Shown in pieces: positions 1-64,000 of a DNA stretch of 64,000 nt. The notes beneath the pieces were generated by a model, which searched no databases, had not been told where the DNA came from, and worked only from the letters and a program-made list of their open reading frames with translations. How positions within the stretch are numbered: position 1 is the stretch's first letter; each line of letters opens with the position of its first letter. This stretch comes from Ndongobacter massiliensis (GTDB lineage Bacteria > Bacillota > Clostridia > Tissierellales > Peptoniphilaceae). The DNA lies in assembly GCF_900120375.1 (NCBI RefSeq), contig NZ_LT635480.1, positions 744,001-808,000 on the forward strand, given 5' to 3'. A program made the translations under genes and the position numbers.

Positions 1-2070
1 CAGTCGAACGGAGGCATTGCGCGCCAATTTTCCAGAGGTCACATAGACACCGGCAACCATTCCCGCATTCGGCACCTTGAACGTTTGACGCACTTCGGCA
101 CGCCCCAAAACCTCCTCGCGGAATTTCGGAGAAAGCATTCCCTGAATCGCCTTTTGTATGTCCTCCACGGCTTCGTAAATCACGCGATAGGTGCGGATAT
201 CGATCGCATCTTTTTCCGCCTGCAACTGCGCTCCCTGACTCGGGCGCACATTAAAACCGATGATAATCGCATCCGAAGCGGCGGCAAGTAAAACGTCGGA
301 CTCGGTAATTCCGCCGACAGCGCCGTGGATGATGTTGACGATGACTTCGTCATTGCCCAACTTGGACAGCGACCCTTCCACCGCATCGATGGTGCCCTTG
401 ACGTCAGTTTTGACGATGACGTTGAGCTCCTTGAGCTCGCCCTCAGAAATGCGGGAATGTAGCTCTTCCAGGGAAATATGGGTCTTGTTGAGCTTTTCCT
501 CCCGTGCTTTTTCCATCGCTTTTTGCGCATAGGCGCGAGCAATTTTTTCATTCGCGACGGCGTAAATATGATCGCCGGCTTCCGGGACATCGGAGAGTCC
601 CAAAATCTTTACAGGCATGGACGGACCGGCTTTTTTCACGCGTTTGCCCTGCGCATCAAACATGGCCCGGATGTGTCCGCTGACGCTGCCGGAAACGACA
701 TAATCGTCGTCGCGCAGCGTACCCTTTTGCACCAGCACCGAAGCGGTGGCGCCGCGCCCCTTTTCCAGCTCGGCTTCAATGACGATGCCGACGGCGCGTC
801 GATTCGGATTGGCTTTCAGCTCTTCCATTTCCGCCACCATAAGCACCATTTGCAGCAGCTCTTCGATGCCCGATCCGGTTTTTGCCGAAACCGGTACCAT
901 AATCGTATCGCCGCCCCATTCTTCCGCCAGAAGACCGTATTCCGTCAGTTCCTGCATGACGCGATTCGGATCCGCTTCGTACTTGTCCATTTTATTGATC
1001 GCCACGACAATCGGCGTTCCCGCCGCCTTTGCGTGGTTGATCGCTTCCACGGTCTGCGGCATCACGCCGTCGTCCGCTGCCACCACTAGAATTGTAATAT
1101 CCGTCGCCTGTGCGCCGCGCATTCGCATCTGCGTAAAGGCCTCATGACCCGGCGTATCGAGAAAGGTAATCTTCTTGCCTTCAAAGTTGATGGTGGACGC
1201 GCCGATGTGCTGGGTAATGCCACCGGCTTCACCACGCGTCACTTCCGTGCTACGGATGGCATCGAGAATCGAGGTTTTCCCGTGATCGACGTGTCCCATA
1301 ACGGTAATGACCGGCGGACGTTCGCGCAGATCTTTATCGCGATCCGGGAAGTCCAAATCGGCGAAGATGTCCTCATCGCGTTCGCCGCTCGGCTGCATAA
1401 TCAGCACCCCAAATTTCTCCGCGACTTTTTCCGCTGTTTCAAACCGGATGGTTTCGTTTAAGCCTGCCATAATCCCCAAACGGATGAGTTCGCCGATGAC
1501 CGCCATGGAATTTTTACGAATGGCGTTGGCAAAATCGGCAACGGTGATTTCCGCCGGAATTTCGATGATATCTTCAAAATCATCCTTGGGCTGTTCGTTG
1601 ACCGCTTTTTTCTCTTTTTTATTCTTCTTGCGGCTTTTTACCGGACGCTGTTCGACGGATTCTTCCGTTTGCTCCTTCTTTTTCCCTTCGACATTTTTTT
1701 TGCGATTATGCCGCTCGCGTTGCTCCAAATCATCCGGATCCTCCTCATCCAAGCGCTTTTTCTTTCCGTGACGTTTGGGCAAATCGGACGAAGCTTCCCT
1801 GTTTTTCGCCGGAAGTTTGCTTCCTTTTTCTAGACGCTTTTTGCGCGGCGATTTCTGCGAAGCGACGGACTCTTTCCGTTCCGGTTTTTCCGCCGCAGCA
1901 ATGGGCTCCTCTTGTGCGTAAAAAGTTCGTGCCTGTGCTACTTCTTCATCACTCATTGTCGACATGTGCGACTTATAACTCAGCGAACAATCCTCCGATA
2001 ATTTTTTCAAAAACAGCTTGGAGCTGAAGCCCAATTCCTTGGCCAATTCGTAAACTCTCATTTTCCCCAT
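1..2070 (-). CDS. infB: Translation initiation factor IF-2 (C-terminus cut by window edge)
   Basis: IF-2 is the GTPase that brings fMet-tRNA to the 30S subunit and promotes subunit joining. Reading from the ATG at 2070 gives an N-terminal IF2_N helix module ([13 protein letters not shown]), a highly charged Lys/Glu linker, a second IF2_N module, and then the G domain: GHVDHGKTS (about residue 257), [13 protein letters not shown] (about 358) and SAKTGSG. Domains II to IV follow. About 690 residues are visible; the last part of domain IV lies outside the window. A second in-frame ATG at 2061 is possible, but GAGGTG sits just upstream of 2070. It begins 8 nt after the ylxR stop. The L7Ae-like ylxQ gene usually found between ylxR and infB is absent. 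Confidence 0.97.
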
Positions 2071-2078
2071 ACAACACC

Positions 2079-2342
2079 TCACTCTTGTTCTACATAGTCC
2101 ATGATCTCCTCATAGATAGTTTCATCGATCGAAGCCTTCAAGGCGTGGCGCAACAGATTTCTCTTCTGCGCTTTCGCGATACACTGCGCATCGCGGCAAA
2201 GGTAGGCGCCCCTGCCTTCCGCCTTGCCCGTCGGGTCGATGACGATGCCGGCCTGTGGATCGCATACGATGCGCACCAGTTCGCGCTTCGGCTTTCGCGC
2301 TTGGCAGGCGATGCATTTGCGCAGCGGAACGCGACGATTCAT
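2079..2342 (-). CDS. ylxR: YlxR/RnpM family RNA-binding protein (DUF448)
   Basis: This is an 87-residue protein of the YlxR family, with the family signature near the start (RRVPLRKCIACQARKPKREL) followed by GRGAYLC and a basic tail (KAQKRNLLRHAL). The family binds RNA, and the Bacillus member has been described as a modulator of RNase P. The start overlaps the nusA stop by 4 nt and infB follows after 8 nt, so it is translated as part of the rimP-nusA-ylxR-infB operon. Length and position match the family well. Confidence 0.93.
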   Translation of the reverse strand: MNRRVPLRKCIACQARKPKRELVRIVCDPQAGIVIDPTGKAEGRGAYLCRDAQCIAKAQKRNLLRHALKASIDETIYEEIMDYVEQE

Positions 2343-3586
2343 TCGCTGCTCTCCTCGTCGGCTTGTTTCTTCGCCTCCGCCATTTTCACCAAATCGGCAA
2401 GCGTCTCCCCGCGCAGCACCTCCTCCGGTTTCTCCGGCATGACTTCCGGTTCTGGTTCGACGTTTTGTAACAATGTTTGGACGGAATCCTTGGCCTCGCG
2501 AACCGGCACCGCTGCCGCCGCGACTTCCATCGCATCAAAGCCTGCCGGGTCGGCAAGATACTGCTCGTGCCCTTTGATGTCAATTTTCCACCCGGTCAAA
2601 CGCGCCGCCAGACGCACATTTTGTCCTTCTTTACCGATGGCAAGCGAAAGCTGGTCATCCGGCACAATGACGACGGCTGATTTTTCCGGGACATTCGTGA
2701 TCACGCGCTCCGCCTCGGACGGACTCAGCGCATTGGAGATGAATTTCTTGATGTTCGGGTCGTAGATGACAATATCCATCTTTTCGCCGCTCAGCGCCGC
2801 AACAATTTCATTGACGCGCACTCCCTTGTACCCGACACAGGCGCCAATCGGATCGATATTCGGATTTTCCGTATAAACGGCAACTTTGGAACGCGATCCC
2901 GCCTCCCGGGCAATCGAGAAAATCTCCACTATTCCGTCTGCAATCTCCGGCACTTCCTGCTCAAATAGACGGGACACCAATCCTGTATGCGAACGCGAGA
3001 GTACAATCTGCGGACCGCGGGTCGAATTGCGCACTTCCGTCACATATAATTTCAGACGATCGCCGGCATGGACATTTTCTCCGGGAATCCGCTCGTTCTT
3101 CGGCACAATGCCCTCGGTCTTTCCCAGATTGATGTAAATATTGTTGCGGTCCACGCGCTGTACGGTTCCGGTAATCATTTCCCGCAAGCGGTCGGCATAC
3201 TCCTCGTATATGGCTTCCCGCTCCGCATCGCGCATTTTCTGAATGATGATATTCTTCGCCGTCTGCGCCGCCACGCGGCCAAAATGCTTCGGCTTCACTT
3301 CAATGCGCATCGTATCGCCCAATTCAATGCGCTTGCGCTTCGTGCGCGCCTCTTCCAGACTGATCTGCTGTTGCGCATCTTCCACGTGTTCCACAACCTC
3401 TTTGAGCGCGTATACCTTCATGTCTCCGGTTTCTTCGTTAATTTCCACTTCGACATTGGTGTTGTCTGAAAAGTTCTTTTCATAACTTTTCTCCATCGCC
3501 TTGGCGAGCGCTTCCAGAATGGCGTGTTTGGGTATTCCCTTCCCGCGTTCCAATTCATCCAGCGCCCGGATCAGCTCCTTGTTCAT
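2339..3586 (-). CDS. nusA: Transcription termination/antitermination factor NusA
   Basis: NusA binds RNA polymerase and nascent RNA and tunes pausing and intrinsic termination. The 415 residues show the N-terminal polymerase-binding domain, an S1 domain (ITGTVQRVDRNNIYINLG, about residues 135-200), and two KH domains with the motifs IGACVGYKGVRV and LAIGKEGQNVRLAARLTGW. A short acidic tail replaces the acidic repeats found in enterobacteria. The start is ATG at 3586 behind AAGGAAAGAGGGG. It lies 18 nt after rimP. The operon leader carries an intrinsic terminator (4083-4116) that NusA itself might act on. Confidence 0.97.
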   Translation of the reverse strand: MNKELIRALDELERGKGIPKHAILEALAKAMEKSYEKNFSDNTNVEVEINEETGDMKVYALKEVVEHVEDAQQQISLEEARTKRKRIELGDTMRIEVKPKHFGRVAAQTAKNIIIQKMRDAEREAIYEEYADRLREMITGTVQRVDRNNIYINLGKTEGIVPKNERIPGENVHAGDRLKLYVTEVRNSTRGPQIVLSRSHTGLVSRLFEQEVPEIADGIVEIFSIAREAGSRSKVAVYTENPNIDPIGACVGYKGVRVNEIVAALSGEKMDIVIYDPNIKKFISNALSPSEAERVITNVPEKSAVVIVPDDQLSLAIGKEGQNVRLAARLTGWKIDIKGHEQYLADPAGFDAMEVAAAAVPVREAKDSVQTLLQNVEPEPEVMPEKPEEVLRGETLADLVKMAEAKKQADEESSE

Positions 3587-3604
3587 CCCCTCTTTCCTTT
3601 CTTC

Positions 3605-4066
3605 CTATGAAAACAGAATCGCCGGTTTAATTTGAGCAATCTCTTTCCGTGCCAACCGTTCTTCTTTTTTCCCTTGCGACAATACCAATTCGTCCTCGGT
3701 AAAACCGAGCAACGTAGCCGTGTGCTTCTTTGTGCCGTCGATCTTACGATATAAAGTAATTTCCACCGCTTCACCGATATTGCGCTCCAAATCGCGCGCC
3801 GTCACCAGAGGACGGTTCAGATCCGGCGAACAGACTTCCAAGTAATACGCCGTATCCTGCGGATCCCATTCATCCAACAACGGACTGAGGTGGCGACTGA
3901 CCGTCTCGCAATCATCGACGCGAATGCCCTCCGGTCGGTAAATATAAAATCGCAGGTACGCCGCGCCCCCTTCCCGCACGTATTCCGCATCAATCATCTC
4001 ATACCCGAGGGACGCGATTTCCTCGGCGGCACGCGGCCGCAATGTTTGCAATATGTTTTTATTCAC
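3605..4066 (-). CDS. rimP: Ribosome maturation factor RimP
   Basis: RimP assists 30S subunit assembly. I place the start at GTG 4066, which has GAGAGGTGG about 7 nt upstream and gives 153 residues, normal for the family. The reading frame stays open upstream to 4120, but that stretch contains the leader terminator, so the longer start is rejected. Family features include an N-terminal alpha/beta domain (GYEMIDAEYVREGGAAYLRFYI), the SPGLxRPL-like SPDLNRPL, and a C-terminal SH3-like barrel. It is the first gene of the rimP-nusA-ylxR-infB operon. Confidence 0.93.
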   Translation of the reverse strand: MNKNILQTLRPRAAEEIASLGYEMIDAEYVREGGAAYLRFYIYRPEGIRVDDCETVSRHLSPLLDEWDPQDTAYYLEVCSPDLNRPLVTARDLERNIGEAVEITLYRKIDGTKKHTATLLGFTEDELVLSQGKKEERLARKEIAQIKPAILFS

Positions 4067-4082
4067 CTTTTCCACCTCTCTG

Positions 4083-4116
4083 AAAAAAACAAGAGCGGGG
4101 CACGCCAGCTCTTGTT
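4083..4116 (-). terminator. Leader terminator / attenuator upstream of rimP-nusA operon
   Basis: On the minus strand a 9-bp stem (AACAAGAGC/GCTCTTGTT) with an 11-nt loop runs straight into seven T residues. It lies downstream of the promoter at 4142-4170 and upstream of the rimP start at 4066, so it acts in the leader of the operon that encodes NusA. It could also stop read-through from polC. Confidence 0.85.
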
Positions 4117-4141
4117 CCATCCATCCTTACAAACTGTTATC

Positions 4142-4170
4142 AGTATAGCAGAAATACAACCGTTCTGCAA
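4142..4170 (-). promoter_or_regulatory. Sigma-A type promoter for rimP-nusA-ylxR-infB
   Basis: On the minus strand the -35 is TTGCAG (4165-4170), the spacer is 17 nt and the -10 is TATACT (4142-4147), preceded by TGC as in extended -10 promoters. Transcription should start near 4135, only about 20 nt before the leader terminator. Confidence 0.8.
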
Positions 4171-4209
4171 TTCGTGCGGGAAGCGAGTCCGAAATTCGCC
4201 ACATGGCGC

Positions 4210-7200
4210 TCAGCCGAAGAAACTCATCTGATTCGTCTGCGGGAGCACATCCAAAAGTCCGTACTCGCGCATGGACTCCATGCATTTATTCGGCAGGTTG
4301 GCACGCTTCTTCATCTCCTCCTGGGACAGGAACTTACCCTCTGCGCGCGCATCCACCAGCGACCGCGCCATCGCTTCCGAGAGCCCGTCCAAGGCCGCAA
4401 GGGGCGGCAAAACGCAGTGCTCATCCGTTCCGTCAAAGGCGGTTGCCTGCGAATGGTAGAGATCTGCCCTTGCAAAGCGGTATCCGCGCGCATACATTTC
4501 TTCAATAACTTCCAACAAGGTCCATTTGGCGGCGTCAACTTCTTCTTCCGAGTCGCGCAGCGCCTGCATGGCGTTTTGGACCTGCTCCAGACTTTGAAAG
4601 AGATATGCCGTTGAAAAATCGGAGAGGCGCTGTGTGAAATACGTGGCGTAAAATGCCGTCGGTCGATGGACTTTGAACCAGGCGATGCGATAACTCATCA
4701 TGACATAGGCAACGGCATGCGCCTTCGGAAACATGTATTGGATTTTATTGCACGAATCGATGTACCACTCCGGTACCCCGTGTGCACGCATATGGTCCTC
4801 ATATCCCTCGGGAATCCCCCGACCCTTGCGAACTGCCTCCATCGTCTGAAAACTCTCCAACTTATCCATGCCGCGTGCAATCAGGGAAATCATAATGTCG
4901 TCGCGCGTACAGATCGCCTGTGTCAACCCGATCGTTCCCTCCTCGATGAGTTTTTGCGCATTGTTCAGCCACACATCCGTCCCGTGGGACAAGCCAGCAA
5001 TTCGAACCAACTCTGCAAAGGTCGAGGGCATGGTATCCTTCAACATACCGCGCACGAAACCGGTCCCGAACTCGGGAATGCCCAATGATCCATCCGACTC
5101 ATTGGAATACGGCGCCAGGCTTTTTAAGGAAGACGCCCCGCGAAACAGAGCCATGGTTTCCGGATCGTCGAATGCAATCTCCAAGGGAGAAAGACCTGTC
5201 ATCTCCTCCAGTTGCCGAATGATTGTCGGGCTGGTGTGACCCAGTTCGTCCAACTTCAGCATGCGACCACTTAAATTTTTATAGCTGAAATGCGTCGTGA
5301 CGACACCGCTTTTCGGATCATCCGCTGGGTATTGAATGGGACAGAAATCTAAAATATCCATGTCCTGTGGGACAATCATAAGCCCACCTGCATGCTGTCC
5401 GGTGGTGCGCTTCGTTCCTTCCAGAATGCGCTGCAGCGCGTGAATGCGCGCCTCGTTCATGCTGCGGTCCGCCTCCGGAATATACGGCTGTTCGAGATAT
5501 TTTTTGATATAACCGTAAGCGGTTTTCGACTGAATCCCTGAAATCGTCCCCGCGCGGAAGACCTTCCCCTCCCCGAAGAGGGTCTCCGTGTATTTATGAA
5601 TGACGGGCATATACTCACCCGCAAAATTCAAATCGATATCCGGTTCCTTATCGCCGTGGAACCCCAAAAACACTTCAAACGGAATATCGTGCCCATCGCG
5701 GTGCATGGCAGCGCCGCATTCGGGACAGGATTTTTCCGGCAAATCAAAACCCGATCCCACTTCTTCCTTTTCAAAAAACTCGCTGTGCTTGCAGTTCGGA
5801 CAGACATAGTGCGGCACCAACGGATTGACCTCCGTGATGCCCGCCATGGTGGCGGCAAAAGAAGAACCCACAGAACCGCGCGAACCAACCAAGTACCCGT
5901 CCTCGTTCGATTTCAAAACGAGCCTTCGGGCAATGACGTACAGCGAGGCATAGCCGTTGCTGACAATGGCATCAATTTCGCGCTGCAGCCGCTTTGCAAC
6001 CGGCGCGGGAAGCGGATCGCCATAGATCGCCTGCGCCTGCTTGCGCGTAATGTCGCGCAACTCTTCTTCCGCGCCCGCCAGCTTCGGCGTAAACGTCCCC
6101 TCGGGGATCGGACAAATCGATTCCAAGCCTTCCGCAAATGCAAGCGGCGCTTCGAGAACTAGCATCTCCTGCAAGCGCTTCGGCAGCCAGGAAAAGCCCG
6201 CCATCATCTCCGATGTTGTAAAAAGCCGGTAGCGCGTGATGTCTTCCATTTCCGTTCTTCGTTGATAATTGGCTAGGATATTGCGTGCCGTTTTCTCCCC
6301 CGCATCCAAATAGCAGGGCATGCCGATGGCAAAGACAGGAATTTCCGCCTGCTCTGCCAACTGAATGATCTGCTCCACAAGGGCGCGATAATGATCCTGA
6401 TCGCCCGCCAATTCCATCTGCACGGCCTTTTCCCAATAGTAATCCGGCTCCACGACAAGAAAGTCGAAGGAGCTCGCAAGGCGCAGCAGTTCCGCCTGCG
6501 GCAGGCGGCGCGAAACGGCGGCAAATAACGCGGATCCGACAAAACCGGAGCCGATCAAAAGGCCCTCAGAATATTGCCGGTACAGTGATTGCGGAATGCC
6601 CGGCATATGAAAAAAGTAGTCCATATTCGCCCGGGAAACGAGTGCATAAAGATTCTTCAATCCAGCTTGTGTAGCACAATAAATTAATGCTTCGTCATTT
6701 TCATGGCGCGCCAACGGGAAATCCGAAGGGGTCCGGTTGATATCCGAAAAGGCCATCCCCTTTTCCCGCCATTCTTCAAAGAGTTTCAGGAAGGCTTCCC
6801 CGGTCGCCTGCGCATCATCGCAGGCGCGATGGTGGTTTACCAGCACGACGCCGAGCTTTTTGGTCAGGGTATCCAGTTTATGGTTGTGATATTCCGGATG
6901 CAGACAGCGCGCCAAACCCAACGTATCCACATAAACCGGTTGGAAGTTGATATTCTGTCGACGGGCGTTTTCGCGCAGAAAACCGATGTCGAAATCCGCA
7001 TTGTGCGCCACAAATACCGAACCGCGCGCAAAATTCAAAAATCGCGGCAGTACAGATTCAATGGGATCCGCCCCCGCCACCATGGCATCATCAATGCTTG
7101 TCAATTCGGTAATTCTTGCGGGAATTGGACGCTTGGGATGCACAAATTCACTGAATTCGCCGACTTTCTTTCCCTTTTTATAGCGCACCGCTCCAATTTC

Positions 7201-8196
7201 GATAATGCGCTCAAGGAAAGGAGAAAATCCCGTTGTTTCAATATCAAAAACCGTAAAATCATCCGGTTGTTCCGGCACCGCATCGCCCAAGCAGGTCAGA
7301 ATTTTGTGCTCATCGCGCAAAATTTTGGCGTGATAACCGTAAATCGGTTGAATGCTACTCTTTTTGAAGGCTTCATAAACGAGGGGATAGGCCTGCACCG
7401 AACCGCGGTCGGTAATGCCGACATAGCGATGTCCCCAGGATTCCAGACGCTTTTGCAACGCCTTTGGCGCAATCAGCCCCTCCATATTGCTCATCTGCGT
7501 ATGGACGCTCAGTTCCACTCGCTTCACGGGCGCATCATCCATCGGCATCACCGGGGTTGTCTCCAAAAAACCCTCGGCGGAAAAGAGATTTTCCTTCGCA
7601 AACTCATCGTACTGCAGCCGTCCACGCACATAAACAGTAATGCCGTTTTGCAACACTTCCTGCGCGGCTTTCTGCTCTTTTTTCTTGATAAATGCCTTGC
7701 CGCGCAGCGCCGAACCCTCCGGCGTATCGAGATCGAAAGATGCGATTAAATAGCCGGTTTTTGTCATCGTCCACTGCAATTCGGCAAGACATCCCCGCGT
7801 CGTGCACATGCCGCGCTCAAAACTGACTTCCGCCAAAGGCAGCCAGCTTGCCACATCACTTTCTTTGATGCGCCCGATGACAAAGCCCGAGGGCGCGGTT
7901 GTGACACTCGTTTTCTTCGAGCGTACAATCTCAATCGTCTCTTCCTTCGGCAATTTTTTTGCCAATTCCGTCGAACTGAGTGTGCTGCGGATCGGCGGTA
8001 AAAATTGCAACACTGTGGGCGCACCCATGCGTTCGGAAAGGCGACTTTCCAGCTCTTTGCGCGTCTCGGCGTCCGGCTCTTCGGTGCAGAGGCGCACAGA
8101 AACACGGCGCGCCGACTTGTGATAGATCACTCTTTCAATCGAAACGCCGGATAAACCGCTCTCCTTTTCAAGGGAAATTAACTGCTCTAAATTCAT
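4210..8196 (-). CDS. polC: DNA polymerase III alpha subunit, PolC type (degenerate PHP domain)
   Basis: PolC is the main replicative DNA polymerase of Bacillota and has a built-in 3'-5' exonuclease. The 1328 residues run: shortened N-terminal domain, OB fold (about 105-215), PHP part 1 (about 225-300), DEDD exonuclease (FDIETTG at 317-323, VAHNADFD, HHRACDDA), PHP part 2, palm/fingers with a zinc module (CPNC...CPEC, about 798-830), catalytic PDIDLNF (about 855) and LDELGH, and a C-terminal QMSFF resembling a clamp-binding peptide. The family is usually near 1440 residues; the loss is mostly in the N-terminal domain. The PHP metal-binding residues are missing (see findings). The start overlaps ispG by 4 nt. 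Confidence 0.97.
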   Translation of the reverse strand: MNLEQLISLEKESGLSGVSIERVIYHKSARRVSVRLCTEEPDAETRKELESRLSERMGAPTVLQFLPPIRSTLSSTELAKKLPKEETIEIVRSKKTSVTTAPSGFVIGRIKESDVASWLPLAEVSFERGMCTTRGCLAELQWTMTKTGYLIASFDLDTPEGSALRGKAFIKKKEQKAAQEVLQNGITVYVRGRLQYDEFAKENLFSAEGFLETTPVMPMDDAPVKRVELSVHTQMSNMEGLIAPKALQKRLESWGHRYVGITDRGSVQAYPLVYEAFKKSSIQPIYGYHAKILRDEHKILTCLGDAVPEQPDDFTVFDIETTGFSPFLERIIEIGAVRYKKGKKVGEFSEFVHPKRPIPARITELTSIDDAMVAGADPIESVLPRFLNFARGSVFVAHNADFDIGFLRENARRQNINFQPVYVDTLGLARCLHPEYHNHKLDTLTKKLGVVLVNHHRACDDAQATGEAFLKLFEEWREKGMAFSDINRTPSDFPLARHENDEALIYCATQAGLKNLYALVSRANMDYFFHMPGIPQSLYRQYSEGLLIGSGFVGSALFAAVSRRLPQAELLRLASSFDFLVVEPDYYWEKAVQMELAGDQDHYRALVEQIIQLAEQAEIPVFAIGMPCYLDAGEKTARNILANYQRRTEMEDITRYRLFTTSEMMAGFSWLPKRLQEMLVLEAPLAFAEGLESICPIPEGTFTPKLAGAEEELRDITRKQAQAIYGDPLPAPVAKRLQREIDAIVSNGYASLYVIARRLVLKSNEDGYLVGSRGSVGSSFAATMAGITEVNPLVPHYVCPNCKHSEFFEKEEVGSGFDLPEKSCPECGAAMHRDGHDIPFEVFLGFHGDKEPDIDLNFAGEYMPVIHKYTETLFGEGKVFRAGTISGIQSKTAYGYIKKYLEQPYIPEADRSMNEARIHALQRILEGTKRTTGQHAGGLMIVPQDMDILDFCPIQYPADDPKSGVVTTHFSYKNLSGRMLKLDELGHTSPTIIRQLEEMTGLSPLEIAFDDPETMALFRGASSLKSLAPYSNESDGSLGIPEFGTGFVRGMLKDTMPSTFAELVRIAGLSHGTDVWLNNAQKLIEEGTIGLTQAICTRDDIMISLIARGMDKLESFQTMEAVRKGRGIPEGYEDHMRAHGVPEWYIDSCNKIQYMFPKAHAVAYVMMSYRIAWFKVHRPTAFYATYFTQRLSDFSTAYLFQSLEQVQNAMQALRDSEEEVDAAKWTLLEVIEEMYARGYRFARADLYHSQATAFDGTDEHCVLPPLAALDGLSEAMARSLVDARAEGKFLSQEEMKKRANLPNKCMESMREYGLLDVLPQTNQMSFFG

Positions 8197-9248
8197 ACAT
8201 CCAACTTTCCGATTTCCTCCAGAAGGGCATCCAAAAGCGCCGCTTCGGGTACCTGACGAATGACTTTTCCTTTGCGGAAGAGAACGCCGTACCCGCGCCC
8301 GCCGGCAATGCCCAGATCTGCCTCTTTCGCTTCACCGGGACCGTTGACCGGACAGCCCATAATCGCGACTTTCAAATTCTTTTTCAGCGGTGCAAGGCGT
8401 CGCTGCGCTTCTTCTACAATCCCAATTAAATCAATCTTTGTGCGCGCACAGGTCGGACAGGACACAAGATCGATGCCCTCGCGCAATAACCCCAGACTCT
8501 TCAAAATTGCGCGGCCAACGCGCACTTCTTCCACCGGATCGCCCGTCAAGGAAACGCGTATCGTATCGCCAATGCCGTCGGCTAAAAGCGCGCCGATTCC
8601 AACGGCGGACTTGATGGTCCCTTGGAAAGGCGGCCCCGCCTCGGTGACCCCGAGGTGCAACGGACAATCACTTTCCTGTGCAAAGCGCCGGTAGGCGGCA
8701 ATCATCGTCGGTACATCGCTGGACTTGATAGAAACTTTAATTGCGTGAAAATCGTAGGCTTCGATGCGGCGCACTTCTTCCAACGCGCTCGCGACGAGCG
8801 AATCGACATTGACGCCGTGGTATTTTTCAATCATTTCGCGGTGCACCGATCCGGAGTTGACGCCGACGCGGATGGGAATATCCTTTTTTTGACAAGCTTC
8901 GACGACTTTCCGCAAGTTTTCTTCGCTGCCCAAATTACCGGGATTGATGCGCAGACAGTCACAGCCGTATTCCACCGCGTACAGAGCCAGGCGGTAATCA
9001 AATTGGATATCTGCGATAAACGGAATATGGGTACGCTCCCGAATGACGGGGATGGCGCGGGCATCTTCCAAATCATTGATCGCCGAACGTGAAATATGAC
9101 AGCCGGCATCCTCAAAAGCGAGAATTTGTGCCACTGTTGCGGCAATATCCTTCGTATCTGTGTTTGTCATTGACTGCACAGATATGGGAGATGGGCCGCC
9201 CACCGCGACGGATCCGACGTGAATGGTGCGGGTACGATGTCGTTGCAT
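8193..9248 (-). CDS. ispG: 4-hydroxy-3-methylbut-2-enyl diphosphate synthase (flavodoxin)
   Basis: IspG converts MEcPP to HMBPP in the MEP isoprenoid pathway using a 4Fe-4S cluster. The 351-residue protein has the N-terminal TIM barrel (start IHVGSVAVGG, SVQSMTNTDTKD) and the C-terminal cluster domain with Cys264 and Cys267 (SCPTCART) and Cys299 (GCPVNGPGEA), where the glutamate completes the cluster ligands. A strong AGGAGGAG precedes ATG 9248. It sits between rseP and polC and overlaps polC by 4 nt. The pathway partner dxr, often found between cdsA and rseP, is not in this block. Confidence 0.96.
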   Translation of the reverse strand: MQRHRTRTIHVGSVAVGGPSPISVQSMTNTDTKDIAATVAQILAFEDAGCHISRSAINDLEDARAIPVIRERTHIPFIADIQFDYRLALYAVEYGCDCLRINPGNLGSEENLRKVVEACQKKDIPIRVGVNSGSVHREMIEKYHGVNVDSLVASALEEVRRIEAYDFHAIKVSIKSSDVPTMIAAYRRFAQESDCPLHLGVTEAGPPFQGTIKSAVGIGALLADGIGDTIRVSLTGDPVEEVRVGRAILKSLGLLREGIDLVSCPTCARTKIDLIGIVEEAQRRLAPLKKNLKVAIMGCPVNGPGEAKEADLGIAGGRGYGVLFRKGKVIRQVPEAALLDALLEEIGKLDV

Positions 9249-9257
9249 AATCTCCTC

Positions 9258-10259
9258 CTAAAACAGCCGCATAATATCGTGAATGGAGACGAGAAGAATC
9301 AAACCGAGCAAGCAGAAAAAACCGACCATGGTAATGCGCCCTTCGATTTCTTTGCGAATAGGTTTCCCACGCAATTTTTCAATCGCAATGAACAGGAGTT
9401 TTGAACCGTCCAGCGCCGGAATGGGCAGGAGATTGAAAAAGGCAAGGTTTAATGAAATATACCCCGTCCACATGACCAACGCACGCGCCCCTTCCTGTGC
9501 AGCGCGTCCGATGCTGGTGACAACGCCCACCGGACCGGACACGGCGTCGAAGGACAACTGCCCGGTAATCAGACGACCCAATACGGAGAAGAGCTGAAGA
9601 AACAGTTCACCGGTCATTTGAACACCGTGCGCAACGGCGTAGAGCGGATCAAAAACCGTCTTTGCTGAAAAAAGCAGACGGTACATGCCGTCGATTTGCA
9701 GCGGGCGCACGGAAACGGAAAAATTGTGTTCGCCGCGCTGCAGACCGACCTCCACGGGATTATCCTTCGCTTCCTGCAGCAGCGGCGCAATCTGCTCGAA
9801 GGACGTGATCTCCTGTCCATTGACAGAAAGAATCTTATCGTCCGGTTGCACATCAAATTCGGCCAGTGGCGAGCCCGGGACAATTTCATCAATGATCGGA
9901 ACGGGTTTCCCGTTGAGGCCCGCGAAAAGAATAAAACAAAGCACCGCAATGACCAGATTCATGAGCGGACCAGCAAGAATTGTCAAAAATCGACGCCCCG
10001 GAAGGGCTTTTTCAAAAGAATCCGGCGCATCGGACGTTTCATCCTCGCCCTCCATCGCGCAGTAACCACCCAATGGCAGTGCGCGCAGCGTGTACAGCGT
10101 TTCCCCTTTTTCACGCTGCCAGATTTTCGGCCCCATGCCGACGGAAAATTCGTTAACACGAATGCCGGAGGCCTTGGCGACGAGAAAATGACCCCCTTCA
10201 TGAAAAAAAACGACGAGCAAAAAAATGCCCAGCGCAATTAAAATACTTCCAAAACCCAT
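9258..10259 (-). CDS. rseP: Site-2 intramembrane metalloprotease RseP (M50)
   Basis: RseP-type proteases cut membrane proteins inside the bilayer, for example anti-sigma factors and remnant signal peptides. The 333 residues show the zinc motif HEGGH (His20, Glu21, His24) in the first membrane helix, a central PDZ domain (VQPDDKILSVNGQEI), and the third ligand motif in PIPALDGSKLL near residue 283, with C-terminal membrane helices. ATG 10259 has AAGGGGG upstream. It follows cdsA by 24 nt in the envelope operon, where dxr would usually intervene. Confidence 0.95.
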   Translation of the reverse strand: MGFGSILIALGIFLLVVFFHEGGHFLVAKASGIRVNEFSVGMGPKIWQREKGETLYTLRALPLGGYCAMEGEDETSDAPDSFEKALPGRRFLTILAGPLMNLVIAVLCFILFAGLNGKPVPIIDEIVPGSPLAEFDVQPDDKILSVNGQEITSFEQIAPLLQEAKDNPVEVGLQRGEHNFSVSVRPLQIDGMYRLLFSAKTVFDPLYAVAHGVQMTGELFLQLFSVLGRLITGQLSFDAVSGPVGVVTSIGRAAQEGARALVMWTGYISLNLAFFNLLPIPALDGSKLLFIAIEKLRGKPIRKEIEGRITMVGFFCLLGLILLVSIHDIMRLF

Positions 10260-10283
10260 AATTCCCCCTTGCGGGTTGCCCCG

Positions 10284-11063
10284 CTATCCGATATGAACCA
10301 ACAGCCACAGGACAGGCGCTGCGAACAGCACGGAATCGAAGCGATCCAGAATGCCGCCATGTGCCCCGAACAGATGACTGTAATCTTTTATGCCGACATG
10401 CCTTTTGAATTGTGACGCACACAAGTCACCCAGCTGCGAAAAAACGGCACCGACACCTACATACAGCAGCGGTTTGATCCAGGCCTCCGTAGAAAAAAGC
10501 AACAGGAGCAACCGGGTGAGCAGCACAGAGCCCAGTACGCCGCCGATTGCGCCCTCCACCGTTTTTTTCGGCGTTACACGCGGCATGAGTTTATGGCGTC
10601 CAAACAGCGTGCCGACGCAATACGCGGACGTATCACAGCCCCAAGATGCGAGAAATACAAGCAGGATCAGTTGTTGATTTTCCAGTGCCATGCGCGTTAG
10701 GAAGGAAAAAAACCCGCTGATGTACAAAAGCCCAAAGAGCCCGGTAAAGAGATCTTCCGCTTTTGCAATGAAACCGAAAGTGAGACGGATTAACAGCGCC
10801 ATGACATAGGCAAAAAGGACAAAAAGCATCCAATCCGTTTTCCCACAGTACGCCGCCCACTGAAACAGGATACTGGCGCAAACCGCCCCCGGAAAATCCG
10901 CATGAATCCCCTTTTTTGCAAAGGCCGCATACAATTCCCACAGCCCCAAAGAAGGGACAACCAGTCCAAATAAAAGCGTGAGCCAAGGGGGTCCTGCTAC
11001 CATGCCGATGGGCACCACAAGCAAGGCGATGCCAATAAACAGGCGACTCAAAAAGGTGTTCAT
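10284..11063 (-). CDS. cdsA: Phosphatidate cytidylyltransferase CdsA
   Basis: CdsA makes CDP-diacylglycerol from phosphatidate and CTP at the membrane, feeding phospholipid synthesis. I start it at ATG 11063 (259 residues), which overlaps the uppS stop by 4 nt; the frame is open further upstream but that part lies inside uppS. Multiple hydrophobic helices are present, and the C-terminus holds the family signature with KRHVGIKDYSH followed by GAHGGILDRFDS. It is part of the pyrH to polC operon. Confidence 0.95.
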   Translation of the reverse strand: MNTFLSRLFIGIALLVVPIGMVAGPPWLTLLFGLVVPSLGLWELYAAFAKKGIHADFPGAVCASILFQWAAYCGKTDWMLFVLFAYVMALLIRLTFGFIAKAEDLFTGLFGLLYISGFFSFLTRMALENQQLILLVFLASWGCDTSAYCVGTLFGRHKLMPRVTPKKTVEGAIGGVLGSVLLTRLLLLLFSTEAWIKPLLYVGVGAVFSQLGDLCASQFKRHVGIKDYSHLFGAHGGILDRFDSVLFAAPVLWLLVHIG

Positions 11064-11773
11064 GCGAGGCCCCCGAAACGACGCTTGCGCTTTCCATAGG
11101 CGGCAAAGGCGTCGTGCAAATCGCGTACCGAAAAATCCGGCCACAGCGTGGGCGTGAATACAAATTCCGCATACGCCGCCTGCCATATCATAAAATTGGA
11201 CAGACGCTGCTCGCCTGCCGTTCGGATGATGAGATCCAACGGCGGCAGCCCGCTCGTATCCATATAGGCGCTCAATTGTTCCTCGTCCAATTCTTCTGGC
11301 AAAAGGCCGGCCTCATAGGCGCGTCGCACCGCGCGCAAAATTTCATCGCGCCCGCCGTAATTTAATCCGATGTTCAGAACCATGCCGGTGTTTTTTCGCG
11401 TCGTTCGAAGTGCCATCCCCACCGCCGTGCGCGTTGCCAGAGGTAGGCGGGAAAGATCCCCCATCGTCATCAGTCGAACATTATTTTCATTCAATTCATC
11501 GAGGTACGACTTGATAAAGTCAATGAGAAGCTGCATCAGCGCGCGCACTTCGACGGCGGGACGCGTCCAGTTTTCCGTGGAAAATGCGTACAGACTCAAC
11601 GCCCGGATGCCGAGATTGCTGCATTCACGGGTAATGGTGACGACATTTTCCGATCCCGCGATGTGCCCTCGGGTGCGACTTTCCCCGCGCGCCTGTGCCC
11701 AGCGCCCATTTCCATCCAAGATGATGCCCACATGAGCGGGAAGCGTTCTTTCCTTTTCGTTTTTATGTTCCAT
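11060..11773 (-). CDS. uppS: Undecaprenyl diphosphate synthase UppS (cis-prenyltransferase)
   Basis: UppS condenses isopentenyl units into the C55 lipid carrier used for peptidoglycan and wall polymers. The 237-residue protein has the IPP synthase signature GIILDGNGRWAQARG near the start, the SLYAFSTENW motif in the middle, and DLIIRTAGEQRLSNFM near the C-terminus. It starts 11 nt after frr with a G-rich ribosome site (GGGGGG). It overlaps cdsA by 4 nt, so the lipid-carrier and phospholipid genes are translationally coupled. Confidence 0.96.
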   Translation of the reverse strand: MEHKNEKERTLPAHVGIILDGNGRWAQARGESRTRGHIAGSENVVTITRECSNLGIRALSLYAFSTENWTRPAVEVRALMQLLIDFIKSYLDELNENNVRLMTMGDLSRLPLATRTAVGMALRTTRKNTGMVLNIGLNYGGRDEILRAVRRAYEAGLLPEELDEEQLSAYMDTSGLPPLDLIIRTAGEQRLSNFMIWQAAYAEFVFTPTLWPDFSVRDLHDAFAAYGKRKRRFGGLA

Positions 11774-11784
11774 TTCGCCCCCCG

Positions 11785-12336
11785 TCAGATTGCCATCAGT
11801 TCTTTTTCCTTCTCCTTGGCAATGGCGTCAATGGAGGCAATCACGCGGTCGGTAATCTTCTGCACCGCTTCCTCAGATTGAAAGCGTTCATCTTCCGTCA
11901 ACTCACCGGATTTTTCCTGCTTTTTGATTTCTGCCATCGCCTCGCGGCGAATATTGCGGATCGCGATGCGCGCTTCCTCGGCACGGCCACCAACGCCTTT
12001 TACCAGTTCTTTGCGGCGTTCGCCCGTTAACTCCGGGAAGGGCAGACGAATGACTTTGCCGTCATTCCCCGGTGTGATACCGAGATCGGAGGCCAAAATC
12101 GCCTTTTCGATCGGTTTAATATTCGAGACATCCCATGGCGCAATGACGAGTAAACGCGCCTCCGGCACCGATATTGAAGCGGCCTGATTGATCGGCGTAT
12201 CCACGCCATAATACGGGAAAGTGATGCCCTCGAGGACTTTCGGATTGGCGCGCCCGGCACGAATGGATGCCAATTCGTCTTCAAATGACTCCACACTTTT
12301 ATTCATGCGTCTTTCCATTTCTTTCGTGTTGTACAT
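11785..12336 (-). CDS. frr: Ribosome recycling factor
   Basis: RRF splits post-termination ribosomes together with EF-G. The start at ATG 12336 gives 183 residues, normal length, and has GGAAGGAG upstream; a longer frame runs into pyrH and is rejected. Typical motifs are SFEDELASIRAGRANPKVL, PFPELTGERRKELVK and a helical C-terminal part ending in EKEKELMAI. It lies 1 nt after the pyrH stop in the pyrH-frr-uppS-cdsA order. Confidence 0.96.
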   Translation of the reverse strand: MYNTKEMERRMNKSVESFEDELASIRAGRANPKVLEGITFPYYGVDTPINQAASISVPEARLLVIAPWDVSNIKPIEKAILASDLGITPGNDGKVIRLPFPELTGERRKELVKGVGGRAEEARIAIRNIRREAMAEIKKQEKSGELTEDERFQSEEAVQKITDRVIASIDAIAKEKEKELMAI

Positions 12337-12337
12337 C

Positions 12338-13048
12338 TCATTCTCCTTCCACGATCGTTCCGATCGTCGCTCCCTCCGCAATGCGTTCCATATTCTGCGG
12401 TTCATCAATGCCGAAAACAATCAACGGCATTTTGTTATCCATACACAGGGACGTCGCGGTTGAATCCATAATGCCCAATCCCATGGTTAAAATCTGGCGA
12501 TACGTTAAACGAGAAAATTTCTTCGCGTCCGGATTTTTGTTGGGATCTTTGTCGTACACGCCGTCCGTTCCCTTTTTCCCCAATAAAATACACTCCGCTC
12601 CGATCTCACAGGCGCGAAGTGCCGCCGTCGTATCCGTGCTGAAATACGGAAGCCCGGTTCCCGCTCCAAAAATGACGATACGCCCCTTCTCGATGTGGCG
12701 AATTGCACGCCGCCGAATATACGGCTCCGCGACTTCCTGCATGTGAATGGCCGTTAAAACGCGCGTGTCGATGTCCATACTCTCTAAAGAAGCCTGAATG
12801 CGCAGCGCGTTGATGACGGTGCCGAGCATGCCCATGTAATCGGAGCTCGTCCGGTCAATGGAGGTGGAAGACCTGCCGCGCCAGAAATTACCGCCTCCGA
12901 CGACAATCGCAATTTCCAATCCGCGTCGATGCATGGCGGCAACCGATTGACAAATGCGGTCGATCGTCATGTCATCCAAACCGACACCGCGCTCGCCCGC
13001 CAGAGCTTCCCCGCTGAGTTTTAATACCACACGCCTGTATCTAAACAT
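12338..13048 (-). CDS. pyrH: Uridylate kinase
   Basis: PyrH phosphorylates UMP to UDP for pyrimidine nucleotide supply. The 236-residue amino-acid-kinase-fold protein starts [18 protein letters not shown], continues with [13 protein letters not shown], and has the nucleotide-binding [17 protein letters not shown] segment. ATG 13048 has AGAGGAGGATCG upstream. It is the first gene of the long minus-strand operon reaching polC, with its own promoter at 13076-13104. In many Bacillota it directly follows rpsB-tsf, but here a surface-protein block lies between. Confidence 0.96.
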
Positions 13049-13075
13049 TCGATCCTCCTCTGAATTTCAAGTACG

Positions 13076-13104
13076 AGTGTATCATTATTTCCCCCTGCTT
13101 TCAA
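13076..13104 (-). promoter_or_regulatory. Promoter for pyrH-frr-uppS-cdsA-rseP-ispG-polC
   Basis: The minus-strand -35 is TTGAAA (13099-13104) and the -10 is TACACT (13076-13081), separated by 17 nt. The start codon of pyrH is 28 nt beyond the -10, giving a short leader. Confidence 0.65.
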
Positions 13105-13194
13105 TTCGTGTGCTCTGAATCGGCCCTTTTTCCAGATTTCCAAAGAGGCTGCGTTCGAAGGAATCCTACCTCAAAAATTCAGAGCGCTCATACA

Positions 13195-13221
13195 TTAGCA
13201 CTCTTTTTAATCGAGTGCTAA
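13195..13221. promoter_or_regulatory. CIRCE operator (HrcA binding site)
   Basis: A perfect 9-bp inverted repeat, TTAGCACTC and GAGTGCTAA separated by exactly 9 nt, matches the CIRCE consensus bound by the heat-shock repressor HrcA. It ends 7 bp upstream of the -35 box of the hsp20 promoter, whereas classic CIRCE elements overlap or follow the transcription start. Confidence 0.95.
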
Positions 13222-13228
13222 AATTTGC

Positions 13229-13256
13229 TTGACAGACAAAAATTACCTGCTATAAT
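13229..13256 (+). promoter_or_regulatory. hsp20 promoter
   Basis: TTGACA (13229-13234) and TATAAT (13251-13256) are both perfect, separated by 16 nt, with a TGC extension before the -10. The hsp20 start codon is at 13311. Confidence 0.9.
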
Positions 13257-13310
13257 ATAGGTAGGTCAAAGAAAGACAGAGACCAGAATAAATGGAAAAG
13301 GAGTATAAAA

Positions 13311-13742
13311 ATGAGAAAATTAGTTGCCTACAACAGACCCTTACAGCGTTACAATACGGTCAATGATTTTATTGATGATTTCTTCAATACCAGCCTGACG
13401 AATGGATTTTTGGACACTACGTTTAAGGTAGATGTCGAAAATCAGGAAAAATCCTATGTCGTGACCGCCGATCTTCCTGGTATCGACAAAAAGGAAGTGC
13501 AGATTGATGTGGAGGACGGTACGCTGACCATCGCAGTGGAAAAATCGGAAGAAAGTTCCGACTCCGATGAGAAAAAGAATTATCTGCACCGCGAACGGCG
13601 TTTCAGCTCCTGCTCGCGCACGATTCGCTTAGCGGACATCGATGAGAGCAATATCTCCGCTTCTTTGGAAAATGGCGTGCTGCGCGTTGAAATCCCGAAG
13701 GCGGAAGAGGTCATTAACAAAAAGACGATTCAAATTCAGTAA
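13311..13742 (+). CDS. Small heat shock protein, Hsp20/alpha-crystallin family
   Basis: This 143-residue protein is a small heat shock chaperone that holds unfolding proteins in oligomers. After a short N-terminal arm with aromatic residues (DDFFNTSLTNGFLD) comes the alpha-crystallin domain: YVVTADLPGIDKKEVQIDVEDG, an arginine-rich FSSCSRTIRL strand, and ASLENGVLRVEIPK, then the C-terminal IQIQ tail, a variant of the I-x-I anchor. AAGGAGTATAAAA precedes ATG 13311. A CIRCE element and consensus promoter lie upstream and a strong terminator follows, so it is a single heat-induced gene. It is one of the few plus-strand genes here. Confidence 0.95.
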   Translation: MRKLVAYNRPLQRYNTVNDFIDDFFNTSLTNGFLDTTFKVDVENQEKSYVVTADLPGIDKKEVQIDVEDGTLTIAVEKSEESSDSDEKKNYLHRERRFSSCSRTIRLADIDESNISASLENGVLRVEIPKAEEVINKKTIQIQ

Positions 13743-13746
13743 CGCC

Positions 13747-13772
13747 AAAAAGCGACCCTGTGGTCGCTTTTT
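13747..13772 (+). terminator. hsp20 terminator
   Basis: An AAAAAGCGACC/GGTCGCTTTTT hairpin with a 4-nt loop ends in a T run on the plus strand. The A run makes it potentially bidirectional. Confidence 0.9.
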
Positions 13773-13797
13773 GCTATCAGAAGCGCTCTCCGATACG

Positions 13798-13825
13798 AAA
13801 AGGCACCCTGCAGGGCGCCTTTTTC
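13798..13825 (-). terminator. Second terminator downstream of the giant wall-protein gene
   Basis: On the minus strand GGCGCCC/GGGTGCC (one G-T pair) encloses TGCA and is followed by TTTTCG, with A residues on the other side. It backs up the terminator at 13880-13902. Confidence 0.7.
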
Positions 13826-13879
13826 GTTTCTTCAAAGCCTTTCGATTTCGGACTCCTTATGGGGATCCGTTTGCCTTTC

Positions 13880-13902
13880 TAAAAACCGACTCGTCGGTTT
13901 TC
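13880..13902 (-). terminator. Terminator overlapping the stop of the giant wall protein
   Basis: On the minus strand AAAACCGA/TCGGTTTT with a CGAG loop starts within the stop codon of the 13901-19714 gene and ends in TTTTT. Confidence 0.8.
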
Positions 13903-16900
13903 AGCGCCTTCTACCTCTGTTTCGCTCTTTTTTTCGAGGGAACAACGACAGAAGCAACAGCGCAGCGGAACCTGCCAGTATTGTCAGCGGCGTTGCCGGA
14001 CCTTGGTCGCCGGTTTTCGGCGTTGTCTTCTCGGAAACCTCTTTCGTGATCTTCGGTTCCGGTATCTCCGTGTTGATCACCTCGAAGCCCTTTGCCGCAT
14101 TGCCTCGAATTTCGCTCGTATACCCCTTGCATTCCACCTCGGCAAGTGTGTACTCGATTTCTTTTCCGCCTTCGTAGCGCGGCAGATTCAAGAAGTTGTG
14201 CGTCCAATGCCCATCGGGCCCTTCTTTTAACACAAACTCTTCCATCGGCTTTCCATTCGCAAAGAGACGAATTTGTACCGACTGCGGACGCTGATTCTTT
14301 GCATTCTTCCCATCTACCCAGAGTTTTTGTGCCGGGATATCGATTCGTTCCGGCTCATGCGTGTTGACGACCGTCCATTTTGCGCCGTCTGCTTCCGCAG
14401 CATCGCTCCCGTCCGGCGTCTGCTGAATTTCCGTCTCATAATCCGGTACGGGATCTTCCGTTACCGTCCAAGTGATCCAGTTGCCTTCGGCATCGTAAGT
14501 CGGAACCTCCGGGAAAGCAAAACGCCAAGCCGCATCCTCTCCTTCGCGAACCGTCAGCGTCTCTACTTCCTTTCCGTCTGCCAAAAGATGCATCGTTACC
14601 GATTCCGGACGCTTTCCATCCTGATTGTTCGCATCCTTCCAAATCTTTTCACCGGAAATAACCCGCTTCGGATTGACCAGCGTATTGACAATCCGGATGC
14701 TTTTGTCCGGCATCTCCTCATAATGGACGGAATAGTCCCGTGTTCCGATCGTCAGCGTTTGTCCTTCTTCGACAATCTTGCCGTCGTCCTGAAGCTCTCG
14801 GACCGAATAGGTGTTCTTCGGACTGATGCCATCGATTTTGTCCGTATCCTTCAGATTTTCGAAGGTCGCCGTAAAATGGTTGTCCGCATTCAGGGTCAAA
14901 ATCTGATCGGTCGGCTCTCCGTTCTTCAGAAGCTGGACGCGCACAGTTTCCATCGCCGCATTTTCCTCAGAAAGACCTTCCCAGGCTTTCGAAACCTGCA
15001 ACTTACGGGTTGCCGGAACAATCGGCGTCCAAGACAGCACCTTCTGGTTCGTGATGGTAAATCCGTTCTCCGCACTTCCTGTGACCTTGGCAGTGTACCA
15101 GGCATCTGCAAAGTGGATCTGGTCTTTGGAATCCAGTCCCGGCTCCCGGACGCTGTAGACATACTCTTTTTCCGTTTTCGGATCCGTTTTTGGAAGATTC
15201 GTAAAGGTGAATTTCCACTCGTTGCCGACGGATAGTTCAGCTTTCTTCAGGAAATTGCCGTCGCGAAGCAACTCCACTTCCACGCTTTGTACGGGCGCAT
15301 CGAGTTTCTTGTTGTCCCAATCGGTCCAATCCTTCTGTACCGTAACCGCTCGGGTCGGAATAAACTTCCAGACACCGTAGACCGTTTCATCTTTCTGGAT
15401 ATTTTGCTCCGTAATTTCCTTTTTGCAATCCGACGTTGCACTCCAGCCCCGGAATGTCCATATTCCCTTCGTTCCGTCTGAAAGAGTCTGCTCAGACGAG
15501 GTCAGTTTGCCTGCCAACTTTTGATTGGTATCATATTCAATCCCCAGGACTTCATCCGGCGTGACACTGTCCGACGGCTTTCCATAGACCGGATCTTCCT
15601 GCACTACATAGGTCAACTTGTAGGTGCGGGTTACCTTGTGCCAGGTCGTGTCGCTTTCCAACTCGGCCGGCACCCCCTCGACCTCCGTTACCTTCGCCGT
15701 ATTTGCAAAAACGCTCGTCCGAATCTGCTCCTTCTCCAGGGAAACCGGAATAAAGAAGGAAATGCTGGCATTTTTGGGCAGGCTGGTCAGAAGAAACTCC
15801 AGTTTCCTCCCCTTCTGATTCAGTCCCATTCCATCAACCTCACGCAGCGGCTTCCTGTCCAGTTTCAGCGCCACGCTGCTTACAAGAACCTCCTCTGGAT
15901 TCAAGAGCAGCCCTTCGGGCAGGTCGTCCTGCAGCTTCACCTCCGCAAGATCCAGAAGGTCATTCCGGTTCGTAACCGTTACGGTGTACCCGATCGTCGC
16001 GCCCTTTTCGTTGACAATCTCTGCAGGCGCCTCCTTCGTTCCACTTTCCGGATCGGAAACCTTGGTCAGTTCGAGATCGGGCGCGTGCAGCGTAATTTTC
16101 GCTCCGGCTTCATACCATTTCACCGGGGCGCCCTCTGCGGCGGCATCTCCCGCAAAGTTTCGGGCGCAGGCGATCGTCTGATTGACCGCCGTCTTCTGAT
16201 CCAGCGCTGGATCTGTCGGAGCTTTCATATACACAAAGAGGTTCAATCCCATGCCCTGGTCCAGGATAAAGTCCTCTCCGTTCTTTGTCTTTCGACAATC
16301 GACGGCGATTGCTCGGATTTTTGAGGAATCCGCTGGGCGCACTTTCGACCAGATGGAGCCGTCGTCCACGTCAAAGTTCTCCGGAACCTGAGTTGCATAA
16401 TAGAGTACGGGGTTCGCCGTATCTCCTGGATGTCCGTAAGCAGGTTTTTCCTGAATCGAGGTCAGATCGACCCAATCCAGCGTGCCCCGCCAATTCGAAG
16501 CTTCCTTTCCGTCTCCGTTTTCCAGCACGTCGTAGAAGACGAGCTGATCCGTGCGGGTGTTGCTGGACGTCGCATAGCCCAGGCGGTAACTGTAGGAATT
16601 GCCCAGGTGGGCGTCCGTCCGATCCCGGTAGCTTCCATCGTGTTCCGCGGCGACTTCCTTGACAATTCCCGACTGGGTAATCGTCACCGGATTGTAGGTG
16701 ATCGTACTTTCTGTAAAGCGCCAGTTTGCCAGGGAATCTCCGGTCAGATTTCCGTACCACTCTTTCTTTTTCAGGCTTTCAAAGCTCTTCCGGATCGACT
16801 CTTCCGGTTTCAGGACAAGATCCTTCCCATCCGGATCGATTTCAAGCGCACAGGTATTGAGGACGCTGCTTCCCCGGTCCACGATATTGCTGTAGGAATT

Positions 16901-19714
16901 CCGCATATTGTATTTCAGCGTGATCTTAAATCCCGGATGAGAATATTTCGTCACATCGGCAATATCCTCCGGAAGGGTGTAAGCGACTTTCAGCATCGTC
17001 TGCCCGGACCCCTCCCAGTTGGGAATCGTCTCAATCTGAAAGTCCTCGCCGGGAGTCAGCTTTTTATCGCCAAAAGGTCCACCGAGAAGTGAAATGCTTT
17101 CCGTCGGAACCTGGACTCCGGATGGCAGCAGGTCATAGAGAGTTCCCTTCCGGTAGACGTAGGACTTCAGATAGTCCCGGTCCGGAAGTCCCGTATACCA
17201 GAGCGAGGATATCTGTCCAAATTGCACGAAAACCCGGCAATCCTGAATGCCCGCTGACGAATCATCCGAAATCGCGCTATCCGGTCGTTTATCGTCTCCA
17301 AACCACGGCTTGATATCCGCAAGCGAGAGGGAGGACTGCTTCAGGACCTGACCACCGGTATCAGCGCTTTGCTCCGGCGCTCCGCCCGCATCTTCCGTAA
17401 AGGTCACCGCAGCTTCCGTCGAAACGATGCTGTCCTTCCCATTCGCCTGATGCTGCTTCAATAGCTCCGTCACATGCGGCGTCGGATGCATCGTCAGCAG
17501 AGTCCGCGCAAAAAACTCATAACGGAAATAGGAGGAATGCACCTGGTACTGCAGACCGGCGGTTCCTTCCGGAAGCGGTATTTCTTTGCCTTTGGCATCC
17601 GCAACGGCGACACTGCCGTCCTCGGAACGGAAGGCCGCTGTTCCGTCCGCGTCAAAGGTAAGCTTTCCATAGAGGCTGTAGCCCGCTCCGGCCGCCTTCC
17701 GTACGTACACGTCGACCGAAGAAAAGCGGGCATTGGTCTTGTCCGGGTTGCTCTGCGCCGTCCAGGCGCCTAAAGGGGATTTTTTTGCGTTATACCCGTT
17801 CAGCGTAAAGACAACGCTCTGATACGTGATGTCCGCATCCTCGTAGGGCGTCATCGCCGCCTTTTGCTTGCCATAGTAGTCGGACCAGTTCAGACCCGTC
17901 GTATCGTAGAAGCCTCCTTCCGTGATCCTGGCTGTATACGGCTTTGCCTGATACTCCCCCGCAGTTTCATCGAATATCGGCTCAGAAAGCGCGCCTCCCT
18001 CCACATGGGTGAAAAAACTCTGATCCTTCAGTTTGTAACGCAGCAATCGGTCTTCCCCGTTCAGCACAAAACTCCGGGAGCCTTCAATCCTTGTTCCCCC
18101 GCCGGTTTCATCGATGTACGTGTCGTATTTCCAGATCCGATTGACCCCGGCATAGGGGTAGACGTGGATCTTCTGTTCTTCGGTATCCTCCCGGGTTTCT
18201 TCCGTTCCATTGGCGCGCCGGGTCACCACCTCGACTGTATTGGTGATCGGAAGCCCGTCTGCCGCAAGATCAATCCCCTCCGCCTTCGCCTGCTGCAAAA
18301 GCGACAGGGGGTAGCGCTTCAGCATACAGAATCGCGCAAGGTTCCAGTCGTCCGCCACGCCAAATCCGTTCACACTGACGGACGGATCGCAGTACAAATT
18401 TGTCATAACACGATAAAGCCCTGTCTGCTTCAACGCCGCGAAAGAATCTTGACTGTAAATACCGGAAAAAGTCGTATCCGTATTGCTGTCAAGACCGTAC
18501 AAGCTATTGGCAAAACCCACGACGGAGCCGCGAAACGGCGTCTTTTTGACCCCAATCAGCTCTCCCTCTCCCGGTTTCTGCACGACCTCATAATCGTAGG
18601 GAATTGTATTGTATCTGGGGTGCTGGACGTCTGCGAACCAGACGACATAAAAGTATTGATCGGCATCCTGCGGCTTTTCGCCCCAGGCATCCTGCCAATC
18701 GAAAAACACTCCGTTATTGGCGCTCAGATGATCGGCTTTCAGATCCACGGTCATCGGAGCGGTCTTCGTATGAATCTCCGCACTGAGATCCGTTTTCTGA
18801 GAATAATCCGGTGTGCCGTCTCCGTCCGAATCAAGGGTGATCGTAACGGTAAAATTTCTTTTCTGGACGCCCAGTGCATCAACGTAGATGCGATGCGGCC
18901 GGAAAGGAAAGGCCTGATCAAAGCTGAGTTTGGATCCGCCGGAAATCGGCTTGAAGTTGGTGACCGTACGGGTGCCGTCGCCATTGTCGATGTAATGAAA
19001 GTCGCTGACCGTAGAGGTTTGCGGCGCCTCCGGGAGCTGCCAGACGACCGTTTTGCCGGGATCATATTTCCAATTTTCGTAATTGACCTGATACCGGTCG
19101 TCCCAGGTCTCGAAGAGATAGTCTGGCACGGTAATTTTCACCGCTCCGACAGGCAACACCGTATTGGCGTCGTTATTGATTGCCAGAGAATAGGTGAGGG
19201 TTGCGGTTTTCAGGTATTGGTCGACGGGTGTATAGATCAGATGTCGATGTTCGGGATCCTGCGCCTCGTCATAATGATAATCCTTTACATCAGAAGAGGC
19301 GGCATTCGCCCATCGAACGTCAAAGGTATAATCCAGCGTGTCGGAACCCCTTACAGGTTCTGAAGATACGGTTTCGCCGGATTGCAGTTCCGCGGTATCC
19401 TCCTTTGAAGTGTCCGCAGCAGGTTCCACCGAATCGGAAATCGGTTTTTGATTTTCTTTACTTCCGGGAAGCGCGCTTTCCACTTCGGAAGCAGCGCCGA
19501 ATTTCGGGTCTGCGTTGTCTTCTGCCGGAACAGCGATCTCCGGTTTCTCCTGTAAATTTTCCGAAACGCCGTCCGCAGATTCCTCCTGTTCCGCGCTTAT
19601 CTGATCATCAGCATAAGTCCGCGCACCCCCTCCTGGTATAAATCCAGCTACCAGAAGAGAAAGAGAAAGAAACCCTGCTAGAACTTTCTTTCCTCCAGTC
19701 CTTTTTCGTTTCAT
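13901..19714 (-). CDS. Giant cell-wall-anchored protein with four C-terminal Cna-B domains
   Basis: This 1937-residue surface protein starts with a basic signal peptide (KRKRTGGKKVLAGFLSLSLL...) and an acidic, low-complexity segment to about residue 125. A long body without a family I recognise follows. Around 1225-1360 is a DUF11-like module (GYTVTVTNRNDLLDLAEVKL), then a compact module ending in FRGWS...VYGVWKF (about 1366-1452), then four Cna-B domains starting near 1453, 1569, 1682 and 1789. These show the lysine strand (KIW, KLW), the glutamate strand (VTEDP) and the asparagine strand (VVNT) typical of isopeptide-stabilised folds. TPKTGD at 1898, a membrane helix and an Arg/Lys tail form the sorting signal. 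GGGAGGAAAGG precedes ATG 19714. Confidence 0.9.
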   Translation of the reverse strand: MKRKRTGGKKVLAGFLSLSLLVAGFIPGGGARTYADDQISAEQEESADGVSENLQEKPEIAVPAEDNADPKFGAASEVESALPGSKENQKPISDSVEPAADTSKEDTAELQSGETVSSEPVRGSDTLDYTFDVRWANAASSDVKDYHYDEAQDPEHRHLIYTPVDQYLKTATLTYSLAINNDANTVLPVGAVKITVPDYLFETWDDRYQVNYENWKYDPGKTVVWQLPEAPQTSTVSDFHYIDNGDGTRTVTNFKPISGGSKLSFDQAFPFRPHRIYVDALGVQKRNFTVTITLDSDGDGTPDYSQKTDLSAEIHTKTAPMTVDLKADHLSANNGVFFDWQDAWGEKPQDADQYFYVVWFADVQHPRYNTIPYDYEVVQKPGEGELIGVKKTPFRGSVVGFANSLYGLDSNTDTTFSGIYSQDSFAALKQTGLYRVMTNLYCDPSVSVNGFGVADDWNLARFCMLKRYPLSLLQQAKAEGIDLAADGLPITNTVEVVTRRANGTEETREDTEEQKIHVYPYAGVNRIWKYDTYIDETGGGTRIEGSRSFVLNGEDRLLRYKLKDQSFFTHVEGGALSEPIFDETAGEYQAKPYTARITEGGFYDTTGLNWSDYYGKQKAAMTPYEDADITYQSVVFTLNGYNAKKSPLGAWTAQSNPDKTNARFSSVDVYVRKAAGAGYSLYGKLTFDADGTAAFRSEDGSVAVADAKGKEIPLPEGTAGLQYQVHSSYFRYEFFARTLLTMHPTPHVTELLKQHQANGKDSIVSTEAAVTFTEDAGGAPEQSADTGGQVLKQSSLSLADIKPWFGDDKRPDSAISDDSSAGIQDCRVFVQFGQISSLWYTGLPDRDYLKSYVYRKGTLYDLLPSGVQVPTESISLLGGPFGDKKLTPGEDFQIETIPNWEGSGQTMLKVAYTLPEDIADVTKYSHPGFKITLKYNMRNSYSNIVDRGSSVLNTCALEIDPDGKDLVLKPEESIRKSFESLKKKEWYGNLTGDSLANWRFTESTITYNPVTITQSGIVKEVAAEHDGSYRDRTDAHLGNSYSYRLGYATSSNTRTDQLVFYDVLENGDGKEASNWRGTLDWVDLTSIQEKPAYGHPGDTANPVLYYATQVPENFDVDDGSIWSKVRPADSSKIRAIAVDCRKTKNGEDFILDQGMGLNLFVYMKAPTDPALDQKTAVNQTIACARNFAGDAAAEGAPVKWYEAGAKITLHAPDLELTKVSDPESGTKEAPAEIVNEKGATIGYTVTVTNRNDLLDLAEVKLQDDLPEGLLLNPEEVLVSSVALKLDRKPLREVDGMGLNQKGRKLEFLLTSLPKNASISFFIPVSLEKEQIRTSVFANTAKVTEVEGVPAELESDTTWHKVTRTYKLTYVVQEDPVYGKPSDSVTPDEVLGIEYDTNQKLAGKLTSSEQTLSDGTKGIWTFRGWSATSDCKKEITEQNIQKDETVYGVWKFIPTRAVTVQKDWTDWDNKKLDAPVQSVEVELLRDGNFLKKAELSVGNEWKFTFTNLPKTDPKTEKEYVYSVREPGLDSKDQIHFADAWYTAKVTGSAENGFTITNQKVLSWTPIVPATRKLQVSKAWEGLSEENAAMETVRVQLLKNGEPTDQILTLNADNHFTATFENLKDTDKIDGISPKNTYSVRELQDDGKIVEEGQTLTIGTRDYSVHYEEMPDKSIRIVNTLVNPKRVISGEKIWKDANNQDGKRPESVTMHLLADGKEVETLTVREGEDAAWRFAFPEVPTYDAEGNWITWTVTEDPVPDYETEIQQTPDGSDAAEADGAKWTVVNTHEPERIDIPAQKLWVDGKNAKNQRPQSVQIRLFANGKPMEEFVLKEGPDGHWTHNFLNLPRYEGGKEIEYTLAEVECKGYTSEIRGNAAKGFEVINTEIPEPKITKEVSEKTTPKTGDQGPATPLTILAGSAALLLLSLFPRKKERNRGRRR

Positions 19715-19730
19715 CCTTTCCTCCCTTCGT

Positions 19731-20051
19731 CTACGCCAATGAAACCGCTGTACCGGAGCAGGTAACCATCAGCATACCGTTATCGGCGCCAAGCACTTCG
19801 TAATCAAATTTTACGCCGACAATTGCATCCGCTCCGAGCGCTTGCGCACGCTGCACCATCTCCTGCTCGGCATTTTTCCGCGCTTCCAACAACTCTTCTT
19901 CGTAGCCCTGCGCGCGTCCGCCGAAAATATTTCGAAGACCGGCGCCGATATCTCGAAGCATGTTTACACCGGAAATGACTTCGCCAAAAACGATCCCGCG
20001 ATAGGCGGTAATTTTTAATCCTTCCACACTGGGGGTTGTCGTGACAATCAT
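19731..20051 (-). CDS. UPF0145 (YbjQ) family protein
   Basis: The 106-residue protein begins [19 protein letters not shown] and contains the conserved segments [45 protein letters not shown] and MVTCSGTAV, all characteristic of the YbjQ/UPF0145 family. Its biochemical role is unknown; members form pentamers with heavy-metal-binding-like folds. I use ATG 20051 because GGGAGGAAAACA lies directly upstream; the longer frame has no good ribosome site. It ends 16 nt before the giant wall-protein start, so the two may be co-transcribed. Confidence 0.9.
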
Positions 20052-20124
20052 TGTTTTCCTCCCGATATTTTTCACAGCTGCTTTCCCATGCATTCCAACC
20101 TATGCGAAAGTGATTCTATGAAGA

Positions 20125-20149
20125 AGTCCGACGCTGTGCACGTCGGACT
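20125..20149 (-). terminator. Terminator after rpsB-tsf
   Basis: A 9-bp stem (AGTCCGACG/CGTCGGACT) with a 7-nt loop follows the tsf stop by 14 nt on the minus strand; the tail TTCTTC is only moderately T-rich. Confidence 0.65.
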
Positions 20150-20162
20150 CTTTGTGGAATGC

Positions 20163-20831
20163 TTATTTTCCCATCTGTTTTGCAACTTCTTCGGCAAAGT
20201 TTTCTTCGCGCTTTTGCAAGCCTTCCCCAACTTCGTAGCGGGTGAAGCGGCGGATGCTGATATTTTCGCCGATTTTCGCGCTTAAGTTGAGACGAAGTTG
20301 TTCCACGGTCATATCCGGGTCCAAAATGTACGCCTGATCCAGAAGGCAAATTTCTTCGTAGAACTTATTGAGACGTCCCTCCACCTTTTTCTCCGCAATC
20401 ATGCGCGCCCGATCTTCCGGAACCTTCGGATTGTTCTCATTCAGCGCCTGTTGCGTCAGGATTTCCCGTTCGTGTGCCACGACATCCTCCGGCACATCAT
20501 CGCGCGACACGTATTTCGGATTCTGCGATGCGATCTGCATCGCGATATGGTGGACGAACTCCTTAAATTCTTCGTTTTTCGCCACAAAATCTGTTTCGGA
20601 ATTGACTTCAACGAGCACGCCGATACGCCCACCGTGCACGTACGAATCGATAATCCCTTCGGCCGTAATGCGATCTGCCTTCTTGATCGATTTTGCAATC
20701 CCCTTTTCGCGAAGGAGATCCGCGGCGCGTCCCATATCACCTTCGGACTCCACCAGCGCCTTCTTGCAGTCCATCATGCCTGCGCCGGTCATTTCGCGCA
20801 GTTCTTTCACCATACTTGCTGAAATTGCCAT
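20163..20831 (-). CDS. tsf: Translation elongation factor Ts
   Basis: EF-Ts exchanges GDP on EF-Tu. The protein has 222 residues, the short clostridial/Thermus-like form rather than the ~290-residue enterobacterial one. It has the N-terminal UBA-like module ([19 protein letters not shown]), the EF-Tu contact [19 protein letters not shown], and one main dimerisation module. TAGGAGGAACT precedes ATG 20831. It follows rpsB by 8 nt. The next downstream gene is not pyrH as is usual, but the UPF0145/adhesin block. Confidence 0.96.
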
Positions 20832-20839
20832 AGTTCCTC

Positions 20840-21640
20840 CTACTCGTTATCCTGCTCGTCGTCTTCCTCGTCCAACTCTTCAAAATCTTCCGCATCGTCT
20901 TCTTCGGAAACGTCCTCCGCAGGCGATTCTTGTGCCGCTTCGCCTTCGTCAAACTGTTCGCCTTGACGACCTTCAATGACCGCATCTGCCATCAAGCCCG
21001 TAATCAATTTTACGGCACGAATGGCATCGTCATTGCCCGGAATCGGAAAATCGACTTCGTCCGGATCACAGTTCGTATCAATAATCGCAACAACGGAAAT
21101 CCCCAGTCGATGCGCTTCGTTAATCGCAATTTTTTCTTTCTTCGGATCGACCACATACATCAGATTCGGCAGACCGCCCATTTCTTTGATGCCGCCCAAG
21201 AAACGCTCAAGACGCTCCGCTTCATGCTGCAATTCCGCCACTTCTTTTTTCGGAAGCAGATCGTAGGTTCCGTCTTCCGCCATTTTTTCCAGTGCTTCCA
21301 AACGATCAATGCTCTTGCGAATCGTCTGATAGTTTGTAAGCATGCCGCCCAACCAGCGCTGGCTCACGAAAAACTGATTACAACGCTTGGCTTCGTTTTC
21401 AATGGCGTCCTGCGCCTGTTTTTTCGTTCCGACGAACAAAACCTTTCCACCGTCCGCCGAACAGCTGCGCACCGCTTCATACGCCAAGTCGATCATGTGT
21501 ACCGTTTTTTGTAAGTCGATGATGTAAATGCCGTTGCGCTCCGTAAAGATGAACTTTGCCATCTTCGGGTTCCAACGTCTGGTTTGATGTCCGAAGTGAA
21601 CACCCGCCTCTAACAGGCTTTTCATAGATACTACTGCCAT
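20840..21640 (-). CDS. rpsB: 30S ribosomal protein S2
   Basis: S2 is a 30S protein of the head/body junction. The start at ATG 21640 (266 residues) has GGAGG 5 nt upstream; the longer open frame covers the leader and is rejected. The typical N-terminus [27 protein letters not shown] is followed by [14 protein letters not shown] and the usual coiled-coil helices. The C-terminus carries a long acidic tail ([19 protein letters not shown]) beyond the normal core. It is transcribed with tsf from a promoter at 21737-21765 and has a 90-nt leader containing a hairpin. Confidence 0.96.
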
Positions 21641-21674
21641 AAAATCCTCCCGTTTTTTCCTCCACGCTCCTCGT

Positions 21675-21709
21675 ATCGACATGCACCCCGCAGGGAACCG
21701 CCTGTCGAT
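21675..21709 (-). promoter_or_regulatory. Hairpin in the rpsB leader (candidate autoregulatory site)
   Basis: On the minus strand ATCGACA pairs with TGTCGAT around a 21-nt G/C-rich interior between the predicted start near 21730 and the rpsB ribosome site. S2 autoregulation through its leader is known in other bacteria; its operation here is inferred only. Confidence 0.4.
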
Positions 21710-21736
21710 GATCCGACCGTGTGTGTAATCCTTATC

Positions 21737-21765
21737 GATACTATCATATTTTCCCAACGTGCGCA
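21737..21765 (-). promoter_or_regulatory. Promoter for rpsB-tsf
   Basis: TTGCGC (21760-21765) and TAGTAT (21737-21742) on the minus strand are 17 nt apart, directly downstream of topA. A weak AT-rich hairpin at the topA stop (about 21776-21800) may partly terminate upstream transcription. Confidence 0.5.
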
Positions 21766-21788
21766 ACGACGCCCTAAAAACTGCTTTT

Positions 21789-23846
21789 TCAGTGGTTTTC
21801 ACAGGATTCGTTGTGACAATACGTGCGATCTTCCCGTCGATTTTTTCGTCGAACCATCAGATCTCCACAGCGTTCACAGATTTCTCCCGTCGGCTTGTCC
21901 CAGGAAGCCCAATCGCAGGCGGGATAAGCGGAACACGAGTAGAAGATTTTCCCGCGCTTGGAGACTTTTTCGACAATTTCACCCTTTTGGCACTTGGGAC
22001 AGCGGATGCCGGTGGTGATGACGATATTTTTTGTAAATTTGCAATCCGGAAATCCGGAGCAACCGATAAAATCACCGTTGCGTCCGTGTTTGACGACTAA
22101 GTCTTTTCCGCATTCCGGACATTTTTCTCCTGTTTTTCGCTCCGCAACGCGATAGGACGCCGTATCCGACTGTGCGCTTTGCAAATCTTTGGAAAAGACC
22201 TGATAAAAGTTGGAAAGCAGCGCACGCCACGCCTGCTCCCCCTCCGCCACGTCATCTAAACGCGCTTCCATCTTCGCCGTGAATTTTTCATTGATGATGT
22301 CCGGGAAATTCTGCACCAAAAAATCGGTCACATTCTCCCCCAGTTCTGTCGGTACAAATTGTTTCTTTTCCAGCACGACATAGCGCCGTTTCAAAATGCT
22401 CTGTATGGTAGCGGAATAGGTACTGGGCCTGCCGATACCGTTTTTTTCCAGTGTAGCGACCAAAGAAGCCTCGCTGTAACGTGCAGGCGCCTGCGTAAAA
22501 TGTTGCTGTTTTTCCGTTTTTTTGGAAAGCAGTGTTTCACCCTCGATCAGTTCCGGCAACAATGTCGTCGTATCCTTCAAACTCCAGACTTTTTGAAAGC
22601 CGTCAAATAAAGGCTTATTGCCCGTCGCGCGAAATTCCTGTTTTCCGTTCTGCAAACGCAAGGACGTCGCAAGATAACGTGCCGGCTTCATTTGAGACGC
22701 CACGGCGCGCTGCCAGATTAATTGATAAAGCCGAAACTGATCTTTGGTTAATGCCCCCTCCAATGATGCGGGATTGTGTAAAAGGGACGTCGGCCGCACC
22801 GCTTCGTGGGCGTCCTGCGCATTGCGCGCGCCGCCATAGCCTACGCCACGTGTCGCATACTCCGCGCCAAACACGCGCGTAATATAAGCACTTGCTTCGG
22901 ACTGAAACTGTGCGGAAAGGCGCGTCGAGTCGGTACGCATATACGTAATAAGTCCGACATGTCCTTCTTTGGGCAAAGCCACGCCTTCGTACAGTTGTTG
23001 TGCCACGCTCATCGTTTTGGACGTGGAAAAGCCGAGACGGCGCGAGGCTTCCTGTTGCAGCGTGGAAGTGGTAAAAGGGGCATAGGGTTTGCGCGAGCGG
23101 CGTTTTTGTTCCTGCCGTACCAGCAGATATGCGCTGTCGAGCCCCTCGAGAATGCGCTGCGCCGCCTGCTCATCGGGCAGTGTTCCCTTCTCCACCGTCC
23201 CATCCGCTGCGTAAGTGCCGTACCAATCGGCGAGAAAGGAAATTCCGCCTTTTTGAAAATGCGCATGCACACTCCAATACTCCTGAGGAACGAAAGCGCG
23301 AATTTCGCGTTCGCGGTCCACAATGAGCCGTAAGGCAACCGACTGCACCCGTCCGGCAGACAATCCGCTGCGCACCTTTTTCCACAGGATTGGAGAAATT
23401 TTGTATCCGACAATGCGATCCATCACGCGCCTTGCCTGCTGCGCGTCCACCAGATTGCTGTTAATGGTACGTGGATGCGCAATCCCCTCTTCAATCCCCT
23501 TTTTTGTAATTTCCTGAAAAGTGATCCGATTTTTTTCGTTCGGGGAAAGCCCCAGCAAATCGCGCAAATGCCACGCAATCGCTTCTCCCTCGCGGTCCGG
23601 ATCCGGCGCGAGAAGGACTTCATCCGCTTCCTTTGCCGCTTTTTTCAATTCATTGATCGTTTTTGCCTTCCCGCGCACATTGATATATTGGGGCTCAAAA
23701 TTATTTTCAATATCGACGCCGAAACGACTTTTCGGCAAGTCGCGCAAGTGTCCCTTGGAAGCGAGTATGCGATACTCTTTTCCCAGGTATTTGGCGATCG
23801 TTTTTGTTTTCGTGGGTGATTCTACAATGATCAGTTTCTTTGCCAT
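21789..23846 (-). CDS. topA: DNA topoisomerase I
   Basis: TopA relaxes negative supercoils through a transient tyrosine-DNA link. The 685 residues start [20 protein letters not shown] (Toprim domain) and contain the cleavage tyrosine in [14 protein letters not shown] near residue 300. The C-terminus (from about 572) carries three four-cysteine zinc fingers (CPECG...CSGFPDC, CPKCQ...CSAYPAC, CERCG...CHNESC). I choose ATG 23846; an upstream in-frame TTG at 23870 is possible but would overlap dprA. It follows dprA by 7 nt. Confidence 0.96.
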
Positions 23847-23853
23847 CTTCTCG

Positions 23854-24972
23854 TTAGCGACTCCGCGCAATCCTGCCCGGTCCGTCTCGCCGAATCCATC
23901 CTTTCTGTTCTAATCGGGTGAGTGCCGCCAACACCTGCGACAAGGTCATGTTCCCGCCCGACAATATTTCATCCACACTGCACGACCCGGAATCGAGTGT
24001 ATCATACACGAGCTGTTCCGTCTTTGACAAGGTGACTTCTTTTTTCTGTTTGGGAATGCCCGTGCACTTCTTGCATTCACCCGGCGCATCTTCTTCCTTC
24101 CGGGGAATTTCTTCCAAGATTTGTTCCACCGAAGTGACCGCTTTCGCGCCCCATTGAATCAATAAATTGGGACCCTCGCTTTGCGGACGCCCAATGTCCC
24201 CCGGCAGCGCAAAAACATCGCGTCCCTGCGCCAATGCGCAGCGCACGGTGATCATCGTCCCGGATCGCGCTTGTCCCTCGATCACCACGGCCCCGCGACT
24301 CAAGCCGGATAAAATCCGATTGCGTGTTAAAAAATGATGGGGTAGCGGTGGCGTCCCCGGAATCTGCTCCGTGAGGATTGCCCCTTTTTCACACAGCTGC
24401 TGCGCCAATTCCCGGTGAACCGCGGGATAAATCCGATCGATGCCGCCTGCAAGCACGCCGATACTCGTTCCGCCACCCGCCAGCGCACCGCGGTGCGCCT
24501 GTCCGTCAATTCCGTGAGCAAGACCTGAGACAACCGTAATGTCCGCTTCCGCCAACAAACGGCTCCACTGTCCCGCATAGAAACGTCCGTAATCACTGGG
24601 TTTTCGCGTGCCTACAATGGCCAGGCTGCATCGACGCAGGGCTTCTTTCTTTCCCCGTCCGAACAGAATCAGCGGTGGATCGCTGATTTCCCGCAGCAAC
24701 GGTGGATACGCTTCCTCCCAAAAACAAATCGTCCACGCAGAAAGGCGTTGCAGAATTTCCATCCCTGCCTGTGCTTTTGGCGACGTCTTTTGTGGCAAAA
24801 AAGACAATTGCGCGCATTGCGACTCCAATGCCTGCAAAACCGACAGGGGTCTTGCCCCGCACAAGAGCATTTGGAGGCAGCGCTGCGAAAATGCCTGCTG
24901 CTGAATCGTGGGCAGCCGCCGAATGCGCCGCGCAAGAAGCGCCAGGCGCTCCCGAATCAAGATGCCTTTCAT
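23854..24972 (-). CDS. dprA: DNA processing protein DprA (Smf family)
   Basis: DprA binds incoming single-stranded DNA and loads RecA during natural transformation; the gene is also common in non-competent species. The 372-residue protein has an N-terminal SAM-like region, the Rossmann-like core (SLAIVGTRKPSDYG, VVSGLAHGIDGQAHRGAL, GVLAGGIDRIYP, GAVVIEGQARSGTMITVRCALAQGR split by short loops) and a C-terminal winged helix (EQLVYDTLDSGSCSVDEIL). It overlaps yraN by 4 nt and precedes topA, the common Bacillota order. Confidence 0.95.
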   Translation of the reverse strand: MKGILIRERLALLARRIRRLPTIQQQAFSQRCLQMLLCGARPLSVLQALESQCAQLSFLPQKTSPKAQAGMEILQRLSAWTICFWEEAYPPLLREISDPPLILFGRGKKEALRRCSLAIVGTRKPSDYGRFYAGQWSRLLAEADITVVSGLAHGIDGQAHRGALAGGGTSIGVLAGGIDRIYPAVHRELAQQLCEKGAILTEQIPGTPPLPHHFLTRNRILSGLSRGAVVIEGQARSGTMITVRCALAQGRDVFALPGDIGRPQSEGPNLLIQWGAKAVTSVEQILEEIPRKEEDAPGECKKCTGIPKQKKEVTLSKTEQLVYDTLDSGSCSVDEILSGGNMTLSQVLAALTRLEQKGWIRRDGPGRIARSR

Positions 24973-25334
24973 CGGCTGACTCCAAAGGCATTTTGCAGCC
25001 AGCGCACTTCCCGCTTGGCACAGTCAATGGCAATCACATCGAAACGATAAAAGCGCTGCTTCGTCGCCCGCGTCTCAATGTATTCCTGCGCCGTTTTGCA
25101 CAGACATTTCTGTTTTCTTTCATCGACAAATTCGTCCGGCGCACCATACCTGCCGTTTTTTCGAACCTTTACTTCGACAAAAACTAAGACATCCTTTTGA
25201 ACGGCTATAATATCAATTTCTCCCTGCTGCAGCCGGGAGCGAAAATTTCGATCAACAATGGCATAGCCATCGCTTTTCAGCAATAATTGCGCACAAAGCT
25301 CCCCTAACCATCCGTTTTCTCCGCTTTTCGCCAC
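24969..25334 (-). CDS. yraN: YraN family (UPF0102) nuclease-fold protein
   Basis: The 121-residue protein shows the family core: GELCAQLLLKSDGYAIVDRNFR, then QGEIDIIAVQKDVLVFVEVKVR, which corresponds to the acidic and E-x-K residues of a restriction-endonuclease-like fold. Function is not firmly established. It overlaps rnhB by 31 nt and dprA by 4 nt, so all are translated from one message. Confidence 0.92.
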   Translation of the reverse strand: MAKSGENGWLGELCAQLLLKSDGYAIVDRNFRSRLQQGEIDIIAVQKDVLVFVEVKVRKNGRYGAPDEFVDERKQKCLCKTAQEYIETRATKQRFYRFDVIAIDCAKREVRWLQNAFGVSR

Positions 25335-25960
25335 GAACTTTCCCTACCTTTCAGAAAACTTCGGCGATGCAGCGGCAATAAGCCGTAGCGCTCGATGGCT
25401 TCGTAATGCGCCTTGGTGCCATATCCTTTATGCCGTTCAAATCCGTATTCTGGGTGCTGCTTCCCATAGGCAATCATCTGCCGATCACGGGTTACTTTTG
25501 CAATAATGGAAGCACAGGAAATTTCATAAATGAGATCATCGCCGTGCACGACTGCGATCTGCGGCAAGGGCGTATCGATCGTTTCCGCGTCCACGACCAC
25601 CAGATCTGGAAATGGGGCATCGGGCATCAAACAAAGCTGTTCCAGCGCCTGTTTCATCGCCAATAACGTCGCTTGGCGGATGTCGATCGCATCGATCAAT
25701 TCCGCCTCTATCTGCCCAATTCCCCACGCGCGCGCCCGCTCCAAAATCGGCGCATATAAAAGCTCCCGCTTCTTTTCGCTCAACTTTTTGGAGTCGCGCA
25801 CGCCCGGTATATGATCTCCCTTGTCCATGATTATAGCACAGGCGACGACGGGTCCGGCAATCGGTCCGCGTCCCACTTCGTCGATCCCACAAACGGCGGA
25901 GTGCGCTGCAAGTTCCCGGTAAAGCGCCTGTAATGCACCTTCATCCAATGTGCGCTTCAT
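25304..25960 (-). CDS. rnhB: Ribonuclease HII
   Basis: RNase HII removes RNA primers and misincorporated ribonucleotides from DNA. The 218 residues contain the catalytic opening motif CGIDEVGRGPIAGPVVACA, VRDSKKLSEKKRE, and ASIIAKVTRDRQM followed by the GYGTKAHYEAI motif. The start at 25960 overlaps the rbgA stop by 4 nt. It belongs to the rbgA-rnhB-yraN-dprA-topA operon. Confidence 0.96.
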   Translation of the reverse strand: MKRTLDEGALQALYRELAAHSAVCGIDEVGRGPIAGPVVACAIIMDKGDHIPGVRDSKKLSEKKRELLYAPILERARAWGIGQIEAELIDAIDIRQATLLAMKQALEQLCLMPDAPFPDLVVVDAETIDTPLPQIAVVHGDDLIYEISCASIIAKVTRDRQMIAYGKQHPEYGFERHKGYGTKAHYEAIERYGLLPLHRRSFLKGRESSWRKAEKTDG

Positions 25961-26793
25961 CGCGGCACCCGTTCCAAGGTGAGACGTCCCAATCGTGTTT
26001 TTCGGAAATCGTCGAGCAACGTTTTGGCGGCGCGCTCTTCGTCAATCATCCCGCCGCGCTGCAGGGCACCGGTTTTGCGCCCAATTTCCTGCAATAGTTC
26101 CATCGGATCCGCACCAGCTACGCCATAGCGGTCATATACACGAGCCGCATCCAGTTGCAGCAAATCTTGCAGTAAGGACAGTGCCAATTCCCGAATATCT
26201 AACACTTCGTCGCGAATGGCGCCGGTATACGCCAAATGCAGCGCCTGTCGCTGCTCCAATTTCGGCCACAAGATGCCCGGGGTGTCGAGCAGCAGCAGTT
26301 CTCCGGTCTTAATCCACTGTTTCTGTGTTGTCACGCCGGGTCGATTGCCGACTTTGGCGCTGCGGCGTCCTGCCATGGTGTTAATCCAGGTCGATTTGCC
26401 CGAATTCGGAATTCCGAAAACCAACATGCGCATTTCCTGTTTTGCCATGCCTTTTGCACGACGGCGGGCGCGCTGCTCGGCAGTCAAAGCGCGGGCGGCG
26501 CGCAAAATCTCCGCATAGTTGCGATCCGTGCGCGCATTGAAGGCCAGCGCCATGTGCCGCGACTGCTGGAGGTGTGCAATCCATGCAGTCGTCTCGTTTT
26601 CCTCCGCGAGATCCCTTTTGTTTAGGATGGTCAATAGGGGTTTGCTCTGTGTGATTTTGCGCAATAATTGGTTAACGCCGGATTGCGGAATCCGCGCGTC
26701 GACGATTTCACAGCATACGTCGATTAGCGGCAGCTGTTTTTGAATTTCATCCACCGATTTTTTCATATGACCCGGAAACCAGTTGATCTGCAT
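25957..26793 (-). CDS. rbgA: Ribosome biogenesis GTPase RbgA (YlqF)
   Basis: RbgA is a circularly permuted GTPase that completes 50S assembly. The permuted order is visible: NKRD (G4) near the N-terminus (LLTILNKRDLAEE), then G1 GIPNSGKSTWINTM, then G3 DTPGILWPK. The start WFPGHMKKSVDEI is typical. The protein has 278 residues, normal length. AAAGGAGGCACC precedes ATG 26793. It starts 45 nt after the rplS terminator, with no clear promoter of its own, so it probably depends on read-through. Confidence 0.95.
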   Translation of the reverse strand: MQINWFPGHMKKSVDEIQKQLPLIDVCCEIVDARIPQSGVNQLLRKITQSKPLLTILNKRDLAEENETTAWIAHLQQSRHMALAFNARTDRNYAEILRAARALTAEQRARRRAKGMAKQEMRMLVFGIPNSGKSTWINTMAGRRSAKVGNRPGVTTQKQWIKTGELLLLDTPGILWPKLEQRQALHLAYTGAIRDEVLDIRELALSLLQDLLQLDAARVYDRYGVAGADPMELLQEIGRKTGALQRGGMIDEERAAKTLLDDFRKTRLGRLTLERVPR

Positions 26794-26814
26794 GGTGCCT
26801 CCTTTCCATCGACA

Positions 26815-26838
26815 AAAAAGGCCCTAACGGGCCCTCTT
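26815..26838 (-). terminator. Terminator after rplS
   Basis: On the minus strand GGGCCC/GGGCC around a GTTA loop, extended by A-T and G-T pairs, ends in six T residues directly after the rplS stop codon. Confidence 0.8.
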
Positions 26839-27186
26839 TTAGTAGTTCGTTTTCTCTTTGACCTTGGCGGCTTTGCCCTGACGGTCGCGCAAATAATACA
26901 GGCGAGCGCGACGTACTTTTCCCTGGCGGGTGACCACGAGTTTTTCCACCCGTGGGGAATGGGTCAGGAAGGTTCGCTCCACGCCCACACCGTAGCTGAC
27001 GCGACGCACGGTGAAGGTTTCATTGACCCCGCCGCCCTGCCGTTTAATGCAGGTGCCCTCAAACAACTGGACACGCTCTCTGGAACCCTCTTTAATGCGA
27101 TAGTGAACCTGAAGCGTATCACCCACGCGAAATGCGGGCAAATCCTGCTTCATTTGTTCCTGCTCCAAGTTTCTAATATAGTCCAT
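26839..27186 (-). CDS. rplS: 50S ribosomal protein L19
   Basis: L19 sits at the 30S-50S interface. The 115 residues contain the family core [28 protein letters not shown] (broken by short variations), [17 protein letters not shown] and the basic end [23 protein letters not shown] 27186 has GGAAGGAGG upstream. Its start lies inside the 3' end of trmD (14-nt overlap), so it is coupled to trmD and lacks the separate leader known in some Bacillota. Confidence 0.96.
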
Positions 27187-27889
27187 TTTTTCCTCCTTCC
27201 GACGCTTGGTCGGCATTATATTTTTCATAAAGGTCGGGACGCTTTTTCTTTGTGTTTTCCAAGGCACTTTGCCGTCGCCATGCGGCGATTTCAGCGTGAT
27301 TGCCATTCAAAAGAATCTCCGGCACCGTATAGCCGCGAAAATTGCGCGGTTTCGTATATTCGTCATATTGCAATAGCCCGTCCACATGGGAATCGCTCGC
27401 CGCACTTGCTTCATTGCCCAACACACCTTTTACCCATCGCAAGACCGCATCGATAAGTACCATGGCGGGCAATTCACCGCCGGTCAATACGTAGTCCCCA
27501 ATCGACAATTCTTCATCGATGAAGTGATTCGTCACCCTTGCGTCAATGCCTTCATAGTGTCCACAAAGAAGCACCAGGTGCTCTTCCGAGGCAAGCGCCC
27601 TCGCTTTTTGCTGCGTCAAAACCGGTCCCTGTGGGCTGAGATAAATGACGCGCGCCTGTGGATCGCGCACGGAGTCAATCGCATCAACCACCGGCTGCGG
27701 TCCCATCAGCATCCCCGCAGCGCCGCCGTACACCGTATCATCGACCCGGTGATGACGATCTTCGGAAAAATCCCGGATACACACCGTTCGCATCTCCACC
27801 AGTCCGTTTTGCAGCGCTCTGCCCAACACCCCGTAATTTTGCATAACAGATACGACTTCCGGGAAAAGGGTGAGCACATCAATTTTCAT
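27173..27889 (-). CDS. trmD: tRNA (guanine-N1)-methyltransferase TrmD
   Basis: TrmD methylates G37 of tRNAs to prevent frameshifting. The 238-residue SPOUT-fold protein begins [12 protein letters not shown], has [31 protein letters not shown] and the knot motif [20 protein letters not shown] 27889 is chosen over the upstream TTG; it overlaps rimM by 11 nt. The order rpsP-khpA-rimM-trmD-rplS is the conserved Bacillota ribosome-maturation cluster. Confidence 0.96.
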
Positions 27890-28382
27890 CAAATAACCCT
27901 TTCATCGGCTCCAATTGCATAGATCCGTTCGCTAGATCCACGTGACGCACGATGGTGCGCAGCGCAGGCACCAGCACTTCCCCCTGCTCGGTACGCACGA
28001 CGTAGACGTCATTCGCCGCATACGAGAGCACATCCGTGAGCGTTCCCAATACTTTTCCGGAAAGATCCTCCACGCGCATTCCGATCAAATCCTTGATGTA
28101 GTAATGCCCGTCTTCTAGTTTTGGGAGTTGCTCTTCCTCCGCGACGAAGAATTTTCCGCGAAGCGATTCGACCTGTTCAATCGAATCCATCTCCTGCAGT
28201 TGGAGAATGCCAAAAAGTCCTTGTCCCCGATAGGACTGTACGCGATAGGTACAATCGGTTCCCTCCAGAATCAAAACGCGATCCTTTGGGAAACGAGCAG
28301 GATTTTCATCGGCAACCCGCACTTTCATCGCACCCTTGAGCCCGTGGGGGGCAATAATTTCCGCAACCGTTACCCTGCTCAT
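27879..28382 (-). CDS. rimM: 16S rRNA processing protein RimM
   Basis: RimM binds S19 and helps mature the 30S head. The 167-residue protein has the N-terminal RimM domain (EIIAPHGLKGAMKVRV) and the C-terminal PRC-barrel (HYYIKDLIGMRVEDLSGKVLG, VPALRTIVRHVDLANGSM). ATG 28382 overlaps the khpA stop by 4 nt; the longer frame upstream lies within khpA and is rejected. Confidence 0.95.
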   Translation of the reverse strand: MSRVTVAEIIAPHGLKGAMKVRVADENPARFPKDRVLILEGTDCTYRVQSYRGQGLFGILQLQEMDSIEQVESLRGKFFVAEEEQLPKLEDGHYYIKDLIGMRVEDLSGKVLGTLTDVLSYAANDVYVVRTEQGEVLVPALRTIVRHVDLANGSMQLEPMKGLFDEN

Positions 28383-28612
28383 TCTTCTGCAATGTCCAGA
28401 CGTACTTTCACATTTTCCTTGATCGCACATGCTTTGAGCACTTGACGCATGGCATTGGCAATGCGTCCCTGTTTTCCGATAACTTTCCCCATATCATGCG
28501 CGTCAACCGACAGCACTAAATTGACAACCCCACCCTCACGAGTTTCTTGCACTTCGACTTTTTCGGGCGAATCCACTAGGCTTTCGGCAAGAGCCTCTAC
28601 GAGCGCTTTCAT
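28379..28612 (-). CDS. khpA: KH domain RNA-binding protein KhpA (YlqC)
   Basis: This 77-residue single-KH protein has the GxxG loop in HDMGKVIGKQGRIANAMRQVL. KhpA works with KhpB (Jag) as an RNA chaperone affecting cell growth and division in Gram-positives. It lies 1 nt after rpsP, with its ribosome site (GAGGC) inside the rpsP end, and overlaps rimM by 4 nt. Confidence 0.93.
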   Translation of the reverse strand: MKALVEALAESLVDSPEKVEVQETREGGVVNLVLSVDAHDMGKVIGKQGRIANAMRQVLKACAIKENVKVRLDIAEE

Positions 28613-28613
28613 T

Positions 28614-29018
28614 TTATGCCTCGTTTTCTTCGTTGCGCGCCGGCTCCGCTTCCGCCTTCGGTTCTTCCTGCTCGACTTCTTCCGCTTCCTTCACTTCTGC
28701 GGGCGCCGTCTCTTTTTCCACCGGCTTCGCGGCGCGTTTCGGCGTCGGCAGCCCTTCGCACACCATGCCTTCCGTCTCCAACACCTTGTAGTTTTCGAAA
28801 AGATGCGCCACGGTATCGGTCGGCTTTGCGCCGTTGGCAATCCATTCCTTGGCTTTGTCGGCATTCACGCGAAACTGACGCGGTCTTGAAATGGGATCAT
28901 AAAATCCGATTTCCTCAATAAAGCGACCATTTCTCGGAGCGCGCGAATCGGCGACGACGATACGATAGAACGGTCTCTTCTTTGCACCCAATCTTTTCAT
29001 ACGAATTTTTACTGCCAT
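28614..29018 (-). CDS. rpsP: 30S ribosomal protein S16 with Ala/Glu-rich C-terminal tail
   Basis: S16 is an early assembly protein of the 30S body. Residues 1-85 are a standard S16 ([50 protein letters not shown]). Beyond that the protein continues to 134 residues with a low-complexity tail rich in Ala, Glu, Pro and Lys, about 45 residues longer than usual. GAGGAGGAAACT precedes ATG 29018. It follows ffh by 15 nt. Confidence 0.95.
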
Positions 29019-29033
29019 AGTTTCCTCCTCATT

Positions 29034-30368
29034 TTAGAAAAAGGGATTTTTGAAACGCCCTTTTTTCGCTTTTTTCTGCAATCCACCCATCTGTTTCATC
29101 AATTTTTTTGTCTCTTTGAACTGCTTCAACAGGCGATTGACCACTACGGGGCTCTGCCCCGCACCCTTTGCAATGCGCTCGCGGCGTGACCCGTTGATGA
29201 GGTCGGGATTGCGTCGTTCCTCATCGGTCATAGACGTCAACACGGCTTCGATGCGCAGAAGTTGCTTCTCGTCCGCCTGAAACCCCGCCGGCAGCCGGCT
29301 TCCCACACCGGGGAGCATTTTTAAGAGATCATCCAGCGGGCCCATGTTTTTCATCTGTTGGAGCTGGTCATAAAAATCATTCAAATCGTACTTGGAAGAA
29401 CGAATTTTTCGCTCCATCTCCCGTGCCTGCTCGGCATCAAAGGCTTGTTCAGCGCGCTCAATCAGCGACAGCACATCCCCCATGCCTAAAATGCGGCCGA
29501 CTAGGCGATCCGGGTGAAATTCCTCCAAATCTTCGAGTTTTTCGCCGACGCCCAGAAACTTGATGGGTTTCTTCGTAACCGCGCGCACCGACAGTGCGGC
29601 ACCGCCGCGCGCATCGCCATCCAGCTTGGTCAGCAGGACACCGGTCAACTCGATCGCTTCATTGAACGTCTCCGCGACGTGGACCGCTTCCTGGCCCGTC
29701 ATGGCGTCGATCACCAGCAGGGTTTCCTGCACGGGTACGGCGCTTTTAATCCGCTTGAGTTCCTCCATCAATGCCGTATCGATTTGCAAGCGCCCCGCCG
29801 TATCGATCAGCAGCACATCGTGCCCGGTGCGCTTTGCTTCCGCGTAAGCCGCTTTCGCAATCTCCACCGGATCGACGTCGGTGCCCATGGAAAACACATT
29901 CGCCTGCGCCTGCTTGCCGACGACCTGCAGCTGTTTGACCGCCGCCGGGCGATACACATCACCGGCCGCCAACATCGGACGCTTGCCCTTTCGAATCAGC
30001 CATTTGGCGAGCTTGCCGACGTGCGTCGTTTTTCCGGCGCCCTGCAAGCCGCACAGCATGATAACGGTGGGCGACGTCGAGGCAAAGGTCAATTTCTGAT
30101 TCGGGTCGCTCATCAGCGCCGTCAGCTGTTCCCGTACGATTTTTATGACCATCTGCCCCGGTGTAAGAGATTTCATCACTTCTTCGCCGATACAGCGCTC
30201 TTTGGTCTCTTTCACAAAATCCTTGACGACCTTGTACTGTACGTCCGCTTCCAGCAATGCCAAGCGAATTTCCCGCATGGCAAGATCTACATCTTTTTCG
30301 CTGAGTTTTCCCTTATTGGTCAGTTTGCCCAGTGCATTTTGTAGGCGTCTCGCCAGATTGTCAAACAT
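29034..30368 (-). CDS. ffh: Signal recognition particle protein Ffh
   Basis: Ffh (SRP54) binds signal peptides and with 4.5S RNA targets ribosomes to FtsY at the membrane. The 444 residues have the N domain (MFDNLARRLQNALGKL), the G domain (GLQGAGKTTHVGKLA, DTAGRLQID, TKLDGDARGGAALS), and a C-terminal M domain with an RNA-binding NGSRRERIAKGAG and a methionine-bearing tail (MKQMGG). ATG 30368 has AAAGGGGAC upstream. ylxM ends 19 nt earlier, the usual order. Confidence 0.97.
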   Translation of the reverse strand: MFDNLARRLQNALGKLTNKGKLSEKDVDLAMREIRLALLEADVQYKVVKDFVKETKERCIGEEVMKSLTPGQMVIKIVREQLTALMSDPNQKLTFASTSPTVIMLCGLQGAGKTTHVGKLAKWLIRKGKRPMLAAGDVYRPAAVKQLQVVGKQAQANVFSMGTDVDPVEIAKAAYAEAKRTGHDVLLIDTAGRLQIDTALMEELKRIKSAVPVQETLLVIDAMTGQEAVHVAETFNEAIELTGVLLTKLDGDARGGAALSVRAVTKKPIKFLGVGEKLEDLEEFHPDRLVGRILGMGDVLSLIERAEQAFDAEQAREMERKIRSSKYDLNDFYDQLQQMKNMGPLDDLLKMLPGVGSRLPAGFQADEKQLLRIEAVLTSMTDEERRNPDLINGSRRERIAKGAGQSPVVVNRLLKQFKETKKLMKQMGGLQKKAKKGRFKNPFF

Positions 30369-30387
30369 CTTGTCCCCTTTCCCTGCC

Positions 30388-30732
30388 TTATTCGGCAATG
30401 CGCCGGTCAATCATATCACTTAACCGCGTCGTACACTCCTGCAATGCTTTCGGAGACGGATCGGATTCGAGCCGTTTGATGACGCCCCGCAAAATCTCAT
30501 TTTGCGCCCGAAGCCGCTTCTTGAACCCCAGTTGCCTCTCCATTTCGCGCAGCTTGTTCTCGGAGCGTTGCAGCTGCTCCGATACCGCCTGCTTCGACAC
30601 GGCAAGGTTTGCTGCAATCTCTGTCAGGGATAAATCGTCCAAATAGTACTGCTCCACGACTTCCCGCTGCCGCTCGGTGAGCAGTGCGCCGTATAAATCG
30701 TACAGCATCGCAATTTCGACGTTCGATTCCAC
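30388..30732 (-). CDS. ylxM: YlxM/UPF0122 helix-turn-helix protein
   Basis: A 114-residue sigma70-region-4-like protein: LYDLYGALLTERQREVVEQYYLDDLSLTEIA and NLAVSKQAVSEQLQRSENKL form the helix-turn-helix typical of YlxM. The family is linked to SRP and is nearly always next to ffh or ftsY. I place the start at GTG 30732, which has GGGAGGGACTT upstream and gives the normal length; the longer frame crosses the promoter and is rejected. It is the first gene of the ylxM to rplS operon. Confidence 0.92.
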   Translation of the reverse strand: MESNVEIAMLYDLYGALLTERQREVVEQYYLDDLSLTEIAANLAVSKQAVSEQLQRSENKLREMERQLGFKKRLRAQNEILRGVIKRLESDPSPKALQECTTRLSDMIDRRIAE

Positions 30733-30771
30733 AAGTCCCTCCCTTTCGCATTCCCGAAAGAATCCTGTGCA

Positions 30772-30800
30772 AGTGTACACTGCTTTTTTTATGGTGTCAA
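30772..30800 (-). promoter_or_regulatory. Promoter for ylxM-ffh-rpsP-khpA-rimM-trmD-rplS
   Basis: On the minus strand TTGACA (30795-30800) and TACACT (30772-30777) are 17 nt apart. The -10 is the same variant as at the pyrH promoter. Confidence 0.8.
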
Positions 30801-30816
30801 GTGTTTTTGCTTGACA
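30795..30816. promoter_or_regulatory. Inverted repeat over the divergent ylxM / decarboxylase promoter region
   Basis: TGTCAAG and CTTGACA form a perfect 7-bp inverted repeat with an 8-nt spacer. One arm is the -35 of the minus-strand ylxM promoter. The other is a TTGACA on the plus strand without a well-spaced -10. It may be an operator or two back-to-back -35 boxes. Confidence 0.4.
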
Positions 30817-30848
30817 TCTTTTGTTTCCACTCACACCCGCAAACACGC

Positions 30849-30854
30849 TATAAT
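30849..30854 (+). promoter_or_regulatory. -10 box upstream of the LysA-like gene
   Basis: A perfect TATAAT lies 19 nt before the start codon at 30874. I do not see a good -35 at standard spacing, so an activator may be needed or the start site may differ. Confidence 0.45.
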
Positions 30855-30873
30855 AAACAAAAAGGAGGACAAC

Positions 30874-32109
30874 ATGAACGATCCCGTAATTCGCGCCTGT
30901 GCAGAAAAGTACGACAGTTTCTATCTCTATGACGAGCAAACCATTTCTCGACAGGCGTTCCGCCTGCAAAATGATCTGCCCGGGGTACAGTTTTTGTATT
31001 CGATGAAAGCCAATCCGCATCCCGCCGTATTGCGTACCTTGTTTGCGCAAGGCTTCGGCGCAGATGCAGCAAGTCTGAACGAGGTGTTGCTGGCCCGCGA
31101 CGCCGGACTGCGCAAAGAGCAGATCTATTATTCTGCGCCGGCGAAGACGACGAACGATTTGCGGCGCGCCCTGCCCCATGCGATATTGATTGCCGACAGC
31201 ATGGGCGAATTGGAGCGCCTGCAGGAGATCGCCCGGGAAGAAAACCGCATTTTTTCCATCGGCGTGCGCATTAATCCGAACTTTTCCTTTGACGGCGGGC
31301 CCGGATTGCCGACAAAATTTGGCATCGATGAGGAAGCACTCTTCTTCTATCTGGAGCGCGGACGTTCCTTTCCGAATTTGAAAATCGACGGGCTACACGT
31401 GCACCTGCACAGCCAAGAACTGGATGCCGCGGTGTTGACGCGCTACTACAAAAATCTTCTGCTGCTTTGTGACCGCTTTGCCGTGGCGGTGAAACGCCCG
31501 ATTGCCTTTCTCAATATGGGATCCGGGATCGGTATCCCGTATGCTCCGGAGGAACAGGAAGTCGACACCGCTCAATTAGGACAGTCCCTTGCCGCAATGC
31601 TCCCAGATTTTCGCAAGCGGTTCCCGACGACAAAAATTTTGATCGAAACCGGGCGTTATGTCGTCGGAGATGCGGGCATTTACGTGACAAAGATCATTGA
31701 CCGAAAGACCTCACGCGGAAAAACGTATTTGCTGTTAAAAAATACATTGAACGGCTTTCTGCGCCCTGCGCTTTCGTTCGCGGTGGAAAAAGCTGCCCGC
31801 GGTGCCATAGACATGACGGAGCCGTTTTATACCGGAAAAAACACATTCCAACTGTATACTTTCAAAAATGAGCCGGATACCGAGCATGTGACGCTGGTCG
31901 GCAATCTTTGTGCCGCCACCGACCAGATTGCCGAAGACATTTTACTGCCGCGGCTCGTTCCGGGCGATCTCATCGCGGTAAACCACGCCGGTGCCTATGC
32001 GGCGATTTTATCTCCGATGCAGTTTTCATCCCAGGAAAAGCCCGTGGAATTGTTTCTGAAGAGAGACGGGACGATTTTGGAACCCGCGCAAATGCAGGGA
32101 TTGTCCTGA
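30874..32109 (+). CDS. PLP-dependent decarboxylase, LysA/ornithine decarboxylase fold III type
   Basis: This 411-residue enzyme has an alanine-racemase-like barrel with the cofactor lysine in FLYSMKANPHP (Lys45), a GLHVHLHSQ strand, a glycine-rich phosphate-binding loop (NMGSGIGIPY), IETGRYVVGDAG, and the C-terminal LCAATDQIAED in place of the usual cysteine-containing substrate motif, followed by NHAGAYAAILSPMQF. This places it with diaminopimelate decarboxylase and siderophore-type relatives such as SbnH; the substrate cannot be fixed from sequence. AAAGGAGGACAAC precedes ATG 30874. It stands alone between divergent ylxM and convergent ftsY with no lysine-pathway neighbours. Confidence 0.85.
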   Translation: MNDPVIRACAEKYDSFYLYDEQTISRQAFRLQNDLPGVQFLYSMKANPHPAVLRTLFAQGFGADAASLNEVLLARDAGLRKEQIYYSAPAKTTNDLRRALPHAILIADSMGELERLQEIAREENRIFSIGVRINPNFSFDGGPGLPTKFGIDEEALFFYLERGRSFPNLKIDGLHVHLHSQELDAAVLTRYYKNLLLLCDRFAVAVKRPIAFLNMGSGIGIPYAPEEQEVDTAQLGQSLAAMLPDFRKRFPTTKILIETGRYVVGDAGIYVTKIIDRKTSRGKTYLLLKNTLNGFLRPALSFAVEKAARGAIDMTEPFYTGKNTFQLYTFKNEPDTEHVTLVGNLCAATDQIAEDILLPRLVPGDLIAVNHAGAYAAILSPMQFSSQEKPVELFLKRDGTILEPAQMQGLS

Positions 32110-32120
32110 ATTTTTACAAT

Positions 32121-32197
32121 AAAAAGGCTGTGGTTTCACAACGCCTCCCTTCGGATGGTTTGTCCAAGATTCGTTCCAGGCGCAACCGCAGCCTTTT
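32121..32197. terminator. Long bidirectional terminator between the LysA-like gene and ftsY
   Basis: AAAAAGGCTGTGGTT at 32121-32135 pairs with AACCGCAGCCTTTT at 32184-32197 (one G-T wobble on one strand). The 48-nt interior can pair further (CGCCT/AGGCG). T runs occur on both strands, suiting the convergent genes. Confidence 0.7.
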
Positions 32198-32209
32198 CTG
32201 TGCAAATTC

Positions 32210-33130
32210 TTATTCAAACAAAGCGCGTACAAAATCATCCGAATCAAAGGGGCGCAAATCCTCGACGCTTTCGCCAATGCCGATGAATTTTACCGGCACG
32301 CCGCACTCCATTTGCAGCGGAAATACGACGCCGCCCTTCGCCGTTCCGTCCAATTTTGTCAAAACCAGCCCCGTCAGAGAAGCCACCTCCGAAAATGCCT
32401 GCGCCTGCGCAATGGCATTCTGTCCGGTGGTCGCATCCAGCACGAGGAGTGTTTCACGATTTGCCTCTCCAAATTCCCGGTCAATGATCCGATTGATCTT
32501 TTCTAACTCGTTCATAAGATTCTTTTTATTGTGCAAACGCCCCGCCGTATCGCAAAGCAGTACATCGATATTGCGCGCACGCGCCGCCGCAATCGCATCG
32601 TACACGACCGAAGCGGGATCCGCTCCTTCGTCGCGCTTAATAATGGGGACATCCGCACGTTTTGCCCACAGATCCAGTTGATCGATGGCCGCAGCGCGGA
32701 AGGTATCCGCCGCCGCCAGCAACACGGCATATCCATCTTTTTTCAGACGCGCCGCCAGTTTCCCGATCGTCGTTGTCTTGCCCACGCCGTTGACCCCGAT
32801 GACTAAAATGACCGTCGGCGTCCCTTTTTGCACGCAAAGGGCATTTTCTACATTTTTCTTTGCCAAATTCTCACGCAGCACCTCAACGAGCGCGGCGCGC
32901 ACACCGGCAACCTCTCGGATATGTTCCTCGCCCACTTTTTCACGCAAATCGTCGATCAGCTGCATCGTGGCATCGACCCCAATGTCTGCAGAAATTAAAA
33001 ACTCCTCCAGTTCGTCAAATAAGTCATCGTCAATATCCGCGCGTCCACGAAATAAATTGTCCATCGCATCGCTGAAACTGCGCCGCGTTTTCTTAAGCCC
33101 TTCTTTAAGCGATTGAAATAAGGAAAACAT
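32210..33130 (-). CDS. ftsY: SRP receptor FtsY
   Basis: FtsY is the membrane-docking GTPase for the SRP. The 306-residue protein has a short N-terminal region without the long acidic A domain, an N domain (ELEEFLISADIGVDATMQLI), and a G domain with GVNGVGKTTTIGKLA, DTAGRLHNK, TKLDGTAKGG and GIGESVEDLRPF. AAGGGGGGATT precedes ATG 33130. It lies 39 nt after smc, the end of the plsX-acpP-rnc-smc-ftsY cluster. Confidence 0.97.
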   Translation of the reverse strand: MFSLFQSLKEGLKKTRRSFSDAMDNLFRGRADIDDDLFDELEEFLISADIGVDATMQLIDDLREKVGEEHIREVAGVRAALVEVLRENLAKKNVENALCVQKGTPTVILVIGVNGVGKTTTIGKLAARLKKDGYAVLLAAADTFRAAAIDQLDLWAKRADVPIIKRDEGADPASVVYDAIAAARARNIDVLLCDTAGRLHNKKNLMNELEKINRIIDREFGEANRETLLVLDATTGQNAIAQAQAFSEVASLTGLVLTKLDGTAKGGVVFPLQMECGVPVKFIGIGESVEDLRPFDSDDFVRALFE

Positions 33131-33169
33131 AATCCCCCCTTCTTACAAGTTCGATGAAAGGATGCTGCA

Positions 33170-36100
33170 TCAGCTGTGCTTCTTTTTGCGCCGCTGTGCC
33201 TCGTATTCGTCCAAGCGCAACACCAAAATCTTTGACATCCCTTCCTCCATGGTGACACCGTACAGCATCTTGGCATGTTCCATCGTCTTGCGGCGATGGG
33301 TGATGACCAAAAACTGCGTCTGCTTGGTCAAGGTCTGCAAATAACCCGCATAGCGCCCGATATTTGCCTCATCCAGCGCCGCATCGATCTCATCCAGCAC
33401 GCAGAAAGGCGTCGGCCGGATGGAGAAAATGGCAAACAACAGGGCCATGGCCGTCAGCGAACGTTCCCCTCCGGAAAGCAAGCCAAGGTTTTGCAGTTTT
33501 TTTCCGGGCGGCTGTGCGGAAATTTCAATGCCCGCCTCCAGCACATTCGCCTGATCAAGCGCCAATTCTGCATGTCCCCCGTTAAAAAGAATCTGAAAAA
33601 TCTCGTTATATTTTTCGCGAATGCGCACGAACGTCTCCTGAAAGCGTGCAACCATGGTGTGATCGAGATCCTGTATGAGTTTTTCAATGTCCTCTTGCGA
33701 CCGGTGCAGATCTTCGATCTGCCGATCTAAAAAATCCACCTCTTTTGTCAAATCATCATAGGCCTGAATGCTTTCAAAATTGAAGTAACCGATCTGATTC
33801 AGCGCCTGTTTAATCTCCTGAACCCGCGTGCGCGTCGTTTCGACCGGTTCCAACACGCGCAGACGCGCCGCCACTTCTTCTTCGCTGGTTGCATACTGTT
33901 CGAGATACGTATTCAGCACATTGACGCGCTGTTCTTCCGCCTGCTCCAGACGAAGGCGCTCCCGAAACAAGGCTTTTTCCGATTCCTCACAGGCCCGTCG
34001 CGCCGCTTCCAAAGCCTGTTGCTGCGCTTCCATTTCGCTCAGCTGCTCTTTCCGCCGCGTGCGAAGGGCGTTGACATCCTGTTGGGCCTTTTCCTGTTGC
34101 CGCAGAAATTCTTTTTTGCGCTGAGCATACGCAGAAAGCCAGGTTTCATTTTCCGCACATTGCCGGTCGAGTGTGGCACTGCGCTGCGTCGCACGCTCCG
34201 TCTCCTCGTGCAAAGCCGCCAAACGGTCGGTGGCATCGGCGGCACGATTCTCGATGAGCTGCAACTCCCGCCGTTGAAATTCGACTCGATTTTCCAATAC
34301 CGCGCACGCCTGTGCCAGCTTTTGACGTTGATCTTCATCCGCTTGCCGCTGCGTTTCTGCCGCGGCGAGCGCCGCGCGCACCTCCTCGAGATTCTTCGTC
34401 AGTTCATTTTTCCGGGCTATGTAATCCGCTTCAGAAAAACTCTGCTCGCGCGCCAACATCGTTTCCAATTCCCGTTCTTTTTCTTCGAGCCGTTCCAGAT
34501 CTGCCTTTTCCTGCAAATAGCGAGCCTGAATGGAAAGGCGCTGTGCCTCCTTGTCGGTACGCTCTTTTCCCGCCGCAACTTCGCGCGCCTTGGCTGCATC
34601 GATTGCGCGTTCCAACGCCGCCATATCTTGCCGGATTTTTTCTAACTCGTCCTGCAGGCGGCGTCCCTCGCTCTGCCATTCCTGCAGTTGTTGTTTTCGG
34701 TTCAACAAAGACCCTGTGTTTCGCTTGGAGAGGCTTCCCCCGACCATGGAGCCCCAAGCATGAATCAGATCGCCTTCTAAAGACACGATGCGGTTTTTAT
34801 CCGCATTTCGGCGGGAAAGTCGAATGGCATCATCAATCGTCGAGACAATGGTCGTCCGACCCAACAGGTATTCCACAATGCCCTGCAGCGACGAATCGTA
34901 CGCGACCGCGTCCATGGCATTGCAGAGCGCTTCAGGAGCATGGGTGCGTTGGACCGTGCCACGAATGCGGTGCCTTGGAAGAAAGGTACAGCGTCCGTAA
35001 TTCTTGTCTTTCAAAAATTGAATCAAAAATTTTGCGTCTTCTTCATTTTCCACGACCACATTTTGAAGCGCCGCGCCCAAGCAGACGTCGATGGCTGTCT
35101 CGTACGGCGATTTGACCTGAATCAGGTCGGCAAGTACGCCGATAAAGCGCGCGCGCAGAGACGGATTGTCATCCGCCGCTTTCAATAACCGCTGCACGGG
35201 GCGAAAATAGCCCTCGTAATTTTCGATCACATTGGAAAGAATCTGCACGCGCGAATGCAGCGCCGCAAGGGTCTGCTCGATGGAAGAGCGTGCACGCCGT
35301 TTTTCTTCCTGCTCGTTACCCCGTCGCAGGACCTCCTCCTGCGCCGCTTCGGCATCCTTCTGCAGTATGCGGATCTGCTCGCTCAGCGTCCTGCCCTCCT
35401 CTTCCAACGCTTGCAATGAAATTTTCTTTGCCTGGATTTCTTTGCGCCCTGCGTCCAAACGGGTGCGCCCCTCCTGCTGTTCGCGCGCTAAAGAGGCGTC
35501 CGATTCCGTTTTTTCTTTTTTTTCGTATTCCAAAAAGTGGATGCGTTCCGACAACTGCTCCGCCGACCTTTGCAGCGCCTCATAGGATTCATCCGGCGAT
35601 GCCGTCGGATTCGCGGGCATCAAAGCCCGCTTTACGCGAAGTTCTGCTTCTAACGCAGCAAGGGTTTCTTCCGCTTCCTTTTTCTGTTGCAATCCCTCGG
35701 AAAGTGCCTGCGTCAACTTCTCGGTGCGTGTTTGGCGCTGCGTTGCTTCCTCTGACAGGCGCTTTCGATCCTGTTCGTAAAAGCGCAATTGTTCCAAACG
35801 CACCGAAAACTGTTTTTCGTCTTCCGCCTGTTTCTTTTCCAACTGTGCGAGGCGTTGCGCCGCTTCTTCTTCCTGCGTTTCAAAGGCCGCGATTTGTGCC
35901 TGTTTCGGAGCCATCGCCGCTTCCGCCGCGTCGCGATCGCGTGTCTGTTCCTTCTGCTCGGCTTCCAACAATTGCACTTCCGCCTCCGCACGCGTTTTCT
36001 TTTCCTCGAGGTTGTTCAATTGCTTTTGTAAGAGGGAAAGCTCATGACGCTCCAGTTCCTGCGTCAATTTATAGCCGCTGCGCGCATTGTCCGCCTGCTT

Positions 36101-36718
36101 TTTCAACAGCACCTGCTCGCGGTGCTTCAAGCTGAAGTCCGCTTGGACGGCGACAAGGGATGCCTGCGTTTTTTCCAAACGCCGCTGCGCTTCCATTTTT
36201 TGATACTTGTACTTGGAGATGCCGGCTGCTTCTTCAAAGACTGCGCGCCGATCTTCATTCCGCGAACTGAGGATTTCGTCGATGCGCCCCTGTCCGATAA
36301 CCGAATATCCCTCCTTGCCGACGCCCGTATCAAAAAAGAGCTCCCGCACGTCTTTGCGCCGCACCAAGCTCCCATTGATGCGGTATTCGCTTTCCCCTGT
36401 GCGATATACCTTGCGTGAGACGGCGATTTCCTGATAGGGCAACGCCACATCGCCGGAACTGTTATCGAAGCCGATCGTCACTTTGCATACATTCATAGCG
36501 GGGCGTTTGGAGGTTCCCGAAAAGATGACATCTTCCATTTTATCGCCACGCAGCGCCTTGGCAGACTGCTCCCCCAGCACCCAGCGAATGGCATCGGAAA
36601 TATTCGATTTTCCGGATCCGTTCGGCCCGACCACCGCGACAAAATCATCGTCAAATTGTAAGCGGATTTTTTCGGAAAAGGACTTGAAACCGTACAATTC
36701 CAAATACTTTAATTTCAA
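33170..36718 (-). CDS. smc: Chromosome segregation ATPase SMC
   Basis: SMC with ScpA/ScpB compacts and segregates the chromosome. The 1182 residues have the N-terminal Walker A (GPNGSGKSNISDAI), a long coiled coil interrupted by the hinge (about residues 510-660, including YEGYFRPVQRLL and a glycine-containing core), a second coiled coil rich in Gln, Glu and Arg, the signature LLSGGERSLTAMALLFAI and Walker B PFCVLDEIDAALDEAN. It overlaps rnc by 4 nt. Length and order are standard for Bacillota. Confidence 0.97.
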   Translation of the reverse strand: MKLKYLELYGFKSFSEKIRLQFDDDFVAVVGPNGSGKSNISDAIRWVLGEQSAKALRGDKMEDVIFSGTSKRPAMNVCKVTIGFDNSSGDVALPYQEIAVSRKVYRTGESEYRINGSLVRRKDVRELFFDTGVGKEGYSVIGQGRIDEILSSRNEDRRAVFEEAAGISKYKYQKMEAQRRLEKTQASLVAVQADFSLKHREQVLLKKQADNARSGYKLTQELERHELSLLQKQLNNLEEKKTRAEAEVQLLEAEQKEQTRDRDAAEAAMAPKQAQIAAFETQEEEAAQRLAQLEKKQAEDEKQFSVRLEQLRFYEQDRKRLSEEATQRQTRTEKLTQALSEGLQQKKEAEETLAALEAELRVKRALMPANPTASPDESYEALQRSAEQLSERIHFLEYEKKEKTESDASLAREQQEGRTRLDAGRKEIQAKKISLQALEEEGRTLSEQIRILQKDAEAAQEEVLRRGNEQEEKRRARSSIEQTLAALHSRVQILSNVIENYEGYFRPVQRLLKAADDNPSLRARFIGVLADLIQVKSPYETAIDVCLGAALQNVVVENEEDAKFLIQFLKDKNYGRCTFLPRHRIRGTVQRTHAPEALCNAMDAVAYDSSLQGIVEYLLGRTTIVSTIDDAIRLSRRNADKNRIVSLEGDLIHAWGSMVGGSLSKRNTGSLLNRKQQLQEWQSEGRRLQDELEKIRQDMAALERAIDAAKAREVAAGKERTDKEAQRLSIQARYLQEKADLERLEEKERELETMLAREQSFSEADYIARKNELTKNLEEVRAALAAAETQRQADEDQRQKLAQACAVLENRVEFQRRELQLIENRAADATDRLAALHEETERATQRSATLDRQCAENETWLSAYAQRKKEFLRQQEKAQQDVNALRTRRKEQLSEMEAQQQALEAARRACEESEKALFRERLRLEQAEEQRVNVLNTYLEQYATSEEEVAARLRVLEPVETTRTRVQEIKQALNQIGYFNFESIQAYDDLTKEVDFLDRQIEDLHRSQEDIEKLIQDLDHTMVARFQETFVRIREKYNEIFQILFNGGHAELALDQANVLEAGIEISAQPPGKKLQNLGLLSGGERSLTAMALLFAIFSIRPTPFCVLDEIDAALDEANIGRYAGYLQTLTKQTQFLVITHRRKTMEHAKMLYGVTMEEGMSKILVLRLDEYEAQRRKKKHS

Positions 36719-37461
36719 CTGTGTACTCCCCCGACACGCCCCGTCTTTTGTATCTGCTCGTAGGCGATCTTTGCCGCCGCCTGTTCTGCCTTCTTTTTAT
36801 TGGCCCCTTCCGCTTCACAAACCTTTTTTCCCTGCACATACAGGGCCATGGTGAAGCGCTTTTCATGATCCGGTCCTTCTTCGCGCACCAGCTGATACGA
36901 AAAAGACAGGTTGCGGTGATTCAACCACTCCTGCAACAGCGTTTTATGGTCGACAAAAATGCGTTTGCGCCGCGTTTCCTCGGCAATCAAGTGCTCCAGC
37001 GAATCCTTGAATCGCGCATAAAGCCAGTCATATCCACCGTCAAGATATACGGCACCGCAAAAGGCCTCAAAACAGTCGGAAAGAATGGACGGTTTTTCGC
37101 GTCCTCCACCGGCTTCTTCCCCTTTTCCGAGCAGCAACAACGCCCCCATGCCGAGTTTTTCCGCAATATAGGAGAAAGAAGCCTCGCACACCAGTTGCGC
37201 GCGGCGCCGCGTCAGATCCCCTTCGGGTTCATTTTGAAAACGCCGATACAGTAAATCACTGAAAATCAATTCTAAAACGGCATCACCCAAAAATTCCAGC
37301 CGCTCATTGTGCGCGGACTTTGCGGCATGCGCTTCATTTGCATACGAAGTGTGCGTAAATGCGAGATTCAACAGCGACTCCTCGCGGAATCGGTAGCCGA
37401 CTTCTTCCTGAAATCTTTGCAGCGCACGCGTACGCCCTTCTTCTCGCATTTTTCGCCTCAC
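36715..37461 (-). CDS. rnc: Ribonuclease III
   Basis: RNase III cleaves double-stranded RNA in rRNA processing and regulation. The 248-residue protein has the RNase III signature NERLEFLGDAVLELI, DCFEAFCGAVYLD, and the C-terminal double-strand RNA-binding domain (DHKTLLQEWLNHRNLSFSYQ, ANKKKAEQAAAKIAYEQI). The start is GTG 37461, sharing GTGA with the acpP stop; an in-frame ATG at 37449 is an alternative. It overlaps smc by 4 nt. Confidence 0.96.
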   Translation of the reverse strand: MRRKMREEGRTRALQRFQEEVGYRFREESLLNLAFTHTSYANEAHAAKSAHNERLEFLGDAVLELIFSDLLYRRFQNEPEGDLTRRRAQLVCEASFSYIAEKLGMGALLLLGKGEEAGGGREKPSILSDCFEAFCGAVYLDGGYDWLYARFKDSLEHLIAEETRRKRIFVDHKTLLQEWLNHRNLSFSYQLVREEGPDHEKRFTMALYVQGKKVCEAEGANKKKAEQAAAKIAYEQIQKTGRVGGVHS

Positions 37462-37691
37462 ATCAATTCCTGCACGCGCTGCGCAAGGTCTTGTACCGAT
37501 TTCATTTCCGCTAAATCTTTATCTAAGAAGGTAACGGAGAACTCTTCCTCCACCGTCATAATAAAGTCCAAGACGCCGATCGAGTCCACTTCATACTTCT
37601 TTTGCAAATCGGCGGAAGGATCAATATCGCTCACCCCGATTTGCGCTTCGATAATGGCGGTAATTTTTTCTTCAATTTGTTTCCGATCCAT
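37458..37691 (-). CDS. acpP: Acyl carrier protein
   Basis: A 77-residue acyl carrier protein. The phosphopantetheine serine is Ser37 in YEVDSIGVLDF; the usual DSL is DSI here. The rest (EEKITAIIEAQIGV, VEEEFSVTFLDKDLAEM) is typical of fatty-acid-synthesis ACPs. AGAAGGAGAATTTC precedes ATG 37691, and the start lies 20 nt inside the end of plsX, so the two are coupled. The position next to plsX supports a role in acyl-chain supply for phospholipids. Confidence 0.94.
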   Translation of the reverse strand: MDRKQIEEKITAIIEAQIGVSDIDPSADLQKKYEVDSIGVLDFIMTVEEEFSVTFLDKDLAEMKSVQDLAQRVQELM

Positions 37692-38667
37692 GAAATTCTC
37701 CTTCTACCAGTTCTCGGATATGTTCCGCCGCACCGCTTTGCACATAGGCGACGGCATCGCGTATGGCCAACGCAAAGGTGTCTGCGGAAGAGTTTCCGTG
37801 TGCTTTTAAAATCGGCTTACGCACACCCAGAAGGGGTGCAGCGCCGTATGCTTTATAATCGTACATTTCCTGAATGCCGCGAAAAACGGGTTTTAATAAA
37901 AGCCCACCCAGCTTTCCGCGCATATCGGCATAGATACCGTCTTTTAACGCATGAAAAAGTGTGGATGCGGTACCCTCGATCGTTTTCAGTGCAACATTGC
38001 CCGCAAACCCGTCGCAAACCACGACATCGGCATCTCCGGCAAGGAGTCCGCGCGCTTCGACATTTCCTATGAATTGCAGAGAACTTTCCGAAAGCAATTG
38101 ATACGTTTCCTGGCTGCGTCGATCGCCTTTTTCGGCTTCCGTGCCAACGTTCAATAAGCCGACACGTGGTCGAATCGATCGCTGTGCTTCGACATAGGCG
38201 CTGCCCAATACGGCAAACTGATGCAGGATTTCGGGGGTCGTGTCCATATTGGCGCCCGTGTCCACCAGTACGGTTCCACCTTTCGGATTGGGAATGGTCA
38301 CGGCAAGACAGGCGCGGGAAATGCCGGGCAGGCGCTTTGTAATAAAATAGCCCCCTGCCAACAGTGCCCCCGTACTGCCCGCGCTGACAAAAGCATCGCC
38401 GTCTTCATTGAGACGCCGGAGCCCCAACACCAAACTGGAATGTCTCTTTTTTCGAATAGCAAAAACGGGGTGTTCCGTATTGGCAATATATTCCTGCGTA
38501 TCGATCACTTCGATGCGATCCGGATAGGCCCCAACCAAGGGCTTTGCCGCCGCCTGCGGACCGACAAATACGGCATAAAAATCATAGGTTTGCATGGCGC
38601 GCAAAACGCCTGCCGCAATTTCCTGTGGACCGCCATCCGATCCCCATGCGTCGATAATCAGCTTCAT
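37672..38667 (-). CDS. plsX: Phosphate acyltransferase PlsX
   Basis: PlsX converts acyl-ACP to acyl phosphate for the PlsY pathway. The 331-residue protein starts KLIIDAWGSDGGPQEI, a variant of the usual DAMGGDxAP signature. The remaining motifs are intact (VSAGSTGALLAGG, VLVDTGANMDTTPEIL, VVCDGFAGNVALKT, GAAPLLGVRKPILKAHG). GCAGGAGGTGGCT precedes ATG 38667; the ORF extends upstream without a better start. No fapR is present upstream. It follows the rpmF terminator by 43 nt. Confidence 0.95.
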   Translation of the reverse strand: MKLIIDAWGSDGGPQEIAAGVLRAMQTYDFYAVFVGPQAAAKPLVGAYPDRIEVIDTQEYIANTEHPVFAIRKKRHSSLVLGLRRLNEDGDAFVSAGSTGALLAGGYFITKRLPGISRACLAVTIPNPKGGTVLVDTGANMDTTPEILHQFAVLGSAYVEAQRSIRPRVGLLNVGTEAEKGDRRSQETYQLLSESSLQFIGNVEARGLLAGDADVVVCDGFAGNVALKTIEGTASTLFHALKDGIYADMRGKLGGLLLKPVFRGIQEMYDYKAYGAAPLLGVRKPILKAHGNSSADTFALAIRDAVAYVQSGAAEHIRELVEGEFHGSETN

Positions 38668-38710
38668 AGCCACCTCCTGCCTCATTGTAGCACAGAAAAA
38701 AGCGCATAAG

Positions 38711-38738
38711 AAAAAGGCCCGGGAACCCCGCGCCTTTC
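38711..38738 (-). terminator. Terminator after rpmF
   Basis: On the minus strand AAAGGC and GGG pair with CCC and GCCTTTTT around a GTT loop with one 2-nt internal mismatch, just after the rpmF stop. Confidence 0.65.
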
Positions 38739-38744
38739 AAGTGC

Positions 38745-38927
38745 TTACTCCGCCTGGGGCACAACTTCCTTGCCCTTGTAGTAGCCGCATGCCGGACATA
38801 CATGATGCGGAAGCACCGGCTTGCCGCAATGTGAGCAAATCGTCGTCTCGTGCATCACCAGCCGGTACGAAGACGCTCTGCGCTTATCGCGGCGCGCCTT
38901 GGATGTTTTTCTCTTCGGTACTGCCAT
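38745..38927 (-). CDS. rpmF: 50S ribosomal protein L32
   Basis: The 60-residue L32 begins AVPKRKTSKARRDKRRASSYRL and has a four-cysteine zinc ribbon (CSHCGKPV...CPACGYYKG). ATG 38927 has GGAGGTGTTCAAG upstream; an in-frame start 9 nt upstream lacks spacing to this site. The DUF177 gene (yceD/ylbN) that usually precedes rpmF is absent; instead a perfect consensus promoter lies upstream and a wall-protein gene beyond. Confidence 0.96.
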   Translation of the reverse strand: MAVPKRKTSKARRDKRRASSYRLVMHETTICSHCGKPVLPHHVCPACGYYKGKEVVPQAE

Positions 38928-38989
38928 CTTGAACACCTCCTGCTTTGAACTCTGTCGCCGGAAGGCTCCAAGCGACCTTTAACGTGACA

Positions 38990-39018
38990 ATTATATGCAT
39001 TGCATATTGTGCTGTCAA
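38990..39018 (-). promoter_or_regulatory. Consensus promoter for rpmF
   Basis: TTGACA (39013-39018) and TATAAT (38990-38995) on the minus strand are both perfect, with a 17-nt spacer. The leader holds a GTCGC/GCGAC hairpin before the ribosome site. Confidence 0.9.
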
Positions 39019-39079
39019 ATGCTCTTGGGGTATGCGCTGCGAAATTTTCCACTCAAGAAAAATTATGACAGCAATTTTT

Positions 39080-41833
39080 CTACTTCACATACTTCTTCTT
39101 TCGAATACAGAGAAGACCGACACCGGCCGCAGCTGTGCAGAGCAGAAGACTGGCGAATCCGGCATCTCCGGTGTGAGGAACAGGCGGCACCGGCGGCTTC
39201 TCCGGTGGTGTCGGAGGCGTTTCCGGCGGAACCTCCGGAGGTATAAAAGTGTTCACGATTGTATAGGCCTTTACCGCATCTTCGACTGTTTCTTCATCGG
39301 TTGCGGGCGCAAGCTCTTTTTCCATTATTTCACTTCGGTAGCCTTCGACCGTATCCTCACGGATCGTATACTGGATCTCTTTGCCCTTTACGAATTTAGG
39401 CAAGTCTTTAAAGGTATAGGCCCAGTCGTTCTCCGCTGTCAGTTGTGCAGAATTGATTTCTTGCCCATCCGCATACAGACGCACCGTAATCATTTCCGGT
39501 CTTTTATTGTGGACATCATTCTCGTCTTCCCATTGTTTTTCAACGGAAACGGATGTTTTTGCTGTATTTGACAGAATGACTTTGTAAATCCGGTTATTTG
39601 CATCCTGTGACTCTTCCTCCACGGCTAAAATATAATTGACACTCTCTTTTTCCTGGAAGGTGATCGGAAGCAGTTCACCCGTATTCGCATCTTTAAGGCT
39701 TTGCGGATCCGGGAAATCTGTCAATTCGACAGACCAATCATTGGCTGCGGATAATTCCACATCCTGCACATGATAGTCTCCAACAAACATCTCTAATGTG
39801 ATGGCCGTCGGTCGAGTCTCCTCTTTGTCTCCGAACCATTTCTTTTCAATACGCAAGGTATACACGCCCGGTTCACCGAAACTCAACTCACCGTTGTTTG
39901 TGATGGCACCACCGGAAATGCCGGTTCCTGTCGCCACATTGCCCTCAAAGAAAACATGGGCCAATTTTGCAGCAAGATTCTTTGCTTCTTCTGTAGGCAC
40001 CGATTTAAAGACGGCTTGATCGGCAATGACCGTGTCATAGGGCACGGGTTCCCCCGGATTTTTCGCATCAAAGCGAGGCGCCTGATCCCCATGATCAAGG
40101 TTCTCGTGTATGCCGTAATAGGAACCGTCTTGGTACCATGCCCGTGGAGAACCGCCCAGCATTCTTGCAGAGATTGATACAGCGGGATGATTGGCTGGAT
40201 CTTTTAAGGTGTCTTTATCATAGATATGTGGACGAATATTCGCAAAATCGTCTCCTGAGCCCTTATTCTGTCCATTGAAGACATCCGGAGCTACGTTATC
40301 AAAGAGCGCAAGCCCCCGATTGATATGCATCGTCGTGTGACCGGTCGGACAATTCCAAATGCCACCGCCCTGTGCACTGACGGGATGATTTCCGGCTTGA
40401 ATCAGAAAGCCGGTCTTAATTTGATTATTTCGGACCAATGTATCGAATAATTGCAAATTGGCCCTACCGTCATTATAAATGGCGCCGCCTCCCCAAAAGC
40501 CCTCCGCCGTATTCGACAGAAAATGACCGGCATAGATGGTGCTGTTACAGCTGCCTAGAAAAGCAATCGCGCCGCCGGATTTTTGTGCCGTATTGTTTTC
40601 AAAGGAACCGCCGCTGATTTCACAGTTTGTGTTTTCTGCATAAATGGCGCCGCCGGATCCGTTTGCCTGATTTCCGGTAAAATTTCCCGCGGATATGTGC
40701 AATTCACCCGATTCAATAAGAAGCGCGCCGCCGACCCCATTGTAGTCGCCATTGGTATTGCCTTGAAATGTTCCGCCGCTGATGTCGACTGAGCTGTTTA
40801 TCAGCGCAATGGCACCGCCCCATTCGGTGCTGTTCTCGGAGAAGGTTCCGCCGGAAATTGCAGCTTTTACGTATTTCCCGTAGATAGCGCCGCCGCTGGC
40901 ATTTTTCTTGGGATTTACCGCTTTGTTGCCGATAAATTCCCCGCCGCTTATTTCCAAAATTGCCGGTACGTCTGCCGTTCCTTCCATACGGACCGCCCCG
41001 CCATTATAAGAATTTTGATTCTTTGCAATGGAACCGCCGCTGACTATAAAAGATCCGCCGCGAATCATAATGACGGAATTTACCTCGGAGGTCAGATTTT
41101 GCGCCGTATTGCCGGAAATTTCTCCGCCTTCGACGCGAAAAACGCCACCCTCCACGTCGACGAGGGGATAATCAAAGGCGGAGTCATTGATTCCACCCTC
41201 TTTCAACACCAGATTTCCTTTTATACAAAATTGTGTATCTTTGAAAACGGGTCCCTGAATCGTTAAGGAGCCGCCGGTTTCCACGACAATCGAATTCTGC
41301 TTGATCCCCGTAACTTTCCCAGATCCCGTAAGAATGATGTTTTGTCCCGCTTTTACAACGATGGAGTCGTGATCCTCTTCCGTCGCAGCGAGGTCTTCCG
41401 CCACATGCACTTCCACGGCTTGATTTGCCGGAGCTTCGGCAACGGTATGTACGAGTTTTTTCCAAGGCGTTAAGACTGGCTTTTGCTGCAAACTCATTGC
41501 ATCGGCCGACTCCTCAATGCTCTCCTCGCTTGCACTTTCCTCCGGAAGCATCGAAGTTTCTTCTTGGGGATCGGGAGTACTTTCCTCTTCCACTACGCCC
41601 TCTTCCGGCGTCGACTCCGTTATTTGTGGCTCCGCACTGACTTCACCGGAACTAGTGGATTCGACGGCACTTGTTTCTTCTTCGGTAGGACTTTCTGAAA
41701 TACTTTCTTCAATAACCGTTTCTTCCGTTATGCCGGTCGCATTCGCCGATTGCACAACCGCAAGCGACAGCCCCAGGATTACAATCATCAAAAGCGCAAG
41801 GAAGCGCATTGATTGATGTAATTTCTTCTTCAT
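39080..41833 (-). CDS. Cell-wall-anchored beta-helix protein with two Cna-B domains
   Basis: This 917-residue surface protein has a signal peptide (KKKLHQSMRFLALLMIVILGLSL), an acidic Glu/Ser/Thr-rich spacer to about residue 130, and a right-handed beta-helix with repeated short turns such as GGEFIGN, GGTFSEN, GGTFQGN and GGSFENN, as in Pmp/pectate-lyase-like adhesins. Two Cna-B domains follow (IEKKWFG..., VEKQWEDENDVHNKRPEMITVRL..., ending in IVNTF), then a proline-rich stalk, VPHTGD at 885, a membrane helix and a KKKYVK tail. It shares Cna-B architecture with the giant protein at 13901-19714. The context (rpmF and lysS) gives no functional hint. Confidence 0.9.
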   Translation of the reverse strand: MKKKLHQSMRFLALLMIVILGLSLAVVQSANATGITEETVIEESISESPTEEETSAVESTSSGEVSAEPQITESTPEEGVVEEESTPDPQEETSMLPEESASEESIEESADAMSLQQKPVLTPWKKLVHTVAEAPANQAVEVHVAEDLAATEEDHDSIVVKAGQNIILTGSGKVTGIKQNSIVVETGGSLTIQGPVFKDTQFCIKGNLVLKEGGINDSAFDYPLVDVEGGVFRVEGGEISGNTAQNLTSEVNSVIMIRGGSFIVSGGSIAKNQNSYNGGAVRMEGTADVPAILEISGGEFIGNKAVNPKKNASGGAIYGKYVKAAISGGTFSENSTEWGGAIALINSSVDISGGTFQGNTNGDYNGVGGALLIESGELHISAGNFTGNQANGSGGAIYAENTNCEISGGSFENNTAQKSGGAIAFLGSCNSTIYAGHFLSNTAEGFWGGGAIYNDGRANLQLFDTLVRNNQIKTGFLIQAGNHPVSAQGGGIWNCPTGHTTMHINRGLALFDNVAPDVFNGQNKGSGDDFANIRPHIYDKDTLKDPANHPAVSISARMLGGSPRAWYQDGSYYGIHENLDHGDQAPRFDAKNPGEPVPYDTVIADQAVFKSVPTEEAKNLAAKLAHVFFEGNVATGTGISGGAITNNGELSFGEPGVYTLRIEKKWFGDKEETRPTAITLEMFVGDYHVQDVELSAANDWSVELTDFPDPQSLKDANTGELLPITFQEKESVNYILAVEEESQDANNRIYKVILSNTAKTSVSVEKQWEDENDVHNKRPEMITVRLYADGQEINSAQLTAENDWAYTFKDLPKFVKGKEIQYTIREDTVEGYRSEIMEKELAPATDEETVEDAVKAYTIVNTFIPPEVPPETPPTPPEKPPVPPVPHTGDAGFASLLLCTAAAGVGLLCIRKKKYVK

Positions 41834-41913
41834 TACTAACCTTTCCTTTCTCTGCCCTCAAGAGATTCTGCAGATCTGTTGGCTATTTTTTTGAAATACG
41901 ACTTATTTTGTAT

Positions 41914-41942
41914 AGTTTATTCCTGCGTGCGAGAAAATGCAA
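41914..41942 (-). promoter_or_regulatory. Candidate promoter for the beta-helix wall protein
   Basis: TTGCAT (41937-41942) and TAAACT (41914-41919) on the minus strand are 17 nt apart, about 80 nt before the start codon. The 363-nt gap 41834-42196 otherwise holds the lysS terminator (42060-42096) and the folded element at 42115-42183. Confidence 0.5.
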
Positions 41943-42059
41943 GGCGATCTCAAATTCACTGTCACATTTTTGGCGAGAATCTTTTTCTATTTGCTGAAAA
42001 AGGTTTCAAATAGGAAAAATGATGTAAGAAAAGAGCATGTAAAGACAACATTTGCAAAT

Positions 42060-42096
42060 AAAAAGAGGTATGAAACGACGTTTCATACCTCTTTGC
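42060..42096 (-). terminator. Strong terminator downstream of lysS
   Basis: A near-perfect inverted repeat of about 16 bp per arm (AAAGAGGTATGAAACG and its complement) ends in a T run on the minus strand. Confidence 0.9.
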
Positions 42097-42114
42097 TTCC
42101 CTATTGTGCTTTTG

Positions 42115-42183
42115 GAGAAGTGCGCTGCGCAATGTTATGCAGCAACCCGGGAGCTTTCGCACCGGTGACTACGCAGCTTTCTC
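42115..42183 (-). other. Compact structured element downstream of lysS (possible RNA)
   Basis: On the minus strand GAGAA plus GCTGCG (42172-42183) pair with CGCAGC plus TTCTC (42115-42129), enclosing about 42 nt that can form a GCGAAAGC tetraloop hairpin and a CACCGGTG palindrome. It lies after the lysS stop and before the terminator at 42060-42096. I do not recognise a known riboswitch or tRNA in it. Confidence 0.4.
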
Positions 42184-42196
42184 TGTAAAGCCGTAT

Positions 42197-44104
42197 TTAG
42201 TAAATCTTGGCGCCCGCCGGGATCGCATCGTCAACAATCAGAAGATGCAGCCTTTCTTCTCCTTCTTCTTCGTGAATCGCACTCAAAAGCATGCCGCAGG
42301 AATCAATCCCCATCATCGCACGCGGCGGGAGATTGACAATGGCGATGCATGTCTTTCCGACGAGCTCCTCCGGGCAATAGTACGCGCGTATGCCGGAAAG
42401 AATGGTGCGCGGAACATCCGTCCCGTCATCCAGTGTAAATTGAAGCAACTTCTTCGACTTTGGAACCGCTTCACAGGCCAAAACTTTTACTGCGCGGAAG
42501 TCGGATCGACTGAAGGTGTCAAAATCGACAAAATCTTCGAATAAAGGCTCCACTTTCACTTTTGAAAAATCGATGGGCGCCTTTTGAATCGAGGTCGATT
42601 TGGCGACCGTCGTCGCGTCATCCGGCTTTTCCACACTGATCGGCTTCATCGTTGGGAAAAGAAGAACATCGCGAATGGAAATCTGATCGGTCAGAAACAT
42701 CACCATGCGGTCGATCCCAATACCCAAGCCGCCCGTCGGCGGAAGTCCGATTTCCAGCGCGCGCACAAAATCTTCATCCATCATGCCCGCTTCCAAATCG
42801 CCGGCTTCGCGCAGCGCCATCTGCTCGTCAAAGCGCGCCTTCTGATCGCGCGCATCGTTGAGTTCGCTGTAGCCGTTGGCGATTTCTGCGCCCAGTACAA
42901 AGGCCTCAAAACGCTGTGTCATGTCCGGTTGGTTCGGGTCACGCTTCGCCAGTGGACTGATTTCCACGGGATATTCATAGACAAAAGTCGGTTGCACCAA
43001 CTTATCTTCGCAATAGGCGTCGAAAAAGGCGGCCAAAATTTTACCTTTGCCTGCGGAAGCATCTACCGCAATACCATGCGCTTTGGCAAGTTCATGCGCC
43101 TGGAAATCATCGGTTACAGAAGAAAAATCCACATTGCCGTATCGACGTACCGCTTCGGTCATGGAAATGCGGTTCCACGGCGGCGTGAAGTCAATCTCCT
43201 GTCCCTGATACATCGCTTTTGTACTGCCGTTCACCGCCTCGCAGGCGGCGGCTACAAGCTGCTCCGTAATCTGCATCATCCCTTCGTAGTCGGTATACGC
43301 CTGATACAGTTCAATGGCGGTATACTCCGGGTTATGTTTGGGATCCATGCCTTCGTTGCGAAACATCCGCCCCATCTCATAGACGCGATCAAAGCCTCCG
43401 ACAATCAGTCGCTTGAGGTACAGCTCATTGGCGATGCGCAGATACATATCCAAATTCAAGGTATTATGATGAGTCACAAAGGGTCGCGCAGTCGCACCGC
43501 CGGAAATCGTATTGAGAATAGGTGTTTCCACTTCTAAAAATCCGCGGGCATCCAAAAATTGACGCACGGAAGACAAGATTTTCGTGCGCTTGAAAAAGAC
43601 ATCTTTGACTTCCGGATTGACAATCAAATCGACATAGCGCTGCCGATAGCGCAGATCCTGATCTTTCAGACCGTGAAATTTTTCTGGAAGAAGCTGTAAG
43701 CTCTTGGTCAACAGAACAATCGACGAGGCGCGCACCGTGATCTCGCCCGCCTGCGTCTTGCCGACCTCGCCGACGACGCCGATGATGTCGCCCAAATCCA
43801 AATTTTTGACATCCGCATAGGACGCTTCCCCGATTTCATTAAAACGCGCCAGCACCTGAATTTTTCCCGTCGCATCCTGCAAATCAATAAAACTGATTTT
43901 ACCGTGTCCCCGACGACCCATAATGCGACCGGCAATGGAAACTTTTTGTCCTTCCCACTTTGCAAAATCCTTGGTGATTTCCGCCGCATGCGCGCTGACC
44001 TCATATTTCGTCTGCCGATGCGGATCCCGTCCCTGCGCCACCAAAGCATCCAACTTTTCATTGCGGATGCGAATCATCTCGTTGTCACTCGCCTTTTCGC
44101 GCAC
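42197..44104 (-). CDS. lysS: Lysyl-tRNA synthetase (class II) fused to a C-terminal tRNA-binding domain
   Basis: LysRS charges tRNA-Lys. Residues 1-490 are a complete class II enzyme: N-terminal OB fold ([23 protein letters not shown]), motif 1 ([10 protein letters not shown]), motif 2 ([11 protein letters not shown]), motif 3 ([12 protein letters not shown] at about 459-470). After a linker (490-520), residues 523-635 form an extra OB fold of the MetRS-C/Trbp111 kind: [60 protein letters not shown]. Usual LysRS is about 490-500 residues. The start is GTG 44104 behind GGGAGGACACA. It follows greA by 12 nt. Confidence 0.95.
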
Positions 44105-44116
44105 TGTGTCCTCCCG

Positions 44117-44593
44117 TTACTTTACCAATTCAAGAATTTTATACTCGACCATGCCACCCGGCGTCTCCACCGTAACCGTCGCACCTACCTTTGCACCGAT
44201 TAATGCTTTTCCCAACGGCGATTCATTCGAAATTTTTTGTTTCTTCGGATTGGCCTCAACTGTCCCCACAATGGTAAAGGTCATTTCCTCTTTATATTCC
44301 ACATCGAACACGCGGACGGTGGAACCAATTTTAACCGCATCCCCCGCACTTTCCCGGTCATCCTCGATGATCTTCGCGTTTTTCAGCTGCTGCTCAATGG
44401 AATAAATGCGTTCTTCCAACTGCGCCTGTTCTTCCTTTGCCGCGTCATACTCGGCATTTTCCGATAAATCGCCGAAGCCGCGTGCCACACGTATCTTTTC
44501 GGCAATATCTTGGCGTTTCGTAGCCTTGAGGTACTCCAGTTCCGCTTCTAACTTGTCATAGCCTTCCTGGGTCAGAAAAATTTCCTGCGTCAT
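44117..44593 (-). CDS. greA: Transcription elongation factor GreA
   Basis: GreA rescues backtracked RNA polymerase by stimulating transcript cleavage. The 158-residue protein has the N-terminal coiled coil with the acidic tip ARGFGDLSENAEYDAAKEEQ and the C-terminal FKBP-like domain (ISNESPLGKALIGAKVGATV). AAAAGGAGTAGAG precedes ATG 44593. It is co-transcribed with lysS from the promoter at 44690-44718, with a terminator hairpin in between. Confidence 0.97.
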   Translation of the reverse strand: MTQEIFLTQEGYDKLEAELEYLKATKRQDIAEKIRVARGFGDLSENAEYDAAKEEQAQLEERIYSIEQQLKNAKIIEDDRESAGDAVKIGSTVRVFDVEYKEEMTFTIVGTVEANPKKQKISNESPLGKALIGAKVGATVTVETPGGMVEYKILELVK

Positions 44594-44636
44594 CTCTACT
44601 CCTTTTCATGCCCGGGTTTTCCCGTTCCGCTTGTTA

Positions 44637-44668
44637 TAAAAAGCGGGCAGGCTTTCGCCTGCCGCGCT
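44637..44668 (-). terminator. Leader terminator / attenuator upstream of greA-lysS
   Basis: On the minus strand AGCG and GGCAGGC pair with GCCTGCC and CGCT around a GAAA tetraloop (one unpaired C), running into TTTTTAT. It lies between the promoter at 44690-44718 and the greA start at 44593, and also follows the CYTH stop. Confidence 0.85.
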
Positions 44669-44677
44669 AGAGGTCGC

Positions 44678-45277
44678 CTACTTCGCCCTATTATAAAAGT
44701 CCGGTGTGAGAAAGTCAACGCCGCGGCGTTCCAACTCCTGCAACTGCGCAATAGACAAGGTACTGACCGCCGTTTGCGGAATTTCCAAAAGCGCCAGGAT
44801 GGACTGCAAATGTGCCTTGGATTTTGCCTCAATCTCCATATAAGGCGTGGCCAGCGTCTGGGCATCCCAGGTGTCAAACTCAATGCGTGCCCCGGAAAGC
44901 AGATAGCGCCGCCGCTTCTTTTTGCCCATGGAAACGCGGTCATAGCCCAACAGGGACAACAGCTGCAGCGTCCGGGACACGTCGTCCACGTGCACCGTAA
45001 TTTCCTCGTTGACGCGCGCTCCATCTTCCGACAGTCGCTTTTTATACGTCAACTCCGCGGGTTGTTCCCGTCCGTCCACGCGCGTCTCCCGAATGCGGAG
45101 ATAATCCGATCCGGGAAGCGGATGTACGGACGATGCGATGTGGTAATTCGTCTGATGTTCCTCTTTGTCAAACCGGGCGCCCAGTGCGGTTAAGCGAGAT
45201 GCAAGCGACGCTTCTGAAAAGCCGAACACCTTGACTTCAATTTCCGTTTCCGGCAAAGGGCTTTGTTGCTCCGTCAA
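44678..45277 (-). CDS. CYTH domain protein (class IV adenylate cyclase / thiamine triphosphatase-like)
   Basis: The CYTH fold binds triphosphates inside a barrel. The signature E-x-E-x-K is seen as EIEVK (Glu12, Glu14, Lys16), followed by paired Arg/Lys strands (YLRIRETR, AELTYKKR, KKKRRRYLLSGARIEFDTWD) and the acidic YMEIEAKS. I propose TTG 45277 as start because GGAGG lies 9 nt upstream and the frame beyond overlaps nagB; this gives 199 residues. Substrate could be a triphosphate or ATP; not resolvable from sequence. The greA promoter lies within its last codons. Confidence 0.82.
   Translation of the reverse strand: MTEQQSPLPETEIEVKVFGFSEASLASRLTALGARFDKEEHQTNYHIASSVHPLPGSDYLRIRETRVDGREQPAELTYKKRLSEDGARVNEEITVHVDDVSRTLQLLSLLGYDRVSMGKKKRRRYLLSGARIEFDTWDAQTLATPYMEIEAKSKAHLQSILALLEIPQTAVSTLSIAQLQELERRGVDFLTPDFYNRAK
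44690..44718 (-). promoter_or_regulatory. Promoter for greA-lysS inside the CYTH gene end
   Basis: TTGACT (44713-44718) and TATAAT (44690-44695) on the minus strand are 17 nt apart. The predicted start near 44683 is about 15 nt before the leader terminator hairpin. Confidence 0.8.
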
Positions 45278-45278
45278 G

Positions 45279-46010
45279 TCAGCATTCCTCCAAAAGAGCC
45301 GCCGCTTCTTTGTCACAGAGCAAAATGGCATCCGGATGGCAACGCAGGAATCCCGCCGGGAAAGTCGTACGCACGCGCTTGCCGGTTACCAGCTCCAGGA
45401 CGGCGTCCTGTTTTGCTTTTCCGGTGGCCATGAGTACGACGCGCTTTGCGTTCAAAATCGTCCCCATGCCGCTGGTGACTGCCGTCTTGGGCACTTCCTC
45501 GGGATCGTCAAAAAAGCGTGCATTGGCTTCGATTGTTGACTCGGTCAACTTCACCAAACTCGTATCCACACTCAGCGTTTCATCCGGCTCGTTAAAGGCG
45601 ATGTGCCCGTTGCGACCGATGCCTAACAATTGCAGATCAATGCCACCCGCCTTGGCAATCTCTTTCTCATAGGCGCCGGGGACAAAATCTTCTTCCCGAT
45701 CGGCAAAGGGGAAATGTGTCGCTTCCTTTTTAATATTGATCTTCGAAAAGAGATTTTCATTCATAAAATAGCGGTAACTTTGCGGATTATCTTTGGAAAG
45801 CCCGACGTATTCATCGAGGTTAAAACTCGTAACCTCGGAGAAATCCAAACCCTTGTCGCAGGCCTTCGCCAACTCTGCGTATAGACCCAGAGGAGTCGAA
45901 CCGGTTGCAAGTCCCAATACAATTTTTGGATTCTTGCGAATGGCATCAATAAAAATCTCTGCCGCTGCCTTGCTGACTTCCTGTTCATTTTCCAAAATGC
46001 GAATTTCCAT
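45279..46010 (-). CDS. nagB: Glucosamine-6-phosphate deaminase
   Basis: NagB converts glucosamine-6-phosphate to fructose-6-phosphate and ammonia. The 243 residues include VLGLATGSTPLGLYAEL, the catalytic FNLDEYVGL, and GIGRNGHIAFNEPDETL. AATAGGAGAATACA precedes ATG 46010. It is followed by the CYTH gene after 1 nt. nagA is not present nearby, so this may serve amino-sugar recycling together with genes elsewhere. Confidence 0.95.
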   Translation of the reverse strand: MEIRILENEQEVSKAAAEIFIDAIRKNPKIVLGLATGSTPLGLYAELAKACDKGLDFSEVTSFNLDEYVGLSKDNPQSYRYFMNENLFSKINIKKEATHFPFADREEDFVPGAYEKEIAKAGGIDLQLLGIGRNGHIAFNEPDETLSVDTSLVKLTESTIEANARFFDDPEEVPKTAVTSGMGTILNAKRVVLMATGKAKQDAVLELVTGKRVRTTFPAGFLRCHPDAILLCDKEAAALLEEC

Positions 46011-46027
46011 TGTATTCTCCTATTCCA

Positions 46028-46041
46028 CGACCCATGGGTCG
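46028..46041. repeat. 14-bp perfect palindrome upstream of nagB
   Basis: CGACCC and GGGTCG flank a central AT in the 37-nt gap between the metallophosphoesterase and nagB. No T run follows, so it is not an ordinary terminator; it could be an operator or an mRNA hairpin. Confidence 0.35.
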
Positions 46042-46047
46042 CTTCTG

Positions 46048-46728
46048 TTAAATTTCCACCGGCTGAAAGTCGATGTAGTCACCGGACAGACAGTGAAATT
46101 GTACGCCTTCTATGAGGCCTTCGCGCACCCATTGCAGCCCCGATGCGTGAAGATGCCCGTAAACGCAGACGTCTGCGCCGTGATCGCGTACCGTTTGTCC
46201 GATTTCATTCAAGGTGCCATCTTTCAAAAAGGGCGGATAATGCAGCATGCACACCGTTCGCGCATAGGACTCGGTTTGGCAGTCAAAACTCAAATTCAAC
46301 CGAATCACTTCACGCAGGTATACTTTGCGATCGGCTTCCTTAAATTCCGCCGAATCCGGCGATGCCCACCCGCGCGTGCCTACAATGCGCGTATTCTCGA
46401 CGACAAAAGCATTGTTTTGCAGAAATGAAAAGCTGCGATAGCCCGCTTGTTCATTGCGTTTCAGCGATTGCCACCAATAATCGTGATTGCCGCGCAGAAG
46501 TATCTTCCGCCCGGGCAGCCCGTCCAGACGCGCAAGATCGCGATCGGCAGAGGCCAACGTCATCGCCCAGGAAATGTCCCCGGGGATCAGCACGGTATCC
46601 TGCTCATGCACCGTTTTTGCCCACTTCTGAAAAATTTTTTCCTCATAATTTTCCCACGCGCGCCCGAAGACGCACATGTCTTTCTTCTTCGTCGCATCCA
46701 GATGCAAATCCGATACGCCGTAGATCAT
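46048..46728 (-). CDS. Calcineurin-like metallophosphoesterase
   Basis: The 226-residue protein has all five metallophosphoesterase motifs in order: SDLHLD (Asp7, His9), IPGDISW, LRGNHDYWW, a histidine in MLHYPPF and YGHLHASG. The family hydrolyses phosphoesters with two metal ions; the substrate is unknown. GAGGAAGAACT precedes ATG 46728, which overlaps the PC4-like gene by 4 nt, indicating co-translation. No signal peptide is seen, so it is cytoplasmic. Confidence 0.9.
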   Translation of the reverse strand: MIYGVSDLHLDATKKKDMCVFGRAWENYEEKIFQKWAKTVHEQDTVLIPGDISWAMTLASADRDLARLDGLPGRKILLRGNHDYWWQSLKRNEQAGYRSFSFLQNNAFVVENTRIVGTRGWASPDSAEFKEADRKVYLREVIRLNLSFDCQTESYARTVCMLHYPPFLKDGTLNEIGQTVRDHGADVCVYGHLHASGLQWVREGLIEGVQFHCLSGDYIDFQPVEI

Positions 46729-46958
46729 AGTTCTTCCTCAAATTCCTCCTCCGCCAAAAGATGGAACAGCACTTCCGCCTCCTCGCGCGTAAAGGTAATA
46801 CCCTTGCTCATGCGCGAGTGGTCCGGACTCCAGGAGCGCAGATCGTACTTCGCATCGCGCTCATTCCAAGAAACAAGATTGAGCTCCTTTTTCCACCCCT
46901 TTGCATCCACACTTAAAACGCCTATATTTTCAACAATTTCGTATTTAATTTCCGCCAT
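46725..46958 (-). CDS. PC4/YdbC family single-stranded nucleic-acid-binding protein
   Basis: This 77-residue protein (AEIKYEIVENIGVLSVDAKGWKKELN..., ...YDLRSWSPDHSRMSKGITFTREE) matches the bacterial YdbC/PC4 family, whose beta-sheet dimer binds single-stranded DNA. ATG 46958 with AAAGGAGGAAAC upstream is preferred; the longer frame runs through the promoter region and into recX antisense. It is the first gene of the pair with the metallophosphoesterase. Confidence 0.85.
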   Translation of the reverse strand: MAEIKYEIVENIGVLSVDAKGWKKELNLVSWNERDAKYDLRSWSPDHSRMSKGITFTREEAEVLFHLLAEEEFEEEL

Positions 46959-46987
46959 GTTTCCTCCTTTATCTGATTTACGCGTAG

Positions 46988-46996
46988 ATTTTACCA
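46988..46996 (-). promoter_or_regulatory. Extended -10 promoter for the PC4-like gene
   Basis: TGGTAAAAT on the minus strand (TG-N-TAAAAT) lies 29 nt before the start codon; no good -35 is seen. Confidence 0.45.
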
Positions 46997-47054
46997 CAGA
47001 ACTAACGGTTTGTCCTTTTCTCACCCACCCCTCCAAAAAAATTTTGGGACGACC

Positions 47055-47063
47055 TGCTATAAT
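47055..47063 (+). promoter_or_regulatory. Extended -10 promoter for recX
   Basis: TGCTATAAT (47055-47063) is a perfect extended -10 located 27 nt before ATG 47091; there is no recognisable -35. Confidence 0.6.
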
Positions 47064-47090
47064 GAAAATAAGGTTAAAAAAGGAGTGGAC

Positions 47091-47723
47091 ATGCGCATCC
47101 ATTGTATTTCGTATGATGAAAAAAAATCGTGGTTTTCTTTTCAGATGGAAGAAGACACCGTTTTTGCCGTTTCCTATCCTGTGTATTTGCGCTGGAATCT
47201 CAAGGTCGGCGATATCGTCGAAGGCGAGCGTTTGAAACAATTGTGCGAAGAGGATGAAAAAAATCGTGCCCATGCCGTTGCGCTGCGCTATGCCACCTTC
47301 AATCGCCGCACGGAAAAAGAAATTGTCCTGCGGCTGCAGCGAGAAGGCATCCAAAGTACAATCATTGCGTCAGTCGTGGAAAAGCTGTACGAACTGCGCC
47401 TTTTAGACGACGCCCGTTATGCGGTGGACTATGTAACCGAAAAAGGTGAATTAAACGGGTGGAGTCGCCGTAAAATCGAAGCCTCGCTCTACAAAAAGGG
47501 GATTTCTCCCGTGCACATTTCCGCGGCGCTCGCCACGCTGTCGGAGGAAAAAGAGCAAGCGAACGCACAGCAGGCATTTTGCAAACGCTATGGACATCTC
47601 GATTTCACGCTGCGCAAAAATTATGAAAAAGCCTACCGTGGTTTGTTAAATCAGGGTTTCTCCTCCTCGCTGATCCGTCCGCTCTTGGATGAGGCAAAGG
47701 AAGAATCGGAGAACGACGCATGA
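47091..47723 (+). CDS. recX: Regulatory protein RecX
   Basis: RecX modulates RecA filaments. The 210-residue protein has an N-terminal domain (residues 1-60, EEDTVFAVSYPVYLRWNLKVGD), as in Bacillus-type RecX proteins, and three-helix repeats (ALRYATFNRRTEKEIVLRL, LRLLDDARYAVDYV, GWSRRKIEASLYKKGI, YRGLLNQGFSSSLIRPLL). AGGAGTGGAC precedes ATG 47091; the upstream extension of the frame lacks a start with a ribosome site. Its stop overlaps the GIY-YIG gene by 4 nt. Confidence 0.9.
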   Translation: MRIHCISYDEKKSWFSFQMEEDTVFAVSYPVYLRWNLKVGDIVEGERLKQLCEEDEKNRAHAVALRYATFNRRTEKEIVLRLQREGIQSTIIASVVEKLYELRLLDDARYAVDYVTEKGELNGWSRRKIEASLYKKGISPVHISAALATLSEEKEQANAQQAFCKRYGHLDFTLRKNYEKAYRGLLNQGFSSSLIRPLLDEAKEESENDA

Positions 47724-48112
47724 CCGGGCACTGCACTGAAAAGGAGGCGACACACACCCCTGCCGAAGAGACTGCGTATTATGTCTATATGTTACGCTGC
47801 CGCGATCAGTCGTTCTACACGGGCTACACGGTCGATGTTGCAAAACGCCTGTGTGCGCACAACGCGGGAACCGGCGCAAAGTACACGCGCAGCCGGCGCC
47901 CCGTTTCGCTGGCGGCGCAGTGGCAGGTGCCTTCAAAAAGCCTCGCCCTGCAATGGGAGGCGGGAATCAAGCGCCTGTCCCGCAAACAAAAAGAGCACTT
48001 ACTTGCGCACGCCGGCGACAGCGACTTTCTGCAAAAAATGATTGCGCCGAAGAACGCTGGGAAAACAGCCCCACGAACCCGGCTGCCCGAGGAAGAAGTC
48101 CCCGTGCGCTAG
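47720..48112 (+). CDS. GIY-YIG nuclease-fold protein (UPF0213-like)
   Basis: The 130-residue protein has the GIY-YIG core YYVYMLRCRDQSFYTGYTVDVAKRLCAHN followed by GAKYTRSRRPV and a C-terminal EAGIKRLSRKQKEHL helix, matching the UPF0213/YhbQ family. Biological role is uncertain; relatives act on DNA. It is coupled to recX by a 4-nt overlap. The tail after about residue 105 (KNAGKTAPRTRL...) is not part of the domain. Confidence 0.88.
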   Translation: MTGHCTEKEATHTPAEETAYYVYMLRCRDQSFYTGYTVDVAKRLCAHNAGTGAKYTRSRRPVSLAAQWQVPSKSLALQWEAGIKRLSRKQKEHLLAHAGDSDFLQKMIAPKNAGKTAPRTRLPEEEVPVR

Positions 48113-48165
48113 GTTAGCGCTTCCGCCCTGTCTTTGTCGCGCCGGCTCAAGAACCCCGTGCCGGG

Positions 48166-49746
48166 TTATTTCGCTTCCACATCCTCTTCGCTGGAAAAGC
48201 TGGGGTCGTAAATGACCTGCGGCAGAATGGCCGTTTGGTCTTTTATCGCATCTTCCCATACATCCGCATGGGCGTCATACGCTGTTTCCATCATCACAAC
48301 GGAGCTTCCGGCAGGCAGCTGAATACTGAGCAGCGGGCTGCGATCGATGCGCCCCTCCAGAATGCGATAATACTGCAATTCATTATCCGTCAAAATCAAT
48401 ACACGCTCTTTATTGGGTGTGGAAAAAGCGGCGCTGGCGCGGTAACTCTTATTCGTCACCTGCGACCATGGAACCGCCAATGGATCGGAGTCCATCACAG
48501 GAACGCTCTGCAGAAGATCCAGAAAAAGCGGCGCCGAGCGCAATTCTCCGTCGACGGTAATTTGCGGCGTGCAATGGAAAGACCAGTCCGTTGTTTTACG
48601 CTGAATGCCAATATCGGTGTAGTCCAGCTCCGCCAAAAGGGACGTGGTCGGGGTGTCCGGATGCAGTTGCTGCAGGCGATTCTCGACCTGCTCGCGGTAG
48701 GTTTCCTGCCCCTCCTTCCCGGTCAGTTGTTCCACCGTATAGGGCATGCCCTTTGCCAAAGCATCCAAGGCAAAAATATCTTCCTTGCGCTGCACAATGC
48801 CCGTGGAAAGCGAAACGATATTTTTGTCAAACGCGACAAAGCCATCATGCACATACGTCACCGAGCGGTTGAAGGTATCGATGAGCGTGTTTTCTTGGGA
48901 ATTCGGATCCGCCGTGGTCAGAGTTGCCTGAAAAGTTGACTCCAGCACGCCGTAAACGGGATTGCGATCTTGAATTTGGTAGCGCAAAAGCGTGAATGAC
49001 TGATTCCCGTGCGGTACGAGAATTTGTTCCGCCGCGTAGACGCGGGGGCGGCGACTCAGCGCATCCTCCCGAATTAAGTACGTGGCATAGGAATACACCG
49101 GAATCGTATCTGCATCGTAGGACTTGGTTTTGATCCCGACAAGCAGCGCGCGATTGCGATTTTCTTCCGGCTGCACCTCCTCGCGCTTTTTTGAATCGAC
49201 AAGGCGCAGAAAATTTTCCCGCACTTCATTGGCAATTTCCGTCGTTTCGCGTTCCAAATAATACATTTTCGACTCATACGAAAACGCACATCGATCCTTC
49301 TTCAAACTCAAAAAATCCATGGAAAAAGACTCTCCGTCACGCACCATGATGACGCGAATCTTATCTTCGTCATAGTCCTTCAGTGCCACTTCCTGCCCCG
49401 AAAATCGCGCATTCAAATAATCGCGCGTATTGACAAATTTTGCGGAGATACTTGGATTCACCGTAAAAACGCCATTGATGCCGACAAAGCCATTGCAAAA
49501 ATACAGGCTGTCCGAGACTGCGAATGCCGACGGCTTTTCCACATTCGACTCTTCCCCGAAGGAAACGACGTCCATCACCTTCCAAGTGCCTTCCAACAGC
49601 GTAGTCTCATTTGTTGGCTTTTGAATCCCTCCGGCATTTAATTCGCCAGAATTCTCATTTTTTCTACAGCCGACCAAAAGCAGCAGGAGGGCGAGAAAAA
49701 GCAACCGCCCGCAATATTTTTGAAAATCTTTTTGATCCCGTTTCAT
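48166..49746 (-). CDS. Lipoprotein of unknown function in a two-component operon
   Basis: The 526-residue protein has a lipoprotein signal: a hydrophobic stretch (LLFLALLLLLVGC) with Cys27 as the lipidated residue, so it is anchored outside the membrane. I do not recognise its body; it has alternating beta-rich segments with no enzyme motif. It follows the histidine kinase by 8 nt. By position it could serve as an extracytoplasmic modulator of the kinase, as YycH/YycI do for WalK, but I see no clear sequence match to these. A weak hairpin at about 48151-48166 may end transcription. Confidence 0.85.
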   Translation of the reverse strand: MKRDQKDFQKYCGRLLFLALLLLLVGCRKNENSGELNAGGIQKPTNETTLLEGTWKVMDVVSFGEESNVEKPSAFAVSDSLYFCNGFVGINGVFTVNPSISAKFVNTRDYLNARFSGQEVALKDYDEDKIRVIMVRDGESFSMDFLSLKKDRCAFSYESKMYYLERETTEIANEVRENFLRLVDSKKREEVQPEENRNRALLVGIKTKSYDADTIPVYSYATYLIREDALSRRPRVYAAEQILVPHGNQSFTLLRYQIQDRNPVYGVLESTFQATLTTADPNSQENTLIDTFNRSVTYVHDGFVAFDKNIVSLSTGIVQRKEDIFALDALAKGMPYTVEQLTGKEGQETYREQVENRLQQLHPDTPTTSLLAELDYTDIGIQRKTTDWSFHCTPQITVDGELRSAPLFLDLLQSVPVMDSDPLAVPWSQVTNKSYRASAAFSTPNKERVLILTDNELQYYRILEGRIDRSPLLSIQLPAGSSVVMMETAYDAHADVWEDAIKDQTAILPQVIYDPSFSSEEDVEAK

Positions 49747-49754
49747 GCCGCCTC

Positions 49755-51197
49755 CTACGCCAACTCCCTGGGAAATTCTGCGCGAACGGTTGTGCCGACG
49801 CCAACCTTACTTGTAATCTGCAATTCCCCGCCGTGCGCCGCGATGATTTCCTCGCAGATGGAAAGTCCCAAACCCGTGTGGGATCCGCTGGAGGAACCTT
49901 TCCAAAATTTTTCGGTAACCAGACCAATTTCCTCTTCCGGGATGCCGACGCCGGTATCCGTTATGGTAATCTGCACGTGTTCCTTGACCAGACTGACATC
50001 CGTCAGAATCGTCCCCCCTTCCGGTGTGAACTTCAGTGCATTGTCCAGAATGTTGAGAAAAAACTGTTTCATGCGATCCGCATCGGCAATCACTTCAATG
50101 GATTCCGAAGAGTAATTCAGCAGCATGTCGACGGATTTTTCAACGCTGCGCGGACGAAATTGTGAAATAATATTGCGCGCCACTTCGACAATGTTGAATG
50201 AAGTTTTCGCCAATTCGACTTTTCCGGCGGAAAAACGGGAAAAATCCAGCAAATCCTCCACCATCGCGCCCAAGCGATCGGACTCTTTCTCGATGATTTT
50301 TAATCCCTCCTCGTTCATTTGCGGGGGGATCTTTTCCCCCTGAAGCGTAATCGCCCATCCCTTGATCGACGTCAAAGGCGTGCGCAATTCGTGGGAAATT
50401 GAGGAGATGAACTCATTTTTCATCTGATCTTTTTTTACAATATTCGCACTCATAAAGTTCATCGTGCGCGCCAATTCCCCAATTTCATCGTTGGAATCCT
50501 CCACCGCGCGCGTCTGAAACTGCCCATCCGCCAATTTTTGCGCCACCCGCGTCAACTCTTTGACCGGCTTGGTGATGGAGCGTGCAATCAGATTGCCGAT
50601 CAAAATCGCCAGCAAAACAATAATCAATCCGAATCCCATAAAAAGGATCACGCGCGTCCGAATCAGGGCATTCACGCGCTCCAAAGAAGTCGTCAGGCGC
50701 AACATGCCGACCTGACGCACCTGACTGCGCAGGGGATACGAAACGCTCATCACCGGCGTATCGCTGTACGATACCTTGCCGACATAGGGAACGGATTCTC
50801 CGGAATTATTTTCGATTACATCCGCCGTTTTCAGAACGGTTCCGACTTGTTCCGTGCCGAGGTTGTCGTATATGACTAATCCCGAGTTGTCCAGAATCTG
50901 CACCTGTGCGTCATTGCCGCGGTAAAACTGATTTTTATTTTTTACAACGACATCCATCAAGTCCTCATCGCCCAGATAGCTCAAATACAGCTCGGCATTA
51001 TACCGTGCCTGGGTATAGAGCGTGTCGGCGGTATTGGAATAGTAGTAATTTTTCACGGAGATATAAGAAAACACCTCAAAAAACAGCGTGACGAGAACAA
51101 TGAGGAGCACAAAAAAGCCGAGAATCTGTATGCCCAAGCGACTCATGCCTTTGAGAGGTCCCCATTTGATGCGATGTTTTATGCGTTTCGTTTCCAC
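49755..51197 (-). CDS. Sensor histidine kinase (HAMP, HisKA, HATPase)
   Basis: The 480-residue kinase has a first membrane helix (about 20-42), an extracellular sensor (about 43-180), a second helix (182-204), HAMP (205-258), HisKA with the phospho-accepting His269 in SISHELRTPL, and the ATPase domain with N (NILDNALKF), G1 (DTGVGIPEEE) and G2 (SHTGLGLSICEEI) boxes. There is no cytoplasmic PAS domain, unlike Bacillus WalK. The start is GTG 51197, 19 nt inside the response regulator gene. It forms an operon with the pseudouridine synthase, the regulator and the lipoprotein. Confidence 0.94.
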   Translation of the reverse strand: METKRIKHRIKWGPLKGMSRLGIQILGFFVLLIVLVTLFFEVFSYISVKNYYYSNTADTLYTQARYNAELYLSYLGDEDLMDVVVKNKNQFYRGNDAQVQILDNSGLVIYDNLGTEQVGTVLKTADVIENNSGESVPYVGKVSYSDTPVMSVSYPLRSQVRQVGMLRLTTSLERVNALIRTRVILFMGFGLIIVLLAILIGNLIARSITKPVKELTRVAQKLADGQFQTRAVEDSNDEIGELARTMNFMSANIVKKDQMKNEFISSISHELRTPLTSIKGWAITLQGEKIPPQMNEEGLKIIEKESDRLGAMVEDLLDFSRFSAGKVELAKTSFNIVEVARNIISQFRPRSVEKSVDMLLNYSSESIEVIADADRMKQFFLNILDNALKFTPEGGTILTDVSLVKEHVQITITDTGVGIPEEEIGLVTEKFWKGSSSGSHTGLGLSICEEIIAAHGGELQITSKVGVGTTVRAEFPRELA

Positions 51198-51871
51198 CGA
51201 TATCCCACTCCCCAGACCGTCTCCAGATATTCGGGCTTTGAAGGATTTTCCTCAATTTTTGAGCGGATGCGACGAATATTGACATCGACGATTTTCGTTT
51301 CGCCGTGGAATTCCTCTCCCCATGCCAATCGCATAATCTCCTCGCGCGTATACGCCCGTCCCGGATTTTCGATAAAAATTCGAACAATGGCAAGTTCAGT
51401 CGGCGTGAGGTCGATTTCTTTGCCATTTTTGAAGAAAGTGCGTGAATACAAATCCAGACGATACGGCCCGTCTGTTACGCCTTCCGCTTCCGATTCCCCG
51501 TCGAGCAGCGCAAGCCGGCGCGCCAGCGACTTGACGCGCAACACCAGTTCCTTCGGATTAAAGGGCTTGATCATATAATCATCCGTTCCCTTTTCCAATC
51601 CCAAAATCCGGTCCACTTCCTGCGACTTTGCCGTCAACATAATAATGCCGATTTTCGGCATCTTTGTACGCAATTGCTCGCAAACTTCATACCCGCTGAT
51701 GCCTGGAAGCATCAGATCCAAAACGACAATATCCGGTTTTTCCAAAAGCGCCACGGCGACGCCGCGCTCGCCTGTCTCAGCCTCCAAGACCTGAAATCCC
51801 GCCATTTCTAAATTTATCTTCGTAAACTTGCGAATGGACTCTTCATCTTCCACAAGTAAAATGCGTATCAC
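51179..51871 (-). CDS. OmpR/PhoB family response regulator
   Basis: The 230-residue regulator has a receiver domain with the acidic pocket (VEDEE), phospho-acceptor Asp52 (VVLDLMLPG), Lys in YMIKPF, and a C-terminal winged helix (IDLTPTELAIVRIFIENPGR, VDVNIRRIRSKIEE, ETVWGVGYRWK). The start is GTG 51871 (GGGAG upstream), overlapping the pseudouridine synthase stop by 4 nt. Cognate kinase follows immediately. It is WalR-like in fold but I do not assign it. Confidence 0.94.
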   Translation of the reverse strand: MIRILLVEDEESIRKFTKINLEMAGFQVLEAETGERGVAVALLEKPDIVVLDLMLPGISGYEVCEQLRTKMPKIGIIMLTAKSQEVDRILGLEKGTDDYMIKPFNPKELVLRVKSLARRLALLDGESEAEGVTDGPYRLDLYSRTFFKNGKEIDLTPTELAIVRIFIENPGRAYTREEIMRLAWGEEFHGETKIVDVNIRRIRSKIEENPSKPEYLETVWGVGYRWKRNA

Positions 51872-52833
51872 ACTCTGCTCCCTTCTCCACGTTTTTGATA
51901 CTGTCCGGTAAACATACCCGCTCTTTCCATAAAAGCATCCAAGCGCCTAGAAACAATATCCAGCGGTCCATTCAACACCCCCGGAATCGGCTCGAAACAC
52001 AGGCGATGCGCAATCAACATCTGTGATGTAATGCCCTGTGCGGGAAAAGTCGGTCCGCCGTACCGCGCATCGCCCACCAGCGGATGTCCCACATGCGCCA
52101 AATGCACCCGAATTTGATGGAAACGCCCGGTCGTCAGTTCCAATTCGACCAGTGAATAGCGTCCGTCGGTGACCAGCGGAGTCACGTGCGTTTGTGCCTC
52201 TTTTCCGTCCGGACCCACCCGTGTAACCGCTTCCTTACGTTCCAACGGCGCAGCGATTGAAAACGCCTCGTGTACCGCCCCCACACAAAGGGCCCGGTAG
52301 TACTTGGCAATCGAATGCGAACGCATCTTTTGATTTAAGGAGACAAGCGCATCGTGCGTTTTCGCGGCGATCAGTAAACCCTCCGTCTGATAATCCAGCC
52401 GATTCACCAGCGCAGGACGAAAACTCGGTTCGTTGCGCGGCACATAGATCCCGCGCGCCATTAAATCAGCGGTAAAAGCGTCCACCACGTTGTGCCCATA
52501 ATCCTTTTTTGAAGCGGCATGCGATAACAGTGCCTTGGGTTTGTCAATGATGCAAAACGACTCGTTTTCAAAGAGATACGAAAGCTTCACCGCACTTTTT
52601 CCCGAGGACGGGACTTCCTCCAGCGGCTTCAGCACTTCTTCATAGAGATAAAACTGTAACTCATCCCCGACGAGCAATACATCTTGTGCCTGCGCCTTCT
52701 GCCGATTGCGCTTGATGCGTTTTTCGCGTATCCATTTTTGCAGCAGTGATTTTGATGCCCGCGGCAAATACTTTGCCAAAAACCGATCCAATCGCTGATT
52801 CGCATCATTTTTTCCAATGGAAACCGTGCGCAT
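51868..52833 (-). CDS. RluA family pseudouridine synthase (RluC/RluD-like)
   Basis: The enzyme isomerises uridines in large-subunit rRNA. The 321-residue protein has an N-terminal S4 domain (RLDRFLAKYLPRASKSLLQKWI) and the catalytic domain with the aspartate in LVNRLDYQTEGLLIAAK; the usual first residue of the HRLD motif is Asn here. The C-terminal TGRFHQIRVHLAHVGHPLVGD is typical. A good GGAGG lies upstream of ATG 52833. It leads the operon with a two-component system, probably only by position. Confidence 0.92.
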   Translation of the reverse strand: MRTVSIGKNDANQRLDRFLAKYLPRASKSLLQKWIREKRIKRNRQKAQAQDVLLVGDELQFYLYEEVLKPLEEVPSSGKSAVKLSYLFENESFCIIDKPKALLSHAASKKDYGHNVVDAFTADLMARGIYVPRNEPSFRPALVNRLDYQTEGLLIAAKTHDALVSLNQKMRSHSIAKYYRALCVGAVHEAFSIAAPLERKEAVTRVGPDGKEAQTHVTPLVTDGRYSLVELELTTGRFHQIRVHLAHVGHPLVGDARYGGPTFPAQGITSQMLIAHRLCFEPIPGVLNGPLDIVSRRLDAFMERAGMFTGQYQKRGEGSRV

Positions 52834-52842
52834 CCCGCCTCC

Positions 52843-52872
52843 TTGTTCCCTACATATCTCCTATGGTACACT
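52843..52872 (+). promoter_or_regulatory. Promoter for the MltG-like gene
   Basis: TTGTTC (52843-52848) and TACACT (52867-52872), 18 nt apart, with TGG before the -10 (extended type). The region is shared with the divergent pseudouridine synthase gene. Confidence 0.5.
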
Positions 52873-52890
52873 ATCACCGGGAGGAAACCT

Positions 52891-53406
52891 ATGAAGATTA
52901 TATCACGTATCCGCGACTTCCTTTACGTCATCGTCGATTATGCGTTTGTTTTGGTGGTTGGCGCCGGATTGGCCGCCATCTGTTGGTTTAGTTACAAAAA
53001 TTTAATCGGATATGCCGAACACAGTGTCCCGCAGGACACCTTTGAAGCGGTGTCCGAAGAGTCGAATCAAGCGGCGCTGACCGTGAAAGTGACGATCCCG
53101 GAAGCGACCACGCCGGAGCAACTGTCGACGCTTTTGCAAGAATACGGCGTTCTTTCGGAGGCGCGCGCAGCGGATTTTACAGATTATCTGAAGGAACACT
53201 TTTCTGCAGAAACCATCCCTTCCGGAGACTATTACTTTCGCGCGGACGAGGATTTTTCTGAAATTCTGAATGCCTTGAACAATGCCTCGGCGCCGTCCAC
53301 TTCGACAGAACAAAGTACGACTGCGAGCGATCGGCCGCAAAGCGACGCTGCCTCTTCGGCGGCTGAGGAATCGGTTCCGGAAAACAGCACTTCTGCAGCC
53401 AATTGA
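52891..53406 (+). CDS. Short MltG/YceG-like membrane protein without catalytic domain
   Basis: The 171-residue protein has one membrane helix (about residues 13-35, VDYAFVLVVGAGLAAICWFSY) and an extracytoplasmic segment like the LysM-like part of MltG: VTIPEATTPEQLSTLLQEYGVLSE followed by IPSGDYYFRADEDFSEILNAL. The lytic transglycosylase catalytic domain with its glutamate is absent; a Ser/Thr/Ala-rich tail takes its place. GGGAGGAAACCT precedes ATG 52891. It could bind peptidoglycan or regulate wall synthesis; this is inference. Confidence 0.75.
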   Translation: MKIISRIRDFLYVIVDYAFVLVVGAGLAAICWFSYKNLIGYAEHSVPQDTFEAVSEESNQAALTVKVTIPEATTPEQLSTLLQEYGVLSEARAADFTDYLKEHFSAETIPSGDYYFRADEDFSEILNALNNASAPSTSTEQSTTASDRPQSDAASSAAEESVPENSTSAAN

Positions 53407-53429
53407 GTCGAAAAACTGCCCGCATAGTG

Positions 53430-53472
53430 AAGAGCCCCCAAAGTTCATCGTGAACTTTTGAGGGCTCTTTGT
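53430..53472 (+). terminator. Terminator after the MltG-like gene
   Basis: AAGAGCCC and AAAGTTCA pair with TGAACTTT and GGGCTCTT around TCG, with a small internal loop, followed by T residues; it can also work for the minus strand genes that converge here. Confidence 0.85.
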
Positions 53473-53488
53473 TCGCTCCAGAAGAGTT

Positions 53489-53914
53489 TTATTCTTCCGT
53501 ACTCAACTCCACAATCTTGACCTCGCCACAGGGCGGAATGGATCCCGCTTCCCCATTGTAGCCGATGAGTAACTCCACATTGTTACTTTCGCAGAGACTT
53601 GTAAAACGTTCACTGAAATCTGAAATAAGGGTGTTCATATCGAGCAATTCATAAATCCCATCGACGTAAATTTTTTCGATGTCAAAATCCCTCGAAATAA
53701 TTCCGGCAAAAAATCCGTACAGCTGATCCGCATTTTCGATGCCGAAATCCGAGGCATTGATTAGACGGACGCCGTGATCCAGAGAAAAAATATGCGAGTC
53801 GTCGCTGTCAATGAATACAATATTGCCGTTTCCCATCTTCTTGTCGCGATTTGCCTGTTCAATCAACCAACGCGTTTTCCCGCTGCCGGAAGGCCCTACA
53901 ACAAATGTCAGCAT
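53489..53914 (-). CDS. Small P-loop ATPase-like protein
   Basis: The 141-residue protein begins LTFVVGPSGSGKTRWLIEQA, a clear Walker A. A hydrophobic strand ending in acidic residues (IEKIYVDGIYELL) may be Walker B, and LLIGYNGE may be a sensor strand. Similar small ATPases of unknown function occur in related Bacillota; I cannot assign a role. AAAGGGGGAATCGA precedes ATG 53914. It follows the DUF1292 gene by 12 nt. Confidence 0.75.
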   Translation of the reverse strand: MLTFVVGPSGSGKTRWLIEQANRDKKMGNGNIVFIDSDDSHIFSLDHGVRLINASDFGIENADQLYGFFAGIISRDFDIEKIYVDGIYELLDMNTLISDFSERFTSLCESNNVELLIGYNGEAGSIPPCGEVKIVELSTEE

Positions 53915-53926
53915 TCGATTCCCCCT

Positions 53927-54358
53927 TTATTTTTCGTCCGATTCGCTTTCTTCGCCATCCTCGAGGTCGTCTTCCACGGCCTCATCCCATTCTTCGTCGT
54001 CCCCATACGCCTCCATACGCAGGTTGAACTCCTCGGAAACTTTCTGAAATTCGTCGTCGCTGTCGATGGACGTCAACTGAATTTCATCTTGGGTAACATC
54101 CCCCTCCAAACGATAGAGAAGAATGTTCGGCTCTTCCTCCATTGCCTCCAACGCAATGTAATCGACTTCTCCAACCGGAAAAACATCGACCACGCGACAT
54201 TCCAGTTCCGTGTCGTCATCCAGCGTAAGGACGAGAATTTCGTCCTCGTCGTCAAGATCCTCCCATTCTTCTTCGTGAGAAGCATCCTGATGTGCACACG
54301 ACTCGTGTTCCCCGCAACCGCAGTGTTCTCCGTGCCGATGTTTATGTTCGTTATTCAT
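53927..54358 (-). CDS. DUF1292 (YrzB-like) protein with His/Cys-rich N-terminus
   Basis: The 143-residue acidic protein has a DUF1292 core (ILVLTLDDDTELECRVVDVFPVGEVDYIALE, ILLYRL, DEFQKVSEEF). Before it lies an unusual stretch of about 28 residues with eight His and three Cys, a probable metal-binding or tag-like segment. The acidic C-terminal tail is also long. Function unknown. CAAGGAGGGCCT precedes ATG 54358. It lies with the P-loop gene and 52 nt after pepD. Confidence 0.82.
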   Translation of the reverse strand: MNNEHKHRHGEHCGCGEHESCAHQDASHEEEWEDLDDEDEILVLTLDDDTELECRVVDVFPVGEVDYIALEAMEEEPNILLYRLEGDVTQDEIQLTSIDSDDEFQKVSEEFNLRMEAYGDDEEWDEAVEDDLEDGEESESDEK

Positions 54359-54410
54359 ATAGGCCCTCCTTGTGGCTTTGTTATTTCCTTTTTACCCTGC
54401 AAAAGAATAT

Positions 54411-55883
54411 TCAATCCCTTTTTGACTCATCCACGTACTCTTTTGCGATGGAAGTCACAATCGCTTTCAACAACTCATACGTCCGCTCGGTAGACCCGAT
54501 GGACAAGCGCTCCCTGGTCGTGTGCGCCCCCTTAATATCCGGTCCGAACGAGATCATGTCAAGATGCGGATGCGTCTGCGCAAAAAGCGCGCATTCCAGC
54601 CCCGCATGGATGATCAACACTTCCGCTTCCTTGCCGAACATTTCCCGGTATTGTGCTAAAAAGCGTTCGCGCAGCGGAGAATCGGCGCGATATTCCCACG
54701 CGGGATACCCGTCGCGGAAATGACACGCGGCGCCGAACAGCTGTGCCAAGGCGCGTACTTTGTCCTGCAACTCCGCGCGACGTGCTTCCGTTGCACTACG
54801 CACCGAAAGGATCATCGTCATATCCGTTTCATCAGTATGCGCCGATGCCAAATTATCTGACGATTCGACAACGGAACGGTCCGCCATCATGGTGTTCACG
54901 CCATGCGGCAGCAGCTGCAAAAGATTCAAAAGCGCCGTTTTTGTCTCGTCTGTCAGAGGTGCTTGTGCCGTCTGGATCTCCTTCCAGGCAAAGCGAATGT
55001 CCGGCTCGAATTTTAGGATTGCCTCCACCTGCGCAGCGCGCAGCGTCTCCAGTTCGTGCAACAGAGCCGGGACCTGTTCTTTCGGTACAGACACAATCGC
55101 CTCCGCCTCGTTGGGAATGGCATTGTGCTTTTCACCTGCATGGAAGGCGTGCAGATCAAACGAAATCGCGGCATCCAATTTCAGTAAAAACTCGGTCAAC
55201 ACCTTGATGGCGCTGTGGCTGACTTTCAGAATTTCCATGCCAGAGTGTCCACCCCGCATGCCGTCGACGCGGATGGAAAAGACGTCGGAAGGCGTCGGTG
55301 CTTTGCGCTGCAAGGGCAGCGACAGCACGCCCGTCGAACCGCCTGCACAGGAGACAGTGACAAAACCTTCTTCCTCGGAATCAATATTTAACAGATACGA
55401 GCCCGTCAAAAAATCCGGCGCAAGACCGATCGCCCCGTCCATGCCTGTTTCTTCCGCCGTCGTCACGAGAACTTCCAGCGGTGGATGCACAAAATCTTCG
55501 TCCAACAGTGCAAGTCCCATCGCTACCCCGATCCCGTCGTCCGCGCCGAGGGTGGTATCTTTGGCGTGCAGCCAATCGCCGTCGATCTCCATCGCAATCG
55601 GATCCTTGGAAAAATCATGGGTGCTCTCCGGGGTTTTCTGGCACACCATATCCATATGACCCTGAATCGTCACGGTCGGTGCGTTTTCATAGCCGGGACT
55701 GGCGGGTTTTCGCAGAACGACATTGCCTGCGCTGTCCCGTTTCGTTTCCAACCCCATTTTTCTGCCATGCGCCTCCAAGGCTCTTCCGATCGCCTCTTCC
55801 TCGCCGGAACCGCGCGGCACTTGATTGATCTTATAGAAATACTCGAAAACCTTGTGCGGTTTCAGTGCTTCATACGTGCCCAT
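54411..55883 (-). CDS. pepD: Aminoacyl-histidine dipeptidase PepD (M20 family)
   Basis: PepD hydrolyses Xaa-His dipeptides such as carnosine. The 490-residue protein has the metal-ligand segments TIQGHMDMVC, TLGADDGIGVAMGL, TTAEETGMDGA and a C-terminal IHAGLECALFAQ, plus the lid domain insert. ATG 55883 shares one base with the stop of the upstream gene and has GGAGGCGGATTG in front; an in-frame TTG immediately upstream is less likely. Part of the yitT-cvfB-SurA_N-pepD run. Confidence 0.93.
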   Translation of the reverse strand: MGTYEALKPHKVFEYFYKINQVPRGSGEEEAIGRALEAHGRKMGLETKRDSAGNVVLRKPASPGYENAPTVTIQGHMDMVCQKTPESTHDFSKDPIAMEIDGDWLHAKDTTLGADDGIGVAMGLALLDEDFVHPPLEVLVTTAEETGMDGAIGLAPDFLTGSYLLNIDSEEEGFVTVSCAGGSTGVLSLPLQRKAPTPSDVFSIRVDGMRGGHSGMEILKVSHSAIKVLTEFLLKLDAAISFDLHAFHAGEKHNAIPNEAEAIVSVPKEQVPALLHELETLRAAQVEAILKFEPDIRFAWKEIQTAQAPLTDETKTALLNLLQLLPHGVNTMMADRSVVESSDNLASAHTDETDMTMILSVRSATEARRAELQDKVRALAQLFGAACHFRDGYPAWEYRADSPLRERFLAQYREMFGKEAEVLIIHAGLECALFAQTHPHLDMISFGPDIKGAHTTRERLSIGSTERTYELLKAIVTSIAKEYVDESKRD

Positions 55884-56434
55884 CAATCCGCCTCCTTTTC
55901 TTTCCCTTCTCCCGATTTGTCCATGGGGGAAGTATAATACTTTTTCACCTCGTAGCGTTTCTGTAATGCGCGTATCCGCTCCACATAGGTCTCCTGCTGG
56001 CGAAGTAGCCGCACTTCCTGCTGCAACTGCGCATGCATCGTCGCATAGTCCGGTTTTTTGTGCGATTTCGGATCCTGTGGAATTTTTTCATATTGCTCGC
56101 GCAACTCCGCTTCCGTGACTTCCACACTGTCCAACAACTTGCGCAATGTGTACTGCTGCAGCATATTGCGTTTGGCTGCGGCCAGTGCATTCTGAAATTC
56201 CGCATCTTCATCCAGTTTTTGTTCTTTTCCGTCAAAATACAAAAGCTGTTGATGCACCAGCTCGTCACGCAGGCGATTGCGTGCTTCCTCCTCGTCGAAG
56301 GCGCGTCCCGCCTCGCCCATCAGTTGCTGCAGGGTATCGACATCTTTTTCGAGGATTTTTACGCCGTTGACTTCGGCGATGACCGCACCGGCTGCTATTT
56401 TTTTATGTTCTTTTTCGACTGCGTTTTCTGCCAT
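55883..56434 (-). CDS. SurA N-terminal-like helical protein without PPIase domain
   Basis: The 183-residue protein has the pattern of the chaperone (SurA_N/PrsA-like) domain: VIAEVNGVKILEKDVDTLQQLM, EEEARNRLRDELVHQQLLY, AELREQYEKIPQ and a conserved QLQQEVRLLRQQ helix. There is no signal peptide or lipobox and no parvulin PPIase domain, so it would be cytoplasmic. It may act as a holding chaperone. AAGGGGGAATTCG precedes ATG 56434, which lies 40 nt inside cvfB. Confidence 0.75.
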   Translation of the reverse strand: MAENAVEKEHKKIAAGAVIAEVNGVKILEKDVDTLQQLMGEAGRAFDEEEARNRLRDELVHQQLLYFDGKEQKLDEDAEFQNALAAAKRNMLQQYTLRKLLDSVEVTEAELREQYEKIPQDPKSHKKPDYATMHAQLQQEVRLLRQQETYVERIRALQKRYEVKKYYTSPMDKSGEGKEKEAD

Positions 56435-57285
56435 CGAATTCCCCCTTCTTCCAATCGAATTTGTCGCTCTTTCAACAGTCTGCCCACTGCGCGCTTAAAC
56501 TGCGCTTTACTCATGCCGAATAAGCGTCGAATTTCTACCGGGGAAGAATGATCATTCACCCGCAAAAAGCCACCATTGGCACGCAGCATTTGCGCAATGC
56601 TCCGCGCATCTGCGCGCAAGGTCTCGTGGGCGCGGCTGTGCATACTCAAATCAATTTTTCCGTCCGGCTTGATTCCCTGCACCCGCGCGGTGATTTCCTG
56701 TCCGGGGCGCAGCGCGCCTACCTGCTGACTCGGCGCAATACGTCCATTGTATTTTCCGTCGACCAGAACAAAGGTACCGACTTCCGGCGTATAGGCATAC
56801 ACGACGCCCGGCACGCGATCATTTTCCTGCAGATGGTGCGGCCTTCGAAACGCTTGGTTCGTACGCATGGTCGCCGCAATGCGACCGGATCGATCAATGA
56901 AAGCGAGCACCAACACCACATCGCCGCGTTTTATGCGCCTTGTTTGTTCATCATAAGGCAAAAAAAGGTCTTTTTCGAGTCCCCAGTGGAGAAATGCCCC
57001 CACTTTTGTGACATCCGCCACCGAAAGAACGCCCATCTCTCCCACTTCGATCAAAGGGCGACGCGTCGTCGCCACCAGACGGTCCTCACTGTCTCGCAAA
57101 ACAAAAACGTCCAATTCGCCGCCCACCGTCATCGATTCGGTCACATAGCGATTGGGCAATAATACCGATTTTTCTGCGACGTCCTGCCCATCGGCAGCCT
57201 CCCGTTTTCCCGGCAAATCGCTTAAAAACAGACCGAATGCACTCTTTCGTTGAACCATCAGTTTTTGTGTTTTTCCCAGTTTCAT
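56395..57285 (-). CDS. cvfB: S1 RNA-binding protein CvfB (YitL)
   Basis: CvfB proteins carry three S1-like domains and a C-terminal winged helix. Visible features in the 296 residues are GVLSVADVTKVGAFLHWGLEKDLFLP, a basic middle S1 domain, GVVYAYTPEVGTFVLVDGKYNGRI, QEITARVQGIKPDGKIDLSMH and the winged helix EIRRLFGMSKAQFKRAVGRLLK. In staphylococci it affects virulence gene expression; here the role is unknown. It overlaps the yitT stop by 4 nt. Confidence 0.9.
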   Translation of the reverse strand: MKLGKTQKLMVQRKSAFGLFLSDLPGKREAADGQDVAEKSVLLPNRYVTESMTVGGELDVFVLRDSEDRLVATTRRPLIEVGEMGVLSVADVTKVGAFLHWGLEKDLFLPYDEQTRRIKRGDVVLVLAFIDRSGRIAATMRTNQAFRRPHHLQENDRVPGVVYAYTPEVGTFVLVDGKYNGRIAPSQQVGALRPGQEITARVQGIKPDGKIDLSMHSRAHETLRADARSIAQMLRANGGFLRVNDHSSPVEIRRLFGMSKAQFKRAVGRLLKERQIRLEEGGIRWQKTQSKKNIKK

Positions 57286-58154
57286 AATTCCCCCTGTCCC
57301 GGCAGTGATCGCTCAAACGTAAAGCCCTCTCCAAATACTTCATTCACATAGCCGATATAGACAAAGGCATCCGGATCCACCTTGTGAATAAACTCTTTAA
57401 TGCGAATATATTCCGCGCGATGGACGATGCTGATAATGACCTGGTGCCAATCCCCGGAATACGCGCCGCGCGCATCATATACCGTCGCACCGCGATTCAT
57501 CTCGCGGTTGATGAATTGGCTGATTTCCTCCACATTCTTTGAAATGATGGTCATGATGATGCGCCGATTGGACCCGGCAATCGCACGGTCGAGAATCACA
57601 CTCTGTAAATAAATTCCGACGGCGGCATAGAGCGACTTCTCCAAAGAGATGCACACAGCGCTGAGCGCCACTACAACGAAATCCGCCAACAGCAAGCCCT
57701 TTGCCAAATCCAGATGAAAATACGTATGGAGGATTTTCCCAAGAATATCCGTGCCGCCCGTCGAAGCATTTTGTTGGAAAACAAGAGCCAAGCCATAGCC
57801 CATAAGCGCACAGCCCAAAATCAAACTGATTACGACATCCTGGGTCAGTGCCTGCGTGCCCGTACTCAGTTTTTCCAGCACGGCGACAAAAATGGAATAG
57901 AGCAGCGATCCGTACAGCGTCAAAATGCCAAACTGGCGTCCCAGAAGAAAAAGCCCCAAAATAAAAAGAACGGCATTCCCCACAAACATCAGCAGACCCA
58001 CCGGTAAAAAGGGGAAAACATAGTTTACGACAACGGCCAATCCGGTCACGCCGCCGGCAGCAAGGGCGTGCGGTACCAGAAAAAAGTGGGTTCCCAATGC
58101 CATCAGGGACACCCCCACCGTAATCAGTACCAATTGTCGCGCCATTGTTTTCAT
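57282..58154 (-). CDS. YitT family membrane protein (DUF161/DUF2179)
   Basis: The 290-residue protein has five to six hydrophobic helices in the first 190 residues (VSLMALGTHFFLVPHALAAGGVTG, FVGNAVLFILGLFLL, LILGCALMGYGLALVFQ, NASTGGTDILGKI) and a soluble C-terminal DUF2179 domain (IIMTIISKNVEEISQFI, GATVYDARGAYSG). Function of the family is not established. I choose ATG 58154 with GGGAGG 9 nt upstream rather than the longer frame. Leads the operon to pepD from promoter 58174-58202. Confidence 0.9.
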   Translation of the reverse strand: MKTMARQLVLITVGVSLMALGTHFFLVPHALAAGGVTGLAVVVNYVFPFLPVGLLMFVGNAVLFILGLFLLGRQFGILTLYGSLLYSIFVAVLEKLSTGTQALTQDVVISLILGCALMGYGLALVFQQNASTGGTDILGKILHTYFHLDLAKGLLLADFVVVALSAVCISLEKSLYAAVGIYLQSVILDRAIAGSNRRIIMTIISKNVEEISQFINREMNRGATVYDARGAYSGDWHQVIISIVHRAEYIRIKEFIHKVDPDAFVYIGYVNEVFGEGFTFERSLPGQGEL

Positions 58155-58173
58155 ATTCCGCATCCTCCCTTTC

Positions 58174-58202
58174 ATTATGCAAGAAAAAGCTTCGTCTGTA
58201 AA
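58174..58202 (-). promoter_or_regulatory. Promoter for yitT-cvfB-SurA_N-pepD
   Basis: TTTACA (58197-58202) and CATAAT (58174-58179) on the minus strand with a 17-nt spacer. Confidence 0.6.
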
Positions 58203-58220
58203 CTACAAACACATTTACAG
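58196..58220. repeat. Inverted repeat over the -35 of the yitT promoter
   Basis: CTGTAAA and TTTACAG form a perfect 7-bp inverted repeat with an 11-nt spacer; one arm contains the -35. It may be an operator, or a weak terminator hairpin for the gene ending at 58229. Confidence 0.4.
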
Positions 58221-58228
58221 AAAACGGC

Positions 58229-59219
58229 TCAATGCTTTTCCGCCCAATCCGGGACAACCGAAGAAAAATCATGAAAGCTGTCGACAATCTCTTCAAAGCG
58301 GCGCGTCGCATGAGCCATATCCTGATACTGCACCGCCCCTTCTGCTACGTCAACAAGGCGTTTGAGTGTCGTGACCGCCGTGTAAAAGCTGAGCAGGCGA
58401 TACGTGCTGCGCGCGGTGTTTCCCCCGCTGTATCCTTCCAGAAATGCGCGGCAAAAAGTGGGCGAAAATTCCGCCACATCGTTCAAAAAGACCAAGTCAT
58501 ACGCCCCGTCGCCCCGCCGCACCCGGCTCCAATCGTCCAGTGCAAAGCCGCCCCGCACACCGTGCAGACGATCAATGGTCACGCTGCCAATGACCGACTT
58601 CTCCGGCAACGCATGCATCCAGTGGCGCGCTTCGGAGATAAAATCGATGAGCACATACTCGCGCCGGGTTTTGTTCCCGACCCGCCCGTGGCGATACAAC
58701 AGATAATCGATGTCCGTCTGAAAATCTGCGCTCCAACCATTGGAAAGAGAATCCTCCGTTTGAACCTCCGCTTGTTCCTGGAACGCATGAACGGCTTTTC
58801 CCAGGGCATATCCGCTCTTTCGATGTTGCGCCATGTCCGTCTGCGGAAGCCAACAGCGCAGCGGATTCTTTCCGCCCTCCCGTTGTAAAATCCAGCTGAA
58901 CCGCCGATTTCCGTTTTGCAAATGCGTCACTTCCACAGTCCCGTAATAGCGATCGGGCAGCAAGAAAAAGCCCATAGCTTCCGCCCGCTTTTCCCACTGC
59001 TCGGCGTGTAAAAAGAGGTCCGCCTGTTCGGGCGGAGCAAAGGCAATCGACCACAAGCGTTGCTGTGCATCCTCAAAAAGCCAACGATCGCCGCGTTTTT
59101 GAACGCGATGCGGCAAACAAAGACCCGCGGGAAGCGCAAGATGCGGCAACCAAGAGGCTTCCTGCTCCTCGCGCTTCCTTCTTTCCGTTTTTATCGTCGA
59201 TTCCACCTGCAAATGCGTT

Positions 59220-59233
<14 letters not shown>
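58229..59233 (-). CDS. Degenerate aminoglycoside-phosphotransferase-like (CotS-like) protein
   Basis: The roughly 334-residue protein resembles the APH/choline kinase fold in its C-terminal half: a DDWSRVRRGDGAYDLVFL segment matches the Mg-binding aspartate region and is followed by FLEGYSGG. The preceding catalytic loop, normally HGDxxxxN, reads VTIDRLHGVRGG, so the catalytic aspartate and asparagine are not conserved. The start at ATG 59233 is uncertain (weak ribosome site) and overlaps ptsI by 14 nt; a longer frame goes deeper into ptsI. Probably not an active kinase; it may bind a ligand. Its coupling to ptsI is notable. Confidence 0.65.
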
Positions 59234-60938
<1,705 letters not shown>

Positions 60939-60955
60939 GCTCCCTCCTTTGTCGT

Positions 60956-60985
60956 AACAAAAGGGGATGCCAAGCACCCCCTTTG
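60956..60985 (-). terminator. Terminator-like hairpin between ptsH and ptsI
   Basis: AAAGGGG and TGC pair with GCA and CCCCTTTT (one G-T pair) around a TTG loop on the minus strand, followed by T residues. It probably acts as a partial terminator that makes more HPr than Enzyme I. Confidence 0.65.
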
Positions 60986-60997
60986 CCCTGTTTCTTC

Positions 60998-61258
60998 TTA
61001 CTCGGTCAGACCCTCGATAAATTCAACCACTTTGTTGAGGTTTTCTTCTTCGTTGTCCCCGTTCACACGCACTGTAATCTCGGTTCCCTTGGAAATTCCC
61101 AGACTCATCACATTGAAAATGCTCTTTGCATTGGCTACCTTTCCCTCCTTGACCAACTCGACGTCGCCCGGGATGTTCTTCACAAACTGCACCAACGCTG
61201 CGGCAGGGCGCGCATGCAACCCCGTCTCATTGACAATTGTAACTTGTTTTTCAACCAT
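60998..61258 (-). CDS. ptsH: Phosphocarrier protein HPr
   Basis: HPr relays phosphate from Enzyme I to sugar transporters. The 86-residue protein has the active-site His15 in NETGLHARPAA and the regulatory Ser46 in NAKSIFNVMSLG, the site used by HPr kinase in Bacillota catabolite repression. AAAGGAGGATGGC precedes ATG 61258. It lies 83 nt after the CcpA-like gene; that gap holds a small CCGC/GCGG hairpin and no obvious promoter. Confidence 0.97.
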   Translation of the reverse strand: MVEKQVTIVNETGLHARPAAALVQFVKNIPGDVELVKEGKVANAKSIFNVMSLGISKGTEITVRVNGDNEEENLNKVVEFIEGLTE

Positions 61259-61341
61259 GCCATCCTCCTTTTGTCGCCGCTTCCGCGGTTTTTCTTTTTC
61301 TCTTGGGAAACTGCCTCTTCGCTGCGGTACGCCCGAACGAC

Positions 61342-62346
61342 TTACAAGGTCTTTACCGATCCGCGCTCCATCAAAGTGGTCGGCAGATAAATGGATTCCG
61401 TCATTTTCTCTTCATTTTTCAACGTCTTTGTCAGCATACGCATCCCGACAGCGCCAATGTCGTAATAAGGCTCGGAAATCGTCGTCAGCGTCGGACGGAA
61501 CAGTTCGCTCAACGGAGAGTTTCCGAATCCGACGATGGACACATCCTCCGGCACGGCAATCCCGTGATCGTACAGATAGCCGATCGAGCCGAGTGCCAAA
61601 GCGTCCGATTCCGTAAGAATCGCCGTATACTGCCCTTCCCGCAGTTCCGAAAGCAAAGGTTCCAAAACGTCGCCCGCGTATTTCGCGCCACCGCCCTGCG
61701 TTTCCACATAATGCGATTTCAGTCCATGTGCGCGCATGGCCAATTCGTAGCCCGCGCGTTTTTGTGCGGAAACCTCGTAAACAGAAGACACTTTCATATA
61801 AAGGATGTTCTTATGTCCCTTTGAAATCAGATGCTCCGCAGCCATACGCATGGCATTCTGGTAATCGACCGTAACCGTATGGAAATCGTTGGACTTATAG
61901 TAGCGATCCAGCAAAATATACGGCAAATTGTACCCCCGTATTTTTACTATGATCTCTGCTTCAATGTCTTCCGAAATGACAATAATGCCTTCCACTTGCT
62001 TGCGGTAGAGAAAATCGACCGTTCGTTTTTCCGATTCCAATTCCCCGTAGGTGCTGGAAAGCAGAATGTCGTAGTGATACATCTTTCCGATTTCTTCCAC
62101 ACCCCGGATCATTTGTGCCATGTAATCGATGCCGATATCCTTGACCAGAACACCGATCGAATTGGACTTTTTCATCACGAGACTACGCGCCAATTCATTG
62201 GGCTTAAACCCCAATTTATTGATCGCATCGATGACCTTTTTTTCTGTCTCCGGACTTACCGGCTTCGACTTATTCATCACCCGGGAAACCGTGGAGATGG
62301 ATACGCCGGCGAGACTCGCCACATCTTTAATCGTTGGTTGCCGCAT
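61342..62346 (-). CDS. LacI/GalR family regulator, CcpA-like
   Basis: The 334-residue repressor has an N-terminal helix-turn-helix (TIKDVASLAGVSISTVSRVMN), the hinge helix (PNELARSLVMKKSNSIGVLV), and a periplasmic-binding-like core ending in TISEPYYDIGAVGMRMLTK, which closely resembles the CcpA C-terminal region. The location next to ptsH and ptsI supports a CcpA role with HPr-Ser-P as partner, but that is inference. ATG 62346 has GGAGAAGCTC upstream; an in-frame ATG at 62358 has a weaker site. A CpG-centred palindrome upstream suggests autoregulation. Confidence 0.88.
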   Translation of the reverse strand: MRQPTIKDVASLAGVSISTVSRVMNKSKPVSPETEKKVIDAINKLGFKPNELARSLVMKKSNSIGVLVKDIGIDYMAQMIRGVEEIGKMYHYDILLSSTYGELESEKRTVDFLYRKQVEGIIVISEDIEAEIIVKIRGYNLPYILLDRYYKSNDFHTVTVDYQNAMRMAAEHLISKGHKNILYMKVSSVYEVSAQKRAGYELAMRAHGLKSHYVETQGGGAKYAGDVLEPLLSELREGQYTAILTESDALALGSIGYLYDHGIAVPEDVSIVGFGNSPLSELFRPTLTTISEPYYDIGAVGMRMLTKTLKNEEKMTESIYLPTTLMERGSVKTL

Positions 62347-62372
62347 GAGCTTCTCCATTCTGCTTCTACTAT

Positions 62373-62384
62373 GGTAACGCTACC
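62373..62384. promoter_or_regulatory. Candidate LacI-family operator upstream of the CcpA-like gene
   Basis: GGTAACGCTACC is a 12-bp near-palindrome centred on CG, the usual form of LacI/GalR operators, located between the -10 and the start codon on the minus strand. Confidence 0.5.
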
Positions 62385-62406
62385 GTACCTGTTTTTCTAT
62401 TCGTCT

Positions 62407-62415
62407 ATAATATCA
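62407..62415 (-). promoter_or_regulatory. Extended -10 promoter for the CcpA-like gene
   Basis: TGATATTAT on the minus strand fits TG-N-TATTAT; the -35 region is poor. The operator at 62373-62384 lies just downstream. Confidence 0.45.
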
Positions 62416-62551
62416 CAGGAAAACAGCTGCGTACACAGTTTTAGGCGTAGATTCGTATATGAAATTAAAATCAATTCGTTTTCCCGGATGGAATCCGCCC
62501 TGAAAGAAAGAGGGCTTCCCGACAAAGGCGGAGGCCCGCCGGGATTCCTTC

Positions 62552-63016
62552 CTATTTCTTTAACACGCCGCGAAGAATGTCGATAACTTCCTTGATATAA
62601 CCCAGCGAAGCAGCGGAACTGGAGAGTCCCTGCGTCACCGAATCCACCGTGTCCACCGTGGACGCCGCTACATACTCCACCGTATCGCTGACATCCGCCG
62701 TCAGACGTGTCATATTGCCCAGCGTCTTTTTGACTTCCCTGACGCTGTCGACGAGATTCGGGCTGCTCTTCTCTAAAAGATCATTGACCTTCTCCAGCGC
62801 TTCCTTGCCCTGTTCGGTCACGTCCGGCAAGGCTTCCAGCGTTTGATCCAAAGACTTTCGATTCTGTTCCAAAAGCTGTGCCAATGCAGTTGCGCTGCGG
62901 GACAATTTCGAAAGAACGAGGATCAAGTAGACCAAAGCGACAATCCCCGCAATGCATAGAAGCGCCAGCAGCAATTCATTCAGTGAAAATGAGATAATGA
63001 GTTGATTCCCGTTCAC
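62552..63016 (-). CDS. DUF948-like membrane protein with coiled coil
   Basis: The 154-residue protein has one N-terminal membrane helix (about residues 13-35, ELLLALLCIAGIVALVYLILVL) and a long amphipathic helical part (RKSLDQTLEALPDVTEQGKEALEKV, VDSVREVKKTLGNM). This is the build of DUF948/YtxG-type proteins. The start is GTG 63016 with GGAGG upstream. It follows the YtxH-like gene by 12 nt, the usual pair seen in Bacillota general-stress operons. G/C-rich hairpins after the stop (about 62500-62545) may terminate. Confidence 0.8.
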   Translation of the reverse strand: MNGNQLIISFSLNELLLALLCIAGIVALVYLILVLSKLSRSATALAQLLEQNRKSLDQTLEALPDVTEQGKEALEKVNDLLEKSSPNLVDSVREVKKTLGNMTRLTADVSDTVEYVAASTVDTVDSVTQGLSSSAASLGYIKEVIDILRGVLKK

Positions 63017-63028
63017 ATTGGCCTCCTA

Positions 63029-63559
63029 CTACTTCTTTTGCTCCTCTTTGGCATCTTCTTTGGCGCCCTTGGCGGTCTTTTTCGCTTCTTCCGCACCTTT
63101 TTCCACTTTGTCCGCGGCTTCTTCGACTTTCTCCGCCGCCTTTTCCTTGGCCTCGTTCTTCACGGTCTCAGCTTTCTTCTTGGCCTCTTCCGCTCCCTCT
63201 TCTATGGTCTCTTTGGCGCTTTTTACCGCTTCCTGAATGGCCGGACGAATGCTGGTGAGCTTTCCTTCCAAGCGTTCGGAGTAAAAGTTTTTCGCTCCCT
63301 CCACCACATCATTCGTCTTGGAGCGCATCGCTTCCATCGCATCATTCGAGGTACTGCGAACGGTTTCCGCCACATCTTTCGCTTTCTTCGCCAGTTCTTC
63401 CCGCGTCTCTTCGCCCGACTTCGGCGCAAACAAAACACCGACAGCTCCTCCGATTGCCGCTCCGAGAACTAAGCCGAGTGAAACGCGCTTGGCGTCTTCC
63501 AGACGCGCACGTCGAATTTGTTCTTTTCTCTTTTGTGCCAAATAATCTGCAATTCCCAT
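63029..63559 (-). CDS. YtxH-like protein with long amphipathic helix
   Basis: The 176-residue protein has the YtxH motif (LGLVLGAAIGGAVGVLFAPKSGEETREEL), a glycine-rich membrane or hairpin segment, then a long Lys/Glu/Ala repeat helix similar to LEA or apolipoprotein helices (EEGAEEAKKKAETVKNEAKEKAAEKVEEAADK). Such proteins are linked to stress and envelope function; exact role unknown. TAAAGGAGGAAAT precedes ATG 63559. A TACAAT with weak -35 lies upstream, so the promoter is uncertain. Confidence 0.85.
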   Translation of the reverse strand: MGIADYLAQKRKEQIRRARLEDAKRVSLGLVLGAAIGGAVGVLFAPKSGEETREELAKKAKDVAETVRSTSNDAMEAMRSKTNDVVEGAKNFYSERLEGKLTSIRPAIQEAVKSAKETIEEGAEEAKKKAETVKNEAKEKAAEKVEEAADKVEKGAEEAKKTAKGAKEDAKEEQKK

Positions 63560-63715
63560 ATTTCCTCCTTTATTAACTCCCCATTTAGCTTCCGAACGCC
63601 GTGTGACTTCCCTGCAACGTCGATCGGGAATTCTTTCTTATTGTACCCCAAAAGAGGAAAACATACACCCCGGTACAAACCTTTTTCAAAACAAGCGGTT
63701 CAAAAAAACGGCAAT

Positions 63716-63755
63716 AGAAAAACCGCATCCCGCCTTTGCGCAGACGGGATCCGGT
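63716..63755 (-). terminator. Terminator of the 6S-like RNA gene
   Basis: On the minus strand ACCGGATCCCGTC pairs with GGCGGGATGCGGT (two mismatches) around an 8-nt loop and runs into TTTTTC. Confidence 0.8.
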
Positions 63756-63915
63756 CATCCCCGGGCCCTACTATATTAATACCTTCTATATGTGAAGGTG
63801 GGTTTGCTGCTTCACGCTTCAAACGTCCACTCTACCGAGGCTTGTCCTCCGCATCAAGACGGTGCAATCCCTTATAATCGGCGTAGGTTTAATGCTTCGG
63901 GCGTATTCCGAGGAC
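63718..63915 (-). ncRNA. Probable 6S RNA (ssrS-like)
   Basis: Between a consensus promoter and a strong terminator lies about 198 nt with no coding potential. The 5' end (GUCCUCGG) can pair with the 3' side (CCGGGGAU), and AAUAC with GUAUU, forming a closed rod with an internal bubble, as expected for 6S RNA, which mimics an open promoter and binds RNA polymerase holoenzyme. A GUGG...CCAC hairpin with the CAAACCCACC end near the 3' side resembles Bacillota 6S RNAs as I recall them. Length and gene structure fit. Other stable RNAs (tmRNA, SRP RNA, RNase P RNA) do not match. Assignment is moderate without a covariance search. Confidence 0.5.
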
Positions 63916-63921
63916 ATCTGT

Positions 63922-63950
63922 AGTATAGCGTATGAAAGCGATTTTGTCAA
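63922..63950 (-). promoter_or_regulatory. Promoter of the 6S-like RNA gene
   Basis: TTGACA (63945-63950) and TATACT (63922-63927) on the minus strand, 17 nt apart. The remaining sequence to 64000 contains no gene; TGGTAAGAT near 63977 on the plus strand could be an extended -10 for a gene beyond the window. Confidence 0.85.
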
Positions 63951-64000
63951 AAAGGGGGTTGTTTCCGTCTATCTGTGGTAAGATGAGACCAGACAAAAAG

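Follow-up and report, generated by a model that had tools for sequence, protein, structure and literature searches.

We propose that the greA-lysS operon of Ndongobacter massiliensis is controlled by a start-proximal transcription attenuator, a reading to which we assign a probability of about 0.8 and in which termination in vivo is what we infer from the arrangement of sequence elements. The window analyzed here, a stretch of 64,000 nucleotides from a single-contig genome of 1.86 Mb, encodes on its minus strand, in this order, a PF00149 phosphoesterase, a nagB-like protein (PF01182), a CYTH-domain protein (PF01928), GreA and LysS. The elements on which the proposal rests, and the genes around them, are as follows.

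44678..45331, minus strand: CYTH-domain gene (PF01928) upstream of greA, the final codons of which contain the greA promoter
44690..44718, minus strand: greA promoter, TTGACT (44718-44713), a 17-nt spacer and TATAAT (44695-44690), within the 3' end of the CYTH gene
44684 (+/- 1-2 nt), minus strand: predicted greA transcription start, placed by inference 6 nt downstream of the -10 element
44638..44668, minus strand: predicted intrinsic terminator, an 11-bp stem with a GAAA loop (44668-44642) and a U-tract to 44638, at about +17 to +47
44594..44637, minus strand: remaining leader, with a small CGGG-AAAA-CCCG hairpin and the Shine-Dalgarno sequence AAGGAG (44604-44599)
44117..44593, minus strand: greA, 158 aa, PF03449 and PF01272
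42197..44104, minus strand: lysS, 635 aa, with a C-terminal tRNA-binding domain, starting 12 nt after greA

The greA-lysS gene order is conserved in 24/24 family genera examined, and relatives of GreA in the wider genome collection are found mainly in Clostridia. The catalytic-tip motif of the window GreA, GDLSENAEY at residue 41, is intact. The tRNA-binding domain of LysS is PF01588 (residues 537-632), a domain that is commoner on MetRS, and the window LysS aligns across almost its full length with that of one near relative (G023).

The greA promoter matches the consensus at 11 of 12 positions. As the sequence-only reading had noticed, it lies in the last codons of the CYTH gene, the reading frame of which spans it and the stop codon of which ends at 44678. 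The pattern TTGAC-N17..19-TATAAT occurs at 21 sites genome-wide, compared with 4 for a reversed control pattern, and relatives possess a greA promoter at the equivalent place relative to greA, mostly with a 12/12 match to the consensus. The GAAA-capped terminator reported by the same reading, shortly past the predicted start and before greA, was likewise found to be well defined. Its stem, AGCG(C)GGCAGGC-GAAA-GCCTGCCCGCT with one bulged C, is followed by TTTTATAA; it begins approximately 16 nt after the predicted start at 44684, and the terminated RNA is predicted to be approximately 47 nt long. The score of the leader terminator was matched by 0/200 dinucleotide shuffles, and RNA folding of the entire leader gave z = -2.6.

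The hairpin is positioned 9 nt past the CYTH stop and 48 nt before greA. An alternative explanation is that it simply terminates the CYTH operon at its 3' end and that the TTGACT-TATAAT sequence is incidental, or that greA transcription starts downstream of the hairpin, which is the outcome that the sequence-only reading had named as its own refutation. The closeness of the hairpin to the CYTH stop would fit with this explanation, as would the fact that no other terminator separates CYTH from the greA promoter in the window, and under Naville and Gautheret's 1:1 distance filter (PMC2965389) the window site would count as a 3' terminator. We nonetheless regard it as improbable. A simple promoter scan between the hairpin and greA found no promoter-like site. 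Equivalent near-perfect greA promoters are present throughout the order, and in 30/40 of its genera (L002-L121) the promoter is the perfect TTGACA-17-TATAAT (12/12). The terminator follows the promoter irrespective of which gene lies upstream, and in two genera it does so in addition to a separate terminator of the upstream gene.

The statements about relatives derive from comparing the regions upstream of greA in 24 genera of the family, including that of the window, and in 16 genera that belong to other families of the order. A near-consensus greA promoter is present in 21/24 family genera, 15 of which have leaders 35 nt or longer. A terminator lies between the promoter and greA in 14 of those 15 leaders, with 1.2 expected from shuffles; the family cases cluster in a few clades, and the counts are consequently not independent. 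The remaining 10/24 genera comprise six with leaders shorter than 35 nt, three without a promoter and one with a leader that lacks a terminator. With the same detector and the same threshold, which is arbitrary and identical for cases and controls, terminators were found after 14/87 other strong promoters, drawn from the window genome and from eight relatives (Fisher p = 9e-9 for the comparison with 14/15), a background that is generous because at least three of those are tRNA genes. Terminators were found with this detector in 10/59 greA leaders from other Clostridia (Fisher p = 5e-8 for the corresponding comparison).

In the 14 family cases the stem starts between 0 and 42 nt past the predicted start, mostly at less than 21 nt. 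The distance from the terminator to the greA ATG has a median of 27 nt (sd 14) in the family, and the distance from the upstream stop codon to the terminator has a median of 58 (sd 38). Two genera (G022 and G004) possess the upstream gene's own terminator before the promoter as well as the leader terminator, and 88 nt separate the CYTH stop from the hairpin in a near relative that likewise has CYTH upstream (G023). Six family genera have a promoter but a leader shorter than 35 nt, and a terminator between the upstream gene and that promoter is present in just one of them (G015), indicating that a terminator for the upstream gene is not obligatory, which also argues against the hairpin being present merely to end the CYTH transcript. 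RNAalifold found no consensus structure for the greA leader; the terminator arms are not alignable and their sequence turns over. The comparison as a whole favors interpreting the window hairpin as part of the greA leader that here also closes the CYTH operon, and disfavors a plain CYTH terminator with a greA start beyond it.

In the attenuator model, RNA polymerase would initiate at the strong predicted sigma-A promoter and would soon encounter the intrinsic terminator. A large share of transcripts would end as RNAs of approximately 47 nt, and the remainder would read through into greA-lysS. In the window genome, the hairpin would additionally stop transcription coming from the CYTH operon. 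Only approximately 16 nt precede the stem, which leaves no room for a T-box, a riboswitch or a long antiterminator, and control through the early polymerase is therefore probable; read-through would probably be determined by the behavior of the polymerase within the first 50 nt. No Rfam match to a T-box or riboswitch, for lysS or otherwise, was obtained in the leader, and a T-box for lysS was rejected on both grounds. A classical antiterminator was rejected as well: besides the short distance before the stem, the CCGCTT/AAGCGG pairing would be possible only once polymerase is beyond the U-tract.

The leader terminator might be real and yet unregulated: read-through would be constant, and a very strong promoter combined with a partial terminator would do no more than set a fixed level of greA-lysS expression and block read-through from upstream. 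This unregulated insulator is a serious possibility, for which we would give somewhat less than even odds. It would account for the lack of a conserved sequence or antiterminator, strong promoters would compensate for the transcripts lost, and a comparable layout is found ahead of several housekeeping genes. It sits less easily with E. coli GraL, which has the same geometry and responds to GreA (PMC6829880), and with the recurrence of the layout in separate clades, which suggests selection. A more specific form of the attenuator explanation is GraL-like negative feedback by GreA at the leader, which we put forward tentatively. GreA autoregulation in E. coli works through the GraL leader, in cis. 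It depends on catalytically active GreA as well as on GraL sequence, points to an additional factor, and was not recapitulated in vitro (PMC6829880). The geometry of the window leader is nearly that of GraL, and the intact catalytic tip of the window GreA is consistent with the dependence of the E. coli feedback on active enzyme. Against such feedback, the window leader has no sequence relation to RF01769, and the E. coli feedback requires GraL-specific sequence and the additional factor. By analogy with E. coli, GreA would plausibly lower its own read-through. Most related genera that possess a leader at greA share the layout, so that the leader probably acts to adjust how much of the polymerase-rescue factor GreA is made, as an already known E. 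coli leader does.

The sequence-only reading had described greA-lysS as having the same leader as the nusA operon, and had suggested a common feedback scheme for the two polymerase-binding elongation factors NusA and GreA. The other leader is also in the window.

4089..4170, minus strand: rimP-nusA leader, TTGCAG (4170), a 17-nt spacer and TATACT (4147), with a stem at 4115-4089 and then a T run

The likeness holds for the layout, a promoter and then a terminator, and does not extend to the sequence. The rimP promoter is TTGCAG-17-TATACT, and the rimP terminator, ACAAGAGC...GCTCTTGT-U7, is approximately 20 nt past the predicted start. Across the sample, rimP promoters are clearly weaker than greA promoters. 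The rimP arm motif AGAGYGG..CCRCTCT is found by strict pattern in 31/40 rimP leaders, with near variants in most of the others, and in 0/40 greA leaders, so that a motif common to the two kinds of leader was rejected. The rimP arms AGAGTGGG..CCCACTCT are conserved across the order (L124-L184), and some close relatives of the window have CAAGAGCGG..CCGCTCTTG in their place. The sole match to the Rfam rimP model was the E. coli control.

Shared feedback by NusA and GreA on both operons, acting through a common leader signal, is in consequence highly improbable. It draws on the presence in both leaders of a terminator approximately 20 nt past the start and on B. subtilis, where NusA represses its own leader by attenuation (reviewed in PMC12288461). 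Set against this are the confinement of the rimP arm motif to rimP leaders and the finding that overproduced NusA, NusB, NusE or NusG left greA fusions and read-through essentially unchanged in E. coli (PMC6829880). Terminators close to the start are also found after strong promoters of genes identified by eye as alaS (L203, L238) and ylxM (L215) in relatives and as ctsR (L158). The occurrence of the layout before these genes indicates that it is not restricted to polymerase-binding factors, and a scheme common to such factors is not supported. The ctsR-like site (G000:C1:400996) is in the own genome, outside the window, and consists of a near-consensus promoter, then immediately the hairpin AAAAGTGACCTCAATGAGGTCACTTTTTT and after it the ctsR-like gene; similar sites are present in two relatives (L221 and L224).

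The perfection of the greA promoter extends beyond the order. The 12/12 sequence is present at greA in 48/80 loci of other, mostly Clostridial, genomes (L032-L111). Elsewhere in the same loci, there are 2 perfect sites in 954 kb of strand-sequence, and each of eight family genomes contains between 4 and 17 perfect sites. The perfect greA consensus across relatives supports the promoter as real. A narrow search of the literature found no statement of a perfect-consensus greA promoter. The sequence at the start site is group-specific, being CATAT in the other families of the order (L008-L025) and GATTGTGAAAG-like in many Lachnospiraceae (L032-L111). Sigma-dependent promoter-proximal pauses that are relieved by Gre factors have a published signature (PMC7876045), which we scored as a start of the form YR+1Y located 6-7 nt downstream of a canonical -10. 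The signature is present in 14/16 cases from the order's other families and in only 2/21 within the family of the window, and the predicted start bases of the window do not fit the motif; the pause signature was accordingly rejected for this family.

A broader evolutionary scenario is conceivable, although we consider it rather unlikely. Start-proximal autoregulation of greA would have arisen independently in E. coli GraL and in at least two clades here, and in Clostridia it would be coupled to a perfect-consensus, probably escape-limited promoter. If this were true, a factor that acts in promoter escape and in the rescue of backtracked polymerase would have its own gene governed by the very step on which it acts, with neither an aptamer nor an antiterminator. 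The GraL-type layout is not peculiar to enterobacteria, as it recurs in a Clostridial family with a different sequence. Unrelated leaders that share one geometry make the manner in which GreA lowers its own expression testable by comparison, and the perfect-consensus greA promoter across Clostridia provides a second, independent handle.

Among the closest known counterparts of the window leader is E. coli GraL (RF01769), which the sequence-only reading had mentioned and which the geometry supports as a comparison. Both consist of a promoter, a stem approximately 15-19 nt past the start, a short terminated RNA (predicted in the window) and greA. In an identical pipeline, GraL scored 28.6 at +14 and the window leader 30.5 at +16, and the window has the two features by which we recognized a GraL-like leader, a promoter directly upstream and a stem no more than approximately 20 nt from the start. 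The window differs from GraL in being a Clostridial genome, in its greA-lysS operon, in having the promoter within the upstream gene, in that no second sigma-E promoter was seen at greA, and in the absence of a match to the Rfam model: RF01769 gave no match in the window at the gathering score or at E<=10, and none in the greA loci of 11 relatives, whereas the E. coli control scored 127.5 bits.

The rimP leader (RF01770 and the Firmicute form) resembles the window greA leader in having a promoter and then a terminator within approximately 20 nt, a layout present in the window and almost all relatives, and differs in its conserved arms. In the rimP-nusA leader of S. agalactiae, termination was mapped 31 nt past the start (PMC4448216). 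This is a different gene and was mapped experimentally, whereas the start and termination in the window are predicted; the mapped end nevertheless indicates that terminators so close to the start can work in Gram-positives. Naville and Gautheret (PMC2965389) catalogued predicted leader terminators in 2010, with rimP first and greA/rnk seventh and with bacilli and Clostridia included, and beyond that prediction our reading of the literature turned up no account of a greA leader RNA in Clostridia. Their greA/rnk attenuators, from bacilli, Clostridia and Proteobacteria, share with the window a predicted leader terminator upstream of greA. Clear antiterminators were reported in their clusters, whereas the window stem is too near the start for one, and their distance filter would have dropped the window site. 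The window leader is a further member of the kind of attenuator catalogued in that study, and is not new in principle.
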